From Streptococcus oralis Uo5 (GTDB lineage: Bacteria > Bacillota > Bacilli > Lactobacillales > Streptococcaceae), in NCBI RefSeq assembly GCF_000253155.1, contig NC_015291.1, positions 1,149,001 through 1,213,000 of the forward strand: 64,000 nt of DNA, given 5' to 3'. Below, in pieces: positions 1 to 64,000 of this stretch. The position numbers were made by a program, and so were the translations under genes. A model generated the notes under the pieces. The model did no database searches and was not told the origin of the DNA. It saw nothing but the letters and a program-made list of their open reading frames with translations. How positions within the stretch are numbered: the stretch's first letter is position 1; each line of letters starts with the position of its first letter.

Positions 1-182
1 TCAAAGAGGTACTCAGCTAGAACCTCACCATCTTCTGTCAGCTCAATAAACTTGAGAGCACCCTTCAAGACAGTAATTTTTCCCCAAGTGCCGACTTTAG
101 TATTGTGCTTTTGCTGGACAGCTTCAGGCATGGTTTGTTTATTCCACAAGGGCATCCGTTTATAGGCAATTAATTTTTCCAT
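1..182 (-). CDS. tehB: TehB-type tellurite resistance protein, N-terminal part (cut by window edge)
   Basis: Only the first 60 or so codons lie in the window; the gene runs off the left edge. It begins MEKLIAYKRMPLW after an AGAGGAAG Shine-Dalgarno site. The visible part matches the small beta-barrel (DUF1971-like) domain that precedes the SAM-dependent methyltransferase domain in streptococcal TehB; the methyltransferase itself is outside the window. It follows smpB by 14 bp on the same strand, so it is probably the last gene of a secG-rnr-smpB-tehB run. The family assignment rests on this N-terminal domain and the neighbours. Confidence 0.75.
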   Translation of the reverse strand, partial: MEKLIAYKRMPLWNKQTMPEAVQQKHNTKVGTWGKITVLKGALKFIELTEDGEVLAEYLF

Positions 183-196
183 TTTACTTCCTCTTC

Positions 197-664
197 TTAA
201 CGCTGGTTGACAGCTTTCATCACACGCGCGATGTCGCGGTTTTGGTCACGACGCTTGATCGACTCCCGTTTGTCATAGTCATGTTTCCCTTTAGCAAGTC
301 CTAAAAGGAGTTTAGCATAACCATCTTTGATATAGACTTTAAGGGGAACAAGGGTCATTCCTGTCCCTTTGGTCTCTTGTTCCAATTTTTGAATTTGCTT
401 CTTATGGAGCAGAAGTTTGCGACGTCGTTCCGGTTCCTGGTTCCAGATATTGCCCTCTTCGTAAGGGGCGATATGGACATTGCTCAGCCAGACTTCCCCA
501 TTTTTTACTTGAGCAAAGCCGTCCTTGAGATTGATTCGAGCAGCTCGAACGCTCTTGATTTCAGTTCCGGTCAGGACCATTCCTGCCTCTAGCGTATCTA
601 CGATTGTATAGTCGTGGTGCGCTTTTTTATTTTGTGCGACGACCTTTCCCTCGCCCTTTGCCAT
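197..664 (-). CDS. smpB: SsrA-binding protein SmpB
   Basis: SmpB binds the tRNA-like part of tmRNA and delivers it to stalled ribosomes for trans-translation. The 155-residue product has the usual length and features: an N-terminal KKAHHDY segment, the GTEIKSVR and LKDGFA core of the OB-fold, and a basic C-terminal tail ([14 protein letters not shown]) that enters the decoding site. The ATG follows AAAGGAG with 6 nt spacing. The gene overlaps the 3' end of rnr by 38 bp in another frame; RNase R degrades the non-stop mRNAs released by trans-translation, so linkage makes sense. Confidence 0.97.
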
Positions 665-2981
665 GCTTGGCTCCTTTCTTAGCTACTTCCTTGTAAAAAG
701 GGTTCTTCCCCTTTTTCTTCTTGTCTTTTTGTGAATGCTTGTGCTTATCATTTGAGCGCCCTGATTTTCTCTTGTCTTCCTTCTTATCCGAACGACGACT
801 TGAACCACGACCTCTGTCTTTGCGCCCAGCTTGTTTCAAGCCTTTTTCAATCACATCAAACTCACTTGGGATATAAGAGAAGTCAATTTCACCTGTCATC
901 TTATCCGCTCTTTCAACCCGAATGCGAATCTGCTGTCCTACACGGAAAGTTATGCCCGATTTCTCCCCACGGAGTGTCAAGTCACGCTCGTTGAAATGAT
1001 AAAATTCAGGCAAATTAGTAATGTGAATCAAGCCTTCAACTGTATTTGGCAATTCGACAAAGAGACCGAATTTGACGATGCTGGATACAACCGCATCATA
1101 CTCTTCGCCCACGTATTCTTCCATGTACTCAGCCTTTTTCATAGCTTCGACTTCACGCTCTGCCTCGATGGCACGACGTTCACGGTTGGAAGACTGGGTT
1201 GCAATCTCTGGAATCACTTGCTCAAAATGCTCTGCTATTTCCTTGGAACGGCCGTAATCCCGAATCATACGGTGGACAAGGAGATCTGGATAACGGCGAA
1301 TCGGACTGGTAAAGTGAGTATAATAATCAGCAGCAAGACCATAGTGACCGTGATTGTGCTCTGAATAGCGAGCTTGTTGCATGGAGCGGAGAAGCATCAT
1401 GGACAATACATCCGCATAAGGCTCTCCCTCAACAGCACGCATGATATCTTGAAGCGCCTCTTGGCTAATCTCACTGGCAGTCCCATAAATCCGCAAACCA
1501 AAGCTTGAAGCATAGTCAATAAACTTCTGAACTTTTTCTGCCTTAGGCTCCTCATGAATCCGATAGATAAAAGGTAGGTCCAGCTTGCTAAAGTGCTCGG
1601 CAACTGTTTCGTTAGCAATCAACATGAAGGACTCGATCATCCGCTCAGCAACGCCGCGTTGACGGAGGACAATATCCACAGGCTTGCCTTTTTTATCCAC
1701 CAAAATCTTAGCTTCGTTGGTATCAAAATTCAGGGCACCACGTTTCTCACGCATGTTTTCTAGCCTTTCATGAAGCTTGGCCATGAGCTCGATACTAGGA
1801 ACAATTTTCTTAAACTCTTGTCTCTTTTCCTCATCGCCAGCTAGGATATCATTAACAGCGCTATAGGTCATACGAAAACTAGTCTTGATAACCGTTTGGG
1901 TAATGGTGTAATTAACCACACGACCATGTTTATCAATCTCCATAATGGCAGACTGGGTCAAGCGATCTACTTGAGGATTGAGAGAGCAGATGCCATTTGA
2001 CAGTCGTTCTGGTAGCATAGGTACTACACGGTCTGTCACATAGACAGAAGTTGCCCGGTTAAGGGCTTCCTTGTCAAGGGCAGAGCCCTCAGTCACATAG
2101 TAGGAAACATCCGCGATGTGAACTCCGAGTTCGATATTGCCATTTTTCAAAGGCTTGATGTGAACTGCATCGTCCAAGTCCTTGGCATCCGCGCCGTCAA
2201 TGGTAAAGGTAAGCTCATCTCTCAAATCAAGACGCCCCTCCATATCCTTTTCTGAAGGAGCATCAGGCACACTTTCCGCCTCCTTGAGAACAGCCGCTGG
2301 AAATTCAGAGACAATATCCATAGACTCCAAAACTTCAAGGACATCAATCCCAGCATCAGTAGAGTGACCCACTACATCCAGTACACTAGCGACAAAGAAA
2401 TCGTGTTTTCTACTTGGGTATTTGTCGATAAAGACCTTGAGAACTTCCGTTCCCTCTAGTTTAAGAGCTGGTTTCTTCACATAAATCGGTTGGCTGATTT
2501 TCTGATTCTTTGAACGAATGTAGCCAGCATACTTAGGTTTTTCCTGATCCAGAACGATTTGCCCGACAACTGTCGTCAGGCTATGCTCTAGAATATCGAT
2601 AATTTTGGCTTCTGCAGCAGTTCCCTTGTTACGGTCAGCGACTTTCTTAATCACGACCTCTACGGTATCACCATCAATGGCATAGTTGACATCGTTTTTT
2701 CCTACAAAAAGGTCGTCCTCTTCGCCTTCCAGGCTGACAAAGCCAAACCCATTTTTATGGGCATGAAAAACCCCTTTGAGGGTGATTTCATGTTTCTTCT
2801 TCTGGTCCAAGGTAAGGCTTCCATCTTCTCCAAATCGAATCTGGTGCTTTCTTTCCATTAGAGACAGGGTCTTAATCAACTCACGGAAATCCTTGGATCC
2901 ATCCTTTCCGAGAACCTGAGCTAGGTCATTTACCGTCACTCGCCCCTTCTCTTGCAAATATTCTTTAATTTTATCTTTCAT
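627..2981 (-). CDS. rnr: Ribonuclease R
   Basis: A 784-residue 3'-5' exoribonuclease of the RNB family. In order it shows an N-terminal winged-helix-like segment, cold-shock domains ([13 protein letters not shown]), the RNB catalytic domain with the acidic signature [11 protein letters not shown] near residue 265, an S1 domain (about 630-710) and a very basic Lys/Arg/Gly-rich tail of about 70 residues. RNase R degrades structured RNA and works with SmpB-tmRNA, the next gene. The basic tail is typical of Gram-positive RNase R; its last 12 codons are shared with the start of smpB in another frame. The start has only a weak ribosome-binding site. Confidence 0.96.
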
Positions 2982-3049
2982 GTTTTCTTTCTAGATTTTT
3001 TAATTTTCTGTTACTGTAAGACCTTTTCAAACATCATTTAATACTTAAT

Positions 3050-3079
3050 AAAAATAAAAAGAGGCTAAGACCTAGTCTC
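3050..3079 (-). terminator. Hairpin with T-rich tail between secG and rnr
   Basis: On the minus strand a short hairpin (arms GAGaCTA and TAGcCTC, one mismatch) is followed by a TTTTTATTTTT run, just downstream of the secG stop. It may end or attenuate transcription before rnr. Confidence 0.6.
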
Positions 3080-3088
3080 GCCCATTTC

Positions 3089-3322
3089 TTATCTACTTGA
3101 TAATACCGTCAATGCTAAGGCAATGGCTAGCCAGAAAAAGACTAAAATACCTGTCAAACGTTGCATCACAGCTTCAAAACCACGCGCTTTACTACGTTCA
3201 AACAAATCACCTGAGCTGGCATCAAATACATTGCTGGATTGGTTTTTAGTTGGTTGCATGAAAATCGCAATCACAATCACAACAGATAATACTAATAAAA
3301 TGGTTAATAATAGGTTATACAT
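3089..3322 (-). CDS. secG: Preprotein translocase subunit SecG
   Basis: A 77-residue protein with two hydrophobic segments (about 1-20 and 55-75) around a polar loop containing the family motif SSNVFDASSGDLFERSKARG. SecG is the small SecYEG channel subunit in the cytoplasmic membrane. The start follows TAAGGAG. It sits between rpmG and rnr, a streptococcal arrangement I recall. Length and topology are normal. Confidence 0.95.
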   Translation of the reverse strand: MYNLLLTILLVLSVVIVIAIFMQPTKNQSSNVFDASSGDLFERSKARGFEAVMQRLTGILVFFWLAIALALTVLSSR

Positions 3323-3361
3323 ATCAAACTCCTTAAAATCCCTATTATTTTACCATAAATT

Positions 3362-3511
3362 CTACTTAGATTCAAGATGTAAAGTTACTTTTCTTTCCTT
3401 TGGACAATATTTTAACACCTCAATCTTGTCTGGATGAGTTTTGGAGTTCTTACTGGTTAGATAATTCATGCTGCCACAAGAGGAGCACTTGAGATTGATT
3501 TTTACTCGCAC
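3362..3511 (-). CDS. rpmG: 50S ribosomal protein L33
   Basis: A short gene of 49 codons starting at GTG; its first G is the last base of the pmrA stop codon (TAGTG, 1-bp overlap). The product begins [20 protein letters not shown] and contains [15 protein letters not shown], which is L33. It has a first CxxC pair (C9, C12) but only one cysteine in the second half (C36), so a four-cysteine zinc site is not complete. Streptococci carry several L33 paralogues, and I recall that zinc-free or partial forms are usual among them. It lies between pmrA and secG. Confidence 0.9.
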
Positions 3512-4710
3512 TAGATTTCCTTTACTTTTAATAATGATCTAAATTGCACTATGTTACATAAACAACTGAAAGCTACACAGGCTGCTGTCGCATAAAAGAC
3601 AGCATGATAGCCCAAATATCCTGCAACTGCGGATCCCGCCATAGGTCCAATCACTCCACCGAGGTAAAAAAAGACTTGGTTGAAGGCGAAAATCCTTGAA
3701 ATACCTGATTTTGGAGTCATTTTGCTGAGAAGGGCATTGACTCCCGGTATGAGAGCTCCCGTTCCCAAACCAAAGAGAAAACGATACAAGCCAAGTTGAA
3801 GGGGGCTGGTCGCATGGGCACAAAGAAGGTAAATGATAACGGAATAAATCTGTGCTGTGACCAACAATCTATGATTCCCTACCTTATCGCCAAGTTTTCC
3901 TAGAATTCCAGCACTCATCATGCTAGAAAATCCCATGCTGGATACGATCAATCCTGATATAAATAGGAGATTTTCGGACTGCCCTAAGTCCCGCACATAG
4001 AGAGCTAGAATGGGACCAATTGATTGAGCTGAAAATTGAATGACAAAGCTCGTCAAAAATAGGTTTACTAAAAGCCTAGGATACTTGAAAGAAGAAAATA
4101 CTTCTTTCGTTGGGATAGCCTTCTCCTTAGCCACTGGTTGAAAATCTTCCTTGATAAAGAAAATAGTCAGGATTGCAGCTAAAAATAGGAAAGCACCCAC
4201 CAATAAAAAGACATTGCGAATGCCAAAAATTTCAGCAATAAAGCCTCCAACAAAGGGACCCGTCAGTGTTCCTGCAACAACTCCTGTAGATAGAGTCCCC
4301 AGAGCCGCTCCAGACTTATCTTTGGGTACCTGACTAGCAATCAAGGCCGTTGCATTGGGGACAAAACCAGTAAATACACCATTGAGCAAGCGCAGAAAGA
4401 GTAGCCAATAGATATTGGGTACGAAGGCCAAACCTCCCATAGTGATGGTCATGGCAAGACCTGCTCGAATCATCATGGGCTTTCGTCCATATTTGTCAGC
4501 AAGAATACCCCAGATGGGAGAAACTAGAGCTGCTGAAACAGCCGAGACCGAGATGGCTAATCCAGCATAGAAAGTTACTTGATTTCTTTCGATTCCCAAC
4601 TGCTCTACAAAGATAGGCATAAAAGGAACGACCAAGGAAATGCTGGCGCCCGTTAAAAAACTACCAAACCAGGCGACACGAAGATTCTCTTTCCAACTAA
4701 TCTCTTGCAC
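3511..4710 (-). CDS. pmrA: MFS multidrug efflux transporter PmrA
   Basis: A 12-helix major facilitator of 399 residues, related to the pneumococcal fluoroquinolone efflux protein PmrA. The loop motif [11 protein letters not shown] between helices 2 and 3 and the motif-C-like [10 protein letters not shown] in helix 5 mark the proton-driven drug exporters. I choose the GTG at 4710: a perfect AAGGAGG lies 8 nt before it, whereas the longer TTG start at 4728 lies across that ribosome-binding site. With this start it overlaps coaE by 14 bp and matches the 399-residue length I recall for PmrA. The downstream rpmG overlaps its stop by one base. Confidence 0.92.
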
Positions 4711-5302
4711 AGCTGTCGCCTCCTTCAAGTAACTTCACTACTTGACCCACAAGCTGATCACGACTGCCATTGTTATCTAATATATGACTTGCCAATTTTT
4801 TCTTTTCTTCTAAAGACCACTGGGCGGAAAGACGCGACTCGGCGACTTCCTTAGAAAGATGATCCCGTTTCATGAATCGTTCCAATTGGATATCATAGTC
4901 CACATAGACCAGCCACGTTTCATCAAACCAAGCACTGTAGCCCTGTTCAAAAAGCAGGGGAATATCCATGAAAAAAATCGCTTCTGTCTGAATCAACTGG
5001 TCTCGCAATGCAGCCAATTCCTCACGAATAATCTCTCCTTGTGTTTGTTTAGACCATTCCTGCTCCTCAGGATTTGAAAAGATGAGACTAGCCAGGAGAG
5101 GGCGATTGAGTTCTCCATTTTCAAGGATGATTTTCTGCCCAAAGTGCTGAACTAAGAGCTGATAAAGACGACCACCAGGTTTTTGTAGCTGGTGGACGAC
5201 TGCGTCAGCATCAACCACTTGAAAACCTTGCTCTCTTAGGAAATTTGTCACAGTTGACTTACCTGAGGCAATTCCTCCTGTGATTCCAATGATTTTTCCC
5301 AT
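4697..5302 (-). CDS. coaE: Dephospho-CoA kinase
   Basis: CoaE phosphorylates the 3'-hydroxyl of dephospho-CoA in the last step of CoA synthesis. The 201-residue protein begins [18 protein letters not shown], with a P-loop, followed by the DADAVVHQL CoA-site segment and the DIPLLFEQG motif. The start at 5302 shares one base with the mutM stop (TAATG), so translation is probably coupled; a longer in-frame extension upstream has no support. It overlaps pmrA by 14 bp. Confidence 0.96.
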   Translation of the reverse strand: MGKIIGITGGIASGKSTVTNFLREQGFQVVDADAVVHQLQKPGGRLYQLLVQHFGQKIILENGELNRPLLASLIFSNPEEQEWSKQTQGEIIREELAALRDQLIQTEAIFFMDIPLLFEQGYSAWFDETWLVYVDYDIQLERFMKRDHLSKEVAESRLSAQWSLEEKKKLASHILDNNGSRDQLVGQVVKLLEGGDSCARD

Positions 5303-6126
5303 TAGCCCCTCCTTTGACACTGAGGACAAAAATGAGTTCCCCTTCCACCGAGCTGGAATTTCTCAATGAGGGTGCCACAGCGTGAACATGCTTGACCAGC
5401 CTTATCATAGACCTGATGAAAATCCTGCATGGTTCCATCTTCCCCAAAGGCATTGGTATAGGTCCGAATGGTAGAGCCACCCTTTTCAACAGCCTGCCCC
5501 AAAACAGCAATGGTCTGGTCATGAATAGCTGACGCTTCTGCTGCTGTCAAAGTTTGCGAAGGTCTTGCTGGATGAACCTGAGCTCGCCAGAGGACCTCAT
5601 CTACATAGATATTGCCAAGGCCAGCTACCAAGGTCTGGTCTAAAAGGTGAGATTTGATAGGCTTCTTAGATTTGGCTAGGGCAGCTTGAAAGACCTGCAA
5701 ATCAAAATCCTGCTCTTTTGGCTCAGGACCTAGTTTCTTAGAAATAAAGTAGGCGTCCAAAAGGTCGGGTGCCAGCAGTTCCATAGTACCAAACTTGCGT
5801 ACGTCCTCATATACAAGAGTGCCGCCATCCTCAAAATGGAAGAAAACATGGGCGTGTTTACGTTCTGGAACTTGGTCTGGATAGTAAAAATACTTGCCCT
5901 CCATCCGCAAATGAGAAATCAAGACCTTGTTTGTTAGGTAAAAAAGCAAATATTTTCCACGGCGCCCCACGGACTCAATTACTTGGCCAGGCACTTCCCT
6001 TTGAAACTCATCCAAATCTGTCTTGATCATCTTAGGATAAGCAATCTCTATACTCGAAATCTTCTTTCCCAAAATCAATTTTTCTAAGCCACGACGAACG
6101 GTTTCAACCTCTGGTAATTCAGGCAT
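5302..6126 (-). CDS. mutM: Formamidopyrimidine-DNA glycosylase (Fpg)
   Basis: A bifunctional glycosylase/AP lyase that removes 8-oxoguanine and FaPy lesions. The 274-residue product starts with the catalytic N-terminus [13 protein letters not shown] (Pro2 and Glu3 after Met removal) and ends with the four-cysteine zinc finger (CSRCG...FCPQCQ). The H2TH region reads [15 protein letters not shown]. The longer reading frame upstream is rejected because Pro2 must be N-terminal for activity. It lies between era and coaE, and the coaE start overlaps its stop. Confidence 0.97.
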
Positions 6127-6174
6127 AAATCCTCCTTCTGTAAAAACAAGAAGCAGGCATGAGCCCACCTCTAC

Positions 6175-7074
6175 TTAGTATTCTTTTTCATTATAGCCAA
6201 AGTCAGCCAAATCTAGCTTTTTATCACGCCAGTTTTTCTTGACCTTGACCCAAGTTTCTAGGAAGACCTTGTCTCCTAGCATGAGTTCGATATCACGACG
6301 AGCCATGGTCCCAATTTTCTTGAGCATGGCGCCACCTTTTCCGATGATGATACCCTTTTGGCTATCACGCTCAACCATAATAGTAGCTCGGATATGAACC
6401 TTGTCGGTCTCTTCATCACGCTTCATAGAGTCAACCACTACTGCAACTGAGTGAGGGATTTCTTCACGCGTTAGGTGCAAGACTTTCTCACGAATCATTT
6501 CTGAAACCAAAAAACGCTCAGGATGATCTGTGATTTGATCAGATGGGAAATACTGGAAACCTTCCTCTAGATTTTCACTCAAAATATCGATTAGTCGAGA
6601 AACGTTATTTCCCTGAAGGGCTGAGATCGGAACAATCTCCTTAAAGTCCATCTGGTTACGGAAGTCATCAATCTGAGACAAAAGCTGATCTGGGTGGACC
6701 TTGTCAATCTTATTCACCACCAGAATCACAGGAACCTTGGCAGCTTTCAGACGCTCGATAATCATATCGTCACCCTTACCACGTGGCTCATCAGCTGGCA
6801 CCATGAATAGAACAGTATCTACTTCACGAAGGGTGCTATAAGCAGATTCCACCATGAAATCTCCAAGAGCTGTTTTTGGCTTGTGAATCCCAGGTGTATC
6901 GATAAAGACGATTTGCTCCTTATCTGTGGTGTAAATCCCCATGATTTTATTGCGCGTTGTCTGCGCCTTGTCACTCATGATAGCAATCTTTTGCCCCATG
7001 ACGTGATTCAAAAAGGTTGACTTCCCAACATTGGGACGTCCTAAAATGGCTACAAAGCCTGATTTAAATGTCAT
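6175..7074 (-). CDS. era: GTPase Era
   Basis: Era is an essential GTPase that binds the 3' end of 16S rRNA during 30S assembly. The 299-residue protein shows G1 [10 protein letters not shown]3 DTPG, G4 NKID and a C-terminal KH domain with [11 protein letters not shown]. The length is standard. It lies in the ybeY-dgkA-era-mutM-coaE run and is 16 bp from dgkA. Linking era to ybeY fits a shared role in 16S rRNA maturation. Confidence 0.97.
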
Positions 7075-7090
7075 AATTTCCTCTTATTGT

Positions 7091-7486
7091 TTAAAATAGT
7101 AAATCCCAAATGCGTGGGAGAAAGATAAGTGCACCAATCACTGCAGCAAGAAGGGAAACCACAAGCACGGCTCCTGCCGCCATGTCCTTGGCTTTCTTTG
7201 CCAACATAGAAAAGTGATAGTGACTGGCTAGATCCACCACATTTTCGATAGCAGAGTTAATAATCTCAAAGGCTACTACCAAGAAAATGTTCATTAGGAG
7301 AAAGAGCCATTCGATCCGTGACACCTGAAAAACAAAACCTGCAAGGATGACCACTAGAGCCGTCACTGCATGTTTTCGCATATTGCGTTCTTCCTTGAAA
7401 GCAGTCAGAATTCCTGTGAGAGCAAATTCTAAACTGGATACAAGGTCACGATTTTTCCATTTTCGTTTATTGTCTTGTGAGTCCAT
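7091..7486 (-). CDS. dgkA: Undecaprenol/diacylglycerol kinase
   Basis: A small integral membrane kinase of 131 residues with three predicted helices and the family motif [12 protein letters not shown]. Gram-positive members mostly phosphorylate undecaprenol to recycle the cell-wall lipid carrier. A cytoplasmic start ([19 protein letters not shown]) precedes the first helix. The start overlaps the 3' end of ybeY by 20 bp and the ribosome-binding site is weak, so translation may be coupled. Confidence 0.93.
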
Positions 7487-7964
7487 AGGCTGTCAAAATT
7501 TCTTCTTGTAAACCGAACATCTCCGCTTCTTCTTCCGGAGTGTAGTGATCGTAGCCGTTAATGTGTAAAAAGCCGTGTACTGCCAAGAAGCCCATCTCAC
7601 GCTCAAAGCTGTGACCGTATTCCTCAGCCTGCTCATGAGCCTTATCGATAGAGATGAACAGTTCCCCAATATAGGCATCAAACTCAGACATCATCTCTGC
7701 TAATTCTGGATTTTCAAGCAAATCTTCTTCATCAAAGGCAATGTCCAACTCTGGTTTATACTCAAGGCTGATAACATCTGTCGGACGATCCGTATCACGG
7801 TACTCGAGATTGAGTTCGTGGCTACGCTCGTTAGTCACAAAGGTCACTGCCATCTCCTTGTCTTCTTTTCCTATTTTTTGGGCTGCAAATTCCAAAATTT
7901 CTTGGGTTTGGTGCAAGATTTCTTGTGAAACTTGACCAGTTTCATCTACCATTTCAATATACAT
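7467..7964 (-). CDS. ybeY: Endoribonuclease YbeY (rRNA maturation factor)
   Basis: A 165-residue zinc-dependent endoribonuclease in 16S rRNA maturation and ribosome quality control. The zinc motif [11 protein letters not shown] (H3xH5xH) is present near residue 130, followed by acidic residues. It is the first gene of the run leading to coaE. A divergent region of about 100 bp separates it from pavA, with back-to-back extended -10 promoters. Confidence 0.96.
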
Positions 7965-7993
7965 GTACTTCTCGATTCTCTTTACTTGGCTTT

Positions 7994-8038
7994 ATTATAC
8001 CATATTTCCATGATTTTATTCTACCTTTTTGATATAAT
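7994..8038. promoter_or_regulatory. Divergent ybeY / pavA promoters
   Basis: Minus strand: TATAAT at 7994-7999 preceded by TGG (extended -10) for ybeY. Plus strand: TATAAT at 8033-8038 preceded by TGA (extended -10) for pavA. Neither has a good -35 box; extended -10 elements commonly make up for this in streptococci. Confidence 0.7.
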
Positions 8039-8068
8039 ACTATGGAATACAATCACAAGGAGAGAACG

Positions 8069-9724
8069 ATGTCATTTGACGGATTTTTTTTACACCACAT
8101 GGTTGAGGAATTGCGAAGCGAGTTGGTCAACGGTCGCATTCAGAAGATCAATCAACCTTTTGAACAAGAATTGGTCTTGCAAATCCGCAGCAATCGCCAA
8201 AGCCATCGCTTGCTCCTCTCTGCTCATCCCGTTTTTGGTCGCATCCAGCTGACCCAAACGACCTTTGAAAATCCAGCCCAACCTTCTACTTTTATCATGG
8301 TTTTGAGAAAGTATTTACAAGGCGCCGTGATTGAGTCGATTGAGCAGGTGGAAAATGACCGTATTGTGGAAATTACAGTTTCCAATAAAAACGAGATTGG
8401 AGACCATATTCAGGCTACCTTGATTATCGAGATTATGGGCAAACACAGTAATATTCTCCTCGTGGATAAAAGTAGCCATAAAATCCTCGAAGTCATCAAA
8501 CACGTTGGTTTTTCACAAAACAGCTACCGCACCTTGCTCCCAGGGTCAAGCTATATCGCTCCACCAAGTACTGAGTCTCTCAATCCTTTTACTGTCAAGG
8601 ATGAAAAACTCTTTGAAATTCTACAAACCCAAGAACTAACAGCAAAAAATCTTCAAAGTCTCTTTCAAGGTCTGGGACGCGATACGGCAAATGAATTGGA
8701 AAGCATACTGGTTAGTGAAAAACTTTCCACTTTCCGTAACTTTTTCAGTCAAGCAAGCAAGCCATTTTTGACAGAGACTTCTTTCAGCCCAGTTCCTTTT
8801 GCCAATCGTGTAGGAGAGCCTTTTCTCAGCCTTTCGGATCTCTTAGATACCTATTATAAGGATAAAGCCGAGCGCGACCGTGTCAAACAGCAAGCCAGCG
8901 AACTCATTCGCCGCGTTGAAAATGAGCTTCAGAAAAATCGCCACAAACTCAAAAAACAAGAAAAAGAATTACTGGCGACAGACAACGCTGAGGAGTTTCG
9001 CCAAAAGGGCGAATTACTGACAACCTTTCTCCACCAAGTGCCTAATGACCAAGATCAGGTTACCTTAGACAACTACTACACCAATCAACCTATCACCATT
9101 GCTCTTGATAAGGCCCTGACTCCCAGTCAGAATGCTCAACGCTATTTTAAACGTTACCAGAAACTTAAAGAAGCTGTCAAATACCTGACTGAACTGATCG
9201 AAGAAACCAAGGCTACCATTCTCTATCTAGAAAGCGTGGAGACCGTTCTCAACCAAGCTGGACTGGAAGAAATCGCTGAAATCCGTGAAGAATTAATCCA
9301 AACAGGCTTTATCCGTAGAAGACAGCGAGAGAAAATTCACAAGCGCAAAAAACCAGAACAGTATCTAGCAAGCGATGGCAAAACCATCATTTATGTTGGT
9401 CGAAACAACTTACAAAATGAAGAGCTAACCTTTAAAATGGCTCGCAAGGAGGAACTTTGGTTCCATGCCAAGGACATCCCTGGAAGCCATGTCGTCATCT
9501 CAGGCAATCTCAATCCTTCTGACGAAGTCAAGACAGATGCGGCCGAACTAGCTGCCTACTTCTCCAAAGGGCGCTTGTCAAATCTCGTGCAAGTGGATAT
9601 GATTGAAGTTAAAAAACTCAACAAACCAACTGGTGGAAAACCTGGCTTTGTAACCTACACAGGACAAAAGACCCTCCGCGTTACACCAGACCCCGAAAAA
9701 ATCGCATCTATGAAAAAATCCTGA
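8069..9724 (+). CDS. pavA: Fibronectin-binding protein PavA / RqcH-type NFACT protein
   Basis: A 551-residue NFACT-family protein, matching pneumococcal PavA in length and sequence. It has an NFACT-N domain from MSFDGFFLHHM, two coiled-coil arms (about 270-420) and the NFACT-R domain with ELWFHAKDIPGSHVVI near residue 470. PavA is described as an adherence and virulence factor that binds fibronectin; the homologous RqcH/Rqc2 proteins add alanine tails to peptides on obstructed 50S subunits, so a ribosome-quality-control role is equally likely. I see no signal peptide or LPxTG anchor. The start at 8069 has AAGGAGAG just before it; an upstream in-frame ATG at 8042 overlaps the promoter and is rejected. 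Confidence 0.95.
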   Translation: MSFDGFFLHHMVEELRSELVNGRIQKINQPFEQELVLQIRSNRQSHRLLLSAHPVFGRIQLTQTTFENPAQPSTFIMVLRKYLQGAVIESIEQVENDRIVEITVSNKNEIGDHIQATLIIEIMGKHSNILLVDKSSHKILEVIKHVGFSQNSYRTLLPGSSYIAPPSTESLNPFTVKDEKLFEILQTQELTAKNLQSLFQGLGRDTANELESILVSEKLSTFRNFFSQASKPFLTETSFSPVPFANRVGEPFLSLSDLLDTYYKDKAERDRVKQQASELIRRVENELQKNRHKLKKQEKELLATDNAEEFRQKGELLTTFLHQVPNDQDQVTLDNYYTNQPITIALDKALTPSQNAQRYFKRYQKLKEAVKYLTELIEETKATILYLESVETVLNQAGLEEIAEIREELIQTGFIRRRQREKIHKRKKPEQYLASDGKTIIYVGRNNLQNEELTFKMARKEELWFHAKDIPGSHVVISGNLNPSDEVKTDAAELAAYFSKGRLSNLVQVDMIEVKKLNKPTGGKPGFVTYTGQKTLRVTPDPEKIASMKKS

Positions 9725-9752
9725 TTACACTTGAAATCAGGATTTTCTTTTA
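9715..9752 (+). terminator. Terminator after pavA
   Basis: Arms AAAATCCTGATT and AATCAGGATTTT form a perfect 12-bp stem around an 8-nt loop and overlap the pavA stop codon. T/A runs on both sides suggest it also ends deoD transcription from the other strand. Confidence 0.85.
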
Positions 9753-9756
9753 CATT

Positions 9757-10467
9757 TTACTCTGCAATCAAGGTTTCCAATCCGACCTTCATCATATCGG
9801 TGAAGGTATTTTGGCGTTCTTCTGCAGTAGTATCTTCATCTGGATTGACCAAGCTATCAGAGATTGTCATGATAGCTAGCGCATCAACGTGGTGTTGGGC
9901 AGCAAGATAGTAAAGTGCTGCTGCTTCCATTTCTACAGCTTTAACTCCCCATTTACCAAGCTCAATGTTCTTTTCAAAGTAGTTTGAGTAAAAGACATCA
10001 GATGACAAGACGTTCCCAACGTGGGTTGTCATACCGAGTTCTTTAGCGATATGGTAGGCCTTGTCAAGCAAATCAAAGCTAGCGATTTGTGGGAAATCAT
10101 ACTGTGGCCAGTCATTGCGGATGATGTTTGAGTTGGTTGCAGCTGCTTGCGCCAAAACCAATTCACGGACATGAACATCTTCATTTAATGAACCCGCAGT
10201 TCCCACACGAATCAATTTCTTCACTCCGTAGTCTACAATCAACTCACGGGCATAGATAGAAATGGACGGCATTCCCATCCCAGTTCCCATGACCGATACA
10301 CGGTGACCCTTGTACGTACCAGTGTAGCCAAACATGTTACGCACTTCGTTAAAACAAACAGCATCTTCAAGGAAATTCTCCGCAATAAACTTAGCACGAA
10401 GAGGATCCCCAGGAAGAAGAATTTTATCAGCAATTTCACCCTGCTGAGCAGCAATATGGATAGACAT
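9757..10467 (-). CDS. deoD: Purine nucleoside phosphorylase, DeoD type
   Basis: The hexameric-type (PNP_UDP_1) phosphorylase cleaves purine (deoxy)nucleosides with phosphate. The 236-residue protein starts [14 protein letters not shown] and has [22 protein letters not shown] and the nucleoside-binding VEMEAAALY. The deoxyribose-1-phosphate it yields would feed DeoB in the same cluster. Its ribosome-binding site is poor. It is separated from clc by a 395-bp gap with strong secondary structure, so it may depend on readthrough or have its own regulation. Confidence 0.95.
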
Positions 10468-10862
10468 AATATAAGATACCAAACCCGTCAAAAAGCGAAG
10501 GGAAAATAGGAGTTTGGTGCAGTGAGCGATGCTCGCTAGACCAACTATCTTTTTCCCACTGCTTTTAGGGTGGGTTCAATTCCTTTCTTTCTTAATTTTT
10601 ATGATATAGAAGAGAACAGTCCGAGTTCAATTCAAAACCGAACTCCCCTTCCTTTCTGAATTTCTAGAAAAGTTTCCGCTCGTGTTCAAATTTGAACACA
10701 CGCTCTACCTTTCTTTTTTTTATATTTCATAACTAGGAAAAATCGTATTCAATCATGACTCCGATAAGCCTACTACATTTTTATTTAAAACAGTTATTGA
10801 TAAACTAACAATAGTTTTTAATCTTTTAAGATAAATCCTTGATTAGAAGAAACGGGCATTTC
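10468..10862 (-). other. 395-bp structured intergenic region before deoD
   Basis: No credible gene. On the minus strand there are three successive blocks, each with a GTTCAA core next to a purine-rich AGAAAGG-like stretch: a perfect 18-bp palindrome (10682-10699, half-site GTGTTCAAA), an inverted repeat GAGTTC/GAACTC (10623-10645) and a single GGTTCAATTC (about 10572-10581). Nearer deoD, 10511-10546 can fold into a nested hairpin (outer arms AGTTTGGT/ACCAACT with one bulge, inner AGCGA/TCGCT). Short open frames in this gap are broken by stops. Function unknown; it could be a regulatory leader or a decayed gene. Confidence 0.5.
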
Positions 10863-12146
10863 CTACCTAATTACTTTATTCTTTGACTTCTGACACAGTA
10901 TGCTAGCCCAAGGAAAACGGTCTAACACCTTTGCAAAACCATAAGCTAGGAAAGCAGTTACTAAGAGATACGGAAGAGAATCTAAACCTAGCCCAGTGAA
11001 ACCTATAACTAATCCGGTTGCAGAAATGGGCGCCCTCAAGGTCACAGATAAAAAGCAAACAGATCCCAAAAGTAAAACGGTTGGCTGACTGTCCAAACCT
11101 AGAATCATGGCTAAGAGAGCAGCTCCAGCCATCCCCAAGGCAAAAGATGGCGTAAGAGTACCACCATAGGCCCCTGCCCAAAGGATAATAAGAACGAGCA
11201 CTGCTTTTAGGAAAAACATGAGAAGCACTGTGTGACCACTGCTACCATTTAAAATTTCCTGAGCCATCATGCGTCCATTGCCAAGTAGATGCGGAAAGTA
11301 ACTTGCTAGACCAACAAGAAAAAGAAAAGCTGAAGGCAATGTGAGAAGTATTCGTTTATCTTTTATCCTGTTTGAAGACACTTCTTTACTCGAACGACCA
11401 AAAAGCCAAGCTAGGGGGGTTAAGAAAAGAAGTAATAAAGGAACAATCCACACTTCCTTTAATGACCATGCAATAGCTGGAATCTGGTAGAGAGCATGAT
11501 CTGAAATAACCAATCCTGCTGTATAGGTTGACACATAGGTAGTCAAACCGACAAAGACAAATCGCTTGATAGATAAAGTAATTCCTAGAGTCTCAAAAAC
11601 GAAGAAAACACTTGTTAATGGAACCTGATAAACAGCCGCTAAACCAGCACCAGCACCACAAGCAAGGAGAAAGATGCGATCCTTCATAGACAGTATACAT
11701 ATTTTTCCAATTGGCCCTGCAAATAGAGTTCCAATCTCTCGTGGCGCAGCTTCTTTTCCAATAGGCGCTCCCCCTCCAACTGCAATAATCTGCCAAATTG
11801 AATGAAATAGCTGTCTTAAAAAATGAAGCTTGTATTGTGAAGTCTCATCCTTCATCTGAGCTTTGATGGAATAAATCTTCGACCCTTTTTGCAAGAAGTA
11901 CCAGACTAAGGACGAGCTAAGACCCACGATTATTAAACTTAGTCCTATCCGTGAGGAGGAAACTCCATCTGTCAAAAATCCACTATGGTGCTCTGACTGA
12001 CCAAAAGCTAGTCCCTCCACCATCTCTAAAAGATAATGGAGAAATATACCAGATAAACCCGAAACTATTCCTTGCAGAATTACTGCTATGAATAATCTAA
12101 AATTATAAGGGATTTTTCGAAAAATACTCCTCAATTCTATTAACAT
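10863..12146 (-). CDS. ClC-family chloride channel/antiporter
   Basis: A 427-residue multi-helix membrane protein of the ClC family. The selectivity-filter motifs are recognisable as GKEAAPRE (the GREGP position, about 128-135) and YGGTLTPSFALG (about 327-338), and AVYQVPLTSVFFVFE matches the segment near the gating glutamate. It lacks C-terminal CBS domains. It starts 2 bp after the punA stop, so it is the distal gene of the rpiA-deoB-DUF1697-punA operon, although its link to nucleoside salvage is unclear. Whether it is a channel or a H+/Cl- (or F-) antiporter cannot be decided from sequence alone. Confidence 0.88.
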   Translation of the reverse strand: MLIELRSIFRKIPYNFRLFIAVILQGIVSGLSGIFLHYLLEMVEGLAFGQSEHHSGFLTDGVSSSRIGLSLIIVGLSSSLVWYFLQKGSKIYSIKAQMKDETSQYKLHFLRQLFHSIWQIIAVGGGAPIGKEAAPREIGTLFAGPIGKICILSMKDRIFLLACGAGAGLAAVYQVPLTSVFFVFETLGITLSIKRFVFVGLTTYVSTYTAGLVISDHALYQIPAIAWSLKEVWIVPLLLLFLTPLAWLFGRSSKEVSSNRIKDKRILLTLPSAFLFLVGLASYFPHLLGNGRMMAQEILNGSSGHTVLLMFFLKAVLVLIILWAGAYGGTLTPSFALGMAGAALLAMILGLDSQPTVLLLGSVCFLSVTLRAPISATGLVIGFTGLGLDSLPYLLVTAFLAYGFAKVLDRFPWASILCQKSKNKVIR

Positions 12147-12148
12147 GA

Positions 12149-12958
12149 TTACAATTCAGCAAGAATCGCTTTAAGCAAGCCTTTGAAGTCGCCTTTAACA
12201 TGTTCAGTCACTTCTACAACTTCTTCGTGGTTGAGTTCTTCTTGGAAGCCTGCAGCATGGTTAGTAATACATGAAATACCGAGAACTTTCAAGCCAGAGT
12301 GGGCTGCCACAATAACTTCAGGAACTGTAGACATACCAACTGCATCTGCTCCAAGTGTCTTATAGGCACGAATCTCTGCTGGGGTTTCATAAGTCGGACC
12401 TGTTACACCAATATAGACACCTTCATCAAGCTTGATACCAAGTTTCTTAGCTACTTCATGGGCAGTAGCACGGTATTCTGGAGTGTAGGCTTTAGACATA
12501 TCTGGGAAACGTGGACCAAAATCATCCAAATTTTCACCCATCAATGGGTTCTGCCCCGTCATATTGATATGGTCTGAGATAGCCATCAAGGTACCAGGAC
12601 CAAATCCAATACCTCCAGCTGCATTGGTTACAATGACACCTTCGCATCCGAGAACTTTCATCACACGAACTGGGAAAGTCACGACTTCAAGAGGATTTCC
12701 TTCATAGAAATGGAAACGACCTTGAAGAGCCAAGACCTTGCGACCTGCAAGGTCACCATATACCAATTTACCAGCGTGACCGACTACTGTCGAACGGCCC
12801 CAGTTGGGAATATCTGCATAGTCTACTACAACAGGATTTTCAATTTCCTCTGCCAATTCTCCAAGTCCTGATCCAAGGATTAGACCGAACTCAGGCGCTT
12901 GGATACCCTTTTCTTTCAAGAAAGCAGCTGTTTCCTTGATTTTATCTAAAAAAGTCAT
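12149..12958 (-). CDS. punA: Purine nucleoside phosphorylase, PunA type
   Basis: The trimeric-type phosphorylase is specific for guanosine and inosine. The 269-residue protein has GLILGSGLGELAEEI, the phosphate-site GRFHFYEG and VTNAAGGIG. The ATG follows AAGGAG. With DeoD it gives the cell both phosphorylase classes; the sugar phosphates feed DeoB and RpiA encoded in the same operon. Confidence 0.96.
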   Translation of the reverse strand: MTFLDKIKETAAFLKEKGIQAPEFGLILGSGLGELAEEIENPVVVDYADIPNWGRSTVVGHAGKLVYGDLAGRKVLALQGRFHFYEGNPLEVVTFPVRVMKVLGCEGVIVTNAAGGIGFGPGTLMAISDHINMTGQNPLMGENLDDFGPRFPDMSKAYTPEYRATAHEVAKKLGIKLDEGVYIGVTGPTYETPAEIRAYKTLGADAVGMSTVPEVIVAAHSGLKVLGISCITNHAAGFQEELNHEEVVEVTEHVKGDFKGLLKAILAEL

Positions 12959-12971
12959 TGTGTCTCCTTTA

Positions 12972-13514
12972 TTATTTTTTTAGCATTTGACCGATTTTGT
13001 CAAAAGTTTTAGCATTACGAATGGTGATTTGGCGGTAGAAAGGCATCTTGAGTAAGTATTTGTGATAGGCTGTTTCGTAGTATGATTCTTCAGAGAATTT
13101 CCCCCAGAAAATCCCAAGTCTTCCAAAATGAACGACTTCATCTTCCAGTTCCAAACTGTTCACTTTCTCGATCACTTGATCCACATCCAAGCTCTCCGTG
13201 TAGAAGAGCACATCTTTTCGTGCCAGGTCTTTGGTCCACCAATCTGGCAGATTCTCCAGCTCTGCTTCATAGTCTTCCTGACTCAGCAAAGAAAAGCTCT
13301 GAATAAATGGATAATGGATTTCAAAGAAAGCCTCTAACTTTTCAACCAATTGGGCTTTGGGAGCTGTCGAAGTAAAGAAAATGTTGCCACTGTTGATGTA
13401 GGTTTCAACCTTTTCCAGTCCCAACTCTGTCAGTTCTTGACGAAGTTGCGCCATGACAACTTTATTTTTCCCACCGACATTAATGCCCCGAACAAGTAAA
13501 GCATATCTCGTCAT
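12972..13514 (-). CDS. DUF1697 family protein
   Basis: A 180-residue protein beginning MTRYALLVRGINVGGKNKVVMAQLRQEL with the YINSGNIFF motif typical of DUF1697. I know no established function for the family. It starts one base after the deoB stop and ends 13 bp before punA, so it is co-transcribed with nucleoside salvage genes. Confidence 0.85.
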   Translation of the reverse strand: MTRYALLVRGINVGGKNKVVMAQLRQELTELGLEKVETYINSGNIFFTSTAPKAQLVEKLEAFFEIHYPFIQSFSLLSQEDYEAELENLPDWWTKDLARKDVLFYTESLDVDQVIEKVNSLELEDEVVHFGRLGIFWGKFSEESYYETAYHKYLLKMPFYRQITIRNAKTFDKIGQMLKK

Positions 13515-13515
13515 C

Positions 13516-14727
13516 TTATACCAATTTATCTAAGAAACTTTCCCCAATCATGGCAGTTTCCACACCAAAGTTATCCGCAACTGTCGCTGAGATATCTGCA
13601 AAATGTCCAACTGGAATGACACCATTTCCTTTAAAAGCAGGGCTGTAGGCCAAAAGTGGAATATATTCACGAGTATGGTCTGTTCCTGCATAGGTTGGGT
13701 CATTTCCATGGTCCGCAGTGATCAAGAGAAGATCATTTTCTCTCATAGCTGCGATAATTTCAGGTAAGCGTTCATCGAACTCATGCAAGCAATCACGGTA
13801 ACCATGAGCATTGCGACGGTGGCCATATAGTGCATCGAAGTCTACCAAGTTAGTAAAGGAGAATCCTTTTTCAAACTCAGCAAGTCCCATGGTCTTCAAT
13901 AATGTATCAATTCCGTGGCTGTTTGACTTGTTGTGGCCCATGTCGTGGTTGATACCCGCACCGTTAAAGATATCGTTGATTTTTCCAACAGCGTAAGTAT
14001 CGATACCAGCCTCGTTCAATTTATCCAAAACGGTTGGTGCAAATGGAGATACGGCCAAGTCACGACGATTTGCCGTACGAGTGAAGTTACCAGGCTCACC
14101 TACATAAGGACGGGCAATGATACGACCTAGAAGGGCAGGACGCTCAAGGGTAATCGAGCGCGCGTATTCACAAATACGATACAATTCATCTAAAGGAATG
14201 ATGTCTTCGTGGGCAGCAATTTGCAAAACAGGGTCAGCTGAAGTATAGATAATCAACTCCCCAGTTTCCATCTGGCGTGGTCCAAAATCATCGATAACAG
14301 CTGTTCCTGAGTAAGGTTTGTTGGCTTCACGAATGACCTTACGTCCTGAAAATTCTTCAATCTTTGTCAAGATTTCTTCTGGAAATCCGTTCCAGAAAGT
14401 ATCGAAAGGCTCAGTAATGTTGAGTCCCATGATTTCCCAGTGTCCAGTCATGGTATCTTTACCGCGCGATACTTCTTCCAATTTTGTTGCATATCCTGTT
14501 GGATTGCTTTCAGCTGGTACAGTCTTCAGAGGCGTTTCACGAGGAATATTTCCTAGACCGATTTTAGCCATGTTGGGCACATTCAAACCAACGGTTTTGG
14601 AAATGTGTCCTAGTGTGTCAGAAGCACCGTCTGGAACCCCTGCATTGACAAAGTTATTGGCATCTGGTGCAGCACCGATTCCCACAGAATCCAGTACCAC
14701 CAAGTGAATCCGATTAAATTTTGACAT
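13516..14727 (-). CDS. deoB: Phosphopentomutase
   Basis: DeoB interconverts (deoxy)ribose-1-phosphate and -5-phosphate, linking nucleoside phosphorolysis to central metabolism. The 403-residue alkaline-phosphatase-superfamily protein shows the N-terminal metal ligand in LDSVGIG, the nucleophile Thr region [11 protein letters not shown] and the C-terminal metal site [19 protein letters not shown]. The ATG follows AAGGAG. It sits between rpiA and DUF1697. Confidence 0.97.
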
Positions 14728-14750
14728 AGTGTATCTCCTTATTATGTTGA

Positions 14751-15434
14751 TTAGTTTGCTTTTGTTGAAGTTAAAATCTGAACCCCGTCTCGTCCAGCAA
14801 CGATGACCTTATCTACCATTTGGTTGAACAAGCCATGCTCAACGACACCAACGACATGGTCCAATTCTTGCCCGAAGGCAATTGGATCTTCAATGACATC
14901 CAAGGCTAGGTCAATGATAAAGTTCCGCATATCGGTCACAAAACGTTGGCCGTCTTTTTCACGGAAACTTGGTTTATAGCCAGCTCGCTCAAATCGACGA
15001 AAAACCTGTTCTGCACCATACTGAACCACTTCTACTGGCAATTTAAAAGCACCTAGTTTCTCTACCAGTTTGCTTTCATCTACCACCCAAATGTATTCTT
15101 TTGAGGGCGTTGCGACAACCTTCTCCATCAGAAGGGCCCCACCACCGCCTTTGATCCCGTTGAACTGGCTATCTACTTCATCCGCCCCGTCAACCGTCAC
15201 ATCGACAAAGTCTACTTGATCAATCGACTTGAGCGGGATGTTAAGACCTTCAGCCTGTTTACTGGTCACACTGGAAGTCGTTACAGCTGTAATCTGCAAA
15301 CCTTCTTCCTTAATCCGACGACCGATTTCTTCTACGAAATAGTAGGCAGTAGAGCCCGTTCCAAGTCCGACTACCATGCCATCCTTGACAAACTCAGCAG
15401 CCTTGATACCTGCCATTTTCTTCAGATTTTCCAC
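14751..15434 (-). CDS. rpiA: Ribose-5-phosphate isomerase A
   Basis: RpiA interconverts ribose-5-phosphate and ribulose-5-phosphate. The 227-residue protein has VGLGTGSTA, the DGADEVD catalytic loop and [13 protein letters not shown]. The start is GTG at 15434 with GGAGGTG five bases upstream. It is the first gene of the rpiA-deoB-DUF1697-punA-clc operon and completes the path from nucleosides to the pentose phosphate pathway. Confidence 0.97.
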
Positions 15435-15503
15435 TCAAACACCTCCATTAAAGAGCTATTTTTATTATAACATGTATCCGTTTTTATTTCATGGATACAC
15501 TGG

Positions 15504-15534
15504 AAAAACCCGAACATTTTTATTTCGGGTTTTT
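15504..15534 (-). terminator. Terminator after the U32 gene
   Basis: Arms AAAAACCCGAA and TTCGGGTTTTT form an 11-bp stem immediately downstream of the U32 stop codon; it can work on both strands. Confidence 0.88.
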
Positions 15535-15539
15535 ATGTC

Positions 15540-16469
15540 CTATTTAACCATGTCAGGATCGTAATCATAGAATCCTGTGTCGAGGAAACGGTTTTTAGGG
15601 TGTAACTTGCGCACTTCCTCATCTAACAAGAAAGCTTGGTCATGGCTGAATTTGCCCTCTTGAATCAAGCTGCGTGCTTGGACAAAGAGTTTAGCAATCT
15701 CTACAAAATTCTGACCAGGTGTGTAGAGCCCCTCTAGCTTCCAGTGAGTGAAACCATGCTCTACCAATTCTGTCAATTTGGTCATCAAATCAAGGTCATT
15801 GTTAGCAAAGATGTGGGTACCATGATTGTCTTCAAAGATAGAGTAATGGCTCTCTGGATCACTTGGTTCAGCCAAGAAGAGGTCACGTTTACGCGTTTTT
15901 TCATCATCAATATGCGTAAAGTTATAGTAGTTTTGCAAAAGTGGTCGCTTAGAATGGTGAATGACACTAGCTCCGTAAACCAACACTTCAGCAGGAATTT
16001 CCAAAATCTCAGGCATCTTGAAGAGCTCAGCAGATGGAATTTCACGCGCCAAAACCGCCTCAGATGCGCCAGCCTTTTGACCCCAGAAGTTAATCTGACG
16101 ACTGCTTGTCACCATGGTTGAAGCATCGTAGATAGTCTTAAAGGAATAGCCATCACGGTTGACTACGTAAAAGACACCTGCATCGCCAATAGTGATGTAG
16201 TCTGTCTTGATTTCTTCCAAAAAGTCTAGGAAGGGCTTGATACGATCCATCATATCTTGGTGCATGAGGGCATTAACTGCGACGATCAATTCTTTGCCTG
16301 CTTCATGAACCAACTTAGCAATCTCACGCAATTGGTCATAACTAAAGGTTGTTGGCAGACGAAGTCCAAAATCTTTCTCACCAACGTAGATACGGTCTAC
16401 GCCAGCTTCGAGTAGTTGTTCAACTTGTTCAATACTTTCAGCAGTTGCTGTAATGATAATCTTTTCCAT
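15540..16469 (-). CDS. Peptidase U32 family protein, TrhP (YrrN)-like
   Basis: A 309-residue U32-family protein starting MEKIIITATAESIEQVEQLLEAGVDRIYVG, with LIVAVNALMHQDMM and the conserved VHGYGASV-equivalent VYGASVIHHSKRPLLQNYY. In other bacteria U32 proteins (TrhP/YegQ/RlhA) act in tRNA or rRNA hydroxylation, although the family was first named for collagenase activity (PrtC). Its C-terminal part lacks extra domains, so it fits the shorter YrrN-like partner; the longer partner is not in this window. It has no Shine-Dalgarno site, and its promoter -10 ends 7 nt before the ATG. Confidence 0.85.
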   Translation of the reverse strand: MEKIIITATAESIEQVEQLLEAGVDRIYVGEKDFGLRLPTTFSYDQLREIAKLVHEAGKELIVAVNALMHQDMMDRIKPFLDFLEEIKTDYITIGDAGVFYVVNRDGYSFKTIYDASTMVTSSRQINFWGQKAGASEAVLAREIPSAELFKMPEILEIPAEVLVYGASVIHHSKRPLLQNYYNFTHIDDEKTRKRDLFLAEPSDPESHYSIFEDNHGTHIFANNDLDLMTKLTELVEHGFTHWKLEGLYTPGQNFVEIAKLFVQARSLIQEGKFSHDQAFLLDEEVRKLHPKNRFLDTGFYDYDPDMVK

Positions 16470-16476
16470 AAGAAAA

Positions 16477-16482
16477 ATTATA
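16477..16482 (-). promoter_or_regulatory. Extended -10 promoter abutting the U32 start (leaderless mRNA?)
   Basis: TATAAT preceded by TGG on the minus strand, with only seven bases between it and the ATG at 16469. The expected transcription start falls on or next to the start codon. Confidence 0.6.
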
Positions 16483-16594
16483 CCACATTTCTCAAAAATC
16501 AGCTATGAATACTGAGAGTTTCACAAAAAGTTAAACTTGTTTCTATCTTTCCCAATCAAAAAAGTGAACAGTAACTTGTACCATTCATTCTATT

Positions 16595-17275
16595 TTATGC
16601 ATGTGTTTCTTCAACTAGGTGGCCATCGTTCATAACATAAATACGGTCAACCTTATCAAGAAGGCGTGTATCATGAGTGATCATGACAACTCCTCTGCCT
16701 TGTTCATGGGCAATGGCAGCCAACATCTCCGTTACTTGGTAGGCACGCTCAGTGTCAAGACTGGCTGTCGGCTCATCTGCAAGCACAATGCTTGGATTGT
16801 TATAGAGCGCTCTAGCAATCGCGGCACGCTGACGTTCGCCACCCGATAGAGCTTTGGGATAATGATTTTGAACTTTTTCCAAATCCAACAAGTCAAACAG
16901 CTCTTTTCGATCACTTTTACTATTTTTTCCCTTATCTAGTCTGTCTATCAAATCCAGCTGTTCCTTGACCGTTAGAAAAGGAATTAAGTTTGAAGCCTGG
17001 AGAATGAAACCAAACTCTCTAAAACGGAGATCTGTTTTTTCCTTCTCCGTCAAACTGCCTGTTTCCTTCCCCTTGACTAGAATCTTTCCACTCGATGCTT
17101 CCTGAAGTTGTCCTAGAGTTGTTAGAAAGGTTGTCTTGCCAGAGCCAGAAGGCCCAACAATAGTTACGAACTCTCCCGTATTTAGCTGAAAATTCGTCTC
17201 ATGCAGGGCAACGACTTTCATCTTTCCTTCCCCGTAGGTTTTTGTCACTTGAGTCATTTCAATCAATGTTGTCAT
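16595..17275 (-). CDS. ABC transporter ATP-binding protein (MacB/LolD type)
   Basis: A 226-residue ATPase with Walker A GPSGSGKTT (about 40-48), the signature ALSGGERQRAAIARAL and Walker B IVLADEPTASLD. The LolD/MacB/SalX type serves FtsX-like permeases. The ATG at 17275 has AAGGAG six bases upstream; a TTG further upstream is rejected. It follows its permease by 13 bp. The pneumococcal homologue, as I recall, has a membrane-fusion protein gene beside it; none is seen here. Confidence 0.9.
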   Translation of the reverse strand: MTTLIEMTQVTKTYGEGKMKVVALHETNFQLNTGEFVTIVGPSGSGKTTFLTTLGQLQEASSGKILVKGKETGSLTEKEKTDLRFREFGFILQASNLIPFLTVKEQLDLIDRLDKGKNSKSDRKELFDLLDLEKVQNHYPKALSGGERQRAAIARALYNNPSIVLADEPTASLDTERAYQVTEMLAAIAHEQGRGVVMITHDTRLLDKVDRIYVMNDGHLVEETHA

Positions 17276-17288
17276 ACTATTCTCCTTA

Positions 17289-18344
17289 TCATTCTGCAAT
17301 CGCAGTAATCGGATCCACCTTTAGCAAGCGTGGAAGTGAAATGACACCACCTAGAAGGGCCATCAAGGAAATTACCAAACTTAGGACAGAGTAAGCTATC
17401 CAACTCGGATAGAAAAAGAAGGTAGCTGGTAAGACTAAAATCACTCCTCCGATTGCCAGCAAGGCTAAAGCAATCCCCATACCAGCTAGGAGGAAGATTT
17501 GACAGAACAGAGACCATACAATGGTTTTGATCTGTATTCCTTGAGCTCGCATTATTCCATAAAGTCCTAGTTTTTGGATGGTAATGATATAGACAAAAAT
17601 ACCCACAATCAAGCCTGTGATGACAATCATAGCGAGAATCATCCCTGAAAATACATTAACCTGAGGTGTGTAACCAGGAATTTTCGATATCATTTTTGGA
17701 ATGGAAATCTGTTTCAGTCCATCGCCAGTCACTTCTATGTCATTTTTCAATACTAAGGCAGAGATGGAACGATTGGCTTTCAAGGTTCCTTGTAAGGTCC
17801 AATAAGTTGTCAGACTCGTAAAAACAACAGGCTCGGTGAAAAATTTATTTCCTTGAGTCAGGCCTACAATCTTGTAACTTGAATCGCTTCCATTGAGCTG
17901 AATGGCATCACCTAGCTTCATCCCATAGTTCTCAAAAGACTGATCCACGACAACCTCATCATCTCCTTCAGGATAACGACCCTCCGTCAAACTAGGAGAG
18001 ATAAAAGAGTCCCAGTCTTGAGCAAAAATGGAAACATTGACCTTTTCACTACCATCGACTAGATTGGTTACAGCAAACATATAGCCCAATGGAGCAGCCT
18101 CTTCAGAACTCTTATCCTTGTAGTCCTTTTCAGGAATAAAAGATGCCGTCAAATTATCATTTGCGTAGTCAGATAAAACCACTCCCGTCGCTTGCCAGTT
18201 ATCAATAGCGGCTCGGTTGTTTCGCACAAGACCAAGAGCTAGACTGGTCATAAAAAAGACCATAAAAGCGATAAGAAAAATGGTAGTTAGAATCAAACTA
18301 TATCGAAGTTTGTTTCGTAATATCTCTTTGATAGCAAGATACAT
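17289..18344 (-). CDS. ABC transporter permease, FtsX-like
   Basis: A 351-residue permease of the MacB/FtsX class: an N-terminal helix (about 15-38), a large extracytoplasmic domain (about 40-225) and three C-terminal helices. The type usually exports peptides or lipoproteins, or senses antimicrobial peptides. The start at 18344 has AAAGGAG before it; an ATG at 18362 precedes that site and is rejected. The gene follows a leader of about 240 nt containing a 15-codon ORF and a hairpin, which suggests post-initiation control. Confidence 0.88.
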   Translation of the reverse strand: MYLAIKEILRNKLRYSLILTTIFLIAFMVFFMTSLALGLVRNNRAAIDNWQATGVVLSDYANDNLTASFIPEKDYKDKSSEEAAPLGYMFAVTNLVDGSEKVNVSIFAQDWDSFISPSLTEGRYPEGDDEVVVDQSFENYGMKLGDAIQLNGSDSSYKIVGLTQGNKFFTEPVVFTSLTTYWTLQGTLKANRSISALVLKNDIEVTGDGLKQISIPKMISKIPGYTPQVNVFSGMILAMIVITGLIVGIFVYIITIQKLGLYGIMRAQGIQIKTIVWSLFCQIFLLAGMGIALALLAIGGVILVLPATFFFYPSWIAYSVLSLVISLMALLGGVISLPRLLKVDPITAIAE

Positions 18345-18376
18345 GCTTGTCTCCTTTAACATTTCCCAGAGGTAGT

Positions 18377-18424
18377 TTAAAAGCCACCCAGTCCAATAGA
18401 CAGAATCGCTGTCTTATCATCCAT
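18377..18424 (-). CDS. Possible 15-residue leader peptide ORF before the ABC permease
   Basis: ATG to TAA encodes MDDKTAILSIGLGGF, ending 32 bp before the permease start. A GGTAGGAG Shine-Dalgarno-like site lies 8 nt upstream and is part of the 3' arm of a hairpin (18437-18467). It could be a regulatory leader peptide or a tiny exported peptide. It has no basic leader or clear signal sequence, so translation is not proven. Confidence 0.35.
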   Translation of the reverse strand: MDDKTAILSIGLGGF

Positions 18425-18436
18425 TCAAAACAACTC

Positions 18437-18467
18437 CTACCAATACTCTTCAAAAGTATCCAGGTAG
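18437..18467 (-). promoter_or_regulatory. Leader hairpin covering the ribosome-binding site of the 15-codon ORF
   Basis: On the minus strand CTACC pairs with GGTAG and, inside, ATACT pairs with AGTAT around a 7-nt loop. The GGTAG arm is the start of the GGTAGGAG site of the short ORF. There is no T-run, so it is not a plain terminator. Confidence 0.5.
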
Positions 18468-18590
18468 CAACTCAACAAATCATCTTAGGAAAAAGCCTCA
18501 GCTTGCTATCAATTTATATAAGTTATCCTTTCCTTTCTCAGTATATTTATAAAAGAGAAGGTCAGGTCATCTGTTCTAAGTGTAACATCC

Positions 18591-18619
18591 ATGCTACCAT
18601 TTTCCCTTGTAGGTGTCAA
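18591..18619 (-). promoter_or_regulatory. SigA promoter of the ABC transporter leader
   Basis: TTGACA (18614-18619), 17-bp spacer, TAGCAT (18591-18596) with a TGG extension. Transcription should begin near 18584, about 160 nt before the short ORF and 240 nt before the permease. The remaining sequence between here and DUF3270 shows no gene. Confidence 0.75.
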
Positions 18620-18728
18620 GAGAGCGACTTAGAGGATGATAAGAGACTTTAGTAGTTTTGTAACAATCCTGTAATAATTCTTTGCATAAAAAATGATAAA
18701 ATAGTTATGTACTGTTAAGGAGAGAATC

Positions 18729-19013
18729 ATGTCCGCAAGAAAACTAGAAGCTTATGAGTTTGAACAAGCTCCCGAATCGAAACAAACTCCGCTTTACCAA
18801 GATTACACACCTGAAGCCCCAGTCGGCCCTAACCTAAAAGAGATTTTATTTTTTGTAAATATCGCTTGTTTCTGTATTTTTATGGCACTGTTTAGTTTTA
18901 TCTTTTTAGCCTTAAAATTGAACACAGCTTTATCCTTTATCGCTGCAATGGGTCTTAGTTTCGCCCTTTTACAACTTCAACGAAAGATAATGAAACGAAA
19001 ATTTTCAAAATAA
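18729..19013 (+). CDS. DUF3270 family small membrane protein
   Basis: A 94-residue protein with a polar N-terminus (about 1-38) and two membrane segments (about 40-62 and 66-82), ending in a basic tail. The start follows TAAGGAG. The family is known to me only from streptococci, next to ciaRH; no function is established. It converges with ciaH, and two terminators lie between them. Confidence 0.8.
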   Translation: MSARKLEAYEFEQAPESKQTPLYQDYTPEAPVGPNLKEILFFVNIACFCIFMALFSFIFLALKLNTALSFIAAMGLSFALLQLQRKIMKRKFSK

Positions 19014-19040
19014 AGGTTGGTACTACTACCAACCTCTTTT
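19014..19040 (+). terminator. Terminator after DUF3270
   Basis: Arms AGGTTGGTA and TACCAACCT around a 4-nt loop, followed by TTTT, just after the stop codon. Confidence 0.85.
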
Positions 19041-19049
19041 CTAGTTATC

Positions 19050-19079
19050 AAAAAAGACAGTTAGATAACTGTCTTTTTT
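19050..19079. terminator. Bidirectional terminator between DUF3270 and ciaH
   Basis: Perfect 14-bp arms AAAAAAGACAGTTA and TAACTGTCTTTTTT with a 2-nt centre; the T-run on each strand suits both convergent genes. Confidence 0.88.
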
Positions 19080-20415
19080 ATTTATTCTTACGTTTTGAAG
19101 GAGATTGAATAGCGATCTTAACTTCAAAAATTGTTCCTCTAGGTTTGTTATCTTTTACGCTAATCGTTCCTCGTAAGGCATCTACGATCTGCTTGGCCAA
19201 AGATAGTCCAAGACCAAAGCCACCTTTCTGACGGGTTCTCGCCTTGTCCACACGGTAAAAGCGGTCAAAGATTTTCTTCTTGTCAGCAGCTGAAATTCCA
19301 ATTCCGTTATCCGTTACTGTAAGATAGAGGTGGCGATCTGTAGCATAGACTACAAACTCAATCTTGCCATCTTCTTCGGTATACTTGATGGCATTGTCAA
19401 ACAAGATAGTCATGAGTTGTTTTAAGAGCAACTGATCGGTCATGAATGGACGATAAATTCGATTTTCATAGTTGAAAAAACGATCATTTTCATAAGCAAT
19501 CAACTCATAGTTGGCAAAGGTTGTTTTAAAGAATTGTGGAGAAACTTCTGCTATTTCTGGTTTGATTCCATCATCTCGACGTGCAAGGTTGAGAAGATTG
19601 GTCGTGAGGAAACGCATATTGCGAACCTCTTCAAGACTGGAAGCGATACTTTCGCTGGATTCCATGATTGTTGCCTCTGGTTTTCGAAAGAGATTCTCTA
19701 AACGATTTTGTAAAACGGCCAAAGGCGTTCTCAGTTCATGACTCGCATTTTCAACAAAAGACTTCTGCTTTTGCATGCTTTCCAGTAGCGGTTTGACACT
19801 GACACGTGCCAGGTAAACACTGGCAATTAAAGAGAGGAGCCAGAAACTAGCCATCACTACAACAATTAAATGCTCGTGTTTTTGGCTGATTTGCTCAAGC
19901 TGGCTGGTATTGATTAGAACCGCCGCATATTTGACATTACTTGATACGGTGGAAGAGTTGGTTTCCATCAAGACAATTCGATAGGTTTCTTCCAGACCAT
20001 AGCTGTTGACAACTTGGATTTGCCGAATATGATTCAACTCTTTCTTGTCCAGCTTGATCTTGTCCAAGCCTAAAAAGCGATTACCCAGTAAGAGTTGGTT
20101 AAAATCCTTGTCAAAAAGCAAAACTTCTGTATTGGAGCTAACATTGGGCTTGATTTCAGCCTTGCTGGCATCCGCAGTTGCGGGTTGAATATCTTTGACT
20201 TCCTCAGTTGCCCGATTCAGGGCTAACTGAATGACCGCTTGAGGACTACTACTAAGGGCTTGTAGTTTTTCATCTACAGAAGTATAGAGACTGGAGTGCA
20301 TGACCTGTAGGATAATCAAGGTCATAGTAGAGAAAATCAGTGTGAACACTCCAAAGTTTCGAATGAAATAGCTGAAATCATCTGCATACCATGTTTTTTT
20401 TAGTTTATTGAACAT
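19078..20415 (-). CDS. ciaH: Sensor histidine kinase CiaH
   Basis: A 445-residue membrane kinase: helix 1 (about 20-42), an extracytoplasmic sensor region, helix 2 (about 183-203), then the dimerisation/phosphoacceptor motif [14 protein letters not shown] (His near 227) and the ATPase domain with N box ([11 protein letters not shown]), DNGIGIS and [10 protein letters not shown]. CiaRH controls cell-wall stress responses, competence and beta-lactam tolerance in streptococci and acts through small csRNAs. It overlaps ciaR by 11 bp. Confidence 0.96.
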
Positions 20416-21079
20416 CTTTTAAAATATACCCGACACTACGCAAGGTTTGAAGATTTTCAGCAAAGGCTGTTCCCTTCAATTTCTTACGAACTTTTGAGAC
20501 ATAGACTTCTACAACGGAAATCGTCGTATCGCTATCAAATCCCCATAGACGGTCAAAAATCTGTGTCTTGGGAAGAATGACATTTTGATTTTGAAGGAAG
20601 TAAACCAATAACTCAAACTCTTTTCCGAGCAGTTCCACAGGAGTATCTTCCACTTTTACTTCATTCGTTGAAAGATTGACGATAACATCCCCATAGGTCA
20701 AGGTGTTTTCATTAAACTTACCTGAACGTTTGAGAAGGGCTTGAATCCGCATTTTAAGTTCTTCTAGGTAGAAAGGTTTGGTGAGGTAGTCATCCGCTCC
20801 TAACTCAAAACCATGTCCCTTGTCATCCAAACTTTCCTTAGCGGTCATGATAAGGACTGGTGTCGTAATTCCTTTTTCACGCAATTCTTTCAAAACTTGG
20901 AAGCCATTTTTTTCAGGCAACATCAGGTCAAGCAGAATCAAGTCATAAACGCCACTTTCTGCTTCGTAGAGACCTTCTTCTCCATCAAAGACCTGCATGA
21001 CATCTGCAAAATTATCTAAAAAGTCAAATACTGAGTTTGACAGACCCAGGTCATCTTCTACTAATAAGATTTTTATCAT
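20405..21079 (-). CDS. ciaR: Response regulator CiaR
   Basis: A 224-residue OmpR/PhoB-type regulator: a receiver domain with the phosphoacceptor Asp in [13 protein letters not shown] (about 51) and the conserved Lys in LTKPF, then a winged-helix DNA-binding domain (about 125-222). It binds direct repeats TTTAAG-N5-TTTAAG. The start has AAGGAGG 8 nt upstream. Its own promoter carries a candidate CiaR site, consistent with autoregulation. Confidence 0.97.
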
Positions 21080-21103
21080 CAGAAACTCCTCCTTGTTATG
21101 ATT

Positions 21104-21141
21104 ATTATACCAAAATTGCCTTAAAAAAAACTCAACTCTCT
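21104..21141 (-). promoter_or_regulatory. ciaR promoter with candidate CiaR direct repeat
   Basis: On the minus strand GTTGAG-N5-TTTAAG-N10-TATAAT. The spacing equals the described CiaR-activated promoters; the second half-site is perfect and the first matches 4 of 6. The first repeat overlaps the pepN terminator. Confidence 0.6.
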
Positions 21142-21174
21142 CTCGTTTTCAGATAGAAAGTTGAGTTTTTGTTT
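21126..21174 (-). terminator. Hairpin between pepN and ciaR
   Basis: Arms AAAACTCAAC and GTTGAGTTTT, an interrupted inner stem and an eight-T tail on the minus strand. It should end pepN transcription before ciaR. Confidence 0.75.
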
Positions 21175-21188
21175 ACATTTTGAACGAA

Positions 21189-23735
21189 TTAAGCTTTAGC
21201 ATATTGGGCTACAACAGCTTCGACTGCTGCTTTTTCACGCTTAATCAAGTCAACACGTGCTGCGATATCCTTGATACCCATACGAATGTTACGGCTAAGA
21301 GCAAGGTCAGAGAGTTGTGGCTCAAAGAATTCCTTGTACTCTGCCAAGCGTTGCTCAGTCTTAAATACATGGGCAGGTAGGATAACAAAGCTATCAAAGC
21401 TCATGTCTCCACCAAGAGCCGCCTTAATCCAATCCCAGTTTTCACGCGCCCATACCCAAACAGTTTCTTGAGTTGTTTGATGAGCAAGGAACTGGTAATA
21501 CCAAGCAGACAAGTCTTGTGGTTTCACAACAAACTTATCCTTCCATGAACGAATCAAGGTTTGGATATTATCAGCATCTGTACTGTAGGCTAGAGCAGCT
21601 GCCAACTGACGCTTGAAGACAGCATCTGTGGCATGAGTGTAGAGGTCCAGATAAGTTGCGACCAAGTCCTTGGTCTCATGGTGTTTCATTTCATTGATGA
21701 GAACTTGAGTTCGGACGGCTGCAGGAAGTCCTGCAAGATTATCCTTGTGAGCTGCAAAGATTTGACTAGCAACTTGACTAGCTTCTGCATCATTGGAACG
21801 AATCATCATAGAAACAGCCAACTGACGAACCAATTCATCCTCATCTGATTCTCCCTCTTTGGCTTCAAAACCAAGACGGTCATAGTTGTGGCGGGCTAAT
21901 TTAGCAACGAGTGTATTAAAAGCTTTCTCAGTTTCTGTTCCTTCATCGATAAAGCGCTCAAGGGCAGCAATCACTTGAGAAACAGCTGAAACCACCAGAT
22001 AAGACTCTTCCTTAGCAAGTTTATCAAGGACTGGAAGCAAGTCTGCATAAGAAATGTGCCCTGCCTCAGCCAACAAACGACGTTCTTGAACAATTTGCAG
22101 TTTGCTTGTGTTATCAAGTGTCTCTAGCTCAGCAAGAACGGCCTCTAACAAGTCTCCTTGATAGTCGGTAATATAGTGGGCAGTATTTTCAGTGTTGAGA
22201 CGAAGAGCTGTTTTATTTTCAGCAAGAAGAGCTGCGTAGCCAGGGATTTCGATACTTTCAGTTTCGAGTGTATCTGGCAAGCCTTTCCAGTTGCTGTTGA
22301 GTGGCACCACCCAGAGACGGTTCTTGTCTTCGTGCTCACCGATAAAGAATTGTTTTTGTGAAATCTTCAAGACATCATTTTCAACTTTGACAGTGAGAAC
22401 TGGATAACCAGGTTGCTCCAACCAAGAATCCATGAAGGCTGCAACATCACGTCCTGACGCTTGTCCGAGGGCATTCCAAAGGTCACGACCAATGGTGTTT
22501 CCATATTGGTGTTTTTCAAAGTAGGCATGCAAGCCCTTAGCAAAATCCGCATCACCGAGCCAACGACGAAGCATGTGCATGAGACGGCTTCCTTTGGCAT
22601 AGACGATAGCACCATCAAAGAGCGTATTGATTTCATCTGGGTGTTTGACTTCGACGTGAACAGACTGTACGCCATCAGTCGCGTCACGTTCAAGAGCGTG
22701 AGGCACTCCACCTGTTTGGAAGTCTTCAAAAATATTCCAGCTTGGTTCGATGGCATCCACACAGACGTATTCCATCATGTTGGCGAAGCTTTCATTAAGC
22801 CAGAGGTCATCCCACCATTTCATAGTCACGAGGTTTCCAAACCATTGGTGGGCCAACTCATGTGCCACTACAAGGGCAACTTGTTGACGACTGGCAAATG
22901 TAGAGTTTTCATCTACAATTAGGCAAACTTCCCGGTAAGTGACAAGACCCCAGTTTTCCATGGCACCTGCTGAGAAGTCAGGAAGGGCGATGTGAAGTGA
23001 TTGAGGGATTGGATACTTGACTCCGTAGTAATCTTCGTAAAACTCGATTGAGCGAACAGCGATGTCCAGTGAGAAATCAAGGTTAGATAGTGGGTGAGCT
23101 TTGGTTGAGTAAACACCTACGAGGGTACCATTTTTAGTTTTAGCGGTCACCCCTTGCAAATCACCTGCAACAAAAGCTAACAAGTAAGAAGACATGCGAG
23201 GTGTTGTCTCAAACTTCCAGATGCCTGTTTCCTTGCGGTTTTCCACATCAATCTCAGGCATGTTTGACAAGGCCAACTCACCTTCTGCTTGGTCAAAACG
23301 GAGAGCGAGGTCAAAAGTAGCCTTGGCTTCTGGCTCATCTACACACGGAAAGGCTTCACGCGCAAAATGGCTCTCGAACTGAGTAGACAAGACTTCCTTC
23401 TTGACACCATCCACTGTGTAGTAAGAAGGGTAAATCCCTGTCATGTTGTCTGTGATTTTTCCTGAAAAAGCGATGACTAATTCAACTTGACCACCCTCAG
23501 CCAATTCGATATGAAGGGCTTCATTTTCATGATCAACTGTAAATGGACGAGCTTGACCCGCAACTTCTACAGAAGCGATTTCCAAGTCCTTTCGGTGAAG
23601 GGAAATACGGTCACTCTTGGCTTGACCAGTGATGGTCACCTTCCCAGAAAAGGTCTTGGTCTCACGACTCAAATCTAGAAATAAATCATAATGTTCAGGA
23701 ACAAATTGGGTAATAAAATGTTCTACTGCTTGCAT
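21189..23735 (-). CDS. pepN: Aminopeptidase N (lysyl aminopeptidase)
   Basis: An 848-residue M1 zinc metallopeptidase. The substrate-binding GAMENWG motif (about 256-262) and the zinc motif HELAHQW with a downstream Glu in WLNESFA are present, followed by an alpha-helical C-terminal domain. Lactic-acid-bacterial PepN is cytoplasmic and releases N-terminal residues from peptides; I see no signal peptide. The start follows TAGGAG. It lies upstream of ciaR, as I recall for the pneumococcus. Confidence 0.96.
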   Translation of the reverse strand: MQAVEHFITQFVPEHYDLFLDLSRETKTFSGKVTITGQAKSDRISLHRKDLEIASVEVAGQARPFTVDHENEALHIELAEGGQVELVIAFSGKITDNMTGIYPSYYTVDGVKKEVLSTQFESHFAREAFPCVDEPEAKATFDLALRFDQAEGELALSNMPEIDVENRKETGIWKFETTPRMSSYLLAFVAGDLQGVTAKTKNGTLVGVYSTKAHPLSNLDFSLDIAVRSIEFYEDYYGVKYPIPQSLHIALPDFSAGAMENWGLVTYREVCLIVDENSTFASRQQVALVVAHELAHQWFGNLVTMKWWDDLWLNESFANMMEYVCVDAIEPSWNIFEDFQTGGVPHALERDATDGVQSVHVEVKHPDEINTLFDGAIVYAKGSRLMHMLRRWLGDADFAKGLHAYFEKHQYGNTIGRDLWNALGQASGRDVAAFMDSWLEQPGYPVLTVKVENDVLKISQKQFFIGEHEDKNRLWVVPLNSNWKGLPDTLETESIEIPGYAALLAENKTALRLNTENTAHYITDYQGDLLEAVLAELETLDNTSKLQIVQERRLLAEAGHISYADLLPVLDKLAKEESYLVVSAVSQVIAALERFIDEGTETEKAFNTLVAKLARHNYDRLGFEAKEGESDEDELVRQLAVSMMIRSNDAEASQVASQIFAAHKDNLAGLPAAVRTQVLINEMKHHETKDLVATYLDLYTHATDAVFKRQLAAALAYSTDADNIQTLIRSWKDKFVVKPQDLSAWYYQFLAHQTTQETVWVWARENWDWIKAALGGDMSFDSFVILPAHVFKTEQRLAEYKEFFEPQLSDLALSRNIRMGIKDIAARVDLIKREKAAVEAVVAQYAKA

Positions 23736-23855
23736 AGTTTTCTCCTATTCTAAGTTTAAGAGTTTTACTCTTATTCAAACAAACTTATTATATCATGTTT
23801 TGCTTAAGAAAAAAGGATTGGACGGTGATTTCCAAAACTTTCTTTCTACTATAGT

Positions 23856-24296
23856 TTACTGTGGATAAACCTTGCGAAATTCTTCTAAAACAACCTTGCT
23901 GTCAGGCGTAAAAGCTAGTCCTGCCTCTCTCAGCCACTCGGCAAAACAGTCCTCATGAACCCGACGCCAATAGGCTAGGGATTTGTCACCTTCCCCTTCC
24001 TTAAAGGCATGTTCAGCAGAAACTTGATGAAAGGGCTGAACGGAAACCTTTGTAATTTCAACAATGCAGACAGCCCGATCTTGACTGTCTAAAATGACAT
24101 CGAAGGTCCCTTCTTGTGGAAGGGGTTCGTCTTCTAGTGAGTAGAGGTCGTAGGCTGAGGCAGTTGCAGTCTTTTCGCCTTTTAAAACCAAATCTGCCAA
24201 GAGATCGGCTTCCACTCCAAAAGCCCAAGCATCGATCTCATCTCCGATCGAGGGATTGATTTTCTTGTATGCATTCCACATTTCTTGCGGTGTCAT
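23856..24296 (-). CDS. ASCH domain protein
   Basis: A 146-residue ASCH-domain protein (beta-barrel related to PUA, thought to bind RNA or a nucleotide). Visible features are GEKTATASAYDLY and CIVEITKVSVQPFHQVSAEHAFKEGEGD, including the motif after which related proteins are recognised. A strong AAAGGAG lies 5 nt before the ATG. It overlaps the preceding PEP-utilising-domain gene by about 59 bp in another frame, so translation may be coupled. Substrate unknown. Confidence 0.85.
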   Translation of the reverse strand: MTPQEMWNAYKKINPSIGDEIDAWAFGVEADLLADLVLKGEKTATASAYDLYSLEDEPLPQEGTFDVILDSQDRAVCIVEITKVSVQPFHQVSAEHAFKEGEGDKSLAYWRRVHEDCFAEWLREAGLAFTPDSKVVLEEFRKVYPQ

Positions 24297-25143
24297 GTGT
24301 GCTCCTTTGTAATTTTTTACTTACTTCTTTTATACGTTTGAGATGGTCTGGATGATCAATCTCTAAATTAAAAATCTCTGGAATAGAACTGTAGTGGATA
24401 ATGCATTTGATATCCATCTGATTCATTTTTTGTATGAAAGAAGCATTCAGATAGCCTGCTACAGCAAAGTCAATTTTTTCCGCCCTTGCTTTATCCTGCA
24501 TATCTCTCAGCATATCCAACATAATGGGACTTTCTATATCATGCCATTGACTATTTCTCACAGTCGCAAAAACAAAAGAAGTCAAATCATTCATTCCAAC
24601 TATAATCTTTGAAATACCAGTTTCCAGTATCCTATCCAAGTCAAAATAAGCTGACGGTAATTCAATCATTGTGCCGACTTTTCCAGTAAAACCATGCTGA
24701 CGTAATACTCTAATAGCTTGCTTTAACTGCTTAGCATCATTGACAAAAGGAAAGATAACAGACAGATTGGGATTGGTTTGATAAACATCTGTAACGACAT
24801 GTGCTTCATCCTGAAATTCATCAGGACACGCCAGCAAGCGCCTAGTTCCTCTATAACCAAACAAGGGATGATTTTCATCAAAATGCTCTTTAGTCCCCTC
24901 TAAACAATTAGCTTCTGTATTTGTTAACTCTGAAAAACGATACCAAACCTCTTCATCTGAGTACAAGGAGCAAATGGTGTCTAGATAATCTTTTACAAAT
25001 TGCTGGCAACTTGCTAATAGGATGTTTTGATTAAGCTCTCTCAGTAAGTATTCTCCACGAATCATACCGACGTGGTGCAATAACTGAGGATAAACTTTTT
25101 CAACAATTTGTTCTCCACTAAGGACAAGTTGGTTTCTCATCAT
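24238..25143 (-). CDS. Stand-alone PEP-utilising enzyme C-terminal (TIM-barrel) domain protein
   Basis: A 301-residue protein resembling only the PEP-binding barrel of PPDK, PEP synthase and PTS enzyme I. Conserved are GYRGTRR (Arg98), GTMIELPSA (Glu161) and GMNDLTSF (Asn185, Asp186), the residues that hold PEP and the metal ion. The segment that carries the catalytic cysteine in those enzymes (MCGE or ICGE) reads AVAGYLNAS, so Ala229 replaces Cys. The swivelling His domain and ATP-grasp domain are absent. It overlaps NUDIX by 26 bp and ASCH by about 59 bp. It may act as a binding protein, an aldolase/lyase-like enzyme, or a decayed enzyme; the function is unknown. Confidence 0.75.
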   Translation of the reverse strand: MMRNQLVLSGEQIVEKVYPQLLHHVGMIRGEYLLRELNQNILLASCQQFVKDYLDTICSLYSDEEVWYRFSELTNTEANCLEGTKEHFDENHPLFGYRGTRRLLACPDEFQDEAHVVTDVYQTNPNLSVIFPFVNDAKQLKQAIRVLRQHGFTGKVGTMIELPSAYFDLDRILETGISKIIVGMNDLTSFVFATVRNSQWHDIESPIMLDMLRDMQDKARAEKIDFAVAGYLNASFIQKMNQMDIKCIIHYSSIPEIFNLEIDHPDHLKRIKEVSKKLQRSTHDTARNVECIQENQSLDRR

Positions 25144-25618
25144 TCACCTTCCAATTCATGTAAGAAGTCTTGTCCAGTTCTGGAAATCCTAATAATTCAG
25201 ACTTAACTTTCAAGACTAGTGGCGATGCGTTTTCTTCTGTGATTTTCTGAATATCCATCCAAACATATCCGAGTGAATCATTCGCACCATCAGAGACATC
25301 TTCCGAAATCGTGACTTGAGCTTTCTTCTTGTTTATCTCAATATCATAAAATGCCATGATATGGTGAACCGTAAAATTTGTTAACTCTTCCCTGACGAAA
25401 ACATCGTAGATTCGAGGATTGGAATAGCTTCTAACAGTAAATCCTGTCTCTTCCATCACTTCTCTAATCAGCGTTTCCGTCAATCCTTCACCAAGTTGCT
25501 GACTACCACCAGGTAGATCATAACGATGTTGATAAGGGCCCCTCGTTTTTTCAATGCAGAGTAACTTCCCATTTTCAAAGCAAACAGCATAGACTCCAAA
25601 GTGTTTTTTGATTTCCAT
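25118..25618 (-). CDS. NUDIX hydrolase
   Basis: A 166-residue NUDIX protein with an intact box: G-SQQLG-E-GLTETLI-REVMEETGF (G x5 E x7 REUxEExGU). It begins MEIKKHFGVYAVCFENGKLLCIEK. Such enzymes cleave nucleoside diphosphates linked to another moiety; the substrate cannot be told from the motif. It starts about 10 bp after the SDR stop and overlaps the PEP-domain gene, so the two are probably translated together. Confidence 0.88.
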   Translation of the reverse strand: MEIKKHFGVYAVCFENGKLLCIEKTRGPYQHRYDLPGGSQQLGEGLTETLIREVMEETGFTVRSYSNPRIYDVFVREELTNFTVHHIMAFYDIEINKKKAQVTISEDVSDGANDSLGYVWMDIQKITEENASPLVLKVKSELLGFPELDKTSYMNWKVNDEKPTCP

Positions 25619-25628
25619 CCAACTCCTC

Positions 25629-26327
25629 CTACTTCAAAGACCAGCCACCATCTATTGTCAAGATTTGTCCTTGCATGGCGCTCGCTTTTCCACTTGCTAA
25701 GAAAAGGCTAATTTCTGCTACTTCCTCTGGCTCGATCCAGCGCTTGATTGGCGTTTCACTAGCCACCCAGTCAGCCAATCCACCTGGCTCAAAGTCGGCA
25801 GCAGTCATGGCTGTCTTGACTGCCCCTGGAGCAATTCCAAATACCTGAATCCCAGCTTCAGCATAGTCTAGAGCCAACTGCTTGGTAAATCCAGCCAAGG
25901 CATGCTTAGAGGAAGTATAGGCGTGACCACCACCTCCCGCTAGAGTTGAAGCAATAGAACACATATTGATGATGATTCCTTTTTTATTTTCCAACATTTG
26001 TGTCAAATAATGCCGAGTCAACTCAACAGGAGTCACATAGTTGATTTCAAAAATCTCTTGAATTTCCTGGGCTGATTGTTCCAACAGTGGTTTGTATTCA
26101 TCCAAAACTCCAGCAGTATTGCACAAAACATCCACATAAGGACACCAGTCAAAAATAGGCTCCAAGTCCAAGGTCAAATCTCTCTGTAAAAAATGAAAAT
26201 CACCCTCTAAGAGTGGATTTTCACCTTGGTCAACTCCATAAACTTGATAGCCATTCTCTAAAAAGAGGCAAGCTTGAGCAAGTCCGATACCTGAACTCAC
26301 TCCTGTAATGAGTACACGTTTAGTCAT
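25629..26327 (-). CDS. Short-chain dehydrogenase/reductase (FabG-like)
   Basis: A 232-residue classical SDR: cofactor motif TGVSSGIG (8-15), NTAG, catalytic Ser in MCSIAS, YTSSK (Tyr/Lys) and IDGGW at the C-terminus. The Asp in YGVDQGE after strand 2 suggests NAD(H) preference. It resembles 3-oxoacyl-ACP reductases, but it is outside a fatty-acid operon, so the substrate is unknown. It overlaps the DUF2829 gene by 8 bp. Confidence 0.88.
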   Translation of the reverse strand: MTKRVLITGVSSGIGLAQACLFLENGYQVYGVDQGENPLLEGDFHFLQRDLTLDLEPIFDWCPYVDVLCNTAGVLDEYKPLLEQSAQEIQEIFEINYVTPVELTRHYLTQMLENKKGIIINMCSIASTLAGGGGHAYTSSKHALAGFTKQLALDYAEAGIQVFGIAPGAVKTAMTAADFEPGGLADWVASETPIKRWIEPEEVAEISLFLASGKASAMQGQILTIDGGWSLK

Positions 26328-26556
26328 GCACTTCTACCCAGTCCGTTGCCAAAACATCACATGGTGTCGGGCTCCACATGGAGAACCCTTCCCCTTCTCC
26401 AGACACGTTGATTAGGAAATAAGGCGTCACTTCAAGCGCAACCCCGTTTTGCTCGATAGTGTCAAAGAGTTGGACATAGTTTTCAGCCCCTCCCCAACCA
26501 GTTCGTACATATTTTTTCTTGGCCTTTAATCCAGGCAGGATCTCTTCAAATGTCAT
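26320..26556 (-). CDS. DUF2829 family protein
   Basis: A 78-residue protein beginning MTFEEILPGLKAKKKYVRTGW and ending WSPTPCDVLATDWVEVHD, characteristic of DUF2829 (also common in phages). The function is unknown to me. The ATG at 26556 has AAAGGAG before it; a longer frame is rejected. It is the first gene of the run DUF2829-SDR-NUDIX-PEP barrel-ASCH. Confidence 0.82.
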   Translation of the reverse strand: MTFEEILPGLKAKKKYVRTGWGGAENYVQLFDTIEQNGVALEVTPYFLINVSGEGEGFSMWSPTPCDVLATDWVEVHD

Positions 26557-26591
26557 GTTTTTCTCCTTTAATATCAATAATTCTCCCCTTC

Positions 26592-26632
26592 ATTATAACA
26601 AAAAAACCACTTTACAACGGCTTTTTGACTGT
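26592..26632. repeat. Direct repeat copy 1 (terminator plus promoter segment)
   Basis: Shares ATTATAAC, an A-run, CAACGGCTTTTTGACTGT and the following RBS-proximal T/C-rich stretch with 27619-27658. On the minus strand it holds TGTTATAAT, an extended -10 for DUF2829. The hairpin arms are degenerate in this copy. Confidence 0.7.
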
Positions 26633-26655
26633 GATTTATTTAAATCTGCTTCTAC

Positions 26656-27582
26656 TTACGGCAAATTATTCCCTGCTGCAAGATAAATTTCATACCATTC
26701 TTTTCTTGTTAAGCTAAAGTTTGCCGCTTGGCTAACTTCTCTCAAATGCTTAGGATTTGTTGTACCTACGACTGCCTGCATTTTTGCTGGATAACGCAAT
26801 ATCCAAGAAATGGCAATAGTTGAAGGGGTTACTCCATATTTAAAAGCTAGACGATCAAGTACTTGATTCAAAGCTTGAAATTTCTCATTACCAACAAAGT
26901 TCCCTTTAAAATACCCGAATTGTAAGACAGACCATGCTTGAATGACCACATCGTGTAATTTGCAATATTCAAAAACGCTGCCATCTCGCATAGTTGCTTG
27001 ACTATCTTCCATATTAACATGAAAACCTGATTCGAATCCTGGAGTAAAAGCCGCACTCAATTGTAGCTGATTAACAGCTAACGGCTGCTTGACATCTTTT
27101 TTAAGCAACTCCATCATCATAGGATTTTGATTAGAAACTCCAAAATCTCGGACCTTACCTTGTTTATAAAGAAGATCAAAGGCTTCTGCTACTTGGTCAG
27201 ATTCCATCAAAGCATCTGGTCGATGAAGAAGCAAGCTATCTAGATGATCAATCTTCAATCTTTGCAAAATTCCGTCGACTGATTTTATAATATAGTCCTT
27301 AGAAAAATCAAAATAGGTAAATTCTTCAATGCGAATGCCACATTTGGACTGAATCCACATCTTTTCTCTTAAATCTGGACGATTTTTTAGGACAATACCT
27401 AACAGTTCTTCACAACGACCACGACCATAAATATCAGCCAAGTCAAAAGCATTGATTCCAACAGAAAGTGCTGTTTCTACAAGCTCTTCAACTTCTTTTA
27501 CAGACTTATCTTTTATTCTCATCATTCCGAGAACAATTTCTGATAATTCTTTGTCATCTTGACCAAGAGTTATGTATCTCAT
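26656..27582 (-). CDS. Aldo/keto reductase
   Basis: A 308-residue TIM-barrel NADPH-dependent oxidoreductase. The catalytic tetrad positions are seen in NAFDLADIYGRG (Asp, Tyr), SKCG (Lys) and LLLHRPD (His), and the cofactor end in VVGTTNPKHLREV. It resembles the YdhF/YcsN-like group. The start follows AAAGGAG. The gene lies between two direct repeats that carry terminator and promoter elements, which suggests insertion or segmental duplication. Confidence 0.88.
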   Translation of the reverse strand: MRYITLGQDDKELSEIVLGMMRIKDKSVKEVEELVETALSVGINAFDLADIYGRGRCEELLGIVLKNRPDLREKMWIQSKCGIRIEEFTYFDFSKDYIIKSVDGILQRLKIDHLDSLLLHRPDALMESDQVAEAFDLLYKQGKVRDFGVSNQNPMMMELLKKDVKQPLAVNQLQLSAAFTPGFESGFHVNMEDSQATMRDGSVFEYCKLHDVVIQAWSVLQFGYFKGNFVGNEKFQALNQVLDRLAFKYGVTPSTIAISWILRYPAKMQAVVGTTNPKHLREVSQAANFSLTRKEWYEIYLAAGNNLP

Positions 27583-27618
27583 CAAATTTTTCTCCTTTAA
27601 TTCTAAATTCTTAGTTTA

Positions 27619-27658
27619 ATTATAACAAAAAACCGTTTTCCAACGGCTTTTTGACTGT
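27619..27658. repeat. Direct repeat copy 2 (terminator plus promoter segment)
   Basis: Second copy of the 26592 repeat. Here the hairpin is good: arms AAAAAACCGTT and AACGGCTTTTT (one mismatch). On the minus strand it combines the end of the nuclease gene with a TGTTATAAT extended -10 for the aldo/keto reductase. Confidence 0.75.
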
Positions 27659-27676
27659 ATATCTACTAAATTCATC

Positions 27677-28711
27677 CTACCACTGCAATCCGGCTTCTCT
27701 AATTTCTTTCTTAGAAGCAAATTTACCATTTGGTCTGTGCCATCTTCCGTTTTTATCTCTAAAGTAGCCACCTGAATTAGTTGATTGCGAGTTTGATTCT
27801 TGGCTTTCTTCCTTTTCTTGTGCGGCCTGACGTGCTTTTTCCTGTTCTTCTTCTTTTGCTTTCTTTTCAGCTGCTTCTTTTTCTTCAGCCTCTTTCTTGG
27901 CTTTTTCCTCAGCTTCCTTCTTAGCCTTTTCTTTCTCTTCTTTTATCTTTGCATCTTCAACTGTATTTTTAGCAGTACCATCCAAATAATTGATTTCCGC
28001 ATTAGCTGAAACATTGTCTAGAATAACATGCGTCACAGAATACTGATCAACCTTTTCTTTACTACCACCCAACTTGATCTCCAAGAGTTTGCCATTTTCA
28101 TCAATTCCCACATACTGCAACTCAATCTGTCTAGGGATCAATTCGTCCTTTTGATAGATTGGGGTCACCTTGTAGTCAAGATAATAGTTTGGGTGATTGG
28201 CCAACCAAGAGTCCAATCGATTTTCATAGTAAAGCATGCTTTCTTGATTAGTATTATCTGTACCATAGTAAGTTCCAGCATTGAGCCAGTTCGTCATAGG
28301 GACCAAGTTTCTCTTTTCATCGTTTAATCCACTAAACTGGTACCCAATCAAATGACCACGATTCATCAACCAAGCCTTTTTAGAGCCATCTCCATAATAA
28401 AAATTATAGTTGTGCCAACCAACTGGGTTATAACTTATCTTAGGCTCTCTCTTCTCTGTTGGTTCATCACTGTCCTTAAGTTGAATATGAGCACCCGTTG
28501 CGCGTGATTTAGAATCCAATTCCCCAAGTTCTAGTTGTTTCTCATTTTTAAAAGGTAAGAGTCCAGCTTCTTTAAACAACTTTTCATCGAACTTGATTTG
28601 CTTCTGTTCAATTTTTTCTTCTGGGACCTTTGATTCCGCCTTATGTCCAGAACAAGCAACTAGTGTTGTGATTGAAAGCAAGGCAATTGAGAAGGATAGT
28701 AGCTTTTTCAT
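27677..28711 (-). CDS. DNA/RNA non-specific endonuclease, lipoprotein, EndA-related
   Basis: A 344-residue secreted lipoprotein: signal peptide with lipobox LVAC (Cys20), then a beta-beta-alpha-metal nuclease domain (about 45-240) with NRGHLIGYQ (catalytic His120; Asn replaces the Asp of DRGH) and the metal-site Asn in MTNWLNAGT. A Lys/Glu/Ala-rich helical stretch (about 252-305), a low-complexity linker and a short C-terminal motif GRWHRPNGKFASKKEI follow. The relation to the competence nuclease EndA is by domain only; a role in DNA degradation, nutrient gain or escape from DNA traps is inference. The ATG follows AAAAGGAG. Confidence 0.85.
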   Translation of the reverse strand: MKKLLSFSIALLSITTLVACSGHKAESKVPEEKIEQKQIKFDEKLFKEAGLLPFKNEKQLELGELDSKSRATGAHIQLKDSDEPTEKREPKISYNPVGWHNYNFYYGDGSKKAWLMNRGHLIGYQFSGLNDEKRNLVPMTNWLNAGTYYGTDNTNQESMLYYENRLDSWLANHPNYYLDYKVTPIYQKDELIPRQIELQYVGIDENGKLLEIKLGGSKEKVDQYSVTHVILDNVSANAEINYLDGTAKNTVEDAKIKEEKEKAKKEAEEKAKKEAEEKEAAEKKAKEEEQEKARQAAQEKEESQESNSQSTNSGGYFRDKNGRWHRPNGKFASKKEIREAGLQW

Positions 28712-28825
28712 AAAAGTCTCCTTTTTATATAGTAATTAGATTAATATCTCCTATTACATTTTACTATCATTTTGTTAATTGTTCAAGAATAAAGAGGCTG
28801 TTATTATACTATTTCTCCCCCAATG

Positions 28826-28865
28826 TTTAAAACAAAAACGATAACCACTTTTTCAGTAGTTACCG
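28826..28865 (-). terminator. Terminator after lytB
   Basis: Arms CGATAACCACT and AGTAGTTACCG (with G-U pairs in RNA) and a TTTTTGTTTT tail on the minus strand. Confidence 0.75.
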
Positions 28866-28879
28866 TTGATTTCTTTTGA

Positions 28880-31132
28880 TTAGTCTTTCCCACCAAGTCT
28901 ACTGTTGATGGTCATCATGATGCTGGCTATCTTCTCACCCCAGTAAGGATCAGAAGCATAGCGAACATTCATTCCGGTTGCTTTATTTCCAAGGTGGTCT
29001 CTGCCATAGTCGATGTAATTCTCACGAATCCACTTGGCCGCTCCAAGGATTCCTTTATCCACATTATCAAAACTCTTGGCTGAGAGATATGGGCTCGTAT
29101 CATAAGCAGCAATACCAAAGAAGTTGTTCTTATCTCTGGCAATTTGACTGCGACCCCAAGCACTTTCAAGGGCACTATGTGCCATCAAGTAAAGGGCATT
29201 GACACCGTAGCGTTCCTCAGCTTCTTTGAAAGTCGCTCCTTTACCTGCGAGAGGACTATCCTGCAAGTTCATCATCGAATACAGTTTATCCAACTCAGCT
29301 GCACTATAATTACTTGGTTCTCTCAAGTTTTTATAAAGGAAAGGATTCTTAATGGTAAAGCCATCAAAATGCTCTCCATCAGTCGAGTAGTACTTCTTAC
29401 CAATAACCATAGCAGATGTGTGTGGAGCTACTTTGATACTCGTGTATGGAGAGAGTTCATGGTAGAGGAATTTCCCATCACTAGTATAATGAGGGATAAA
29501 CTCGCTTCCTTCATCCACTGCTGTCAAATCACTTTGATTCATATAGCCAGACAAGCCAGAAATCGAAACTGCAAGTCGGCCGCCTTTTCGCGTTGAGCTA
29601 TCTAGTGAAACGATGCTTCCTTGGTTAATGTAACTCAAGATTTCTCCAGATGCACTGTAGACATAGGCTGTGATTGGTTTAACTTTGTAATATTTGGTTT
29701 TATCCGCAACATGCCATCGACCAGAAGCATCCAAGGTATGACCATCCACGGTCTCATTTCTTGCCATATAACCGCCTGATTTAAGGTAGTACCATGATTG
29801 GTCAGATGAATCGTAGATTAATTCTTTCTCAGCCATCTTTCCATTTGACTTGAGGTAGAACCAATTGTTCTTGTACCATACCCACTCATTCGTGGCCATA
29901 TAACCACCAGATTTGAGATAGTAGTAACCATTATCCCAGAGCCATTCTTTATTAGCATAATTTCCATCAGAGTTAATATAGAACCAAGAGTTAAAATTCT
30001 TGTCAAAGAGCCAACCTTTGCCAGCTTTTGCTCCACTACTCGTCACATAGCTACGGTCAATCCAAGTTTCCGTAGAAAGGTAGCCACCTGATTTGAAATG
30101 GTAATCCTTGCCTTTGATGGTTTGCCAACCTTTCTCAGCATAGGTTCCGTCAGCTTTCAAGTAAAACCATGAATTATAATTCTTGTCAAAGAGCCATTCC
30201 GATTTCAATTTAGCTCCACTTTTAGCAACATAGAAGCGGTCAATCCAGCGCTCAGTTGAAAGATAACCTCCCGGTTTGAAATGGTAATCTTTTTCTTTTA
30301 TCGTTTCCCAGCCTTTTTCGGCATAGCTACCATCAGCTTTCAAGTAAAACCAAGAATCATAATTCTTATCAAAGAGCCATTCCGATTTCAATTTAGCTCC
30401 ACTTTTAGCAACATAGAAGCGGTCAATCCAACGCTCAGTTGAAAGATAACCGCCTGATTTAAAATGGTAGTCCTTCCCATCTATAGTTAACCAGCCATTT
30501 TCAGCATAGGTACCATCTTGTTGGAGGTAGAACCAACTACTATAGTTGTCATCATAAATCCAGGCTTGTTTAACCTTATTACCATTTTCTGATATATAAT
30601 TCTTACCAAGCCAAGCATTCTTCAGCATTTTACCTTGTGAATTGATGTAGTACTGGTTCTCACCTTGAGTGATCCACTCATCTTTGGCCATTTTTCCATC
30701 TGCTTTAAGGTAATATTTTTCCTGACCTTGCTGAATCCATTCGTTTTGAGCTTTCTGACCATTAGACTTGAGATAATACCAGGATTCTTGTTCCTGATTA
30801 AATACCCACTGTTCCTTGGCTTTAGCACCACTTTCAGTCACATAGTACTGGTCAATCCACGTTTTCGTAGCTAATTTCCCAGCTTCATTAAAATAGTAAT
30901 CCTTACCAGCAACAGTCAACCAGCCGTTCTCAGCACGATTTCCATCAGCTGTTAAATAAAACCAAGCCTGTTGCGTTTGGTCAAAGATCCATTGGTTGGT
31001 TGCTGGCTTCCCATCTGCTTTGAGGTAGGTCTTTCCTTGCCATGTACCTTCTTCAGCTCTTGCTGTCTCCACTACAGTAAAAAAACACCCCAATAAGCCA
31101 GCACTTACTAGGGCCACTTTCCATCGTTTCAT
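28880..31132 (-). CDS. lytB: LytB-type endo-beta-N-acetylglucosaminidase, choline-binding
   Basis: A 750-residue secreted enzyme needed for daughter-cell separation. A signal peptide (about 1-26, ending ARA-EE) is followed by many about 20-residue choline-binding repeats (WxxxxYYLKxxGxMA) up to about residue 475, which dock to teichoic-acid choline. An SH3b-like domain, a short linker domain and the GH73 catalytic domain follow, with the acidic residue in MAHSALESAWGRS near 655. The repeat region includes near-identical 61-residue tandem units and is longer than in the pneumococcal forms I recall (about 660-700 residues). Confidence 0.93.
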   Translation of the reverse strand: MKRWKVALVSAGLLGCFFTVVETARAEEGTWQGKTYLKADGKPATNQWIFDQTQQAWFYLTADGNRAENGWLTVAGKDYYFNEAGKLATKTWIDQYYVTESGAKAKEQWVFNQEQESWYYLKSNGQKAQNEWIQQGQEKYYLKADGKMAKDEWITQGENQYYINSQGKMLKNAWLGKNYISENGNKVKQAWIYDDNYSSWFYLQQDGTYAENGWLTIDGKDYHFKSGGYLSTERWIDRFYVAKSGAKLKSEWLFDKNYDSWFYLKADGSYAEKGWETIKEKDYHFKPGGYLSTERWIDRFYVAKSGAKLKSEWLFDKNYNSWFYLKADGTYAEKGWQTIKGKDYHFKSGGYLSTETWIDRSYVTSSGAKAGKGWLFDKNFNSWFYINSDGNYANKEWLWDNGYYYLKSGGYMATNEWVWYKNNWFYLKSNGKMAEKELIYDSSDQSWYYLKSGGYMARNETVDGHTLDASGRWHVADKTKYYKVKPITAYVYSASGEILSYINQGSIVSLDSSTRKGGRLAVSISGLSGYMNQSDLTAVDEGSEFIPHYTSDGKFLYHELSPYTSIKVAPHTSAMVIGKKYYSTDGEHFDGFTIKNPFLYKNLREPSNYSAAELDKLYSMMNLQDSPLAGKGATFKEAEERYGVNALYLMAHSALESAWGRSQIARDKNNFFGIAAYDTSPYLSAKSFDNVDKGILGAAKWIRENYIDYGRDHLGNKATGMNVRYASDPYWGEKIASIMMTINSRLGGKD
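30016..30550 (-). repeat. 183-bp tandem repeats inside lytB
   Basis: Units of 61 codons (KSGGYLSTERWIDRFYVAKS type) recur; two neighbours are nearly identical at DNA level, with the same segment at about 30191 and 30374, exactly 183 bp apart. Flanking units are more diverged. Confidence 0.85.
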
Positions 31133-31242
31133 TTAAATGCTCCAATAACGTTTTCTAAACCCTATTGTAACATAGTTAATAGACGGAAATATTACAAATT
31201 GATGAAGATTCTATTTCTTGTTGACAATAAGGAAGGTCTAGC

Positions 31243-32992
<1,750 letters not shown>

Positions 32993-33023
32993 GATTTTCC
33001 TCCTTAAATTTTAAGGGGACCAG

Positions 33024-33152
33024 ATAAAGAAAAGACCTTGCAATAGCAAGGTCTCAGTTAGGTTAGGCTAGAACTCATGCGCACACTTAAAAAGTCTCCA
33101 CAGAGAGTCCCCTATCCCTTTTATCTGACACCTTGTGAGTCTCTCTGGACTC
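33024..33152 (-). promoter_or_regulatory. PyrR-dependent attenuator of pyrK-pyrD
   Basis: The leader RNA holds a PyrR binding loop GAGTCCAGAGAGACTC (33137-33152) and, about 80 nt later, a terminator (arms AGACCTTGC/GCAAGGTCT, 33033-33054, tail TTTTCTTT). This is the architecture of pyr attenuators in Bacillus and streptococci: PyrR with UMP stabilises the anti-antiterminator and stops transcription. Confidence 0.85.
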
Positions 33153-33175
33153 CCCTTAAAGGTTAAATTTGTATT

Positions 33176-33204
33176 AGTATACTCTTTCAAAGTAAAAAAG
33201 TCAA
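33176..33204 (-). promoter_or_regulatory. SigA promoter of pyrK-pyrD
   Basis: TTGACT (33199-33204), 17-bp spacer, TATACT (33176-33181). The -35 overlaps the terminator arm of the preceding glyoxalase gene. Confidence 0.8.
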
Positions 33205-33229
33205 GTAGAAAACGAACATTCTACTTGAC
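33194..33229 (-). terminator. Terminator after the glyoxalase-family gene
   Basis: Arms GTCAAGTAGAA and TTCTACTTGAC (11 bp) with a TTTTTT tail on the minus strand, 10 bp after the stop codon. Confidence 0.88.
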
Positions 33230-33238
33230 TGTACTGGA

Positions 33239-33619
33239 TTATTTTTCACGAATCACTTCGACCTTGTAGCCATCAGGATCCTTGACAAAGTAATAGTTTG
33301 GTTGAGTTCCTGGAAGTCCATTAGGGGCTGTCACCTCATAGCCTTTAGCGCTATGTTCTTGATGTAGCGCCTCAAGATCAGGTGTACTGAGGGCGATATG
33401 GGCGAAGCCATCTCCTACCACGTAAGGACCGTGGTCATAGTTATAGGTCAATTCCAACTCGTAGTCATCACCCTCAAGTCCTAGATAGACAATCGTGAAG
33501 GCATGATCTGGAAAATCTCTGCGACGCAATTCTTTAAAACCAAAAGCATCTTGATAGAATGCGATTGATTTTTCAAGGTTTTCTACTCGCAAGCAAGTGT
33601 GTAGCATTTTTGAAGCCAT
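33239..33619 (-). CDS. gloA: Lactoylglutathione lyase / VOC family protein
   Basis: A 126-residue VOC metalloprotein that matches glyoxalase I in its paired beta-alpha-beta-beta-beta modules: MLHTCLRVENLEKSIAFYQDAFGF, the metal ligands in ELELTYNYD and FAHIALSTPD, and KDPDGYKVEVIRE. The likely role is methylglyoxal detoxification, perhaps with another thiol, as streptococci vary in glutathione. Three in-frame ATGs lie within 18 bp; the one at 33619 has GAGGT 7 nt upstream and gives the usual length. Confidence 0.88.
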   Translation of the reverse strand: MASKMLHTCLRVENLEKSIAFYQDAFGFKELRRRDFPDHAFTIVYLGLEGDDYELELTYNYDHGPYVVGDGFAHIALSTPDLEALHQEHSAKGYEVTAPNGLPGTQPNYYFVKDPDGYKVEVIREK

Positions 33620-33716
33620 TTTCATTACCTCTTTCATTTGAATAGTTCTATTATACCTTTATTCAGGAAAATTTACTAGGAACTTGAACCAGAGTCATCT
33701 TCTCTAGGTTATCATT

Positions 33717-36488
33717 CTATGCAGAACTTTTACGATTTTCCTTGCGTATATTGCGAATAAGGAAAAGCAGGATAAGGACAAAAAGTCCCTCTAGGAAGTA
33801 GAAAGCAAATTCGCTATTCAAGATTAGTAAATCTCTGTTAAAATATTTGTTACCGAAAACTGAATTTGGTGCAAATAGGATTCGCAACAGTCTTCTTAGG
33901 AAAATAAAGATCTGCAAGCCATAAATCATAAAGACCTTCTTCACACCAATCATGAAACCTTGTTCCTTTGTAAAATAAGACAAAGCAATTCCATTTAACA
34001 AGAGAATAACCGTTATGGCCAGAGTTTCATTTCGTAGAATAGTTGGATCAAAGATGTCTAAACGGCTGTGAATGTAGGGCAACGTTTGAAAGAGTAAGAT
34101 TCCCAAGATTGCTGGTATGAAAATTTTCTTCAGAGATGGTGGAAATCCAGGACTAAATCTTGTAAAAGATAAGCAAATCACAAGGATTGCAAAAATATGG
34201 AAGTAAGCTATGGCAACTCCTGAAATAGTCTGGCTTTGATTTACCAAAGCAGAAAGAAAACCAGCAGAAAGAAAGATACCAACAGGAATCAGCTTCTCCA
34301 AAGAATAATCCCACTTCAGCCCCTGACTCACTTGAAAACCATCGATGAAGCTGAAAAATGTAATGAACATAAGGGCACCAATGAGACCAAATGGTAAGGA
34401 TGGAATGACGAGGGTTAATAACAAGATTAGTAGGAACCATGGATGAGGACTGTAGTAGAATTTTCGTTTTTCTCCCCTAGCAGTCACTCCTTCCTCAATC
34501 GGTGTTTTCCTCAATTTTAGCATATAGACGTAAAAGAGAGAAAACATACCAGCATGGACCCATAAATTATCAATAGGTTGCTCTAGAACACTGAGTATCA
34601 AACTCACAATCGAAAATAGACCAAAGACAATCTGAAGAAACTTATTTTTAAAGACCTGTCTTTTTTTCCAATCCAAATAAGAGAGCTTGGCCTTTGGATG
34701 ACTAAGTTCATAAGCATAAACTGTCATCTCTTCTAGTTTCTGGTCTGTCTCCTCCGTCATCATTTGGGGAGCCATTTTAGAAGTAGGAAAAGGAGCTAAA
34801 ACATATCTCAGGAGATCGCCATCTGTAAATCGATGGTACTCCTTATAGATTTGTTGAAGCAAAATCGTTAGAATGCGTGGTCTTCCTTTAAAGTAGCTTC
34901 TCCACTTTTCCCAATCATTGATATCTTCATCGCTCTTGGTGAGCTTATCCATATAAAGATAACCTTCATTGTACCAGTAATCAAAATTTTCCTTTTTGTC
35001 TAGTTCATACTCCTCTACCACTGAAGGATAGGAATGGATACTCTTCCAGAAATGGAGTTTTTTCAGGTAAGGATTTGATTCCTCATCGCTGTAACGCTCC
35101 ACAAATTGGAGAACGAGTGCTAACACTTTCGCATTGGTTAAAGGATAGACATCCACCTTTTCTAATAAATCAAGTAGGAGAGTATGATCCTTAACTGTTT
35201 CAAAAAGATATTGCCAATCACGTAACAGTTTGTACTCGTCTTGATAGCGAGCATGGAGCAACTCATAGAAGGCTGCCTCAACTTCATCTGGATTATCTAG
35301 AGAGTAGTGACTAAAGTCAACGTTTTCTCCCAGCTCCTCTTTTACTTCTTCTAAGTAATCAGCCAAGTCATTCAAGAGTGGATAATCCTCTTCAAATATG
35401 ACTTGTCGGTTTTTTTCAAGGATATAGCTTAAAACAGGAACGCTCTTGATTATTTGACGATTCTGATTTACTTGATCCAAGACCATAAAGCTCAGATAGG
35501 GGTGCTTGAAAAATTCTATCCAAGAGCTCAATTGATTTGCTTTGTTAAAATCATGGAGAATTTCTTGGCAAAGTTTATAAGAATAATAGAATTCTTCAGT
35601 GGCTTCATGGGCGCTTTCAAGCGAACTGCCTTCCTCTTCTGCTATAGCTCTTTTAACTTTCCAATACTTCAGTTTATAGTAATAGCTCCAGTACTTAAAG
35701 TCAGGTATATAGCCTTCTAGCAAGGGAATGAGGATAGAGAATTGCTCCGGTTTGTTAAAAATATAAACATCCATTTCCTCTAAAACGGATTGAACAATGT
35801 CCATATCATACTGATACTGATGAAAGAACTGACGCCATAGATGCTCTTGTTCTTCTGGACTGTAATCATCATTTTTAACAATACTTTCAATCGCATTTCG
35901 GATCAGATAAGTTTCTTCATTATAACCGCTAAAGTCAAGAGTAGACCTTGTTAATCCTTCTTGCCCCTGGTTCTCTTCATTATCAAACGTTTCAAAATTG
36001 AGGGGATTCGTAGCTCTTTCTTCAGAATCTCCATTTAGCTGAACTTCCTCATCATAGTCACTAAAGTCAAGGGTGGACTTTTGCTCATCCTCTTCCGCTT
36101 TAAAGGTTTCAAAGTTAAAGGAATTGCTTGTTTTATCAGTTGATTGCTGATAATCACTAAAATCAAGACTAGATCTTTCAGACTCTTCGTTCTCAGTCTT
36201 CGTTTCTTCAGTTAAGTTTTCAAAGTTGAGACTAGAGTTAGGCTTTCCATTCGCCTCTTCTTCAAGTTCAGTAGCTTCTTGAGAGTCACTCGCTTTTCTT
36301 AGGCTATTTTCTGGTCTTGTGTTTCTAGACCTCGCATAAGTCAAGGCTTTTTGGTAAGCTTCAACAATTTCTTGGTAAATTTCTGGTTGGTCTTCTGGGT
36401 GATAGAGCCGAACCAGTTCAGCATAACGCCTTCTAATAAGCTTGACGTCAGTCGTTGGCTCTATCCCTAAAGTTTCCCATATATTCAT
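33717..36488 (-). CDS. Membrane J-domain protein with repeated LDFSDY/LNFETF motifs
   Basis: A 923-residue protein. An N-terminal J-like domain (1-52) has HPED (30-33) where canonical J-domains have HPD. A disordered acidic linker (about 60-195) carries three copies each of SLNFENL-like (86-92, 123-129, 162-168) and SLDFSDY-like (107-113, 139-145, 183-189) motifs. A long helical region (about 195-610) and 8 or so membrane helices (about 615-915) follow. It starts 13 bp after the Hsp70 gene with AGGAG upstream, so the pair is one operon. The layout recalls the membrane J-protein partners of HscC in enterobacteria (DjlB/DjlC), but I know no function for this version. Confidence 0.8.
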   Translation of the reverse strand: MNIWETLGIEPTTDVKLIRRRYAELVRLYHPEDQPEIYQEIVEAYQKALTYARSRNTRPENSLRKASDSQEATELEEEANGKPNSSLNFENLTEETKTENEESERSSLDFSDYQQSTDKTSNSFNFETFKAEEDEQKSTLDFSDYDEEVQLNGDSEERATNPLNFETFDNEENQGQEGLTRSTLDFSGYNEETYLIRNAIESIVKNDDYSPEEQEHLWRQFFHQYQYDMDIVQSVLEEMDVYIFNKPEQFSILIPLLEGYIPDFKYWSYYYKLKYWKVKRAIAEEEGSSLESAHEATEEFYYSYKLCQEILHDFNKANQLSSWIEFFKHPYLSFMVLDQVNQNRQIIKSVPVLSYILEKNRQVIFEEDYPLLNDLADYLEEVKEELGENVDFSHYSLDNPDEVEAAFYELLHARYQDEYKLLRDWQYLFETVKDHTLLLDLLEKVDVYPLTNAKVLALVLQFVERYSDEESNPYLKKLHFWKSIHSYPSVVEEYELDKKENFDYWYNEGYLYMDKLTKSDEDINDWEKWRSYFKGRPRILTILLQQIYKEYHRFTDGDLLRYVLAPFPTSKMAPQMMTEETDQKLEEMTVYAYELSHPKAKLSYLDWKKRQVFKNKFLQIVFGLFSIVSLILSVLEQPIDNLWVHAGMFSLFYVYMLKLRKTPIEEGVTARGEKRKFYYSPHPWFLLILLLTLVIPSLPFGLIGALMFITFFSFIDGFQVSQGLKWDYSLEKLIPVGIFLSAGFLSALVNQSQTISGVAIAYFHIFAILVICLSFTRFSPGFPPSLKKIFIPAILGILLFQTLPYIHSRLDIFDPTILRNETLAITVILLLNGIALSYFTKEQGFMIGVKKVFMIYGLQIFIFLRRLLRILFAPNSVFGNKYFNRDLLILNSEFAFYFLEGLFVLILLFLIRNIRKENRKSSA

Positions 36489-36501
36489 AAGGTCTCCTCT
36501 T

Positions 36502-38166
36502 TTACAGTCCTCGCTCTAGGAAGTCTAGATAGTTTGAAAATGATTGATAGAGTTTTGGCAAATGATACATAGATGCTTGGCTGACCTCTTCTTCAAATCG
36601 TCTAGTTTCAGCCATTAGCTCATCTCTTCTTCTCCCCAAGAGCATACTGTACACGCGATTCGCTTTTTCAATCAAGAAGCGATAAACCTCTGTTTCTTGA
36701 GCATTGATCTTATAGCGAGTCAACTCTGCTTGCTTAGCCTTGATTTCCTTTTCTGTCAGAGTAACACTATCTTGGAGAATAACATGACTAAAGACTTCCT
36801 GTGTTGAATCAATTTTCACTTCGACATCCAAAATCCCATTTAAATCATAGGTAAATCGAACTGTGAAACTTTCATTTACTCGAGTATTCACAGGGACGGG
36901 AACTTCTAATTCTCCTAGAAACAGATTTTGTGATGCCTTCATCATCTCACCTTGATAGACCTTTATCTTGACCTGACTCTGTCCCAATTCAGCCGTATAG
37001 TACTGCTCGATGCGTGAAGCAGGGAGGGTAGAATTTCTCTCAATAATCGGCGAAAAGCGGTCGCCAACTATTTCTATCCCCAGTGTAAAAGGACAAATAT
37101 CAGACAGTAATAAATCTCGTATCTCACCTTGCCGCTCTTTTATTCCTGCTAAAAGGGCACAACCTCTCGCAATCATCCGATCGGGATCATCCGAAACCTG
37201 CACCACTTGATTGATACAGTAGGATAAAAAGTCCTGAACCAAGCGGAGTTTCGAAGTCCCCCCAACAAGAACAAAGTTATCTGATGATACATAGCTATAG
37301 CGCGCATCCATCAAGGCACGGTCCAAAACAGCCTTAACACGTGCTAGCAGAGGTTGACAAAGCTCATAAAAGCGTTGGTAGCTCAAGTCTAAAGTGTATT
37401 CTTGTTCTTGGTCCAGAACTGTCATCTTCACTTCTTCTTTATCATTGAGTTCTAGCTTTGTCTTTTCAGCCTGTACCAGAATCTTACTATAAAATTCTCG
37501 GGAAATCGTATCCTTGGTTAATTGATTGGAGGCTAAAAATTCCTCAGCAATAGCCGCAGTAAAGTCTTCTCCTCCCAATCGATTGTCCCCTGCAATCGAC
37601 ACGATTTCGACGATATTATCAAAAAGCTCTACAACTGAAATGTCTAGAGTCCCACCACCAAAATCGACTACAATAAAAGATTGATCTTCTTGGTTTACCA
37701 TAGATCTTTTAGCAAGAGCCGCTGCGGAAGGTTCATTGATAATCCGATCAATCTGAACGCCTGCAAATTTCCCTGCTAGTTTGGTCGCATAGCGTTGAGC
37801 ATCGTTGAAATAGGCTGGTACACTGACAATCACTTCCTCAACCTTTTCTCCAAGATAGGTTTCTGCATCGTCTACCAACTTTCGAATGATAAAGGAGCTT
37901 AATTCTTCAGCCTTATATGCTCGATTTCCTAGCGTTAACTCATGTTTGGTCCCCATAAAACGCTTGAACTGAGAAACCGTCTTATCTGGGTAGGTCACCA
38001 AGCGTTCCTTAGCAATTTTTCCAACTATAATCTCATCATTGTCATCTAAAGCCACAACAGAAGGAGTCAAATACTCACCAAAAGCATTGGGAATCAACTT
38101 GACCTGACCATCTTGATAAACCCCTACTAAAGAATTAGTCGTTCCTAAATCAATACCTACTATCAT
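36502..38166 (-). CDS. Hsp70-family chaperone, HscC-like
   Basis: A 554-residue Hsp70: ATPase motifs IVGIDLGTTNSLVGV (phosphate 1), FIVVDFGGGTLDISVV (phosphate 2) and FVLVGGTSKLRLVQ (adenosine), a DnaK-type linker DLLLSDICPFTLGIE, a beta substrate-binding domain and a shortened helical lid. It is shorter than housekeeping DnaK (about 610) and close to HscC (about 556). It has no signal peptide, grpE neighbour or CIRCE site. The next gene encodes a membrane J-domain protein. The ribosome-binding site is modest (GGAG 10 nt away). Confidence 0.85.
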   Translation of the reverse strand: MIVGIDLGTTNSLVGVYQDGQVKLIPNAFGEYLTPSVVALDDNDEIIVGKIAKERLVTYPDKTVSQFKRFMGTKHELTLGNRAYKAEELSSFIIRKLVDDAETYLGEKVEEVIVSVPAYFNDAQRYATKLAGKFAGVQIDRIINEPSAAALAKRSMVNQEDQSFIVVDFGGGTLDISVVELFDNIVEIVSIAGDNRLGGEDFTAAIAEEFLASNQLTKDTISREFYSKILVQAEKTKLELNDKEEVKMTVLDQEQEYTLDLSYQRFYELCQPLLARVKAVLDRALMDARYSYVSSDNFVLVGGTSKLRLVQDFLSYCINQVVQVSDDPDRMIARGCALLAGIKERQGEIRDLLLSDICPFTLGIEIVGDRFSPIIERNSTLPASRIEQYYTAELGQSQVKIKVYQGEMMKASQNLFLGELEVPVPVNTRVNESFTVRFTYDLNGILDVEVKIDSTQEVFSHVILQDSVTLTEKEIKAKQAELTRYKINAQETEVYRFLIEKANRVYSMLLGRRRDELMAETRRFEEEVSQASMYHLPKLYQSFSNYLDFLERGL

Positions 38167-38201
38167 CTTCTTCTAACTCCAAATCTTTTTTAGATATACC
38201 T

Positions 38202-38207
38202 ATTATA
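38202..38207 (-). promoter_or_regulatory. Candidate -10 of the Hsp70/J-protein operon
   Basis: TATAAT about 36 bp before the Hsp70 start, with no clear -35. It lies after the rplT terminator, so the pair seems to have its own promoter. Confidence 0.5.
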
Positions 38208-38279
38208 CAGGAAATATCCTATTTTCTTTGAAAAAATCTGTGATTTACTCTCTAAAATAGAAAATCGTTTAAGGAAAAT

Positions 38280-38332
38280 AAAAAAGTTTCACCCTACTCT
38301 TGCGGTAAAAACCACGAGAGTAAGAATGAAAC
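38280..38332 (-). terminator. Terminator of the infC operon
   Basis: A long hairpin on the minus strand (outer arms GTTTCA/TGAAAC, middle ACTCT/AGAGT-like, inner GTGG/CCGC with G-U) followed by TTTTTT, just after rplT. Confidence 0.85.
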
Positions 38333-38341
38333 AGTTTGTCA

Positions 38342-38701
38342 TTATTTACCAAGTTTTGCTTTAGCTGCATCTGCAAGAGCTGTGAAAGCTGCTGCATCGT
38401 TAACAGCCAAGTCAGCAAGCATTTTACGGTTAACTTCGATTTCAGCCAATTTCAAACCATGCATCAATTGTGAGTATGAAAGTCCGTTCAAACGAGCTGC
38501 CGCATTGATACGAGTGATCCACAATTTACGGAAGTCACGTTTTTTCTGACGACGGTCACGGTATGCATAGTAGTAAGAGTTCATTACTTGTTCTTTTGCA
38601 GTACGGAACAAGATGTGTTTAGCTCCATAGTAACCTTTTGCTAATTTAAGAATACGTTTACGACGTTTGCGTGATACAACGCCACCTTTAACACGTGCCA
38701 T
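38342..38701 (-). CDS. rplT: 50S ribosomal protein L20
   Basis: A 119-residue protein with the basic N-terminal extension [26 protein letters not shown] and the globular part [31 protein letters not shown]20 binds 23S rRNA early in 50S assembly and often represses its own operon through the leader. The ATG follows TTGGAGG. It is the last gene of infC-rpmI-rplT. Confidence 0.98.
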
Positions 38702-38752
38702 GTTTTATTTCCTCCAAATATTTCCTAGAATTGTTTACTTACTGTCAGGCTA

Positions 38753-38953
38753 TTATTTCAAGCGAGTAAGCATTGCTTTGATACGTTTGAAATCTCCTGA
38801 ATGCACCATAGATGCTTTACGAAGATGACGACGTTGTTTCTTAGTTTTTCCGTGGAAACGGTGAGAAGTGTAAGCACGGAAACGTTTAAGTCCACCAGAA
38901 CCTGTACGTTTGAAACGTTTAGCTGATGCGCGGTGTGTTTTTTGTTTTGGCAT
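38753..38953 (-). CDS. rpmI: 50S ribosomal protein L35
   Basis: A 66-residue basic protein beginning [20 protein letters not shown], the family signature. The ATG follows TAAAGGAG. It lies between infC and rplT, 51 bp from rplT. Confidence 0.98.
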
Positions 38954-38985
38954 GATTTTTTCTCCTTTATTTAACTTTCTGACAA

Positions 38986-39507
38986 TTATTTTTTGTCAGT
39001 TGCTGGCGCCAACTGCATGAACATTTGGCGTCCATCCATCTTAGCTCGTTGTTCGATGATCGCAATATCTTGTGTTGCTTCAGCAAACTCAGCTAAAACT
39101 TTTGCACCAATCTCTTTATGGGTAATCATACGACCCTTAAAGCGAATAGATACCTTAACTTTATTTCCTTTTTCAAGGAACTTGCGTGCATTGCGAAGTT
39201 TTGTGTCAAAGTCACCCTTGTCAATAGTTGGACTCAGACGAACTTCTTTCACAGTAACAACACTTTGTTTTTTACGTTGTTCTTTTTGCTTTTTCTGATA
39301 CTCAAATTTGAACTTACCGTAGTCCATAATTTTAGCAACAGGTGGTTTTGCTTGGGGTTGAATCAATACTAAGTCAACATTTGCACTATCAGCCAATGCT
39401 TGCGCTTCGCTGAGTGGCTTGATGCCTAGCTGTTCTCCCTCAAGACCGATCAAGCGAACTTCACGTACACGAATTTCATCATTGATGAATAAGTCTTGCT
39501 TTGCTAT
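38986..39507 (-). CDS. infC: Translation initiation factor IF-3
   Basis: IF-3 binds the 30S subunit, keeps it from joining 50S and proofreads the start codon. The product contains [37 protein letters not shown] and the C-terminal domain [19 protein letters not shown] place the start at ATA (39507) because AGAGGTG lies 6 nt upstream and the protein then starts IAKQDLF, matching IF-3 N-termini, with 173 residues. GTG at 39516 and TTG at 39543 (the longer forms I recall for homologues) are alternatives but have weaker or no ribosome-binding sites. A non-standard start on infC is known in other bacteria (AUU) and lets IF-3 limit its own synthesis. Confidence 0.9.
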
Positions 39508-39519
39508 GGTTTTCACCTC

Positions 39520-39660
39520 TTTTTTATTATTAGAGAAAAACAATAGCGGACTCGTAATGATACAAGCCCGCACGTTATGATAGCGTTTCTTAGAAACTTT
39601 TCATCCGTAGGGCCAGGCAACTTGATGTCACAAGGCGAGAAGCTCTCACTTCTGCTTTTC
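39520..39660 (-). promoter_or_regulatory. infC leader with transcription attenuator
   Basis: The minus-strand leader includes a perfect 10-bp RNA stem (arms GCGGGCTTGT and ACGAGTCCGC, two G-U pairs, loop ATCATT) followed by TATTGTTTTT, 30 nt before the Shine-Dalgarno site, and a further structured region upstream. This fits an L20- or IF3-operon leader that stops transcription early. The identity of the ligand is inferred. Confidence 0.7.
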
Positions 39661-39671
39661 TCAACTTTTAT

Positions 39672-39700
39672 ATGATACCAAGTTTTCTATCCCTTGTCAA
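39672..39700 (-). promoter_or_regulatory. SigA promoter of infC-rpmI-rplT
   Basis: Consensus TTGACA (39695-39700), 17-bp spacer, TATCAT (39672-39677). The leader is about 155 nt. Confidence 0.85.
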
Positions 39701-39735
39701 GATAAAAAGTCAATTTTTCGAAAAGTTTGTCTATT

Positions 39736-41976
39736 TTATCGAACCGTTTCAATTCTCCAACTATTCCATCCTTTAAAGCGGATAGCTCCTTGCTGGTCAG
39801 TTCGGTAAATCTTACTCTTGATATTTTCCAGTTGTGTCAAGGTTTCCTGATGAGGGAGTTTTGCTCGATTGTTTTTTCCAACTGAGATGAGAGTAATTTC
39901 TGGTTTGAGCTGTTCTAGGAAAGCTGGATTTGATGAGGTTTTAGCACCATGTTGGCCTGCTTTCAAGACATCCACCTCTAGGTCAGGATAGTGCTTCATC
40001 AAGTCCTTCTCTCCCTTCGCTTTCAAATTTCCAGTAAAGAGAAAGTGCTTATCCAAAAGTTTTCCATAAAGAATCAGGGAAGCATCACGATCCCCATCTC
40101 CAATTTTCCTTGGAGATAGGACTTCTAACTGACTCCCAAAAATCGAGAAATTCTCCCCAGCTGTCACACTACGTACCATGTTTTGACTTGCTTCTAGTTC
40201 CGCTACAAATTCCTTCTGTGTCAGACTTCCTTTTGATACTAAAATCTCCCCGACATGGAAAGCCTTGGTCACCTCCAGCAAATCTCCAACATGTTCTTTA
40301 TCTGTGTTGGTCAAAATCAGCTGATCAATCTTATCTACTCCTCGACTTTTTAGATAGGGAATCAAGGTGCGCTGAGCATTGCTGGTCGTCGCCTTTTCTT
40401 GCCATTTTTCGATTTTCTTATCAGACTCTGCCCTGCCACCGACATCTATGAGAATGATTTTACCAGTCACATCCCGTAGGAAAATACTTTCACCTTGCCC
40501 CACATCTAGCATGGTGATTTCATTTTCAAGTGGATGCTTGGTCAAGAAAAAGAGACCCACGATAAAGAGACTGAATCCTGCTAGTCTTTTGACATTTTTC
40601 CTCATGTCATAGACCAAGGCTAATGAAACTAAGAGAAGAATCAAAAGCCATGCGGTGGGTTGACCAAAGACCAGTGGTCTGCTTGCCAGCTGCGATACCA
40701 AGCGAATGATGCCCTCCAACCATTCAAAGACAAGGTTAAGCTGAGTGACTGGGTAAACAAAAGACAGAATGAATAAGATAGACAAAAGTGGTAAGAATAC
40801 TACATCAAACAGAAAGGAAAAGACAAAGGTCAAAAGAATAGACCAAGGCTGAAATTCTGCAAAATAAAAGGATAGAATGGGCAATATTCCCAAAGAAATG
40901 ACCAAACTTTCTCTGGCAACAGCCTTGATCCCATCGCCTTCTTTGCTAGTCATGGTCAAGATAAAAGCATAAGCGCAAGACAAGACTCCTCCTGCTGTCA
41001 AGAAAAAGTTGGGCATGATGATAAAGAGGACAAGGACCGTCAAGGCAAAATTATCCAAACCCTTGTAGCCATGTTGGGCCAGTAACTTTTGCAAGAGACT
41101 GCGAATGACCGATGCTGAAAATCCTGTCAGACCAGCATAAATAAGAGAAAAGGGATAAGTCAGCCACTTCAACTTTTCTTGGGTCAAGCCCAATCGTAAG
41201 AGAAGTTTCTTAAAGGCATCCATGAAAAAGCCCACCTGCATACCCGACAAGGCAAAAAGATGAATAATTCCAAGACTGGAATAGAGCTCATTCATCTCCT
41301 CAAAGTCCGTGTCCAAATGTCCCAGCAAGAGCCCCGTCATGTAGTTACGCATAGGGTCGGGAAAATGGCTCTTAATCCAAACAATAGCCTTTCTACGTAG
41401 ACTCGATAGGTTTTCACCTATATCCCAACTGCTAACCTGTTTAAGTGACTGGATGCTCTTAATAGTCAGTGTCTGGTAAATCCCCTGAGTCTTCAGATAG
41501 GCTTGGTAGTCAAATCCACCAAAATTTCTCTGGCCTTCTGGCTCGGAAAGTTTTCCTTCTAGTTCAATCTCATAAAGGTCTGTCAAGGCTTGAAAGTGCT
41601 CTTTCTCCTCCTCGGACTGGAGTTTATAGTAAACTTGGAAGGTACGACCGTCAGCCTTGCCCCGAAAGGACAGACTATCTCCATTGACCTTGATAGTATC
41701 TGGTAAAATCCGTACCCTTTCAACAGAATCCACTAGGTTTTGATTAGCTTGTGTCTGTTGCCAATTTTGAAACAAAAACCAAAAGCCAAAGACTCCACAA
41801 ATCGCTAAAACTTTACCAGCCGATTTCCAAGGAAATTGGAAAAAGAGACAGACAAGCAAAAAAACAAAACCTAGCAGTGCGAGATAGGACGCTCCAAAAA
41901 TGGCATAGTAAAGCCAGAGTAACAGAAAGCTCAGATAGATTAGGGGGATAGGGAAATTCTTAATCCACTGTAACAT
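39736..41976 (-). CDS. comEC: DNA internalization protein ComEC/Rec2 (CelB)
   Basis: The inner-membrane channel for single-stranded DNA during natural transformation. The 746-residue protein has several N-terminal helices, an OB-like external loop (about 85-190), the competence domain (ALSGMQVGFFMDAFKKLLLRLG, about 245) with further helices, and a C-terminal metallo-beta-lactamase-like domain (about 485-745). In that domain the usual HxHxDH motif reads LTNTDKEHVGDL, so one metal ligand is changed. It overlaps comEA by 17 bp. Competence control follows from the upstream cin-box. Confidence 0.95.
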   Translation of the reverse strand: MLQWIKNFPIPLIYLSFLLLWLYYAIFGASYLALLGFVFLLVCLFFQFPWKSAGKVLAICGVFGFWFLFQNWQQTQANQNLVDSVERVRILPDTIKVNGDSLSFRGKADGRTFQVYYKLQSEEEKEHFQALTDLYEIELEGKLSEPEGQRNFGGFDYQAYLKTQGIYQTLTIKSIQSLKQVSSWDIGENLSSLRRKAIVWIKSHFPDPMRNYMTGLLLGHLDTDFEEMNELYSSLGIIHLFALSGMQVGFFMDAFKKLLLRLGLTQEKLKWLTYPFSLIYAGLTGFSASVIRSLLQKLLAQHGYKGLDNFALTVLVLFIIMPNFFLTAGGVLSCAYAFILTMTSKEGDGIKAVARESLVISLGILPILSFYFAEFQPWSILLTFVFSFLFDVVFLPLLSILFILSFVYPVTQLNLVFEWLEGIIRLVSQLASRPLVFGQPTAWLLILLLVSLALVYDMRKNVKRLAGFSLFIVGLFFLTKHPLENEITMLDVGQGESIFLRDVTGKIILIDVGGRAESDKKIEKWQEKATTSNAQRTLIPYLKSRGVDKIDQLILTNTDKEHVGDLLEVTKAFHVGEILVSKGSLTQKEFVAELEASQNMVRSVTAGENFSIFGSQLEVLSPRKIGDGDRDASLILYGKLLDKHFLFTGNLKAKGEKDLMKHYPDLEVDVLKAGQHGAKTSSNPAFLEQLKPEITLISVGKNNRAKLPHQETLTQLENIKSKIYRTDQQGAIRFKGWNSWRIETVR

Positions 41977-42610
41977 AGTCTTTTAACTTTTCTATGGTCT
42001 TAGCGCCAATGCCAGAGACTTTCTTTAATTCATCTACCGACTTGAATTTGCCATTTGCCTCGCGATGGTCGATAATATCCTGAGCTCGTTTTCCTCCCAA
42101 GCCTTTGACCTGCTTGAGTTCTTCCAGACTAGCTTTATTGAGATTGACCTTCTTATCTTTACTTGTCGAAGGAGACGTTCCAGAGGTAGCCTGCTGACTA
42201 GCTATTTCTTCTCCCTTGGTTGGAACATAGACAAGAGCCTCGTCACTGACTTTCTGAGCGAGATTAAGCGACTTGCTGTCTGCTTCCTCTGTCAATCCAC
42301 CAGCTTTCTGAACTGCATCGTGAACCCGACTTCCTACTGGCAAATCGTAAATCCCGGGTGATTTAACGGCACCCTTGACATCTACTGTGATTAGATCTTG
42401 TTCAGTAGATTCTTCCTTTTCTTCCTTGTTCACTTCTTTTTCAGATGATGAATCCTTTGAAACAGCTGCGACTTCAGCCTGCAAATTCGTTTCCTTGACA
42501 GGTGTTTGTGAAGTTGGCTTTAGTAGGAAAAATCCGCCCAAGGCCAAACCTAAAACAGCACAGATGACAATGATTTTATACTCTTTTATTTTCTTGATAA
42601 TTGCTTCCAT
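41960..42610 (-). CDS. comEA: Competence DNA receptor ComEA (CelA)
   Basis: A 216-residue surface protein that binds incoming double-stranded DNA. A membrane anchor (about 13-30) is followed by an acidic linker, an SLBB domain (VDVKGAVKSPGIYDLPVGS, about 75-130) and two helix-hairpin-helix motifs (VNLNKASLEELKQVKGLG and VSGIGAKTIEKL). The ATG follows AGAGGAG. A cin-box lies 21 bp upstream. It overlaps comEC by 17 bp, giving a two-gene late-competence operon. Confidence 0.96.
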   Translation of the reverse strand: MEAIIKKIKEYKIIVICAVLGLALGGFFLLKPTSQTPVKETNLQAEVAAVSKDSSSEKEVNKEEKEESTEQDLITVDVKGAVKSPGIYDLPVGSRVHDAVQKAGGLTEEADSKSLNLAQKVSDEALVYVPTKGEEIASQQATSGTSPSTSKDKKVNLNKASLEELKQVKGLGGKRAQDIIDHREANGKFKSVDELKKVSGIGAKTIEKLKDYVTVD

Positions 42611-42630
42611 ATTTTCTCCTCTCTTAAGTT

Positions 42631-42638
42631 ATTCGCAA
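42631..42638 (-). promoter_or_regulatory. ComX (SigX) cin-box of comEA-comEC
   Basis: TGCGAATA on the minus strand, one base from the consensus TACGAATA, placed 20 bp before the comEA ATG. Confidence 0.8.
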
Positions 42639-42676
42639 GAGAAAGAAAAAAACAGCTGAAAAATCTTTTCAACTGC

Positions 42677-43246
42677 TTATTTATTTGCAAAAAAGTCTTC
42701 CTTAGTCAAGACATAATGAACCCTTGTGATAATTCGACCTGGTTCTTTATTATCCATTCTGGCATAGGATTCTTCGTGGGAAAAACGCATACCTGATTTC
42801 TCCATGACCTTTCCTGATGCGGGATTGTCTTTATCGTGAAGAGCGGTCAACTTGTTCATTCCAATCTTCTCAAAAGCGAGCTCAATCACGGCGCGATTGG
42901 CTTCTGTCGTCAATCCTTGATTCCAATATTTTTTATTGATAATGTAGCCAATAGCTGCTTTTTTGAGAATGGGGTCAATCTTGTGCAAATCAATAGTTCC
43001 AATAAACTGGCCATTACTTTTTAGTTCCATCCCCCACCGTCCCAAGGGATTAGCCAAGTAGAACTGAGCGATGTTGTTCTTGGTTTCTTCTAGGCTTTGA
43101 TTTGTTGGAAAAGTGTAGCGTGTATTTTCTCTGTCTGATGCATACTCAAACATAGCTTCCGCATCATCCAAGGTTACAGGTCGGAGCAATAAACGCTCCG
43201 TTTCTATAGATAGATACTGGGCAAAATTCACAAGTATTGATTCCAT
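42677..43246 (-). CDS. GNAT N-acetyltransferase, RimJ/RimL type
   Basis: A 189-residue acetyltransferase with IETERLLLRPVTLDDAEAMFEY, the acetyl-CoA site in IGYIINKKYWNQGLTTEANRAV and HDKDNPASGKVMEKSGMRF. RimJ/RimL relatives acetylate ribosomal protein N-termini, antibiotics or small molecules; the substrate here is unknown. The ATG follows GGAGGG. It is transcribed towards comEA. Confidence 0.88.
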   Translation of the reverse strand: MESILVNFAQYLSIETERLLLRPVTLDDAEAMFEYASDRENTRYTFPTNQSLEETKNNIAQFYLANPLGRWGMELKSNGQFIGTIDLHKIDPILKKAAIGYIINKKYWNQGLTTEANRAVIELAFEKIGMNKLTALHDKDNPASGKVMEKSGMRFSHEESYARMDNKEPGRIITRVHYVLTKEDFFANK

Positions 43247-43314
43247 ACTTTTCCCTCCATTAGAGCTTGATTCTCACTAGTCTAGCATAAATAAATTTGA
43301 ATGACAAGTTTTTC

Positions 43315-43343
43315 TTGATTTTTGAAGCGGTTTCATATACAAT
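43315..43343 (+). promoter_or_regulatory. SigA promoter of ald
   Basis: TTGATT (43315-43320), 17-bp spacer, TACAAT (43338-43343), about 80 bp before the ald start. Confidence 0.75.
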
Positions 43344-43422
43344 AAAACCATCACATTTTTGATTTATGAACTGGAATGTGACAACCAAAACAAGATTGTC
43401 AATTGAAAGGTAGGTTATCTCT

Positions 43423-44541
43423 ATGTTAATCGGAATCCCAAAAGAAATTAAAAATAATGAAAACCGTGTTGCCCTCACTCCTGCTGGCGTCCATAGTTTA
43501 GTCAGTCGCGGGCATCGTGTCCTCATCGAATCAAATGCTGGTCTCGGTTCAGGATTTACTGATGCGGACTATCAAAAGCAAGGAGCTGAGATTGTCGCTA
43601 CTGCTGCAGAAGCATGGGCTGCCGAGTTAGTCGTGAAAGTAAAAGAACCACTAGCTTCTGAATACGGTTATTTGCGCGACGATCTTCTCCTCTTCACCTA
43701 CTTGCACATGGCCGCTACACCAGAATTAGCAGATGCTATGTTAACAGCAAAAACAACAGGAATTGCCTATGAAACTGTTCGTGACAATCAAGGACAACTA
43801 CCGCTCCTCGTTCCTATGAGTGAGGTTGCAGGTCGTATGGCTGTTCAAATCGGAGCTCACTTCCTTACTAAGCAAGCTGGTGGCTCTGGTGTTTTACTTG
43901 GTGGTGTACCAGGTGTTCCAAAAGGAAAAGTAACCATCATCGGTGGTGGTGTCGTCGGTACACATGCTGCCCGCATCGCCCTTGGTCTTGGTGCTCAAGT
44001 GACTATTTTAGATATCAGTGCGAAGCGTCTCTCGGTACTAGAAGAAGTCTTTGGAAACCAAATTCAAACTCTTATGTCTAATTCATTCAACATCGAAGCA
44101 AGTGTGAGAGATGCTGATGTGGTGATTGGTGCAGTTCTCATCCCTGGTGCCAAGGCTCCGAAATTGGTGACAGATGAGATGGTCAAACAAATGCGTCCAG
44201 GCTCTGTCATCGTTGACGTTGCCGTTGACCAAGGTGGTGTTATTGAAACAGCTGACCGTGTGACAACGCACGATGAACCTGTCTATGAAAAATACGGCGT
44301 TCTCCACTATGCCGTTGCCAATATCCCTGGTGCGGTCGCCCGTACTTCTACTATCGCCCTAACCAATGTCACTCTTCCTTATATCGAAGCATTGGCTGAC
44401 AAAGGATTCGCACAAGCAATTGCTGAAGATGAGGGCTTGCGTCAAGGTGTTACCACTTATCAAGGTTACTTGACCAGCCTCCCAGTTGCTCAAGGCCTCG
44501 ATAAAGATCATACTTCTATCGACGAACTTGTTTATAACTAG
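43423..44541 (+). CDS. ald: Alanine dehydrogenase
   Basis: A 372-residue NAD-dependent enzyme that deaminates L-alanine to pyruvate and ammonia, or the reverse. It begins [23 protein letters not shown] and has the catalytic Lys in VKVKEP (about 74), His in [10 protein letters not shown] (about 95) and the Rossmann motif [28 protein letters not shown] region near 170. It is a single gene with its own promoter and terminator, and one of few plus-strand genes in this half of the window. Confidence 0.96.
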
Positions 44542-44550
44542 ACACTCATT

Positions 44551-44584
44551 AAAAAGAGCAGTTCACATCTGAACTGCTTTTTTT
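44551..44584. terminator. Bidirectional terminator between ald and phoH
   Basis: Arms AGCAGTTCA and TGAACTGCT with A- and T-runs on the outside; it serves the two convergent genes. Confidence 0.9.
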
Positions 44585-44585
44585 G

Positions 44586-45572
44586 TTATTCTGTTTCTTG
44601 GTTCTTTTCTTCAACCTTAACTGGAGCTGGTTCATAAGCCCGGATAATCTGAGCGACAACTGGATGACGAACCACATCCTTAGCTGAAAAATGAACAAAG
44701 TCGATTTGGTGAATGTTCTTAAGCTTTTCTTGGGCATCAATCAAACCGGACTTAACATTACGCGGCAGGTCAATCTGACTGATATCTCCATTGACAATCA
44801 TCTTCGAATTAAATCCTAAACGCGTCAAGAACATCTTCATCTGCATGATGGTCGTATTTTGCGCCTCATCGAGAATGACAAAAGCATCATCCAAGGTCCG
44901 TCCACGCATATAGGCAAGGGGCGCGATTTCAATGATTTCACGCTCCATGAGACGGGTGGTCTGGTCTTTTCCTAAAATCTGATACAAGGCATCATAAACA
45001 GGTCGAAGATAAGGATCCACCTTCTCCTTAAGATCACCTGGAAGAAATCCTAGACTCTCACCTGCCTCCACTGCTGGACGAGTGAGGATAATTCGCTTGA
45101 CTTGACCACGTTTAAGGGCAGTCACTGCCAAGGTCACTGCAAGAAAGGTCTTCCCTGTCCCTGCTGGCCCAATTCCAAAGGTCACATCATGCTGTTTAAC
45201 ACTGTCCACATAAAGCTTTTGACCCAAGGTTTTGACACGGATAGGCTTCCCAGTGTTGTCTTTGATGATTTCTTCTTCGTAAAGGGCGACAAACTTGTCG
45301 ATTTCATCGTTTTTGACCATGCTAATCGCAGTCACCACATCTGGCGTGCCAACGCTCATCCCCCGATTCACCAAGACCATCAAAGCCTGGATAACCTGAC
45401 GGGCTTCCTCACAGGCAGTCTCTTCTCCCAAAACCTGGACAATCTCCGTACGAGCATGAATCACCACATCAAGCTCTTCTTCCATCAAACGAAGATGGCG
45501 TTCATTGGAACCAAAAAGATGGAACAAGTCATCTGGATGACTTAGTTGAATGTCTATTGAATGTTCCTTCAA
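44586..45572 (-). CDS. phoH: PhoH family ATPase
   Basis: A 328-residue P-loop ATPase: GPAGTGKTFLAVTLAV (Walker A, about 135), DEAQNTT (Walker B) and the conserved LTRLGFNSKMIVNGD. PhoH-like proteins are linked to RNA metabolism and are often next to ybeY and era in other genera; here it precedes no such gene. The start is TTG at 45572 with GAGAGG 8 nt upstream. A TGC-extended TATAAT lies at 45607-45612. Confidence 0.93.
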   Translation of the reverse strand: MKEHSIDIQLSHPDDLFHLFGSNERHLRLMEEELDVVIHARTEIVQVLGEETACEEARQVIQALMVLVNRGMSVGTPDVVTAISMVKNDEIDKFVALYEEEIIKDNTGKPIRVKTLGQKLYVDSVKQHDVTFGIGPAGTGKTFLAVTLAVTALKRGQVKRIILTRPAVEAGESLGFLPGDLKEKVDPYLRPVYDALYQILGKDQTTRLMEREIIEIAPLAYMRGRTLDDAFVILDEAQNTTIMQMKMFLTRLGFNSKMIVNGDISQIDLPRNVKSGLIDAQEKLKNIHQIDFVHFSAKDVVRHPVVAQIIRAYEPAPVKVEEKNQETE

Positions 45573-45652
45573 ATAAAGAACCTCTCTAATCCGTTTATTT
45601 CTTTTTATTATAGCAAAGAGAACAATAAAATACTAGCCTCATCTCATTGTCT

Positions 45653-45868
45653 CTAGTGTTCTAAGTATTCTTGCCAGATGGCGTCAAAGTCTCCTAGGTT
45701 AAAAGAGAAACTGGCATGCTCCTCCAAAAAGCGACTCACCTCATCAAAATCATCCGTGTGTTTTGGAAAAGATGACTCCTCAAAAGCGAGGTCTGCCAAG
45801 ATGGCTTTTGGGCTATTACTTTTAGGATTGCGCTCGGTCATGAGCCAAGTGTAAAATGATTTTCTCAT
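45653..45868 (-). CDS. YozE-family SAM-like protein (UPF0346)
   Basis: A 71-residue protein [20 protein letters not shown]... with [28 protein letters not shown], typical of the YozE SAM-like fold. The function is unknown. It starts 8 bp after the cvfB stop, so it is probably co-translated. Confidence 0.88.
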
Positions 45869-45876
45869 AAGCCTCC

Positions 45877-46731
45877 CTAAATCAACTCTGTACCAAACTG
45901 GTCTTGCTTGATTTTGCCAGCCTTCATCAAGCCACCGAGTGCTTTCTTGAACTGACCTTTAGAGATACCAAAGGTTGCCTTGATGTCCTCAGGAGACGAC
46001 TTATCATTCAAGGTCATGAAACCGCCATTGCTTTCCAAGTAAGTCAAAATCATCTGGGCATCATTTTCCAACATTTCAAAGGAACGTGGCTTGAGGGAGA
46101 GGTTCAAGGTACGATCCACCTCACGGAAACCGATAACACGCGCATCTAACACTTGCCCCAAACGTGGCTCTGCGTAGCGCTCACTTGGGTGAATGAAACC
46201 AAGCATATTATTCTCTGGCAGATAGACAAAGGTCCCTGACAGCTTGAGACGGTAAACAATAGCTGGCCAGTTTTGGTTCTGCATGTTGTTGTAGGCAGGA
46301 CGAGCCAGACGTTGGAAATCTTCTTGATATGCCAAGAGTCCCCATATTCGGTCTTTCTTGTCCACTTCAAGACGGATGTAGAGTTTGTCACCTTTCTTAG
46401 GCCAGAGTTCCTTGAGCTCAGGGAGGATATCGAGTGACACTACAATCTCCTTGTCAGGTAGACCGGTATCGACAAAGACACCCAAGTCCTTACGAACTTC
46501 TGTTACGGTTCCCCAGCCAAATTGGTCCTGAGTGGCAGTCACTTCTAAGGTTGTCAAGCGGAGTTTTTGCTTCATATCTGTATAGGCAAAACCTTTGACC
46601 GTATCCCCTACTGTATGTTGACCTTCTTCCTTGGCAAGGGCGTAACTCTGACCATCCTTTTGCACAAAGTAAAAACGGTCATTTTCATCGATGATGAGTC
46701 CAACGATAAAACTTGCAAGATTTGTATTCAT
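45877..46731 (-). CDS. cvfB: RNA-binding virulence regulator CvfB (S1-like)
   Basis: A 284-residue protein with S1-like OB domains ([46 protein letters not shown]) and a C-terminal winged-helix segment ([22 protein letters not shown]). CvfB affects virulence gene expression in staphylococci and streptococci through RNA. The ATG at 46731 has GAAGGA upstream and gives the usual N-terminus [12 protein letters not shown]; a longer frame is rejected. Confidence 0.9.
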
Positions 46732-46748
46732 ATTTCCTTCTTTCGAAT

Positions 46749-46780
46749 AAAACTCAGCCAGCAATGCCAACTGAGTTTTT
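46749..46780 (-). terminator. Terminator after frr
   Basis: Arms AAAACTCAG and CTGAGTTTT (9 bp) around a 13-nt loop, 10 bp from the frr stop. Confidence 0.85.
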
Positions 46781-46790
46781 CTGTTTATTT

Positions 46791-47348
46791 TTAGACTTCC
46801 AAGATTTCTTTTTCTTTATTGGCAGTCATGTCGTCGATGTGTTTCACAGCGTCGTCTGTTACTTTTTGAATATCTTTTTCAAGAGTCTTCAATTCGTCTT
46901 CAGTGATTTCTTTTGCTTTTTCTTGTTTTTTAGCTTCATCCATAGCATCACGGCGGATATTGCGGACAGCCACTTTAGCATTCTCACCGACCTTCTTCAC
47001 TTCTTTGGCAAGGTCACGACGAGTCTCTTCTGTAAGAGCTGGGATAACCAAGCGGATCACAGAACCGTCATTAGCTGGTGTAATACCAAGATCAGAAGCG
47101 TTCAAGGCACGTTCGATGTCTTTCAATGAAGACTTGTCAAATGGTGTTACCAACAAGACACGCGCTTCTGGAATGGTAATTGAAGCGATTTGGTTAAGAG
47201 GAGTTTCTACTCCATAGTATTCTACGTGGATACGGTCTAGTAAGCTTGCATTGGCACGACCTGCACGGATACCACCAAATTCACGAGCAAGTGATTGGTG
47301 AGACTGGGTCATTCTCTCTTTAGCTTTTTCTACAATTGCATTAGCCAT
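46791..47348 (-). CDS. frr: Ribosome recycling factor
   Basis: RRF splits post-termination ribosomes with EF-G. The 185-residue protein starts [13 protein letters not shown] and has [21 protein letters not shown] and the C-terminal [18 protein letters not shown] helix. The ATG at 47348 lies 7 bp after pyrH. The upstream in-frame extension lies within pyrH and is rejected. Confidence 0.97.
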
Positions 47349-47355
47349 AATTTTC

Positions 47356-48093
47356 TTATTCCTTTTCTTCGATATTGTTTGAAACTGTTGTTCCGATATT
47401 TTCACCAAATACGACACGTTTAATGTTTCCTGGTTGGTTCATGTTAAAGACAACCAAGTCAATGTCGTTGTCCATAGAGAGGGTTGAAGCTGTTGAGTCC
47501 ATGATACGAAGACCTTTGTTGATAACGTCACGGTGGGTCAATTCTTCAAACTTAACGGCTGTCTTGTCTTTCTTAGGATCGGCATTGTAAACACCATCTA
47601 CGCCATTTTTAGCCATAAGGATGGCATCCGCTTCGATTTCAGCTGCACGAAGGGCCGCTGTTGTATCGGTTGAGAAGTAAGGCGAACCAATTCCGGCACC
47701 AAAGATAACGATACGGCCTTTTTCAAGGTGGCGAAGAGCACGTCCACGTACATAAGGTTCTGCCACTTGTTGCATGGCAATGGCTGTTTGTACACGCGTA
47801 TCGACACCAACTTGTTGCAATGAATCTGCCATCACAAGAGCATTCATAACAGTCCCAAGCATTCCAGTGTAATCTGCCTGAACACGGTCCATTCCTGCTT
47901 CTGCAGCAGGTTCCCCGCGCCAGAGATTTCCTCCACCAATAACAAGGGCAATTTCGATACCTAAGCTATGAACTTCTTGAATCTCTTTTGCGATTGTTTG
48001 AACTGTTTGGATATCAATCCCTACGCCACGTTCACCGGCAAGGGCTTCACCTGATAACTTGATTAAAATACGTTTATACTTGGGATTCGCCAT
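47356..48093 (-). CDS. pyrH: UMP kinase
   Basis: A 245-residue amino-acid-kinase-family UMP kinase that makes UDP and is regulated by GTP and UTP. Motifs: [35 protein letters not shown] [13 protein letters not shown] and the C-terminal [15 protein letters not shown]. The ATG follows AAAGGAG. It is paired with frr, a common arrangement. Confidence 0.97.
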
Positions 48094-48176
48094 TTTTACT
48101 CTCCTTTTTTTATCCTACCTATTTTATCACAATTTCTAAGATTTTTATAGTATCATGAGCAATTCTTTGAAAAAAA

Positions 48177-49511
48177 TTAGACCGTTAAAAATTCTTCTAA
48201 GTCGGTAAGAGCACGCTCTGCAATTTTTTCATAACGAGCTTTTTTATCACGGATACGCTCGCCTTCCAATTCCTTGATAATCCCAAAATTGACATTCATT
48301 GGTTGGAAATGTTTGCTGTCCGCATGGGTGATGTAATGAGCCAGACTTCCAATCGCTGTGGTCTCTGGGAAGATAGCTTCACTTTCACCCTTAAAGAGGC
48401 GAGCAGCGTTAATCCCCGCAACTAAGCCTGATGCTGCTGACTCAACATAGCCTTCCACACCCGTCATTTGACCAGCAAAGAAGAGATTTGGCTGTTTCTT
48501 AGAACGATAGGTTTGCTCCAGAAGATTTGGTGAATCCATGTAAGAATTACGATGCATGACCCCATAACGGACAAACTCAGCATTTTCAAGACCTGGAATC
48601 ATTTGGAAGACACGTTTTTGTTCTCCCCATTTGAGGTGGGTCTGGAAACCGACGATATTGTAGAGGCTACCAGCCGCATTATCCTGACGAAGCTGGACAA
48701 CAGCATACGGTGTTTTAAATTCTCCGTCACGAGGGCCTGTGTAATCATCTGGATACTCCAGACCGACTGGTTTCATAGGACCATAAAGCATGGTTTTAAT
48801 ACCACGCTTAGCCATGACTTCGATCGGCATACAACCTTCAAAGTACTTTTCTTTTTCGAAAGAATTGAGCGGTGCTTCTTCTGCATTGACCAAGGCTTCA
48901 TGGAAATCCATAAACTCTTGCTTGGTCATAGGGGCATTGAGGTAGGCCGCTTCTCCCTTGTCATAACGAGATTTGAGATAGACCTTACTCATATCGATGG
49001 TGTTGACATCGATAATAGGTGCTGCCGCATCGTAGAAATAGAAACCATCACCGTCATTAAGGGCATGAATCTTTTCAGCTAGAGCATCGCTAGTCAAAGG
49101 ACCAGTAGCCACAACTGTAATAACATCAGTTGGCAGTTCTGTAATTTCATCGCGAACCACTTCAATCAAAGGATGATTGGCTACTTTTTCGGTCACCATT
49201 TGGGAGAAACCGTCACGGTCCACCGCAAGGGCACCGCCCGCAGGAACACGTGTAGCTTCAGCAGATTCCAAGATAACAGAACCCAAGCGACGCATTTCTT
49301 CCTTGAGAAGCCCAACTGCATTGGTCAAAGCATCCCCACGTAAGGAATTGGAACAAACCAATTCAGCAAAATTGTCTGTTTTGTGTTGGGGTGTTGACTT
49401 GACACCACGCATTTCATAGAGTTTAACTGGAATACCACGTTCTGCGATTTGGTAGGCTGCTTCAGAACCTGCCAAACCTGCTCCGATAACATTGATATAA
49501 GATTGAGACAC
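48177..49511 (-). CDS. trmFO: Folate/FAD-dependent tRNA (uracil-5-)-methyltransferase TrmFO
   Basis: TrmFO makes m5U54 in tRNA using methylene-THF and FAD. The 444-residue protein has the FAD motif [15 protein letters not shown] at the N-terminus, [23 protein letters not shown], and [18 protein letters not shown] near the C-terminus. I take GTG at 49511 (AGAGGT 9 nt upstream), which gives the N-terminus [10 protein letters not shown] and the usual length; a longer frame upstream is rejected. Confidence 0.95.
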
Positions 49512-49613
49512 GACACTAATACCTCTTTGGGTGGAAACTAAGTCCAAATAAAAACAAGCTACTAGACTGTTTGACACCCACAAATCTTTCTAATTTTTCT
49601 TTTACTAGTATAA

Positions 49614-49642
49614 CAAAAAAAGGGAAGAAGGCAAACTTCCCT
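49614..49642 (-). terminator. Terminator after rsmI
   Basis: Arms AGGGAAG and CTTCCCT with a TTTTTTT tail on the minus strand, directly after rsmI and before the trmFO promoter region. Confidence 0.85.
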
Positions 49643-49644
49643 GT

Positions 49645-50523
49645 TTAGTCATTTTCTTGATTTTCTTCCCATTCGTGGTAGGCAGCGTAGAGCTGACTCT
49701 TATTCCACTGGTAGAGTTTTGCAACTTCCTTTATGGCTTGATTTTTCTTCATGCCTTGCTGGATACGGGTTTGAATTTCTAAGAACAAGTCCTCCTCGTC
49801 CTTTTCCTCCACATCCTGATTTGCACCTTCAACGATGAGAAGGCATTCGCCCTTGAGTGGCGTTTCAGCGATGCTTACTAGCAATTCAGAGATCTTTCCT
49901 CGTTGGTATTCTTCATAGATTTTGGTTAATTCTCTAACCAAGACCACCGAGCGGTCGCCGTAAACTGCTAGCATATTTTCCAGCGTATCCGCTACACGGT
50001 GGGGCGATTCGTAGAAAATTTGAGTTTCTGGATAATCTTTTTTCGAGTCGAAAAATAGCTTTTGCTGACCTGATTTTCTCGGTAAGAAACCATAAAAGAT
50101 ATGTGGTTGTGGCGCCAATCCACTGGCAATCAAGGCCGAAATCCCTGCAGAGGCACCTGGAACGGTAACAACTGCGATTTCTTCCTCAATAGCTGCCTTG
50201 ACCAAATCATGACCAGGGTCCGAGATGCTAGGCAGACCCGCGTCAGAAACCTGAGCAATACTTTGCCCTGCTTTCAAGAAACCAATCAAATCAGGAATTT
50301 TTTCCTTGGCATTGTGCTCATGAAAACTAATCTGCTTGGTGGAAATGTCAAAATGTTTGAGCAAAAGCCCTGTATTGCGCGTGTCCTCAGCCGCAATCCA
50401 GTCCACCTCTTTCAAAGTCTGGATGGCACGAAAGGTCATATCATCTAGATTGCCAATCGGCGTTGCTACTAGGTAAAGTTTGCCATAGGGAGATTGTCCC
50501 TTAAAACTTTTTTGAATCTGCAT
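49645..50523 (-). CDS. rsmI: 16S rRNA (cytidine-1402-2'-O)-methyltransferase
   Basis: RsmI adds the 2'-O-methyl group to C1402 in the decoding centre. The 292-residue protein has YLVATPIGNLDDMTFRAIQTL, AEDTRNT, SDAGLPSISDPG and VPGASAGISALIASG, all typical of the family. The ATG follows TAGGGAG, and it starts 2 bp after the yabA stop. Confidence 0.95.
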   Translation of the reverse strand: MQIQKSFKGQSPYGKLYLVATPIGNLDDMTFRAIQTLKEVDWIAAEDTRNTGLLLKHFDISTKQISFHEHNAKEKIPDLIGFLKAGQSIAQVSDAGLPSISDPGHDLVKAAIEEEIAVVTVPGASAGISALIASGLAPQPHIFYGFLPRKSGQQKLFFDSKKDYPETQIFYESPHRVADTLENMLAVYGDRSVVLVRELTKIYEEYQRGKISELLVSIAETPLKGECLLIVEGANQDVEEKDEEDLFLEIQTRIQQGMKKNQAIKEVAKLYQWNKSQLYAAYHEWEENQEND

Positions 50524-50525
50524 GC

Positions 50526-50843
50526 TTACTCCCTATATAACAACTCATCACAGAACATACATTCCTCGTCCTGCTCTCGGCGTTGTCCATAAAAATCATT
50601 ACAAACGTGAAACCCGTCCTTATAGATTCGGCGGACACTTTCACGAACATGCTTAGCCTTGACGGGAGTATCTGCTTCCACCTCGCCCAAGCGTTCGCGC
50701 AACTTACTATTTTCCAAGCGAAGAGCTGTATTTTCCTCTACCAGGCTCTTGAGATTTTTCTTGATGGCTTCCACATCGGCCAAGGTCACCAGTAACTGTT
50801 GGGAAAAATCGTCCAGCGCGTCAAATAATTCTTTTTTATCCAT
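50526..50843 (-). CDS. yabA: Replication initiation control protein YabA
   Basis: A 105-residue protein: an N-terminal coiled coil (about 1-55, tetramerisation) and a C-terminal zinc-binding domain (HVCNDFYG...CMFC). YabA binds DnaA and DnaN and restrains initiation of replication. It lies between holB/tmk and rsmI, as in Bacillus and streptococci. A BOX element sits directly upstream. Confidence 0.94.
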
Positions 50844-50878
50844 AAACCAGCCCTTTCCTTTCTATATCGTTCATTTTT

Positions 50879-50985
50879 AATACTCAATGAAAATCAAAGA
50901 GCAAACTAGGAAACTAGCCGCAGGCTGTACTTGAGTACGGCAAGGCGACGTTGACGTGGTTTGAATTTGATTTTCGAAGAGTATG
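50879..50985 (-). repeat. BOX element (boxA-boxC type, no boxB)
   Basis: About 107 bp between holB and yabA. Its ends form an imperfect inverted repeat (ATACTCAATGAAAATCAAA against TTTGATTTTCGAAGAGTAT) with the hallmark GGAAACTAGCCGCAGGCTG and CAAGGCGACGTTGACGTGG segments. BOX elements are multicopy, possibly mobile MITE-like repeats of pneumococcus and relatives that can alter nearby expression. No boxB module is present. Confidence 0.88.
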
Positions 50986-50988
50986 AGT

Positions 50989-51879
50989 TTATATTTCTTT
51001 CAAGACCAGATATTCCATGGCATTTTGAAAGCTAACATTGGCTTGCCACATTTTTCTAGCTTCTAGCAAATCTTGCAGAATCTGTCGAATTCTTGCTTGC
51101 AAGAGATCCTGTCCACAGAGCACTTCGAGGATTCGCAAGACCTGATCTTGTTTTTCCTTGTCATCTGCCAAACTAGCTAATTTGGCTACCTGCAAATAAC
51201 TCTCTGTTTTCTTGGCTACTAACCAAGTCAGCAGGCGCTCACTTTCATCCACCAAGGTCCAAAAACTTGCTTGATTGACCAACTTTTCAGCTTCAGCTCG
51301 TGATTGACAAAACTGGGCTAAGAGAGTCGCTTTTTTCTTGACCAGACCTGCTTGTTCTAATTGATGGATGAGCTTTTCTTCTTGCTTTTTAAAGTTGAAA
51401 ATCTGGGTCCGACTACGGATTGTCGGCAAGATTTTTTCCTCATCACTGGTTAAGAAGAAAATATAAACTTCACTCTGAGGTTCTTCGATGACCTTAAGCA
51501 GAGAATTGGCTGCGTTGGGATGCATTTTTTCCGCCTGCTCGATAATAAAGACCTGTTGCTGGCTTTCAATCCCTGTTTGGGAAAACTGGCCCACCAATTC
51601 CCGAATGCGTTCTGTCTTAATGACCTGATTGACTGGCTTAATCAAGGTAACATCGGGAAATTCTTCCTGTTCAATCAGCTTGCAGTTTCGGCAGTTCTCA
51701 CATGGTAAAACGCCTACTTTATCCGTACAGAAAAGACTTTTAGCCAAAAATTGCGCCATTTCCAAACTTCCAAAGAAACCTGAAAAGAGATAGGCGTGAT
51801 TGAGCTGGTCTTGTTCTAGGATACAGATAAAGCGGTCAAACTGCTCTGGTTGCAAAGCCTTTAGTTGTTCTTGTTTCAT
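50989..51879 (-). CDS. holB: DNA polymerase III subunit delta'
   Basis: A 296-residue clamp-loader subunit. AAA+-like fold with the cysteine cluster CENCRNC (about 60-66), [15 protein letters not shown] and [19 protein letters not shown]. The Walker A loop is degenerate, as is usual for delta'. It overlaps tmk by 4 bp (ATGA). Confidence 0.94.
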
Positions 51880-52514
51880 TTTGCCAATCCCATTCTGTCA
51901 AACAAGACCGCCTTGGTTGTATCCACAACTTGCTCCAAGGGAAGACTGGCATCAATCTTGACAATGCGATTTCCTTCTTTGTCCAGAAGAGAAAGGTAGC
52001 CTTGACGGACTTTTTTGTGCAAGTCTAAGCCTTCCAAGTCCAAACGATTGACCTCGCGATTGCTATTCGCAGCAATGCGAGCCAGCCCTTCTTCCACCTC
52101 AATGTCAAAATAGAGCGTCAAATCGGGTTTGAGGCCATCTGTCGCAAAATGGTTGAGCCAATCAATAGCTTCAATATCCAAGCCACGACCAAATCCCTGA
52201 TAGGCAACAGAACTATCGATGAAACGGTCCATAATGACCAACTTACCAGCTCCAAGAGCTGGAAGAACTTTTTCTACCAAATGCTGTCTGCGACTGGCGA
52301 TATAGAGAAGAAGCTCTGTTTTAGGATCCATCTGAGTATGACTTGGATCTAAAATCACTTCCCGAATCTTCTCTCCAATCAAGACTCCACCTGGCTCACG
52401 GGTCGTCAACACCTCTACTCCTTTTTCCTCTAAAATTGGGAGTAGAGCCTCTAAAACACTGGTCTTTCCTGCTCCCTCTGGTCCCTCAAGAGAGACTAAA
52501 AATCCTTTTGACAT
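51876..52514 (-). CDS. tmk: Thymidylate kinase
   Basis: A 212-residue kinase making dTDP from dTMP: P-loop [12 protein letters not shown] (about 9-20), [18 protein letters not shown] and the lid region. First gene of tmk-holB-yabA-rsmI. Confidence 0.96.
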
Positions 52515-52606
52515 GTCTAACTCATTTCTTTTTTTCTACTTTCTATTCTATCAAAAAAATAGGTTTTTGTGACAATCTTTTTGCGTCTTCTGATTTCAAA
52601 AGAGCA

Positions 52607-52636
52607 TAAAAGAGGCTGGGAGTCATCCAACCTCTT
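52607..52636 (-). terminator. Terminator after proC
   Basis: Arms AAGAGGCTGG and CCAACCTCTT (one mismatch) with a TTTT tail on the minus strand, overlapping the end of proC. Confidence 0.75.
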
Positions 52637-53432
52637 ATTTACCTAATTCTTGTGTTCGTTTGTAGGCTTGATGAACTGCGTCCATGACGGTACCTCTAAA
52701 GGCATGTTCTTCCAGACTTGCTACACCCGCGATAGTCGAACCTCCTGGGCTACAAACTTGGTCTTTCAATACTCCAGGATGTTGCTGACTTTCAAGGACC
52801 ATTTGTCCAGCGCCAACTACTGTTTGAGCTGCCATTTTCAAAGCCATTTCTCGTGGCAATCCTGTCTGTACACCCGCATCTGCCAAAGCCTCGATAAAGA
52901 GATAGACAAAAGCTGGTCCACAACCTGCAAGACCTGTCGCAGCATCTATTAAGCCATCCCCAAGTTCAACCAAGAGACCAGCCTTGACTAGAAGCTGACA
53001 AAAGAGTTCCCTGTCCTCAGCACGACAATTTGCTGACATGGCATAACTAATCACTCCTTGGCCGATAGCCACTGGAGTATTGGGCATGATGCGAATAATT
53101 CGGTGGTGACTCGGTAAAAATTTGGCTAGTTTTTCCAAAGTCAATCCAGCCGCCATGGAAATCAAAAGAAGACTCTCTCTATTTTCAAGGATGGTCTGGT
53201 ATTGAGAAAGCAAGTCTGAGAACTGAGCAGGCTTAACTCCTAGAAAAATCACATCTGCTTCTGCGAAGATTTCGTCATTGCTGGAAGCCTGACCACCAAA
53301 GTTGGTAATGAAAGCATCTACTTTTGCTTGACTACGATTGGCAAGGAGAATCTGAGCACCCGTCTTGGCCTGCACAACAGCCTTAGCCAAGCTAGCTCCC
53401 ATATTCCCCAAACCGATAAATCCAATCTTCAT
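52635..53432 (-). CDS. proC: Pyrroline-5-carboxylate reductase
   Basis: A 265-residue NAD(P)H reductase for the last step of proline synthesis. N-terminal Rossmann motif IGFIGLGNMGASLAKAV, then RIMPNTPVAIGQG and the signature region GGSTIAGVASLEEHAFRGTVMDAV. The ATG follows AAGGGAG. It comes 3 bp after proA in a proB-proA-proC operon. Confidence 0.96.
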   Translation of the reverse strand: MKIGFIGLGNMGASLAKAVVQAKTGAQILLANRSQAKVDAFITNFGGQASSNDEIFAEADVIFLGVKPAQFSDLLSQYQTILENRESLLLISMAAGLTLEKLAKFLPSHHRIIRIMPNTPVAIGQGVISYAMSANCRAEDRELFCQLLVKAGLLVELGDGLIDAATGLAGCGPAFVYLFIEALADAGVQTGLPREMALKMAAQTVVGAGQMVLESQQHPGVLKDQVCSPGGSTIAGVASLEEHAFRGTVMDAVHQAYKRTQELGK

Positions 53433-53435
53433 CTC

Positions 53436-54698
53436 TTACTCCCTTATCTGTCCGTTACCAGTAACCACATACTTGTAGCTGGTCAACTCTTTCAAGCCCA
53501 TAGGCCCACGCGCATGCAGTTTCTGAGTAGAAATCCCCATCTCACATCCAAGACCAAATTGGCCTCCATCAGTGAAACGCGTTGAGGCATTGACATAAAC
53601 CGCTGCTGAGTCCACTTGATCTGTAAAGTAAGCTGCAGCTTCAGCATTTTCAGTCACAATGGCATCCGAATGATGGGTACTGTGGGCTTCAATATGCGCA
53701 ACCGCTTCTTCTAAACTGCTCACAACCTTAACAGCGAGAACATAGTCTAAAAACTCTGTGTCAAAGTCTTGGACCTCAGCTGCTCGACCTGAAACAAACT
53801 GACTTGCCGTGCTATCCAAACGGAATTGAATTGGTTCCAACCCAGCTTCTTTTCGATTCTCAACCAGAACTTGCTCCAAGCGAGGAAGGAAATCTGCTGC
53901 CTTGTCTTCATGAACCAGCAGAACCTCCATAGCATTGCAGACAGAAGGACGACTGGTCTTAGCATTGTTGATGATAGATAAAGCCTTGTCTTCATCGGCA
54001 TCCTTGTCCACATAGACATGGACAATTCCAGTTCCTGTCTCGATAACGGGCACGATAGCATTTTCAACCACGGCATTAATCAAGCCAGCCCCTCCACGAG
54101 GAATGAGAAGGTCTAGATAGCCCTTGGCCTTCATCATAGCATAGCTACTTTCACGGCTGGTGTCTTCCACTAGTTGAATCACCTCTGGATGAATGGTAGT
54201 CGTCTCCAAGCCCTTCTTCAAGGCTGTGACAATAGCATGGGCAGTTTGATAGGCGTCCTTGCCACTACGAAGAACGACTGCATTTCCACTCTTGAGAGCC
54301 AAGGCAGCTGCATCCGACGTCACATTTGGACGGCTTTCATAGATAATACCGATAACACCCATAGCCACACGTTTCTTGGTGATAAGCAAGCCATTTTCAA
54401 GATGACTTGTTTCTAAGACTTCACCAATGGGATCTGGTAAAGCAACCACTTCACGAATTCCTCTTGCCATAGCTTGGATTCGCCCTGCATCCAAATAAAG
54501 ACGATCTAGCATAACATCTGAGATTTTCCCCTTGGCCGCTTCCATATCAAGGGCATTTGCCTCTAAAATTTCCTCAGTAGCTGCCAATAACTGATCAGCC
54601 ATGGCTAGCAAGGCTTGGTTTTTCACAGTTTCACTAGCAGTGTTGATTGACTTTTTAACAGCCTGTACTTGTTCAAATTGTTCTTGTGTACTTACCAT
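53436..54698 (-). CDS. proA: Glutamate-5-semialdehyde dehydrogenase
   Basis: A 420-residue aldehyde-dehydrogenase-fold enzyme that reduces glutamyl-5-phosphate. Catalytic Cys in [13 protein letters not shown] (about 253), [17 protein letters not shown], and the C-terminal [21 protein letters not shown]. It starts 9 bp after proB with AGAGGTG upstream. Confidence 0.96.
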
Positions 54699-54707
54699 TT
54701 TTCACCT

Positions 54708-55817
54708 CTAAAATTCTGTAAAGAGCAGCTGGATTTCAGGAGTGATGGAAATCCAGTCATCACGGTGAATCAAGACTCCCTTAGCTTTTTGAGAACGGAG
54801 CATATCTTCTAGGGCTGAGACACCAAATTGGACACGTCCCTTTCCAAGAGATTGACCTGTTTCTTTATCTGCTACTGTAACAATATCATGGTAAGAGAAG
54901 TTCCCTTCCACTTCTACCACACCTGATAAAAGGAGACTTTTTCCGTTTTCTGAAAGTGCTTCTGCAGCTCCACCATCTACCCAAATCGTTCCCTGACTTT
55001 GAGCATAGAAGGCCAGCCATTGTTTCTGGGTACGAAGACCCTTCTCTTGCGCAACAAAGAAGGAACCATCCTTGGTCTCGTCCGCCGCCTCAATCAAGGC
55101 ATCTGATTTCAGGGACGAGCAGATATAGACTGGCACCCCTGACTCCGTCGCAATAGTTGCAGCTTTGATTTTTGTCAGCATGCCCCCAGTACCGTTTGAC
55201 GAACCTGCTCCACCAGCCATATCAATAATCTCACGATTGATAGTCTCGATTTTCTCAAGACGTTTAGCTGTTGGATCTGAGTTGGGATTTCCAGTATAGA
55301 GACCGTCCACATCCGTCAAGAGAACCAAAAGGTCTGCCTGCACCATAGCCGCTACCTGAGCACTCAGAGTATCATTGTCCCCAACCTTGAGCTCATCAAT
55401 AACGACACTGTCGTTCTCATTGATGATGGGAATGGCACCACGATGAAGCAATACAGATAAGGCCTGATGGGCATTCTTATAACGACGTTTATCTACAAAA
55501 TCATCCTGAGTCAGCAAGATTTGTGCGGAGACGATTTGGCGCATGAGGAGGTTGGTTGTGTATTCTTCTAGGAGCAAACCTTGTCCTACTGCGGCCGAGG
55601 CCTGCTTATCTGCAATCTTGGTCGGCCGTTTTTTAAAACCTAAAGCACCAAATCCAGCGGCAACTGCCCCAGATGACACCAAAATCAACTCATGTCCAGC
55701 CTCATGCAACATAGCCAATTGTTGGGTAATTGCCTTTACTTTACTTCTTGATAAACTCCCGTCTTCATTTGTCAACGACGAAGTCCCCACCTTAAAGACG
55801 ATTCGTTTGTACTTCAT
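54708..55817 (-). CDS. proB: Glutamate 5-kinase
   Basis: A 369-residue kinase for the first, feedback-regulated step of proline synthesis. Amino-acid-kinase domain from [16 protein letters not shown] with [13 protein letters not shown] and [12 protein letters not shown], then a C-terminal PUA domain (about 275-365). The ATG at 55817 has GGAG 7 nt upstream; a longer frame is rejected. Confidence 0.96.
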
Positions 55818-55886
55818 ATTCTCACTCCGATTCTTCATATTTATCCATTATAACACGAATGCTTTAAAATAGAAAAGACTTGAAAT

Positions 55887-55918
55887 AAAAAGGTTGAGAC
55901 AAGGCATCTCAACTCTTT
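55887..55918 (-). terminator. Terminator after rluD
   Basis: On the minus strand arms AAAGAGTTGAGA and TCTCAACCTTT (one mismatch) with a T-rich tail at the end of the rluD reading frame. Confidence 0.75.
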
Positions 55919-56817
55919 TATCTATTCTCAGTTTTACGCAATCTTTCCAGCGTTTCTTTAAAAATCTCTGGAATATCTGCTGTGAACTCCAAGGTTTCAC
56001 CTGTTCTCGGATGGGTAAAACCTAGAGTTTTAGCATGGAGAAATTGCCCATGTCCCTTAAGTGTCTTACGAGGACCATAGACCTCATCACCAGCGACTGG
56101 ATGACCGATATAAGCCATATGGACACGGATTTGGTGGGTACGTCCTGTCTCTAGTTGCAACTCTAACAAACTATAATCTCCAAAGCGTTCCAAGACTTGA
56201 AAACGGGTCACAGCTGGCTTCCCTTTAGCAGTCACAGCCTGTTTCTTACGGTCTTTTTCGCTCCGACCAATCGGTGCTTCAATGACACCACGATCATTTG
56301 GCAGATTACCGTGAACAATTGCCCAGTATTTACGTAGAGACTTCTTATCTTTTAGCTCTTGGGCAAGTGCCAAGTGTGCCTCGTCATTCTTAGCAATCAT
56401 GAGGAGACCTGACGTATCCTTGTCAATGCGGTGAACAATGCCCGGTCGGAGAACTCCATTGATACCTGACAAGTCCTTGATATGGTACATGAGGGCATTG
56501 ACCAAGGTTCCGCTAGTATGACCGGCACTCGGATGGACCACCATCCCTTGAGGTTTGTTGACGACGGCTACATCCTCATCTTGGTAGATAATTTCGAGCG
56601 GAATATCCTCAGCCACATACTCTAAAACCTCTGGTTCTGGCACATGGTAGGTGACGATATCCCCCTCTTGGACAGTGTATTTGGCTTTCTTGGCTTGCCC
56701 ATTCACCAAGACTTGTCCAGCCTTAATTTGTTCATTAGCGAGACTGCGTGACAATTCTGTCAGTTCTGACAAGGCCTTGTCTAAACGTTGCCCACCAGTT
56801 TCAATTTTTATTTCCAT
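55918..56817 (-). CDS. rluD: RluD-family 23S rRNA pseudouridine synthase
   Basis: A 299-residue protein with an N-terminal S4 domain ([21 protein letters not shown]) and a pseudouridine synthase domain with catalytic Asp in [15 protein letters not shown] (about 140). It resembles RluA/RluD enzymes; the exact uridine target is inferred. It overlaps lspA by 17 bp. Confidence 0.92.
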
Positions 56818-57268
56818 TTACTTCCTCTTTAAGCATTGCAATCAATAAAACAATGACACCAACTGTCAAATAGCTGTCAGCAACATTGAAAATCGCAAAG
56901 TTGATAAAGTCTAGGTGAAACATATCCACCACAAAACCTTGACTCATTCTGTCAATAAAGTTACCCAGGCCTCCCGCGATGATCAAAGTCAGTCCAAAAA
57001 CCAGCCAGAGAGAGTCCTCCATGTGCTTATGTAGATACCATATGGCACCTGCCATGACAACCAAGGTAATGATAGCAAAAAACCACTGCTGGTCTTGTAA
57101 CATAGAGAAGGCTGCTCCTCTATTTTGTAGATAGGTCAAGCTAACGAGATTGGGGATCCACGAACGCACTTCACCCAGTGGAATCTGCTGGAGAACATAG
57201 GCTTTAACCCACTGATCCAGCCCAATCAAAAGCAGTACAATGACTGCCACTATTCCTCTTTTTTTCAT
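56801..57268 (-). CDS. lspA: Lipoprotein signal peptidase
   Basis: A 155-residue four-helix membrane aspartic peptidase that removes signal peptides from lipoproteins. Catalytic Asp residues lie in [19 protein letters not shown] and [11 protein letters not shown]. Substrates would include the nuclease lipoprotein at 27677. It overlaps the LysR gene by 4 bp. Confidence 0.96.
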
Positions 57269-58173
57269 GATTTCCTCTTCTGATCAAAATATTCTTGCAT
57301 AACCTCAACGAAAAGAGTCCCAGCTTGGCTAAGCTCCACTTCCTCACGTTTGACGTAGACCATGCGGTTATCTAGATTATCCTTGAGACGAATAACTGTG
57401 ATGCCATTAACACTGTCACTATCCAAAAATCCAGACCCAGTCGCATAAGCATCCGTCCGCTCCAAAATACCATTCAAAGTAGCACGGTCGGTCACATTGA
57501 ACATCTGGGAGCTAGCACTGGTATCGACAAAGTTCTCTGAATAGTAAAGGTACTCATCCTTTTCTTGAGTGAAACGAACGGTTGGTAAATCAGCCAAATC
57601 CTCCATGACCAGTTCTTCTTTCTCTGCTAAAGGATGTCCTTCACGAAGATAAATGTGAGTCTGGAAAGGAATTAGTTCAATAACTTCTAAACCAAGCTTT
57701 TCAACCCGTTGCATGATGCCCTTTTTATTTTGATTGTTGAGGTAGATAATTCCAATCTCACTATGCCCTTGGGCTACTTCGTCTAATATTTGAACTGTAG
57801 TAGACTCAAAAATACGAAAGTTCTTATAATCAGGATAACGTTCCGAATAGGCCGTAATGGTTGGTGGCAAGAAGTCATAGTGCTGGCTGGCAATAGAAAA
57901 TTCATCCTTTTCTTCCTCAGGATTGGCATATTGATTTTGAAAAACATCAAATCCTTTGACCAATTCTTGCGCTTTCTCATAAAATTCCATACCACGACGG
58001 GTCAAAAACGTTCCCGAACTCGTCCGACGGAAAATTTTAAAGCCTAACTCTTTTTCCAAATCGCGCACAGAAATAGACAGACTCGGCTGACTAACATACA
58101 TCTTTTCAGCAGCTTCACGGAAAGTACCACTATTCGCAATAGCAACAACATAGCGTAATTGTTGAATGTTCAT
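57265..58173 (-). CDS. LysR-type transcriptional regulator, MtaR/CpsY-like
   Basis: A 302-residue LTTR: N-terminal helix-turn-helix ([44 protein letters not shown]) and an effector domain. It resembles MtaR/CpsY regulators, which control methionine uptake and capsule or immune-evasion genes in streptococci. The ATG follows TTGGGGG. It leads a LysR-lspA-rluD run. Confidence 0.88.
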
Positions 58174-58302
58174 CTTTTACCCCCAACTTCTCTATCTGTT
58201 CATTATACCATATTTCAGAATTTTTCCAAAAAAGAAAAAAGTGTCCATCGCAAGTTTAAATCTAACTATTCTCTATTAAATTCAAAATGGGTATCAAAAC
58301 AA

Positions 58303-58333
58303 AAAAATAGGCTCTCCGAAAACTCGGAAAGCC
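58303..58333 (-). terminator. Terminator of the rplU-prp-rpmA operon
   Basis: Arms GGCTTTCCGA and TCGGAGAGCC (one G-U in RNA) around a 4-nt loop, followed by TATTTTTTT on the minus strand. A second hairpin (arms AAAAAGGT/ACCTTTTT, 58386-58408) overlaps the rpmA stop. Confidence 0.85.
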
Positions 58334-58406
58334 TTATTTAATGCTACTTCTAGCTTCCTCGCCTTCTCATTTCAAGGCTCGGGATAAAAAGGTTCACTGG
58401 ACCTTT

Positions 58407-58700
58407 TTATTTAGCGATTGGGTAAACAGAAACTTGTTTCTTGTCGCGACCTTTACGTTCAAAGCGTACTACGCCTTCAACTTTAGCGAACAAAGTATCG
58501 TCTCCACCACGTCCAACGTTTACACCTGGATAGATGTGTGTACCACGTTGACGGTAAAGGATTGATCCACCTGTTACAGTTTGTCCGTCAGCTGCTTTAG
58601 CTCCAAGACGTTTCGCTTGTGAATCACGTCCGTTTGATGTAGAACCTCCACCTTTTTTGTGGGCGAAAAGTTGCAAGTTGTTAAGAGTCATTTTTAACAT
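58407..58700 (-). CDS. rpmA: 50S ribosomal protein L27
   Basis: A 97-residue protein with the Firmicute N-terminal extension [13 protein letters not shown] before [14 protein letters not shown]. The extension is removed by the protease Prp, encoded just upstream, because the mature N-terminus reaches the peptidyl transferase centre. The ATG follows ACGGAGG. Confidence 0.97.
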
Positions 58701-58716
58701 AATGTTTTCCTCCGTG

Positions 58717-59070
<354 letters not shown>

Positions 59071-59076
59071 TTAAAA

Positions 59077-59391
59077 TTAAGCGTTGATCGCGTTGATGAC
59101 AACTTTTGTATATGGTTGACGGTGACCTTGTTTACGGTGGCTACCTTTTTTAGGTTTGTACTTGTAAGTAACAACTTTCTTTTGTTTTCCTTGTTTTTCA
59201 ACAGTTCCAACTACAGTAGCTCCAGCAACAAGTGGAGTTCCGACAACAGTGTTTTCACCACCAACAAGAACAACTTCGTTAAAAGTAACTTCTTGACCAG
59301 CTTCAACGTTCAATTTTTCAACGTAAACTGCTTGACCAACTTCAACTTTAACTTGTTTTCCGCCAGTTTTGATAATTGCGTATGTGCTCAT
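59077..59391 (-). CDS. rplU: 50S ribosomal protein L21
   Basis: A 104-residue protein: [19 protein letters not shown]... and [11 protein letters not shown] at the C-terminus, the family signature. The ATG follows ATAGGAGG. First gene of rplU-prp-rpmA, behind a long leader. Confidence 0.98.
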
Positions 59392-59399
59392 TATGCACC

Positions 59400-59560
59400 T
59401 CCTATGATTTTTAGGGTTTCCCCGTATTATTGTGAAGACTCGCCTAGCATCGTGGGACGAACCACTTAAAAGAAGAGCTCTAAGTATAACAAAATTTAAA
59501 TTTGTTATACAACGAGCAAACGATGTTCGTGCGGTTGCACAGGACTGTGCATAGTCAACT
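59400..59560 (-). promoter_or_regulatory. Structured L21 leader
   Basis: About 170 nt between promoter and rplU. It contains a long inverted repeat (arms GTATAACAAA/TTTGTTATAC, about 59480-59505) and shorter stems, as expected for the Firmicute ribosomal-protein L21 leader. The ligand is inferred. Confidence 0.6.
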
Positions 59561-59565
59561 CTTCA

Positions 59566-59594
59566 AGTATAGCATATCTTCTTTTTTCTTACAA
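59566..59594 (-). promoter_or_regulatory. SigA promoter of rplU-prp-rpmA
   Basis: TTGTAA (59589-59594), 17-bp spacer with TGC extension, TATACT (59566-59571). Confidence 0.8.
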
Positions 59595-59610
59595 GTGAAA
59601 TCAATTAAAA

Positions 59611-60297
59611 TTAAGCTTTTTCTTTCCCTTTTTTCCTCCAAAAAGCAAAAAGCATGCTGAAGTAAAAGATACTCATCATAAAAGGAACACCTAGAATTGT
59701 CTTCTCCTGATAGTAAATCGTCAAATAAGCTGAAAAAACAACTCCGAAGACAAAACTGCTAAGCAAGCTAACAAAAATCAAGCCCTCTCGTAGAAAAGGC
59801 GTATGCTTGGTCCGAAAATAATCTCCAAAAGCCAACATGGTACGTTTGATATTCCCTGTCATAAAGGCATTATTATAGGCAATCCCTGACACTTCTCCAA
59901 AAGCAGTTGTCACCAGTCCCATACAAAAGGCCAAGGGCGGTACGAGATAGATATTATCAACCGTTTGCGGCACAAAGCCTATAATTAGGGACAAGACTGC
60001 AAGTGGAATCAAGGACAAAATCGGCTTTTTAACAATTCGTAGTTTTTCCTTATACAATGTCAGAAAAAAGACACCCATCATAAAGGAAAACAAGGTCATT
60101 ACTTTGGCACTGGCGTCCGATACATTTTGTTGAATAAGTCCTACAGAAAGAAAAACCACATTCCCAGTCTGTCCAGCGACAAGGGTGTTCCCTCGCACGA
60201 TAAAGGTATAAGCATCGACATATCCTGCACAAAAAGTCAAAAAAAGCGCTAGTCGCTTAGACTGACGTGATATTTTTCTTATTGGTAATAATCTCAT
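59611..60297 (-). CDS. DUF1275 (YoaK) family membrane protein
   Basis: A 228-residue protein with six or so membrane helices. The family signature FCAGYVDAYTFIVRG...TLVAGQTGNVVFL (about 25-60) and SGIAYNNAFMTGNIKRTM is clear. The function is unknown; transport of a small molecule is often suggested. The ATG at 60297 follows GGGAGAG; a TTG upstream is rejected. Confidence 0.87.
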   Translation of the reverse strand: MRLLPIRKISRQSKRLALFLTFCAGYVDAYTFIVRGNTLVAGQTGNVVFLSVGLIQQNVSDASAKVMTLFSFMMGVFFLTLYKEKLRIVKKPILSLIPLAVLSLIIGFVPQTVDNIYLVPPLAFCMGLVTTAFGEVSGIAYNNAFMTGNIKRTMLAFGDYFRTKHTPFLREGLIFVSLLSSFVFGVVFSAYLTIYYQEKTILGVPFMMSIFYFSMLFAFWRKKGKEKA

Positions 60298-60453
60298 TTT
60301 CTCTCCCAATTCAGTTTCATTTACTCATTTCAATATTGTACCACTTTCTCCTAAAAATGCGTAGCCCATTTGAAAATTTTTACCATCTGTTGGATAGTCC
60401 TTCTTTTCTATGTTATAATGAAGGAAGGATTTGAAGTCGGAAAAGGAGTATTT

Positions 60454-61431
60454 ATGCTTAAATTAGGTGTTATCGCAACAGGAGCTATCAGCTATCATTT
60501 CATAGAAGCAGCCCATGCCAGCGGAGAATACCAGCTGGTCGCTGTCTATTCTAGAAAACTAGAAACAGCCGCAACCTTTGCTTCCCGCTATCAGGATATC
60601 CAACTCTTTGATCAAGTAGAAGACTTCTTTAAATCTTCTTTTGATGTGGTCTATATCGCCAGTCCAAACTCCTTGCATTTTGTTCAAGCAAAGGCTGCCT
60701 TGTCTGCTGGCAAGCATGTCATTCTTGAAAAACCAGCTGTCACTCAGCCACAAGAGTGGCTGGATTTGAGACAGACAGCTGAGAAAAATAATTGTTTTAT
60801 CTTTGAAGCAGCACGAAACTACCACGAGGAAGCTTTTACTACTATCAAAAACTTTTTAGCAGACAAGCAAGTGTTGGGAGCAGATTTCAATTATGCCAAG
60901 TATTCTTCCAAGATGCCTGACTTATTGGCTGGACAGACGCCAAATGTCTTTTCAGATCGTTTTGCTGGTGGAGCCCTTATGGACTTGGGGATTTATCCCC
61001 TCTACGCTGCCATTCGCCTCTTTGGAAAAGCTCAGGACGCGACCTATCAGGCTCAACAGCTTGACAATAGCATTGACCTAAATGGAGATGGTATCCTCTT
61101 CTACCCAGACTATCAAGTTCATATCAAGGCTGGGAAAAACATCACTTCCAATCTTCCTTGCGAGATTTATACAGCAGATGGAACCTTGACCCTCAACACG
61201 ATTGAGCATATCCGTTCAGCTATTTTTACCAACCACCAAGGAAATCAAGTTCAGCTCCCTATCCAACAGGCTTCTCATACGATGACTGAGGAAGTTGCTG
61301 CGTTTGCTCAGATGATCCAGCAACCAGACCAGACACTTTACCAGAACTGGCTGGATGATGCAGGCTCTGTTCATGATTTACTGTATACCATGCGCCAGAC
61401 TGCTGGCATTAGATTTGAGGCAGAAAAATGA
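60454..61431 (+). CDS. Gfo/Idh/MocA family oxidoreductase
   Basis: A 325-residue NAD(P)-dependent oxidoreductase: Rossmann start LKLGVIATGAISYHF, catalytic EKPAV motif (Lys about 94) and a C-terminal alpha/beta domain with GGALMDLGIYPLYAAI. The substrate is unknown (sugars or related polyols in the family). The start at 60454 has AAAGGAG 5 nt upstream. It overlaps the helicase gene by 4 bp (ATGA). Confidence 0.87.
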   Translation: MLKLGVIATGAISYHFIEAAHASGEYQLVAVYSRKLETAATFASRYQDIQLFDQVEDFFKSSFDVVYIASPNSLHFVQAKAALSAGKHVILEKPAVTQPQEWLDLRQTAEKNNCFIFEAARNYHEEAFTTIKNFLADKQVLGADFNYAKYSSKMPDLLAGQTPNVFSDRFAGGALMDLGIYPLYAAIRLFGKAQDATYQAQQLDNSIDLNGDGILFYPDYQVHIKAGKNITSNLPCEIYTADGTLTLNTIEHIRSAIFTNHQGNQVQLPIQQASHTMTEEVAAFAQMIQQPDQTLYQNWLDDAGSVHDLLYTMRQTAGIRFEAEK

Positions 61432-62510
61432 AAACCAAACTACCGACTGAATGGCAGGAATTGAGTGACCAACTCGGTTTCCAAGAATTTACCCCCATTC
61501 AAACTCAACTATTTGAGCCTATACTAGCTGGAGAAAACCTCCTAGGAGTGAGCCCAACAGGAACTGGTAAGACCCTAGCTTACCTCCTGCCAAGTCTTCT
61601 CAGACTACAAAAGAAAAAAGCCCAGCAACTCTTGATCCTAGCACCAAATACAGAACTAGCTGGACAGATTTTTGATGTATGTAAAACGTGGTCAGAGGCT
61701 ATCGGCTTAACTGCTCAGCTCTTCTTATCAGGTTCGAGTCAGAAACGCCAGATTGAACGCCTCAAAAAAGGACCAGAAATTCTAATCGGTACTCCTGGCC
61801 GTATCTTTGAGTTGATTAAATTGAAAAAGATCAAGATGATGAATGTAGAAACCATCATTCTGGATGAATTTGACCAATTGCTCGATGATTCTCAGATTCA
61901 CTTTGTTGAGAAAATCACCCACTACGCACCTCGTGACCACCAACTCATCTACATGAGTGCGACGACCAAGTTTGACCAAGAAAAGATTGCACCAAACACG
62001 CGCACCATTGATCTCTCTGACCAAAAGTTAGACAACATTCAACATTTCTACATGCAGGTAGACCAACGTCACCGCGTTGATATGCTACGAAAATTGGCTC
62101 ATGTAGAGGATTTCCGAGGACTAGTTTTCTTTAATAGCCTATCAGATCTTGGAAGTGCGGAGGAAAAACTACAGTATCGCGATATCTTAGCTGTTTCCCT
62201 CGCTAGCGATGTCAATGTGAAATTTAGAAAAGTTATCTTAGAAAAGTTTAAAGATAAGCAGCTAACCCTGCTCCTTGCAACTGACCTTCTGGCTCGTGGT
62301 ATTGACATTGATAGCTTGGAATGTGTTGTCAACTTCGACGTCCCTAGAGATATGGAAACCTATACCCACCGTGCTGGCCGTACAGGTCGCATGGGTAAAG
62401 AAGGCTATGTTATCACTCTGGTAACCCATCCTGAAGAACTTAAAAAACTCAAAAAATTTGCAAGCGTGCGTGAAATTGTCCTAAAAAATAAAGAACTCTA
62501 TATCAAATAA
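61428..62510 (+). CDS. DEAD-box RNA helicase (DEFD variant)
   Basis: A 360-residue helicase core: Q-motif GFQEFTPIQTQ, motif I SPTGTGKT, Ib GTPGR, II DEFD, III SAT, V LLARGIDI and VI HRAGRTGR. There is no extended C-terminal RNA-binding tail. Motif II reads DEFD instead of DEAD, keeping the metal-binding acidic residues. It is translated with the Gfo/Idh gene; the link is unclear. It probably acts in RNA turnover or ribosome assembly. Confidence 0.9.
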   Translation: MKTKLPTEWQELSDQLGFQEFTPIQTQLFEPILAGENLLGVSPTGTGKTLAYLLPSLLRLQKKKAQQLLILAPNTELAGQIFDVCKTWSEAIGLTAQLFLSGSSQKRQIERLKKGPEILIGTPGRIFELIKLKKIKMMNVETIILDEFDQLLDDSQIHFVEKITHYAPRDHQLIYMSATTKFDQEKIAPNTRTIDLSDQKLDNIQHFYMQVDQRHRVDMLRKLAHVEDFRGLVFFNSLSDLGSAEEKLQYRDILAVSLASDVNVKFRKVILEKFKDKQLTLLLATDLLARGIDIDSLECVVNFDVPRDMETYTHRAGRTGRMGKEGYVITLVTHPEELKKLKKFASVREIVLKNKELYIK

Positions 62511-62534
62511 GGTTGGCTACCGCCAACCTTTTTC
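62509..62534 (+). terminator. Terminator after the DEAD-box gene
   Basis: Arms AAGGTTGGC and GCCAACCTT around a 4-nt loop, then TTTTT; it overlaps the stop codon. Confidence 0.88.
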
Positions 62535-62912
62535 TTATCCCCAAGTAATTTCTAATTGATAGCTGGCAAAGGGGTGTCCCTCTTGGTTTTGCAGTTGATA
62601 GGCTAATTCAATCTTTTGCCCATCCAGTTCATAGTGATTCGTTTGAATGATAAATTCCTGCATGCCCATAGGTGTAGGAATATAGGCTAAACTATCGCTA
62701 TCCTTTAGAAAACGCATGATAGTTTTGGGACTCGAGAAACGGGTCATCACCAGTTCTTCTTCATGAAACTTGAGAACCACTTTTTCCTTCTCCTCATTGT
62801 AGAAAAGCAGATAGCTATAATCGCCCTTTTCACGCACTTCCACGTCATAAAGTTGGTCTATGACTTCCAACTGTTCATCAAACTGAATCGTATTGCGCAT
62901 CCGAATCTTCAC
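62535..62912 (-). CDS. DUF1934 (YwiB-like) protein
   Basis: A 125-residue beta-barrel protein of the YwiB family (KIRMRNTIQFDEQLEVIDQLYDVEV... YIPTPMGMQEFIIQTNHYEL... GHPFASYQLEITW). The function is unknown. The start is GTG at 62912 with AAAGAGG 7 nt upstream. It diverges from the HD-domain gene. Confidence 0.85.
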   Translation of the reverse strand: MKIRMRNTIQFDEQLEVIDQLYDVEVREKGDYSYLLFYNEEKEKVVLKFHEEELVMTRFSSPKTIMRFLKDSDSLAYIPTPMGMQEFIIQTNHYELDGQKIELAYQLQNQEGHPFASYQLEITWG

Positions 62913-62971
62913 ATCAAATCCTCTTTCTTGTCTCTTGTCCTACTATTTTACCAAAAAGAGCAGGATTTTGC

Positions 62972-62977
62972 TATAAT
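62972..62977 (+). promoter_or_regulatory. Extended -10 promoter abutting the HD-domain gene (leaderless mRNA?)
   Basis: TTTTGCTATAAT, a TGC-extended -10, ends six bases before the ATG at 62984. The expected transcription start is at the start codon, and no Shine-Dalgarno site is present. Confidence 0.6.
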
Positions 62978-62983
62978 GGTCAT

Positions 62984-64000
62984 ATGAACGAAAAAGTATT
63001 CCGTGACCCAGTTCACAACTACATCCATGTAAACAATCAGGTCATATACGACTTGATCAATACAAAAGAATTTCAACGTCTGCGCCGTATTAAGCAACTA
63101 GGAACTTCCAGCTATACCTTCCATGGTGGCGAACACAGTCGCTTTTCCCACTGTTTGGGGGTCTATGAGATTGCTCGTCGTATCACAGAGATTTTTGAAG
63201 AAAAATATCCTGAAGAATGGGATCCTGCTGAGTCTCTCTTGACCATGACCGCTGCGCTCCTTCATGATCTTGGGCATGGTGCCTACTCCCATACTTTTGA
63301 ACATCTCTTTGATACAGATCATGAAGCTATTACCCAGGAAATCATCCAAAGTCCTGAGACAGAGATTCACCAAGTTCTGCTACAAGTAGCGCCTGACTTT
63401 CCAAAAAAAGTTGCCAGTGTCATCGATCATACCTATCCTAACAAGCAGGTCGTGCAGCTCATTTCTAGTCAGATCGATGCGGACCGCATGGACTATCTCT
63501 TGCGCGACTCCTATTTTACAGGAGCATCTTATGGGGAATTTGACCTGACTCGCATCCTCCGAGTGATTCGCCCTATCGAAAATGGCATCGCCTTTCAGCG
63601 CAATGGCATGCACGCCATCGAAGACTATGTTCTCAGTCGCTACCAGATGTATATGCAGGTTTATTTCCACCCAGCAACACGTGCCATGGAAGTTCTCCTA
63701 CAGAATCTTCTCAAGCGTGCTAAGGAACTCTACCCTGAGGACAAGGACTTCTTTGCACGCACTTCTCCACATTTGCTACCTTTTTTTGAAAAAAAAGTTA
63801 CTCTATCTGACTATCTGGCACTTGATGACGGCGTGATGAATACCTACTTCCAACTCTGGATGAGCAGTCCTGACAAGATTCTCGCAGACTTGTCGCAACG
63901 TTTTGTCAACCGCAAGGTCTTTAAATCCATTACTTTTTCAGAAAAAGACCAAGACCAACTCGCAACCATGAGACAACTGGTTGAAGAAATCGGTTTTGAT
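62984..64000 (+). CDS. HD-domain phosphohydrolase (YwfO/dGTPase-like), cut by window edge
   Basis: The frame is open from ATG at 62984 to the right edge (339 codons). It begins MNEKVFRDPVHNYIHVNNQVIYDLI and has the HD metal site in HGGEHSRFSHCLGVYE and ALLHDLGHGAYSHTFEHLF, then SSQIDADRMDYLLRDSYFTG. These are features of the YwfO-type dNTP triphosphohydrolases; the substrate is inferred. The C-terminus is missing. Confidence 0.88.
   Translation, partial: MNEKVFRDPVHNYIHVNNQVIYDLINTKEFQRLRRIKQLGTSSYTFHGGEHSRFSHCLGVYEIARRITEIFEEKYPEEWDPAESLLTMTAALLHDLGHGAYSHTFEHLFDTDHEAITQEIIQSPETEIHQVLLQVAPDFPKKVASVIDHTYPNKQVVQLISSQIDADRMDYLLRDSYFTGASYGEFDLTRILRVIRPIENGIAFQRNGMHAIEDYVLSRYQMYMQVYFHPATRAMEVLLQNLLKRAKELYPEDKDFFARTSPHLLPFFEKKVTLSDYLALDDGVMNTYFQLWMSSPDKILADLSQRFVNRKVFKSITFSEKDQDQLATMRQLVEEIGFD

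Follow-up and report, generated by a model that had tools for sequence, protein, structure and literature searches.

An Accessory HscC-Type Hsp70 and Its Probable Membrane J-Protein Partner in Streptococcus oralis Uo5

Two adjacent genes of Streptococcus oralis Uo5, a naturally transformable oral commensal, probably specify an Hsp70 and its dedicated cochaperone, a pair of the HscC/DjlC kind. The J-protein would keep its Hsp70, probably GrpE independent, at the membrane, where the two would act on a dedicated client. The genes were studied in a window of 64,000 nt (NC_015291.1, positions 1,149,001 to 1,213,000), i.e., the whole stretch of DNA analysed, whose positions are used as coordinates below. 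The Hsp70 (554 aa) is encoded on the minus strand at 36502 to 38166 and is followed, after a gap of 13 bp (36489 to 36501), by the gene of the J-protein (923 aa; 33717 to 36488, minus strand), in exact agreement with the sizes, strand and spacing of the original prediction. We infer that the J-protein is inserted in the cytoplasmic membrane and exposes its J domain to the cytosol, where it would capture and stimulate only the HscC-type Hsp70 and not DnaK, and that this Hsp70 would cycle without GrpE. Client selection would fall to the helical and membrane domains of the J-protein; a membrane protein, or a complex handled at the membrane, is the likeliest client, and the pair may act as a local quality-control or remodelling device.

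An HscC-type Hsp70 beside the ordinary DnaK

The larger class of the chaperone is evident from its Pfam match (PF00012, 393 bits). In the Hsp70 tree, it grouped with the HscC proteins of E. coli (b0650) and Duffyella at 100/100, apart from DnaK and HscA, a split of 38 rows versus 8 for which the tool warned of long branches. All 37 further Hsp70s of a quick tree, which took in 37 of 38 intended sequences, fell on the HscC side with a support of only 0.873. The sequence is 37% identical to E. coli HscC, 31% to E. coli DnaK and 35% to the DnaK of S. oralis itself. Its length lies within the HscC range of 550 to 580 aa (about 555 aa in E. coli), and the GrpE signature (DnaK positions 290 to 295) is missing at the same alignment columns as in E. 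coli HscC, whereas it is retained in S. oralis DnaK. Both HscC-type proteins also have the DICP motif in the interdomain linker (LLLSDICP in the window protein) and a shortened lid, i.e., a common 14-column gap that corresponds to a deletion of helix B according to a putative helix assignment. A deletion in the nucleotide-binding domain (DnaK 76 to 101) and another in the D211 loop are present in the window protein as well but are nondiscriminating, because S. oralis DnaK has both of them too.

The window protein differs from its E. coli counterpart in two further respects. The insertion of 4 to 8 residues in loop L1,2 of the SBD-beta that has been ascribed to HscC, and that comprises four residues in E. 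coli, is absent, as it is from eight of nine streptococcal HscC-type rows (only L049 has it), and the protein is therefore named HscC-type and not HscC. Moreover, the residue that corresponds to DnaK Q378, which contacts the aspartate of the HPD motif, is a leucine, whereas E. coli HscC has glutamine. The gene is under strong purifying selection, which marks the finding as more than chance: each of 10 pairwise comparisons between the window and a close relative gave a dN/dS value in the range of 0.026 to 0.071 (they covered 10 of the 15 close relatives, all but L036, L041, L045, L046 and L047).

The same genome contains an ordinary grpE-dnaK-dnaJ cluster at about 363 to 367 kb, which likewise combines an Hsp70 with a J domain but differs from the pair in its location, in the HPD motif of its J domain and in the GrpE signature of its Hsp70. 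The predicted separation from DnaK-DnaJ was borne out by the position of the Hsp70 in the tree. The whole-genome scan counted two genes for Hsp70s and the same number of Pfam J domains, which is most simply read as a private pair. Such exclusiveness is known from E. coli, where one study reports that the ATPase of HscC is stimulated by DjlC but not by DnaJ, CbpA or HscB, and that HscC and its membrane J-proteins have cadmium and UV phenotypes and no identified client (PMC8215388).

The J-protein and its possible modes of action

Four parts can be distinguished in the J-protein, all on the minus strand: a J domain of the DjlB/DjlC type (36333 to 36488, residues 1 to 52), an acidic linker predicted to be disordered (35922 to 36320, residues 57 to 189; AlphaFold2 pLDDT of <50), an all-helical, repeat-like domain (34653 to 35921, residues 190 to 612; AlphaFold2 mean pLDDT of 71.4) and a polytopic membrane domain (33720 to 34652, residues 613 to 923). 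The hydropathy scan predicted eight membrane segments between residues 617 and 911, and the N-terminal J-like domain and the eight or so C-terminal helices that had been claimed were both recovered. The full-length AlphaFold2 model had a pTM of 0.29, and pLDDT values of 29 to 64 in the block of the membrane part. Purifying selection acts on this gene as well, with dN/dS values of 0.09 to 0.33 for the middle domain and 0.16 to 0.24 for the membrane part.

The likeness to DjlC and DjlB (b0649 and b0646) is concentrated at the N terminus. In place of HPD, the J domain carries HPED, which aligns with the HPETDP stretch of DjlB and DjlC, and the loop behind it has the same length as theirs, six residues shorter than in E. 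coli DnaJ; a tryptophan near the start and a subsequent membrane attachment are shared as well. The match to PF00226 scored 23.5 bits, below the Pfam cut-off of 27.8, and the same stretch reached 28.2 bits, above the cut-off, in the whole-genome scan. Features of class A and B DnaJ proteins are missing: TIGR02349 gave 11 of 377 bits, and no DnaJ_C or zinc domain was matched in Pfam. DjlB and DjlC comprise 475 to 483 aa and are tail anchored according to the same study (PMC8215388), whereas the 923-aa window protein has about eight predicted membrane segments instead of a single C-terminal anchor. It also has a motif-bearing linker, unlike DjlB and DjlC, and is encoded codirectionally with its Hsp70, whereas E. 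coli hscC and djlC are convergent neighbours. The original prediction needs a correction here, as no orthology with DjlB/DjlC is visible in the sequence outside the J domain; the cytosolic region aligned with DjlB, DjlC and the Duffyella protein at an hhalign E value of 0.46, which still allows for distant homology.

A known fold for the middle domain was also sought and rejected. Neither the whole protein nor the middle domain had a PDB match in Foldseek at an E value of ≤0.001. VIA-align matched the middle domain only at the level of helical repeats, and its best hit (8wqh_A, Z of 9.1 over 96 residues at 2.5 A) is within the range that the tool gives for unrelated helical proteins. Kinship with the partner proteins of other Bacillota was likewise discarded: these have a helical domain in common (hhalign E values of 7.2e-13 and 1.1e-9), but no relation to the window domain was detected in seven comparisons (E values of 0.14 to 0.73). 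With a middle domain that lacks detectable kin in either group, the proposal that the protein works like DjlC draws on the J domain and the membrane attachment only. The pair may be described as an HscC/DjlC relative rebuilt around a different membrane protein.

The C-terminal part, comprising the helical and membrane domains, was found only in the carriers of this streptococcal clade, which raises the somewhat unlikely alternative that the membrane domain does the actual work, e.g., as a transporter, sensor or lipid-handling protein, with the Hsp70 as its private regulator or assembly factor and the client fused to the cochaperone. Three streptococcal genomes with a more distant pair (G006, G131 and G136) speak in its favour: hydropathy marks their J-proteins as soluble, with zero membrane segments, and behind the Hsp70 gene, in the same orientation, comes another gene whose product is a membrane protein of five to seven segments, as if these two products together stood in for the fused protein. 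However, the fused part and this separate protein matched with an hhalign probability of only 7% over 56 columns, no transporter family was matched at the thresholds used (Pfam, NCBIfam and PHROGs), and many partners in other Bacillota have one membrane segment or none.

A second alternative starts from the J domain, which, with HPE and the leucine at Q378 of the chaperone, might bind without stimulating, so that the protein merely concentrates the chaperone at the membrane. Among 77 partner J domains, no more than 5 have canonical HPD and several have wholly lost HP, and pseudo-J proteins are a recognised class (PMC13254874). We nevertheless regard a mere tether as unlikely, since DjlC stimulates HscC in spite of its HPE (PMC8215388), and HPE is kept in 20 of 20 streptococcal J-proteins, with the J domain showing the lowest dN of the four parts in 10 of 10 comparisons. 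One paper reports HPE as the only seemingly tolerated replacement of HPD, with DjlB and DjlC as its bearers (PMC13254874). The prediction of a dedicated pair gained from the shared HPE and loop deletion, and from the two Hsp70s and two J domains of the genome, as well as from the co-occurrence of the two genes in Streptococcus.

In the linker, a hydrophobic-[DN]-F motif occurs six times (LNFENL, LDFSDY, FNFETF, LDFSDY, LNFETF and LDFSGY), compared with 0.08 expected in shuffles. Of the 20 streptococcal J-proteins, 17 have two to nine linker copies of the form hydrophobic-[DN]-F-x-x-hydrophobic; copy number differs between strains, and copies arise partly via a tandem unit of 39 residues. In two other Bacillota orders, a loose form that was fixed before the scan is present in 9 of the 33 partner proteins (reached by 3 of 5,000 shuffles), or in 7 of 30 after removal of three near-duplicates (35 of 5,000). 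The strict form was present in 8 of the 33, which is not a blind test, because those data had been viewed before this form, with the tryptophan permitted at its first position, was settled on. Among another 24 partner proteins from nonstreptococcal loci, the strict form was not found and the loose form occurred twice, at chance level. The counts left out a second J reading frame of L220 (HPD, 3.2 kb away) and two J-proteins of L191, a locus found with the window protein itself. The motif resembles the ADFSDIF stretch behind the J domain of E. coli DnaJ, and the linker might conceivably be a multivalent docking array for the J domain or the HscC-type Hsp70, which we consider doubtful. If the motif docks, its copy number would set the number of chaperones gathered at the membrane or, alternatively, the strength of J-domain restraint there, and the number of repeats would then tune an Hsp70 machine that works without GrpE.

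The rplT-gloA junction and the distribution of the pair

The two genes are placed between rplT/infC (38342 to 39573) and gloA (33239 to 33637), as expected from the predicted site between the infC operon and the glyoxalase gene. Of the boundaries that had been proposed, the upstream ones were found, namely, a strong terminator-like hairpin after rplT (38286 to 38332, minus strand; -25.1 kcal/mol, z of -5.45) and a candidate extended -10 element of the two-gene unit, TGTATAAT (38202 to 38209, minus strand). The latter is a consensus match only and is invariant in 13 aligned sequences from the 15 carriers at this junction (L036 and L041 were left out). Neither folding (z of 0.12) nor a pattern scan found a terminator between the J-protein gene and gloA, which has its own -10-like TATAAT (33650 to 33655), and transcription may thus possibly read through into gloA. 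Heat-shock control of the pair was considered and dismissed: searches with consensus patterns found no CIRCE element within the window, even with up to three mismatches, and three CtsR-like sites (one of them inside the Hsp70 gene) versus 5.15 expected by chance.

Of 147 Streptococcus genomes, an identical set of 20 carries both the Hsp70 and the J-protein gene, and the J-protein is unmatched in the other 127. The distance between rplT and gloA is 56 to 59 bp in 19 of 19 noncarriers examined, and the pair is therefore accessory in streptococci, as the original prediction had guessed. It is neither present in all streptococci nor linked to a published function in our literature searches, although Bacillota HscC may well have been described already (survey, Barriot et al. 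2020). No literature was found on a J domain-containing protein in Streptococcus oralis or on HscC with a J domain in Streptococcus, and the papers found on HscC and DnaK in Firmicutes did not concern this pair.

The cassette is accessory and patchy and occupies a single junction in 15 of the 16 close carriers, which might suggest an anti-phage or mobile-element function, but this is very improbable given the strong purifying selection and the lack of a PADLOC match for either protein at an E value of 0.01, by which a defence system was rejected. Carriage by phages or plasmids was rejected as well, as the three plasmid and three phage records that matched the J-protein each covered ≤19% of it. 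On general inspection of the open reading frames at the loci, no recombinase genes were conspicuous.

Relatives in Bacillota and significance

HscC-type pairs are scattered through Bacillota. A J-like gene adjoins the Hsp70 gene at 76 of 84 loci and was not found beside it at the other 8, one of which lies on a 4.3-kb contig. L152 (G478) was excluded from these counts, in spite of a score above the HscC profile threshold, because it is a DnaK and adjoins an HPD DnaJ; the later Bacillota set took in 37 of 38 new places (G950:C15 was left out). These pairs, e.g., L117, L148 and L203, resemble that of S. oralis in the adjacency of an HscC-type Hsp70 and a degenerate J domain but differ in the helical domain that they share. 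Counted against a dedicated pair were the missing L1,2 insertion, the exchange at Q378, the eight loci at which no adjacent J gene was found, the middle domain with no detected relation to DjlB/DjlC or the other Bacillota partners, and the low confidence of the full-length model.

Confined to two genes and accessory in an oral commensal whose close relatives have the empty allele, this compact version represents a clean system that offers strains with and without the pair, one extra Hsp70, one J-protein and no GrpE signature. It also suggests that an HPE-type J domain can be carried over from one membrane protein to an unrelated one and yet still be paired with its Hsp70. For studies of Hsp70-J specificity, many natural J domains that lack canonical HPD become available.

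The gene pair and its relation to HscC and DjlC

The Hsp70 gene (36502-38166, minus strand) encodes 554 aa with a Pfam HSP70 match of 393 bits and is followed, after a gap of 13 bp, by the gene for the 923-aa J-protein (33717-36488, minus strand). The sole Pfam match of the latter is a DnaJ domain at residues 3-46, which scored 23.5 bits, below the gathering score of 27.8, and 28.2 bits for the same stretch in a whole-genome scan; no NCBIfam model matched either protein at its cut-off. Genome scans revealed two Hsp70 genes in the host and likewise two J domains by Pfam; its grpE-dnaK-dnaJ cluster lies separately at about 363-367 kb. The pair had been predicted to possess its own boundaries. 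This holds upstream, where a strong terminator-like hairpin 3' of rplT (38286-38332, z -5.45) is followed by the extended -10 TGTATAAT, invariant in 13 aligned sequences taken from the 15 genomes with the pair (carriers) at the rplT-gloA junction, but was not confirmed downstream, where a search between the J-protein gene and gloA found no terminator. By consensus pattern, no CIRCE site was found in the window, and CtsR-like sites were not above chance.

In a maximum likelihood tree of 46 proteins, the HscC side (38 rows: the window Hsp70, other second Hsp70s of Bacillota, and the HscCs of E. coli and Duffyella) was separated from the DnaK plus HscA side (8 rows) with 100/100 support; long branches were flagged for several proteins, including HscA and HscC of E. 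coli and HscC of Duffyella. The second Hsp70s of this tree were found through the first Bacillota surveys, and loci of later orders were added afterwards; in a quick tree, all 37 added Hsp70s belonged to the HscC side, at a lower support of 0.873, and HscA and DnaK were separate at the root. In the alignment, the window Hsp70 and E. coli HscC have a gap at the GrpE signature and a 14-column lid gap in common, and their interdomain linkers read LLLSDICP and ILTDICP, respectively, compared with LLLDVTP in DnaK. Two deletions, one at DnaK 76-101 and the other in the D211 loop, are found in S. oralis DnaK as well as in the window Hsp70 and so do not tell the two kinds apart. Since the window Hsp70 lacks the L1,2 insertion of 4-8 residues that Mayer's review ascribes to HscCs (PMC8215388), and its identity is 37% with E. 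coli HscC, 35% with the DnaK of S. oralis and 31% with that of E. coli, we class it by sequence as HscC-type and withhold the name HscC.

Residues 1-52 of the J-protein align to E. coli DjlB/DjlC, the membrane J-proteins working with HscC, with equal loop length, whereas the loop after HPD is six residues longer in E. coli DnaJ. Within this stretch the protein has W-x-x-L-x-I and then YHPEDQP (HPETDP in DjlB/DjlC), and HPE is present in 20/20 streptococcal J-proteins. According to one report, HPE is the sole HPD replacement that seems to be tolerated, known from DjlB and DjlC (PMC13254874), and the review states that HscC is stimulated by DjlC, not by DnaJ, CbpA or HscB (PMC8215388). AlphaFold2 modelled the J domain as three helices (block pLDDT 73-86 over residues 1-50) and residues 57-189 without structure (blocks 22-31); in the full protein (mean pLDDT 52.2, pTM 0.29), the middle part was helical and the membrane part poorly modelled. 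Modelled alone, the middle part reached a mean pLDDT of 71.4, with its first 250 residues in blocks of 74-92; it looks like a helical repeat, and structure comparison found no specific PDB relative. Hydropathy predicts 8 membrane segments between residues 617 and 911; for each of the remaining 15 close relatives, it predicts 7-9. The original prediction was right in substance. The Hsp70 and the J domain are both of the HscC/DjlC kind, but the attached membrane protein is not detectably alike, and the pair would represent a new variant of this kind. We claim no novelty for the occurrence of HscC in Bacillota. Bacterial J-proteins were reportedly surveyed by Barriot et al. in 2020.

Distribution and selection in Streptococcus

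The top named protein relative, among the 120 of 685 listed, is a "J domain-containing protein" of S. oralis, and the seven named contigs matched were four of S. oralis, one each of S. peroris and Streptococcus sp. HPH0090, and one under the label S. pseudopneumoniae. Matches to the J-protein occurred in 20 of 147 Streptococcus genomes (the window's own counted); in 16 the match covered most of its length, and in 4 it was confined to the J-domain end. The Hsp70 co-occurs: in these 20 genomes its best match far exceeds DnaK level (E ≤3.7e-128), compared with 1.3e-93 at best in the remaining 127. The pair is located between rplT and gloA in 15 of the 16 close carriers, window counted; in the remaining one (L044, genome G035) it lies elsewhere, with gloA on another contig.

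Among the best 30 gloA loci, which were fetched for comparison, 19 stem from genomes without the pair (non-carriers), and in all of them the rplT-gloA gap measures 56-59 bp, gloA being 96-98% identical. A midpoint-rooted tree was built from three flanking genes (1338 columns). Its S. oralis part contains 11 carriers (window and L034-L043), 4 of which match contigs bearing the name S. oralis, and these 11 make up a grade rather than a clade. Next to L035 branches, at low support (44), a group with 17 non-carriers that also holds the carriers L047 and L048 (group support 100, or 96 when L183 is left out); the two remaining carriers, L045 and L046, cluster with the non-carriers L189 and L190. The short gaps and the scattered carriers therefore identify the two-gene unit as accessory and patchy in Streptococcus, as originally suspected.

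Purifying selection acts on both genes and, in most comparisons, is weakest on the linker. In 10 comparisons of the window with others, dN/dS was 0.026-0.071 for the Hsp70 and, within the J-protein, 0.09-0.33 for the middle part, 0.16-0.24 for the membrane part and 0.16-0.61 for the linker, some dS values in the two distant comparisons exceeding 1 and being unreliable; the J domain had the lowest dN of the four J-protein parts in 10/10. Relative to the window, the J-proteins of L039 and L040 show a middle domain (dN 0.16, dS about 0.5) whose divergence exceeds that of the linker and membrane part by a factor of two to four, a pattern reminiscent of recombinational exchange of a block.

A putative membrane chaperone pair

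We propose that the J-protein would be located in the membrane with its J domain on the cytosolic side and would pair exclusively with the HscC-type Hsp70, which may be independent of GrpE, while the helical and membrane parts would select a membrane client. A membrane-protein function is suggested for HscC with DjlB/C in the review (PMC8215388), and HscC is said neither to bind nor to refold client proteins in an ATP-dependent manner (Kluck et al., as cited in PMC8910936). In the main alternative, the membrane part would itself be the working protein and the Hsp70 its private regulator. Genomes G006, G136 and G131 might suggest this, since their J-protein is soluble and a separate gene for a membrane protein with 5-7 segments follows the Hsp70 gene; however, a link of this gene to the fused membrane domain was looked for and none was established. 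The loci concerned (L052, L051 and L050, respectively) are distant streptococcal HscC-type pairs, their following membrane genes lack a significant Pfam match, and G006 has two such genes.

Partner genes and linker motifs in other Bacillota

An HscC profile matched 24/295 Lactobacillales genomes, 8/348 Bacillota genomes (one DnaK dropped), and 6/245 and 27/246 genomes from the orders of G729 and G637, which were picked because each holds a carrier; a few genomes belong to more than one of these samples. A J-like gene adjoins the HscC-type Hsp70 gene at 76 of 84 loci (20/20 streptococcal, 18/20 other Lactobacillales, 6/7 other Bacillota, and 32/37 fetched from the orders of G729 and G637). The other Bacillota partners have a helical domain in common among themselves (hhalign E 7.2e-13, 1.1e-9), for which no relation to the window J-protein was detected (E 0.14-0.73). 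The 734 residues of the latter from position 190 were found in 4 of the 295 Lactobacillales genomes, all carriers, and two weak short matches (E 2.2e-4, 4.5e-4) look like chance.

The linker of the window J-protein contains six hydrophobic-[DN]-F-x-x-hydrophobic motifs (0.08 expected from shuffles). Copies number 2-9 in 17/20 streptococcal J-proteins and one each, near chance (p 0.034-0.060), in L049, L051 and L052; protein lengths (879 to 1001 aa) track copy number, and one genome has a 39-residue linker unit three times over. This loose motif, fixed on streptococcal proteins before 33 partners of two other orders were examined, occurs in 9 of them (reached by 3 of 5000 shuffles), or in 7/30 without three near-duplicates (35 of 5000). 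The strict motif [DN]F[ST], picked after these proteins had been seen, occurs in 8/33 (shuffle mean 0.58) and in 0/28 control regions of the same proteins. Against a wider motif counts that the 24 non-streptococcal partners from other Lactobacillales and Bacillota lack the strict form altogether and show the loose form no more often than chance. In E. coli DnaJ, ADFSDI stands at residue 88, presumably the stretch with the DIF motif that was reportedly the subject of Cajo et al. 2006.

In place of the linker motif, the partners at L127 and L128 (genomes G245 and G308) appear to have the variant L-x-W-[QS]-D in tandem, as seen by eye in the L127 sequence; just upstream of both HscC-type genes lies a 451-aa ORF, that of L127 being J-like at its start. 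An HscC-type Hsp70 is also carried by a human faecal record labelled Bacteriophage sp. (L191; MT835719.1, 4689-13910), followed by a pair of J-proteins whose J domains read NPEEHP and whose linker motifs are FDFSNV, LDFSSA and FDFSSL; the record looks like a bacterial contig.

Of 77 partner J domains counted by hand (one locus has two), 57 have HPE, NPE or SPE, 5 have HPD, and some are without HP. The five that keep HPD (L117-L120 and L130) and the other partners of the same order, with HPE, IPD, NID, VTD, RAD or DLE, provide a natural series for asking which Hsp70-J contacts matter.
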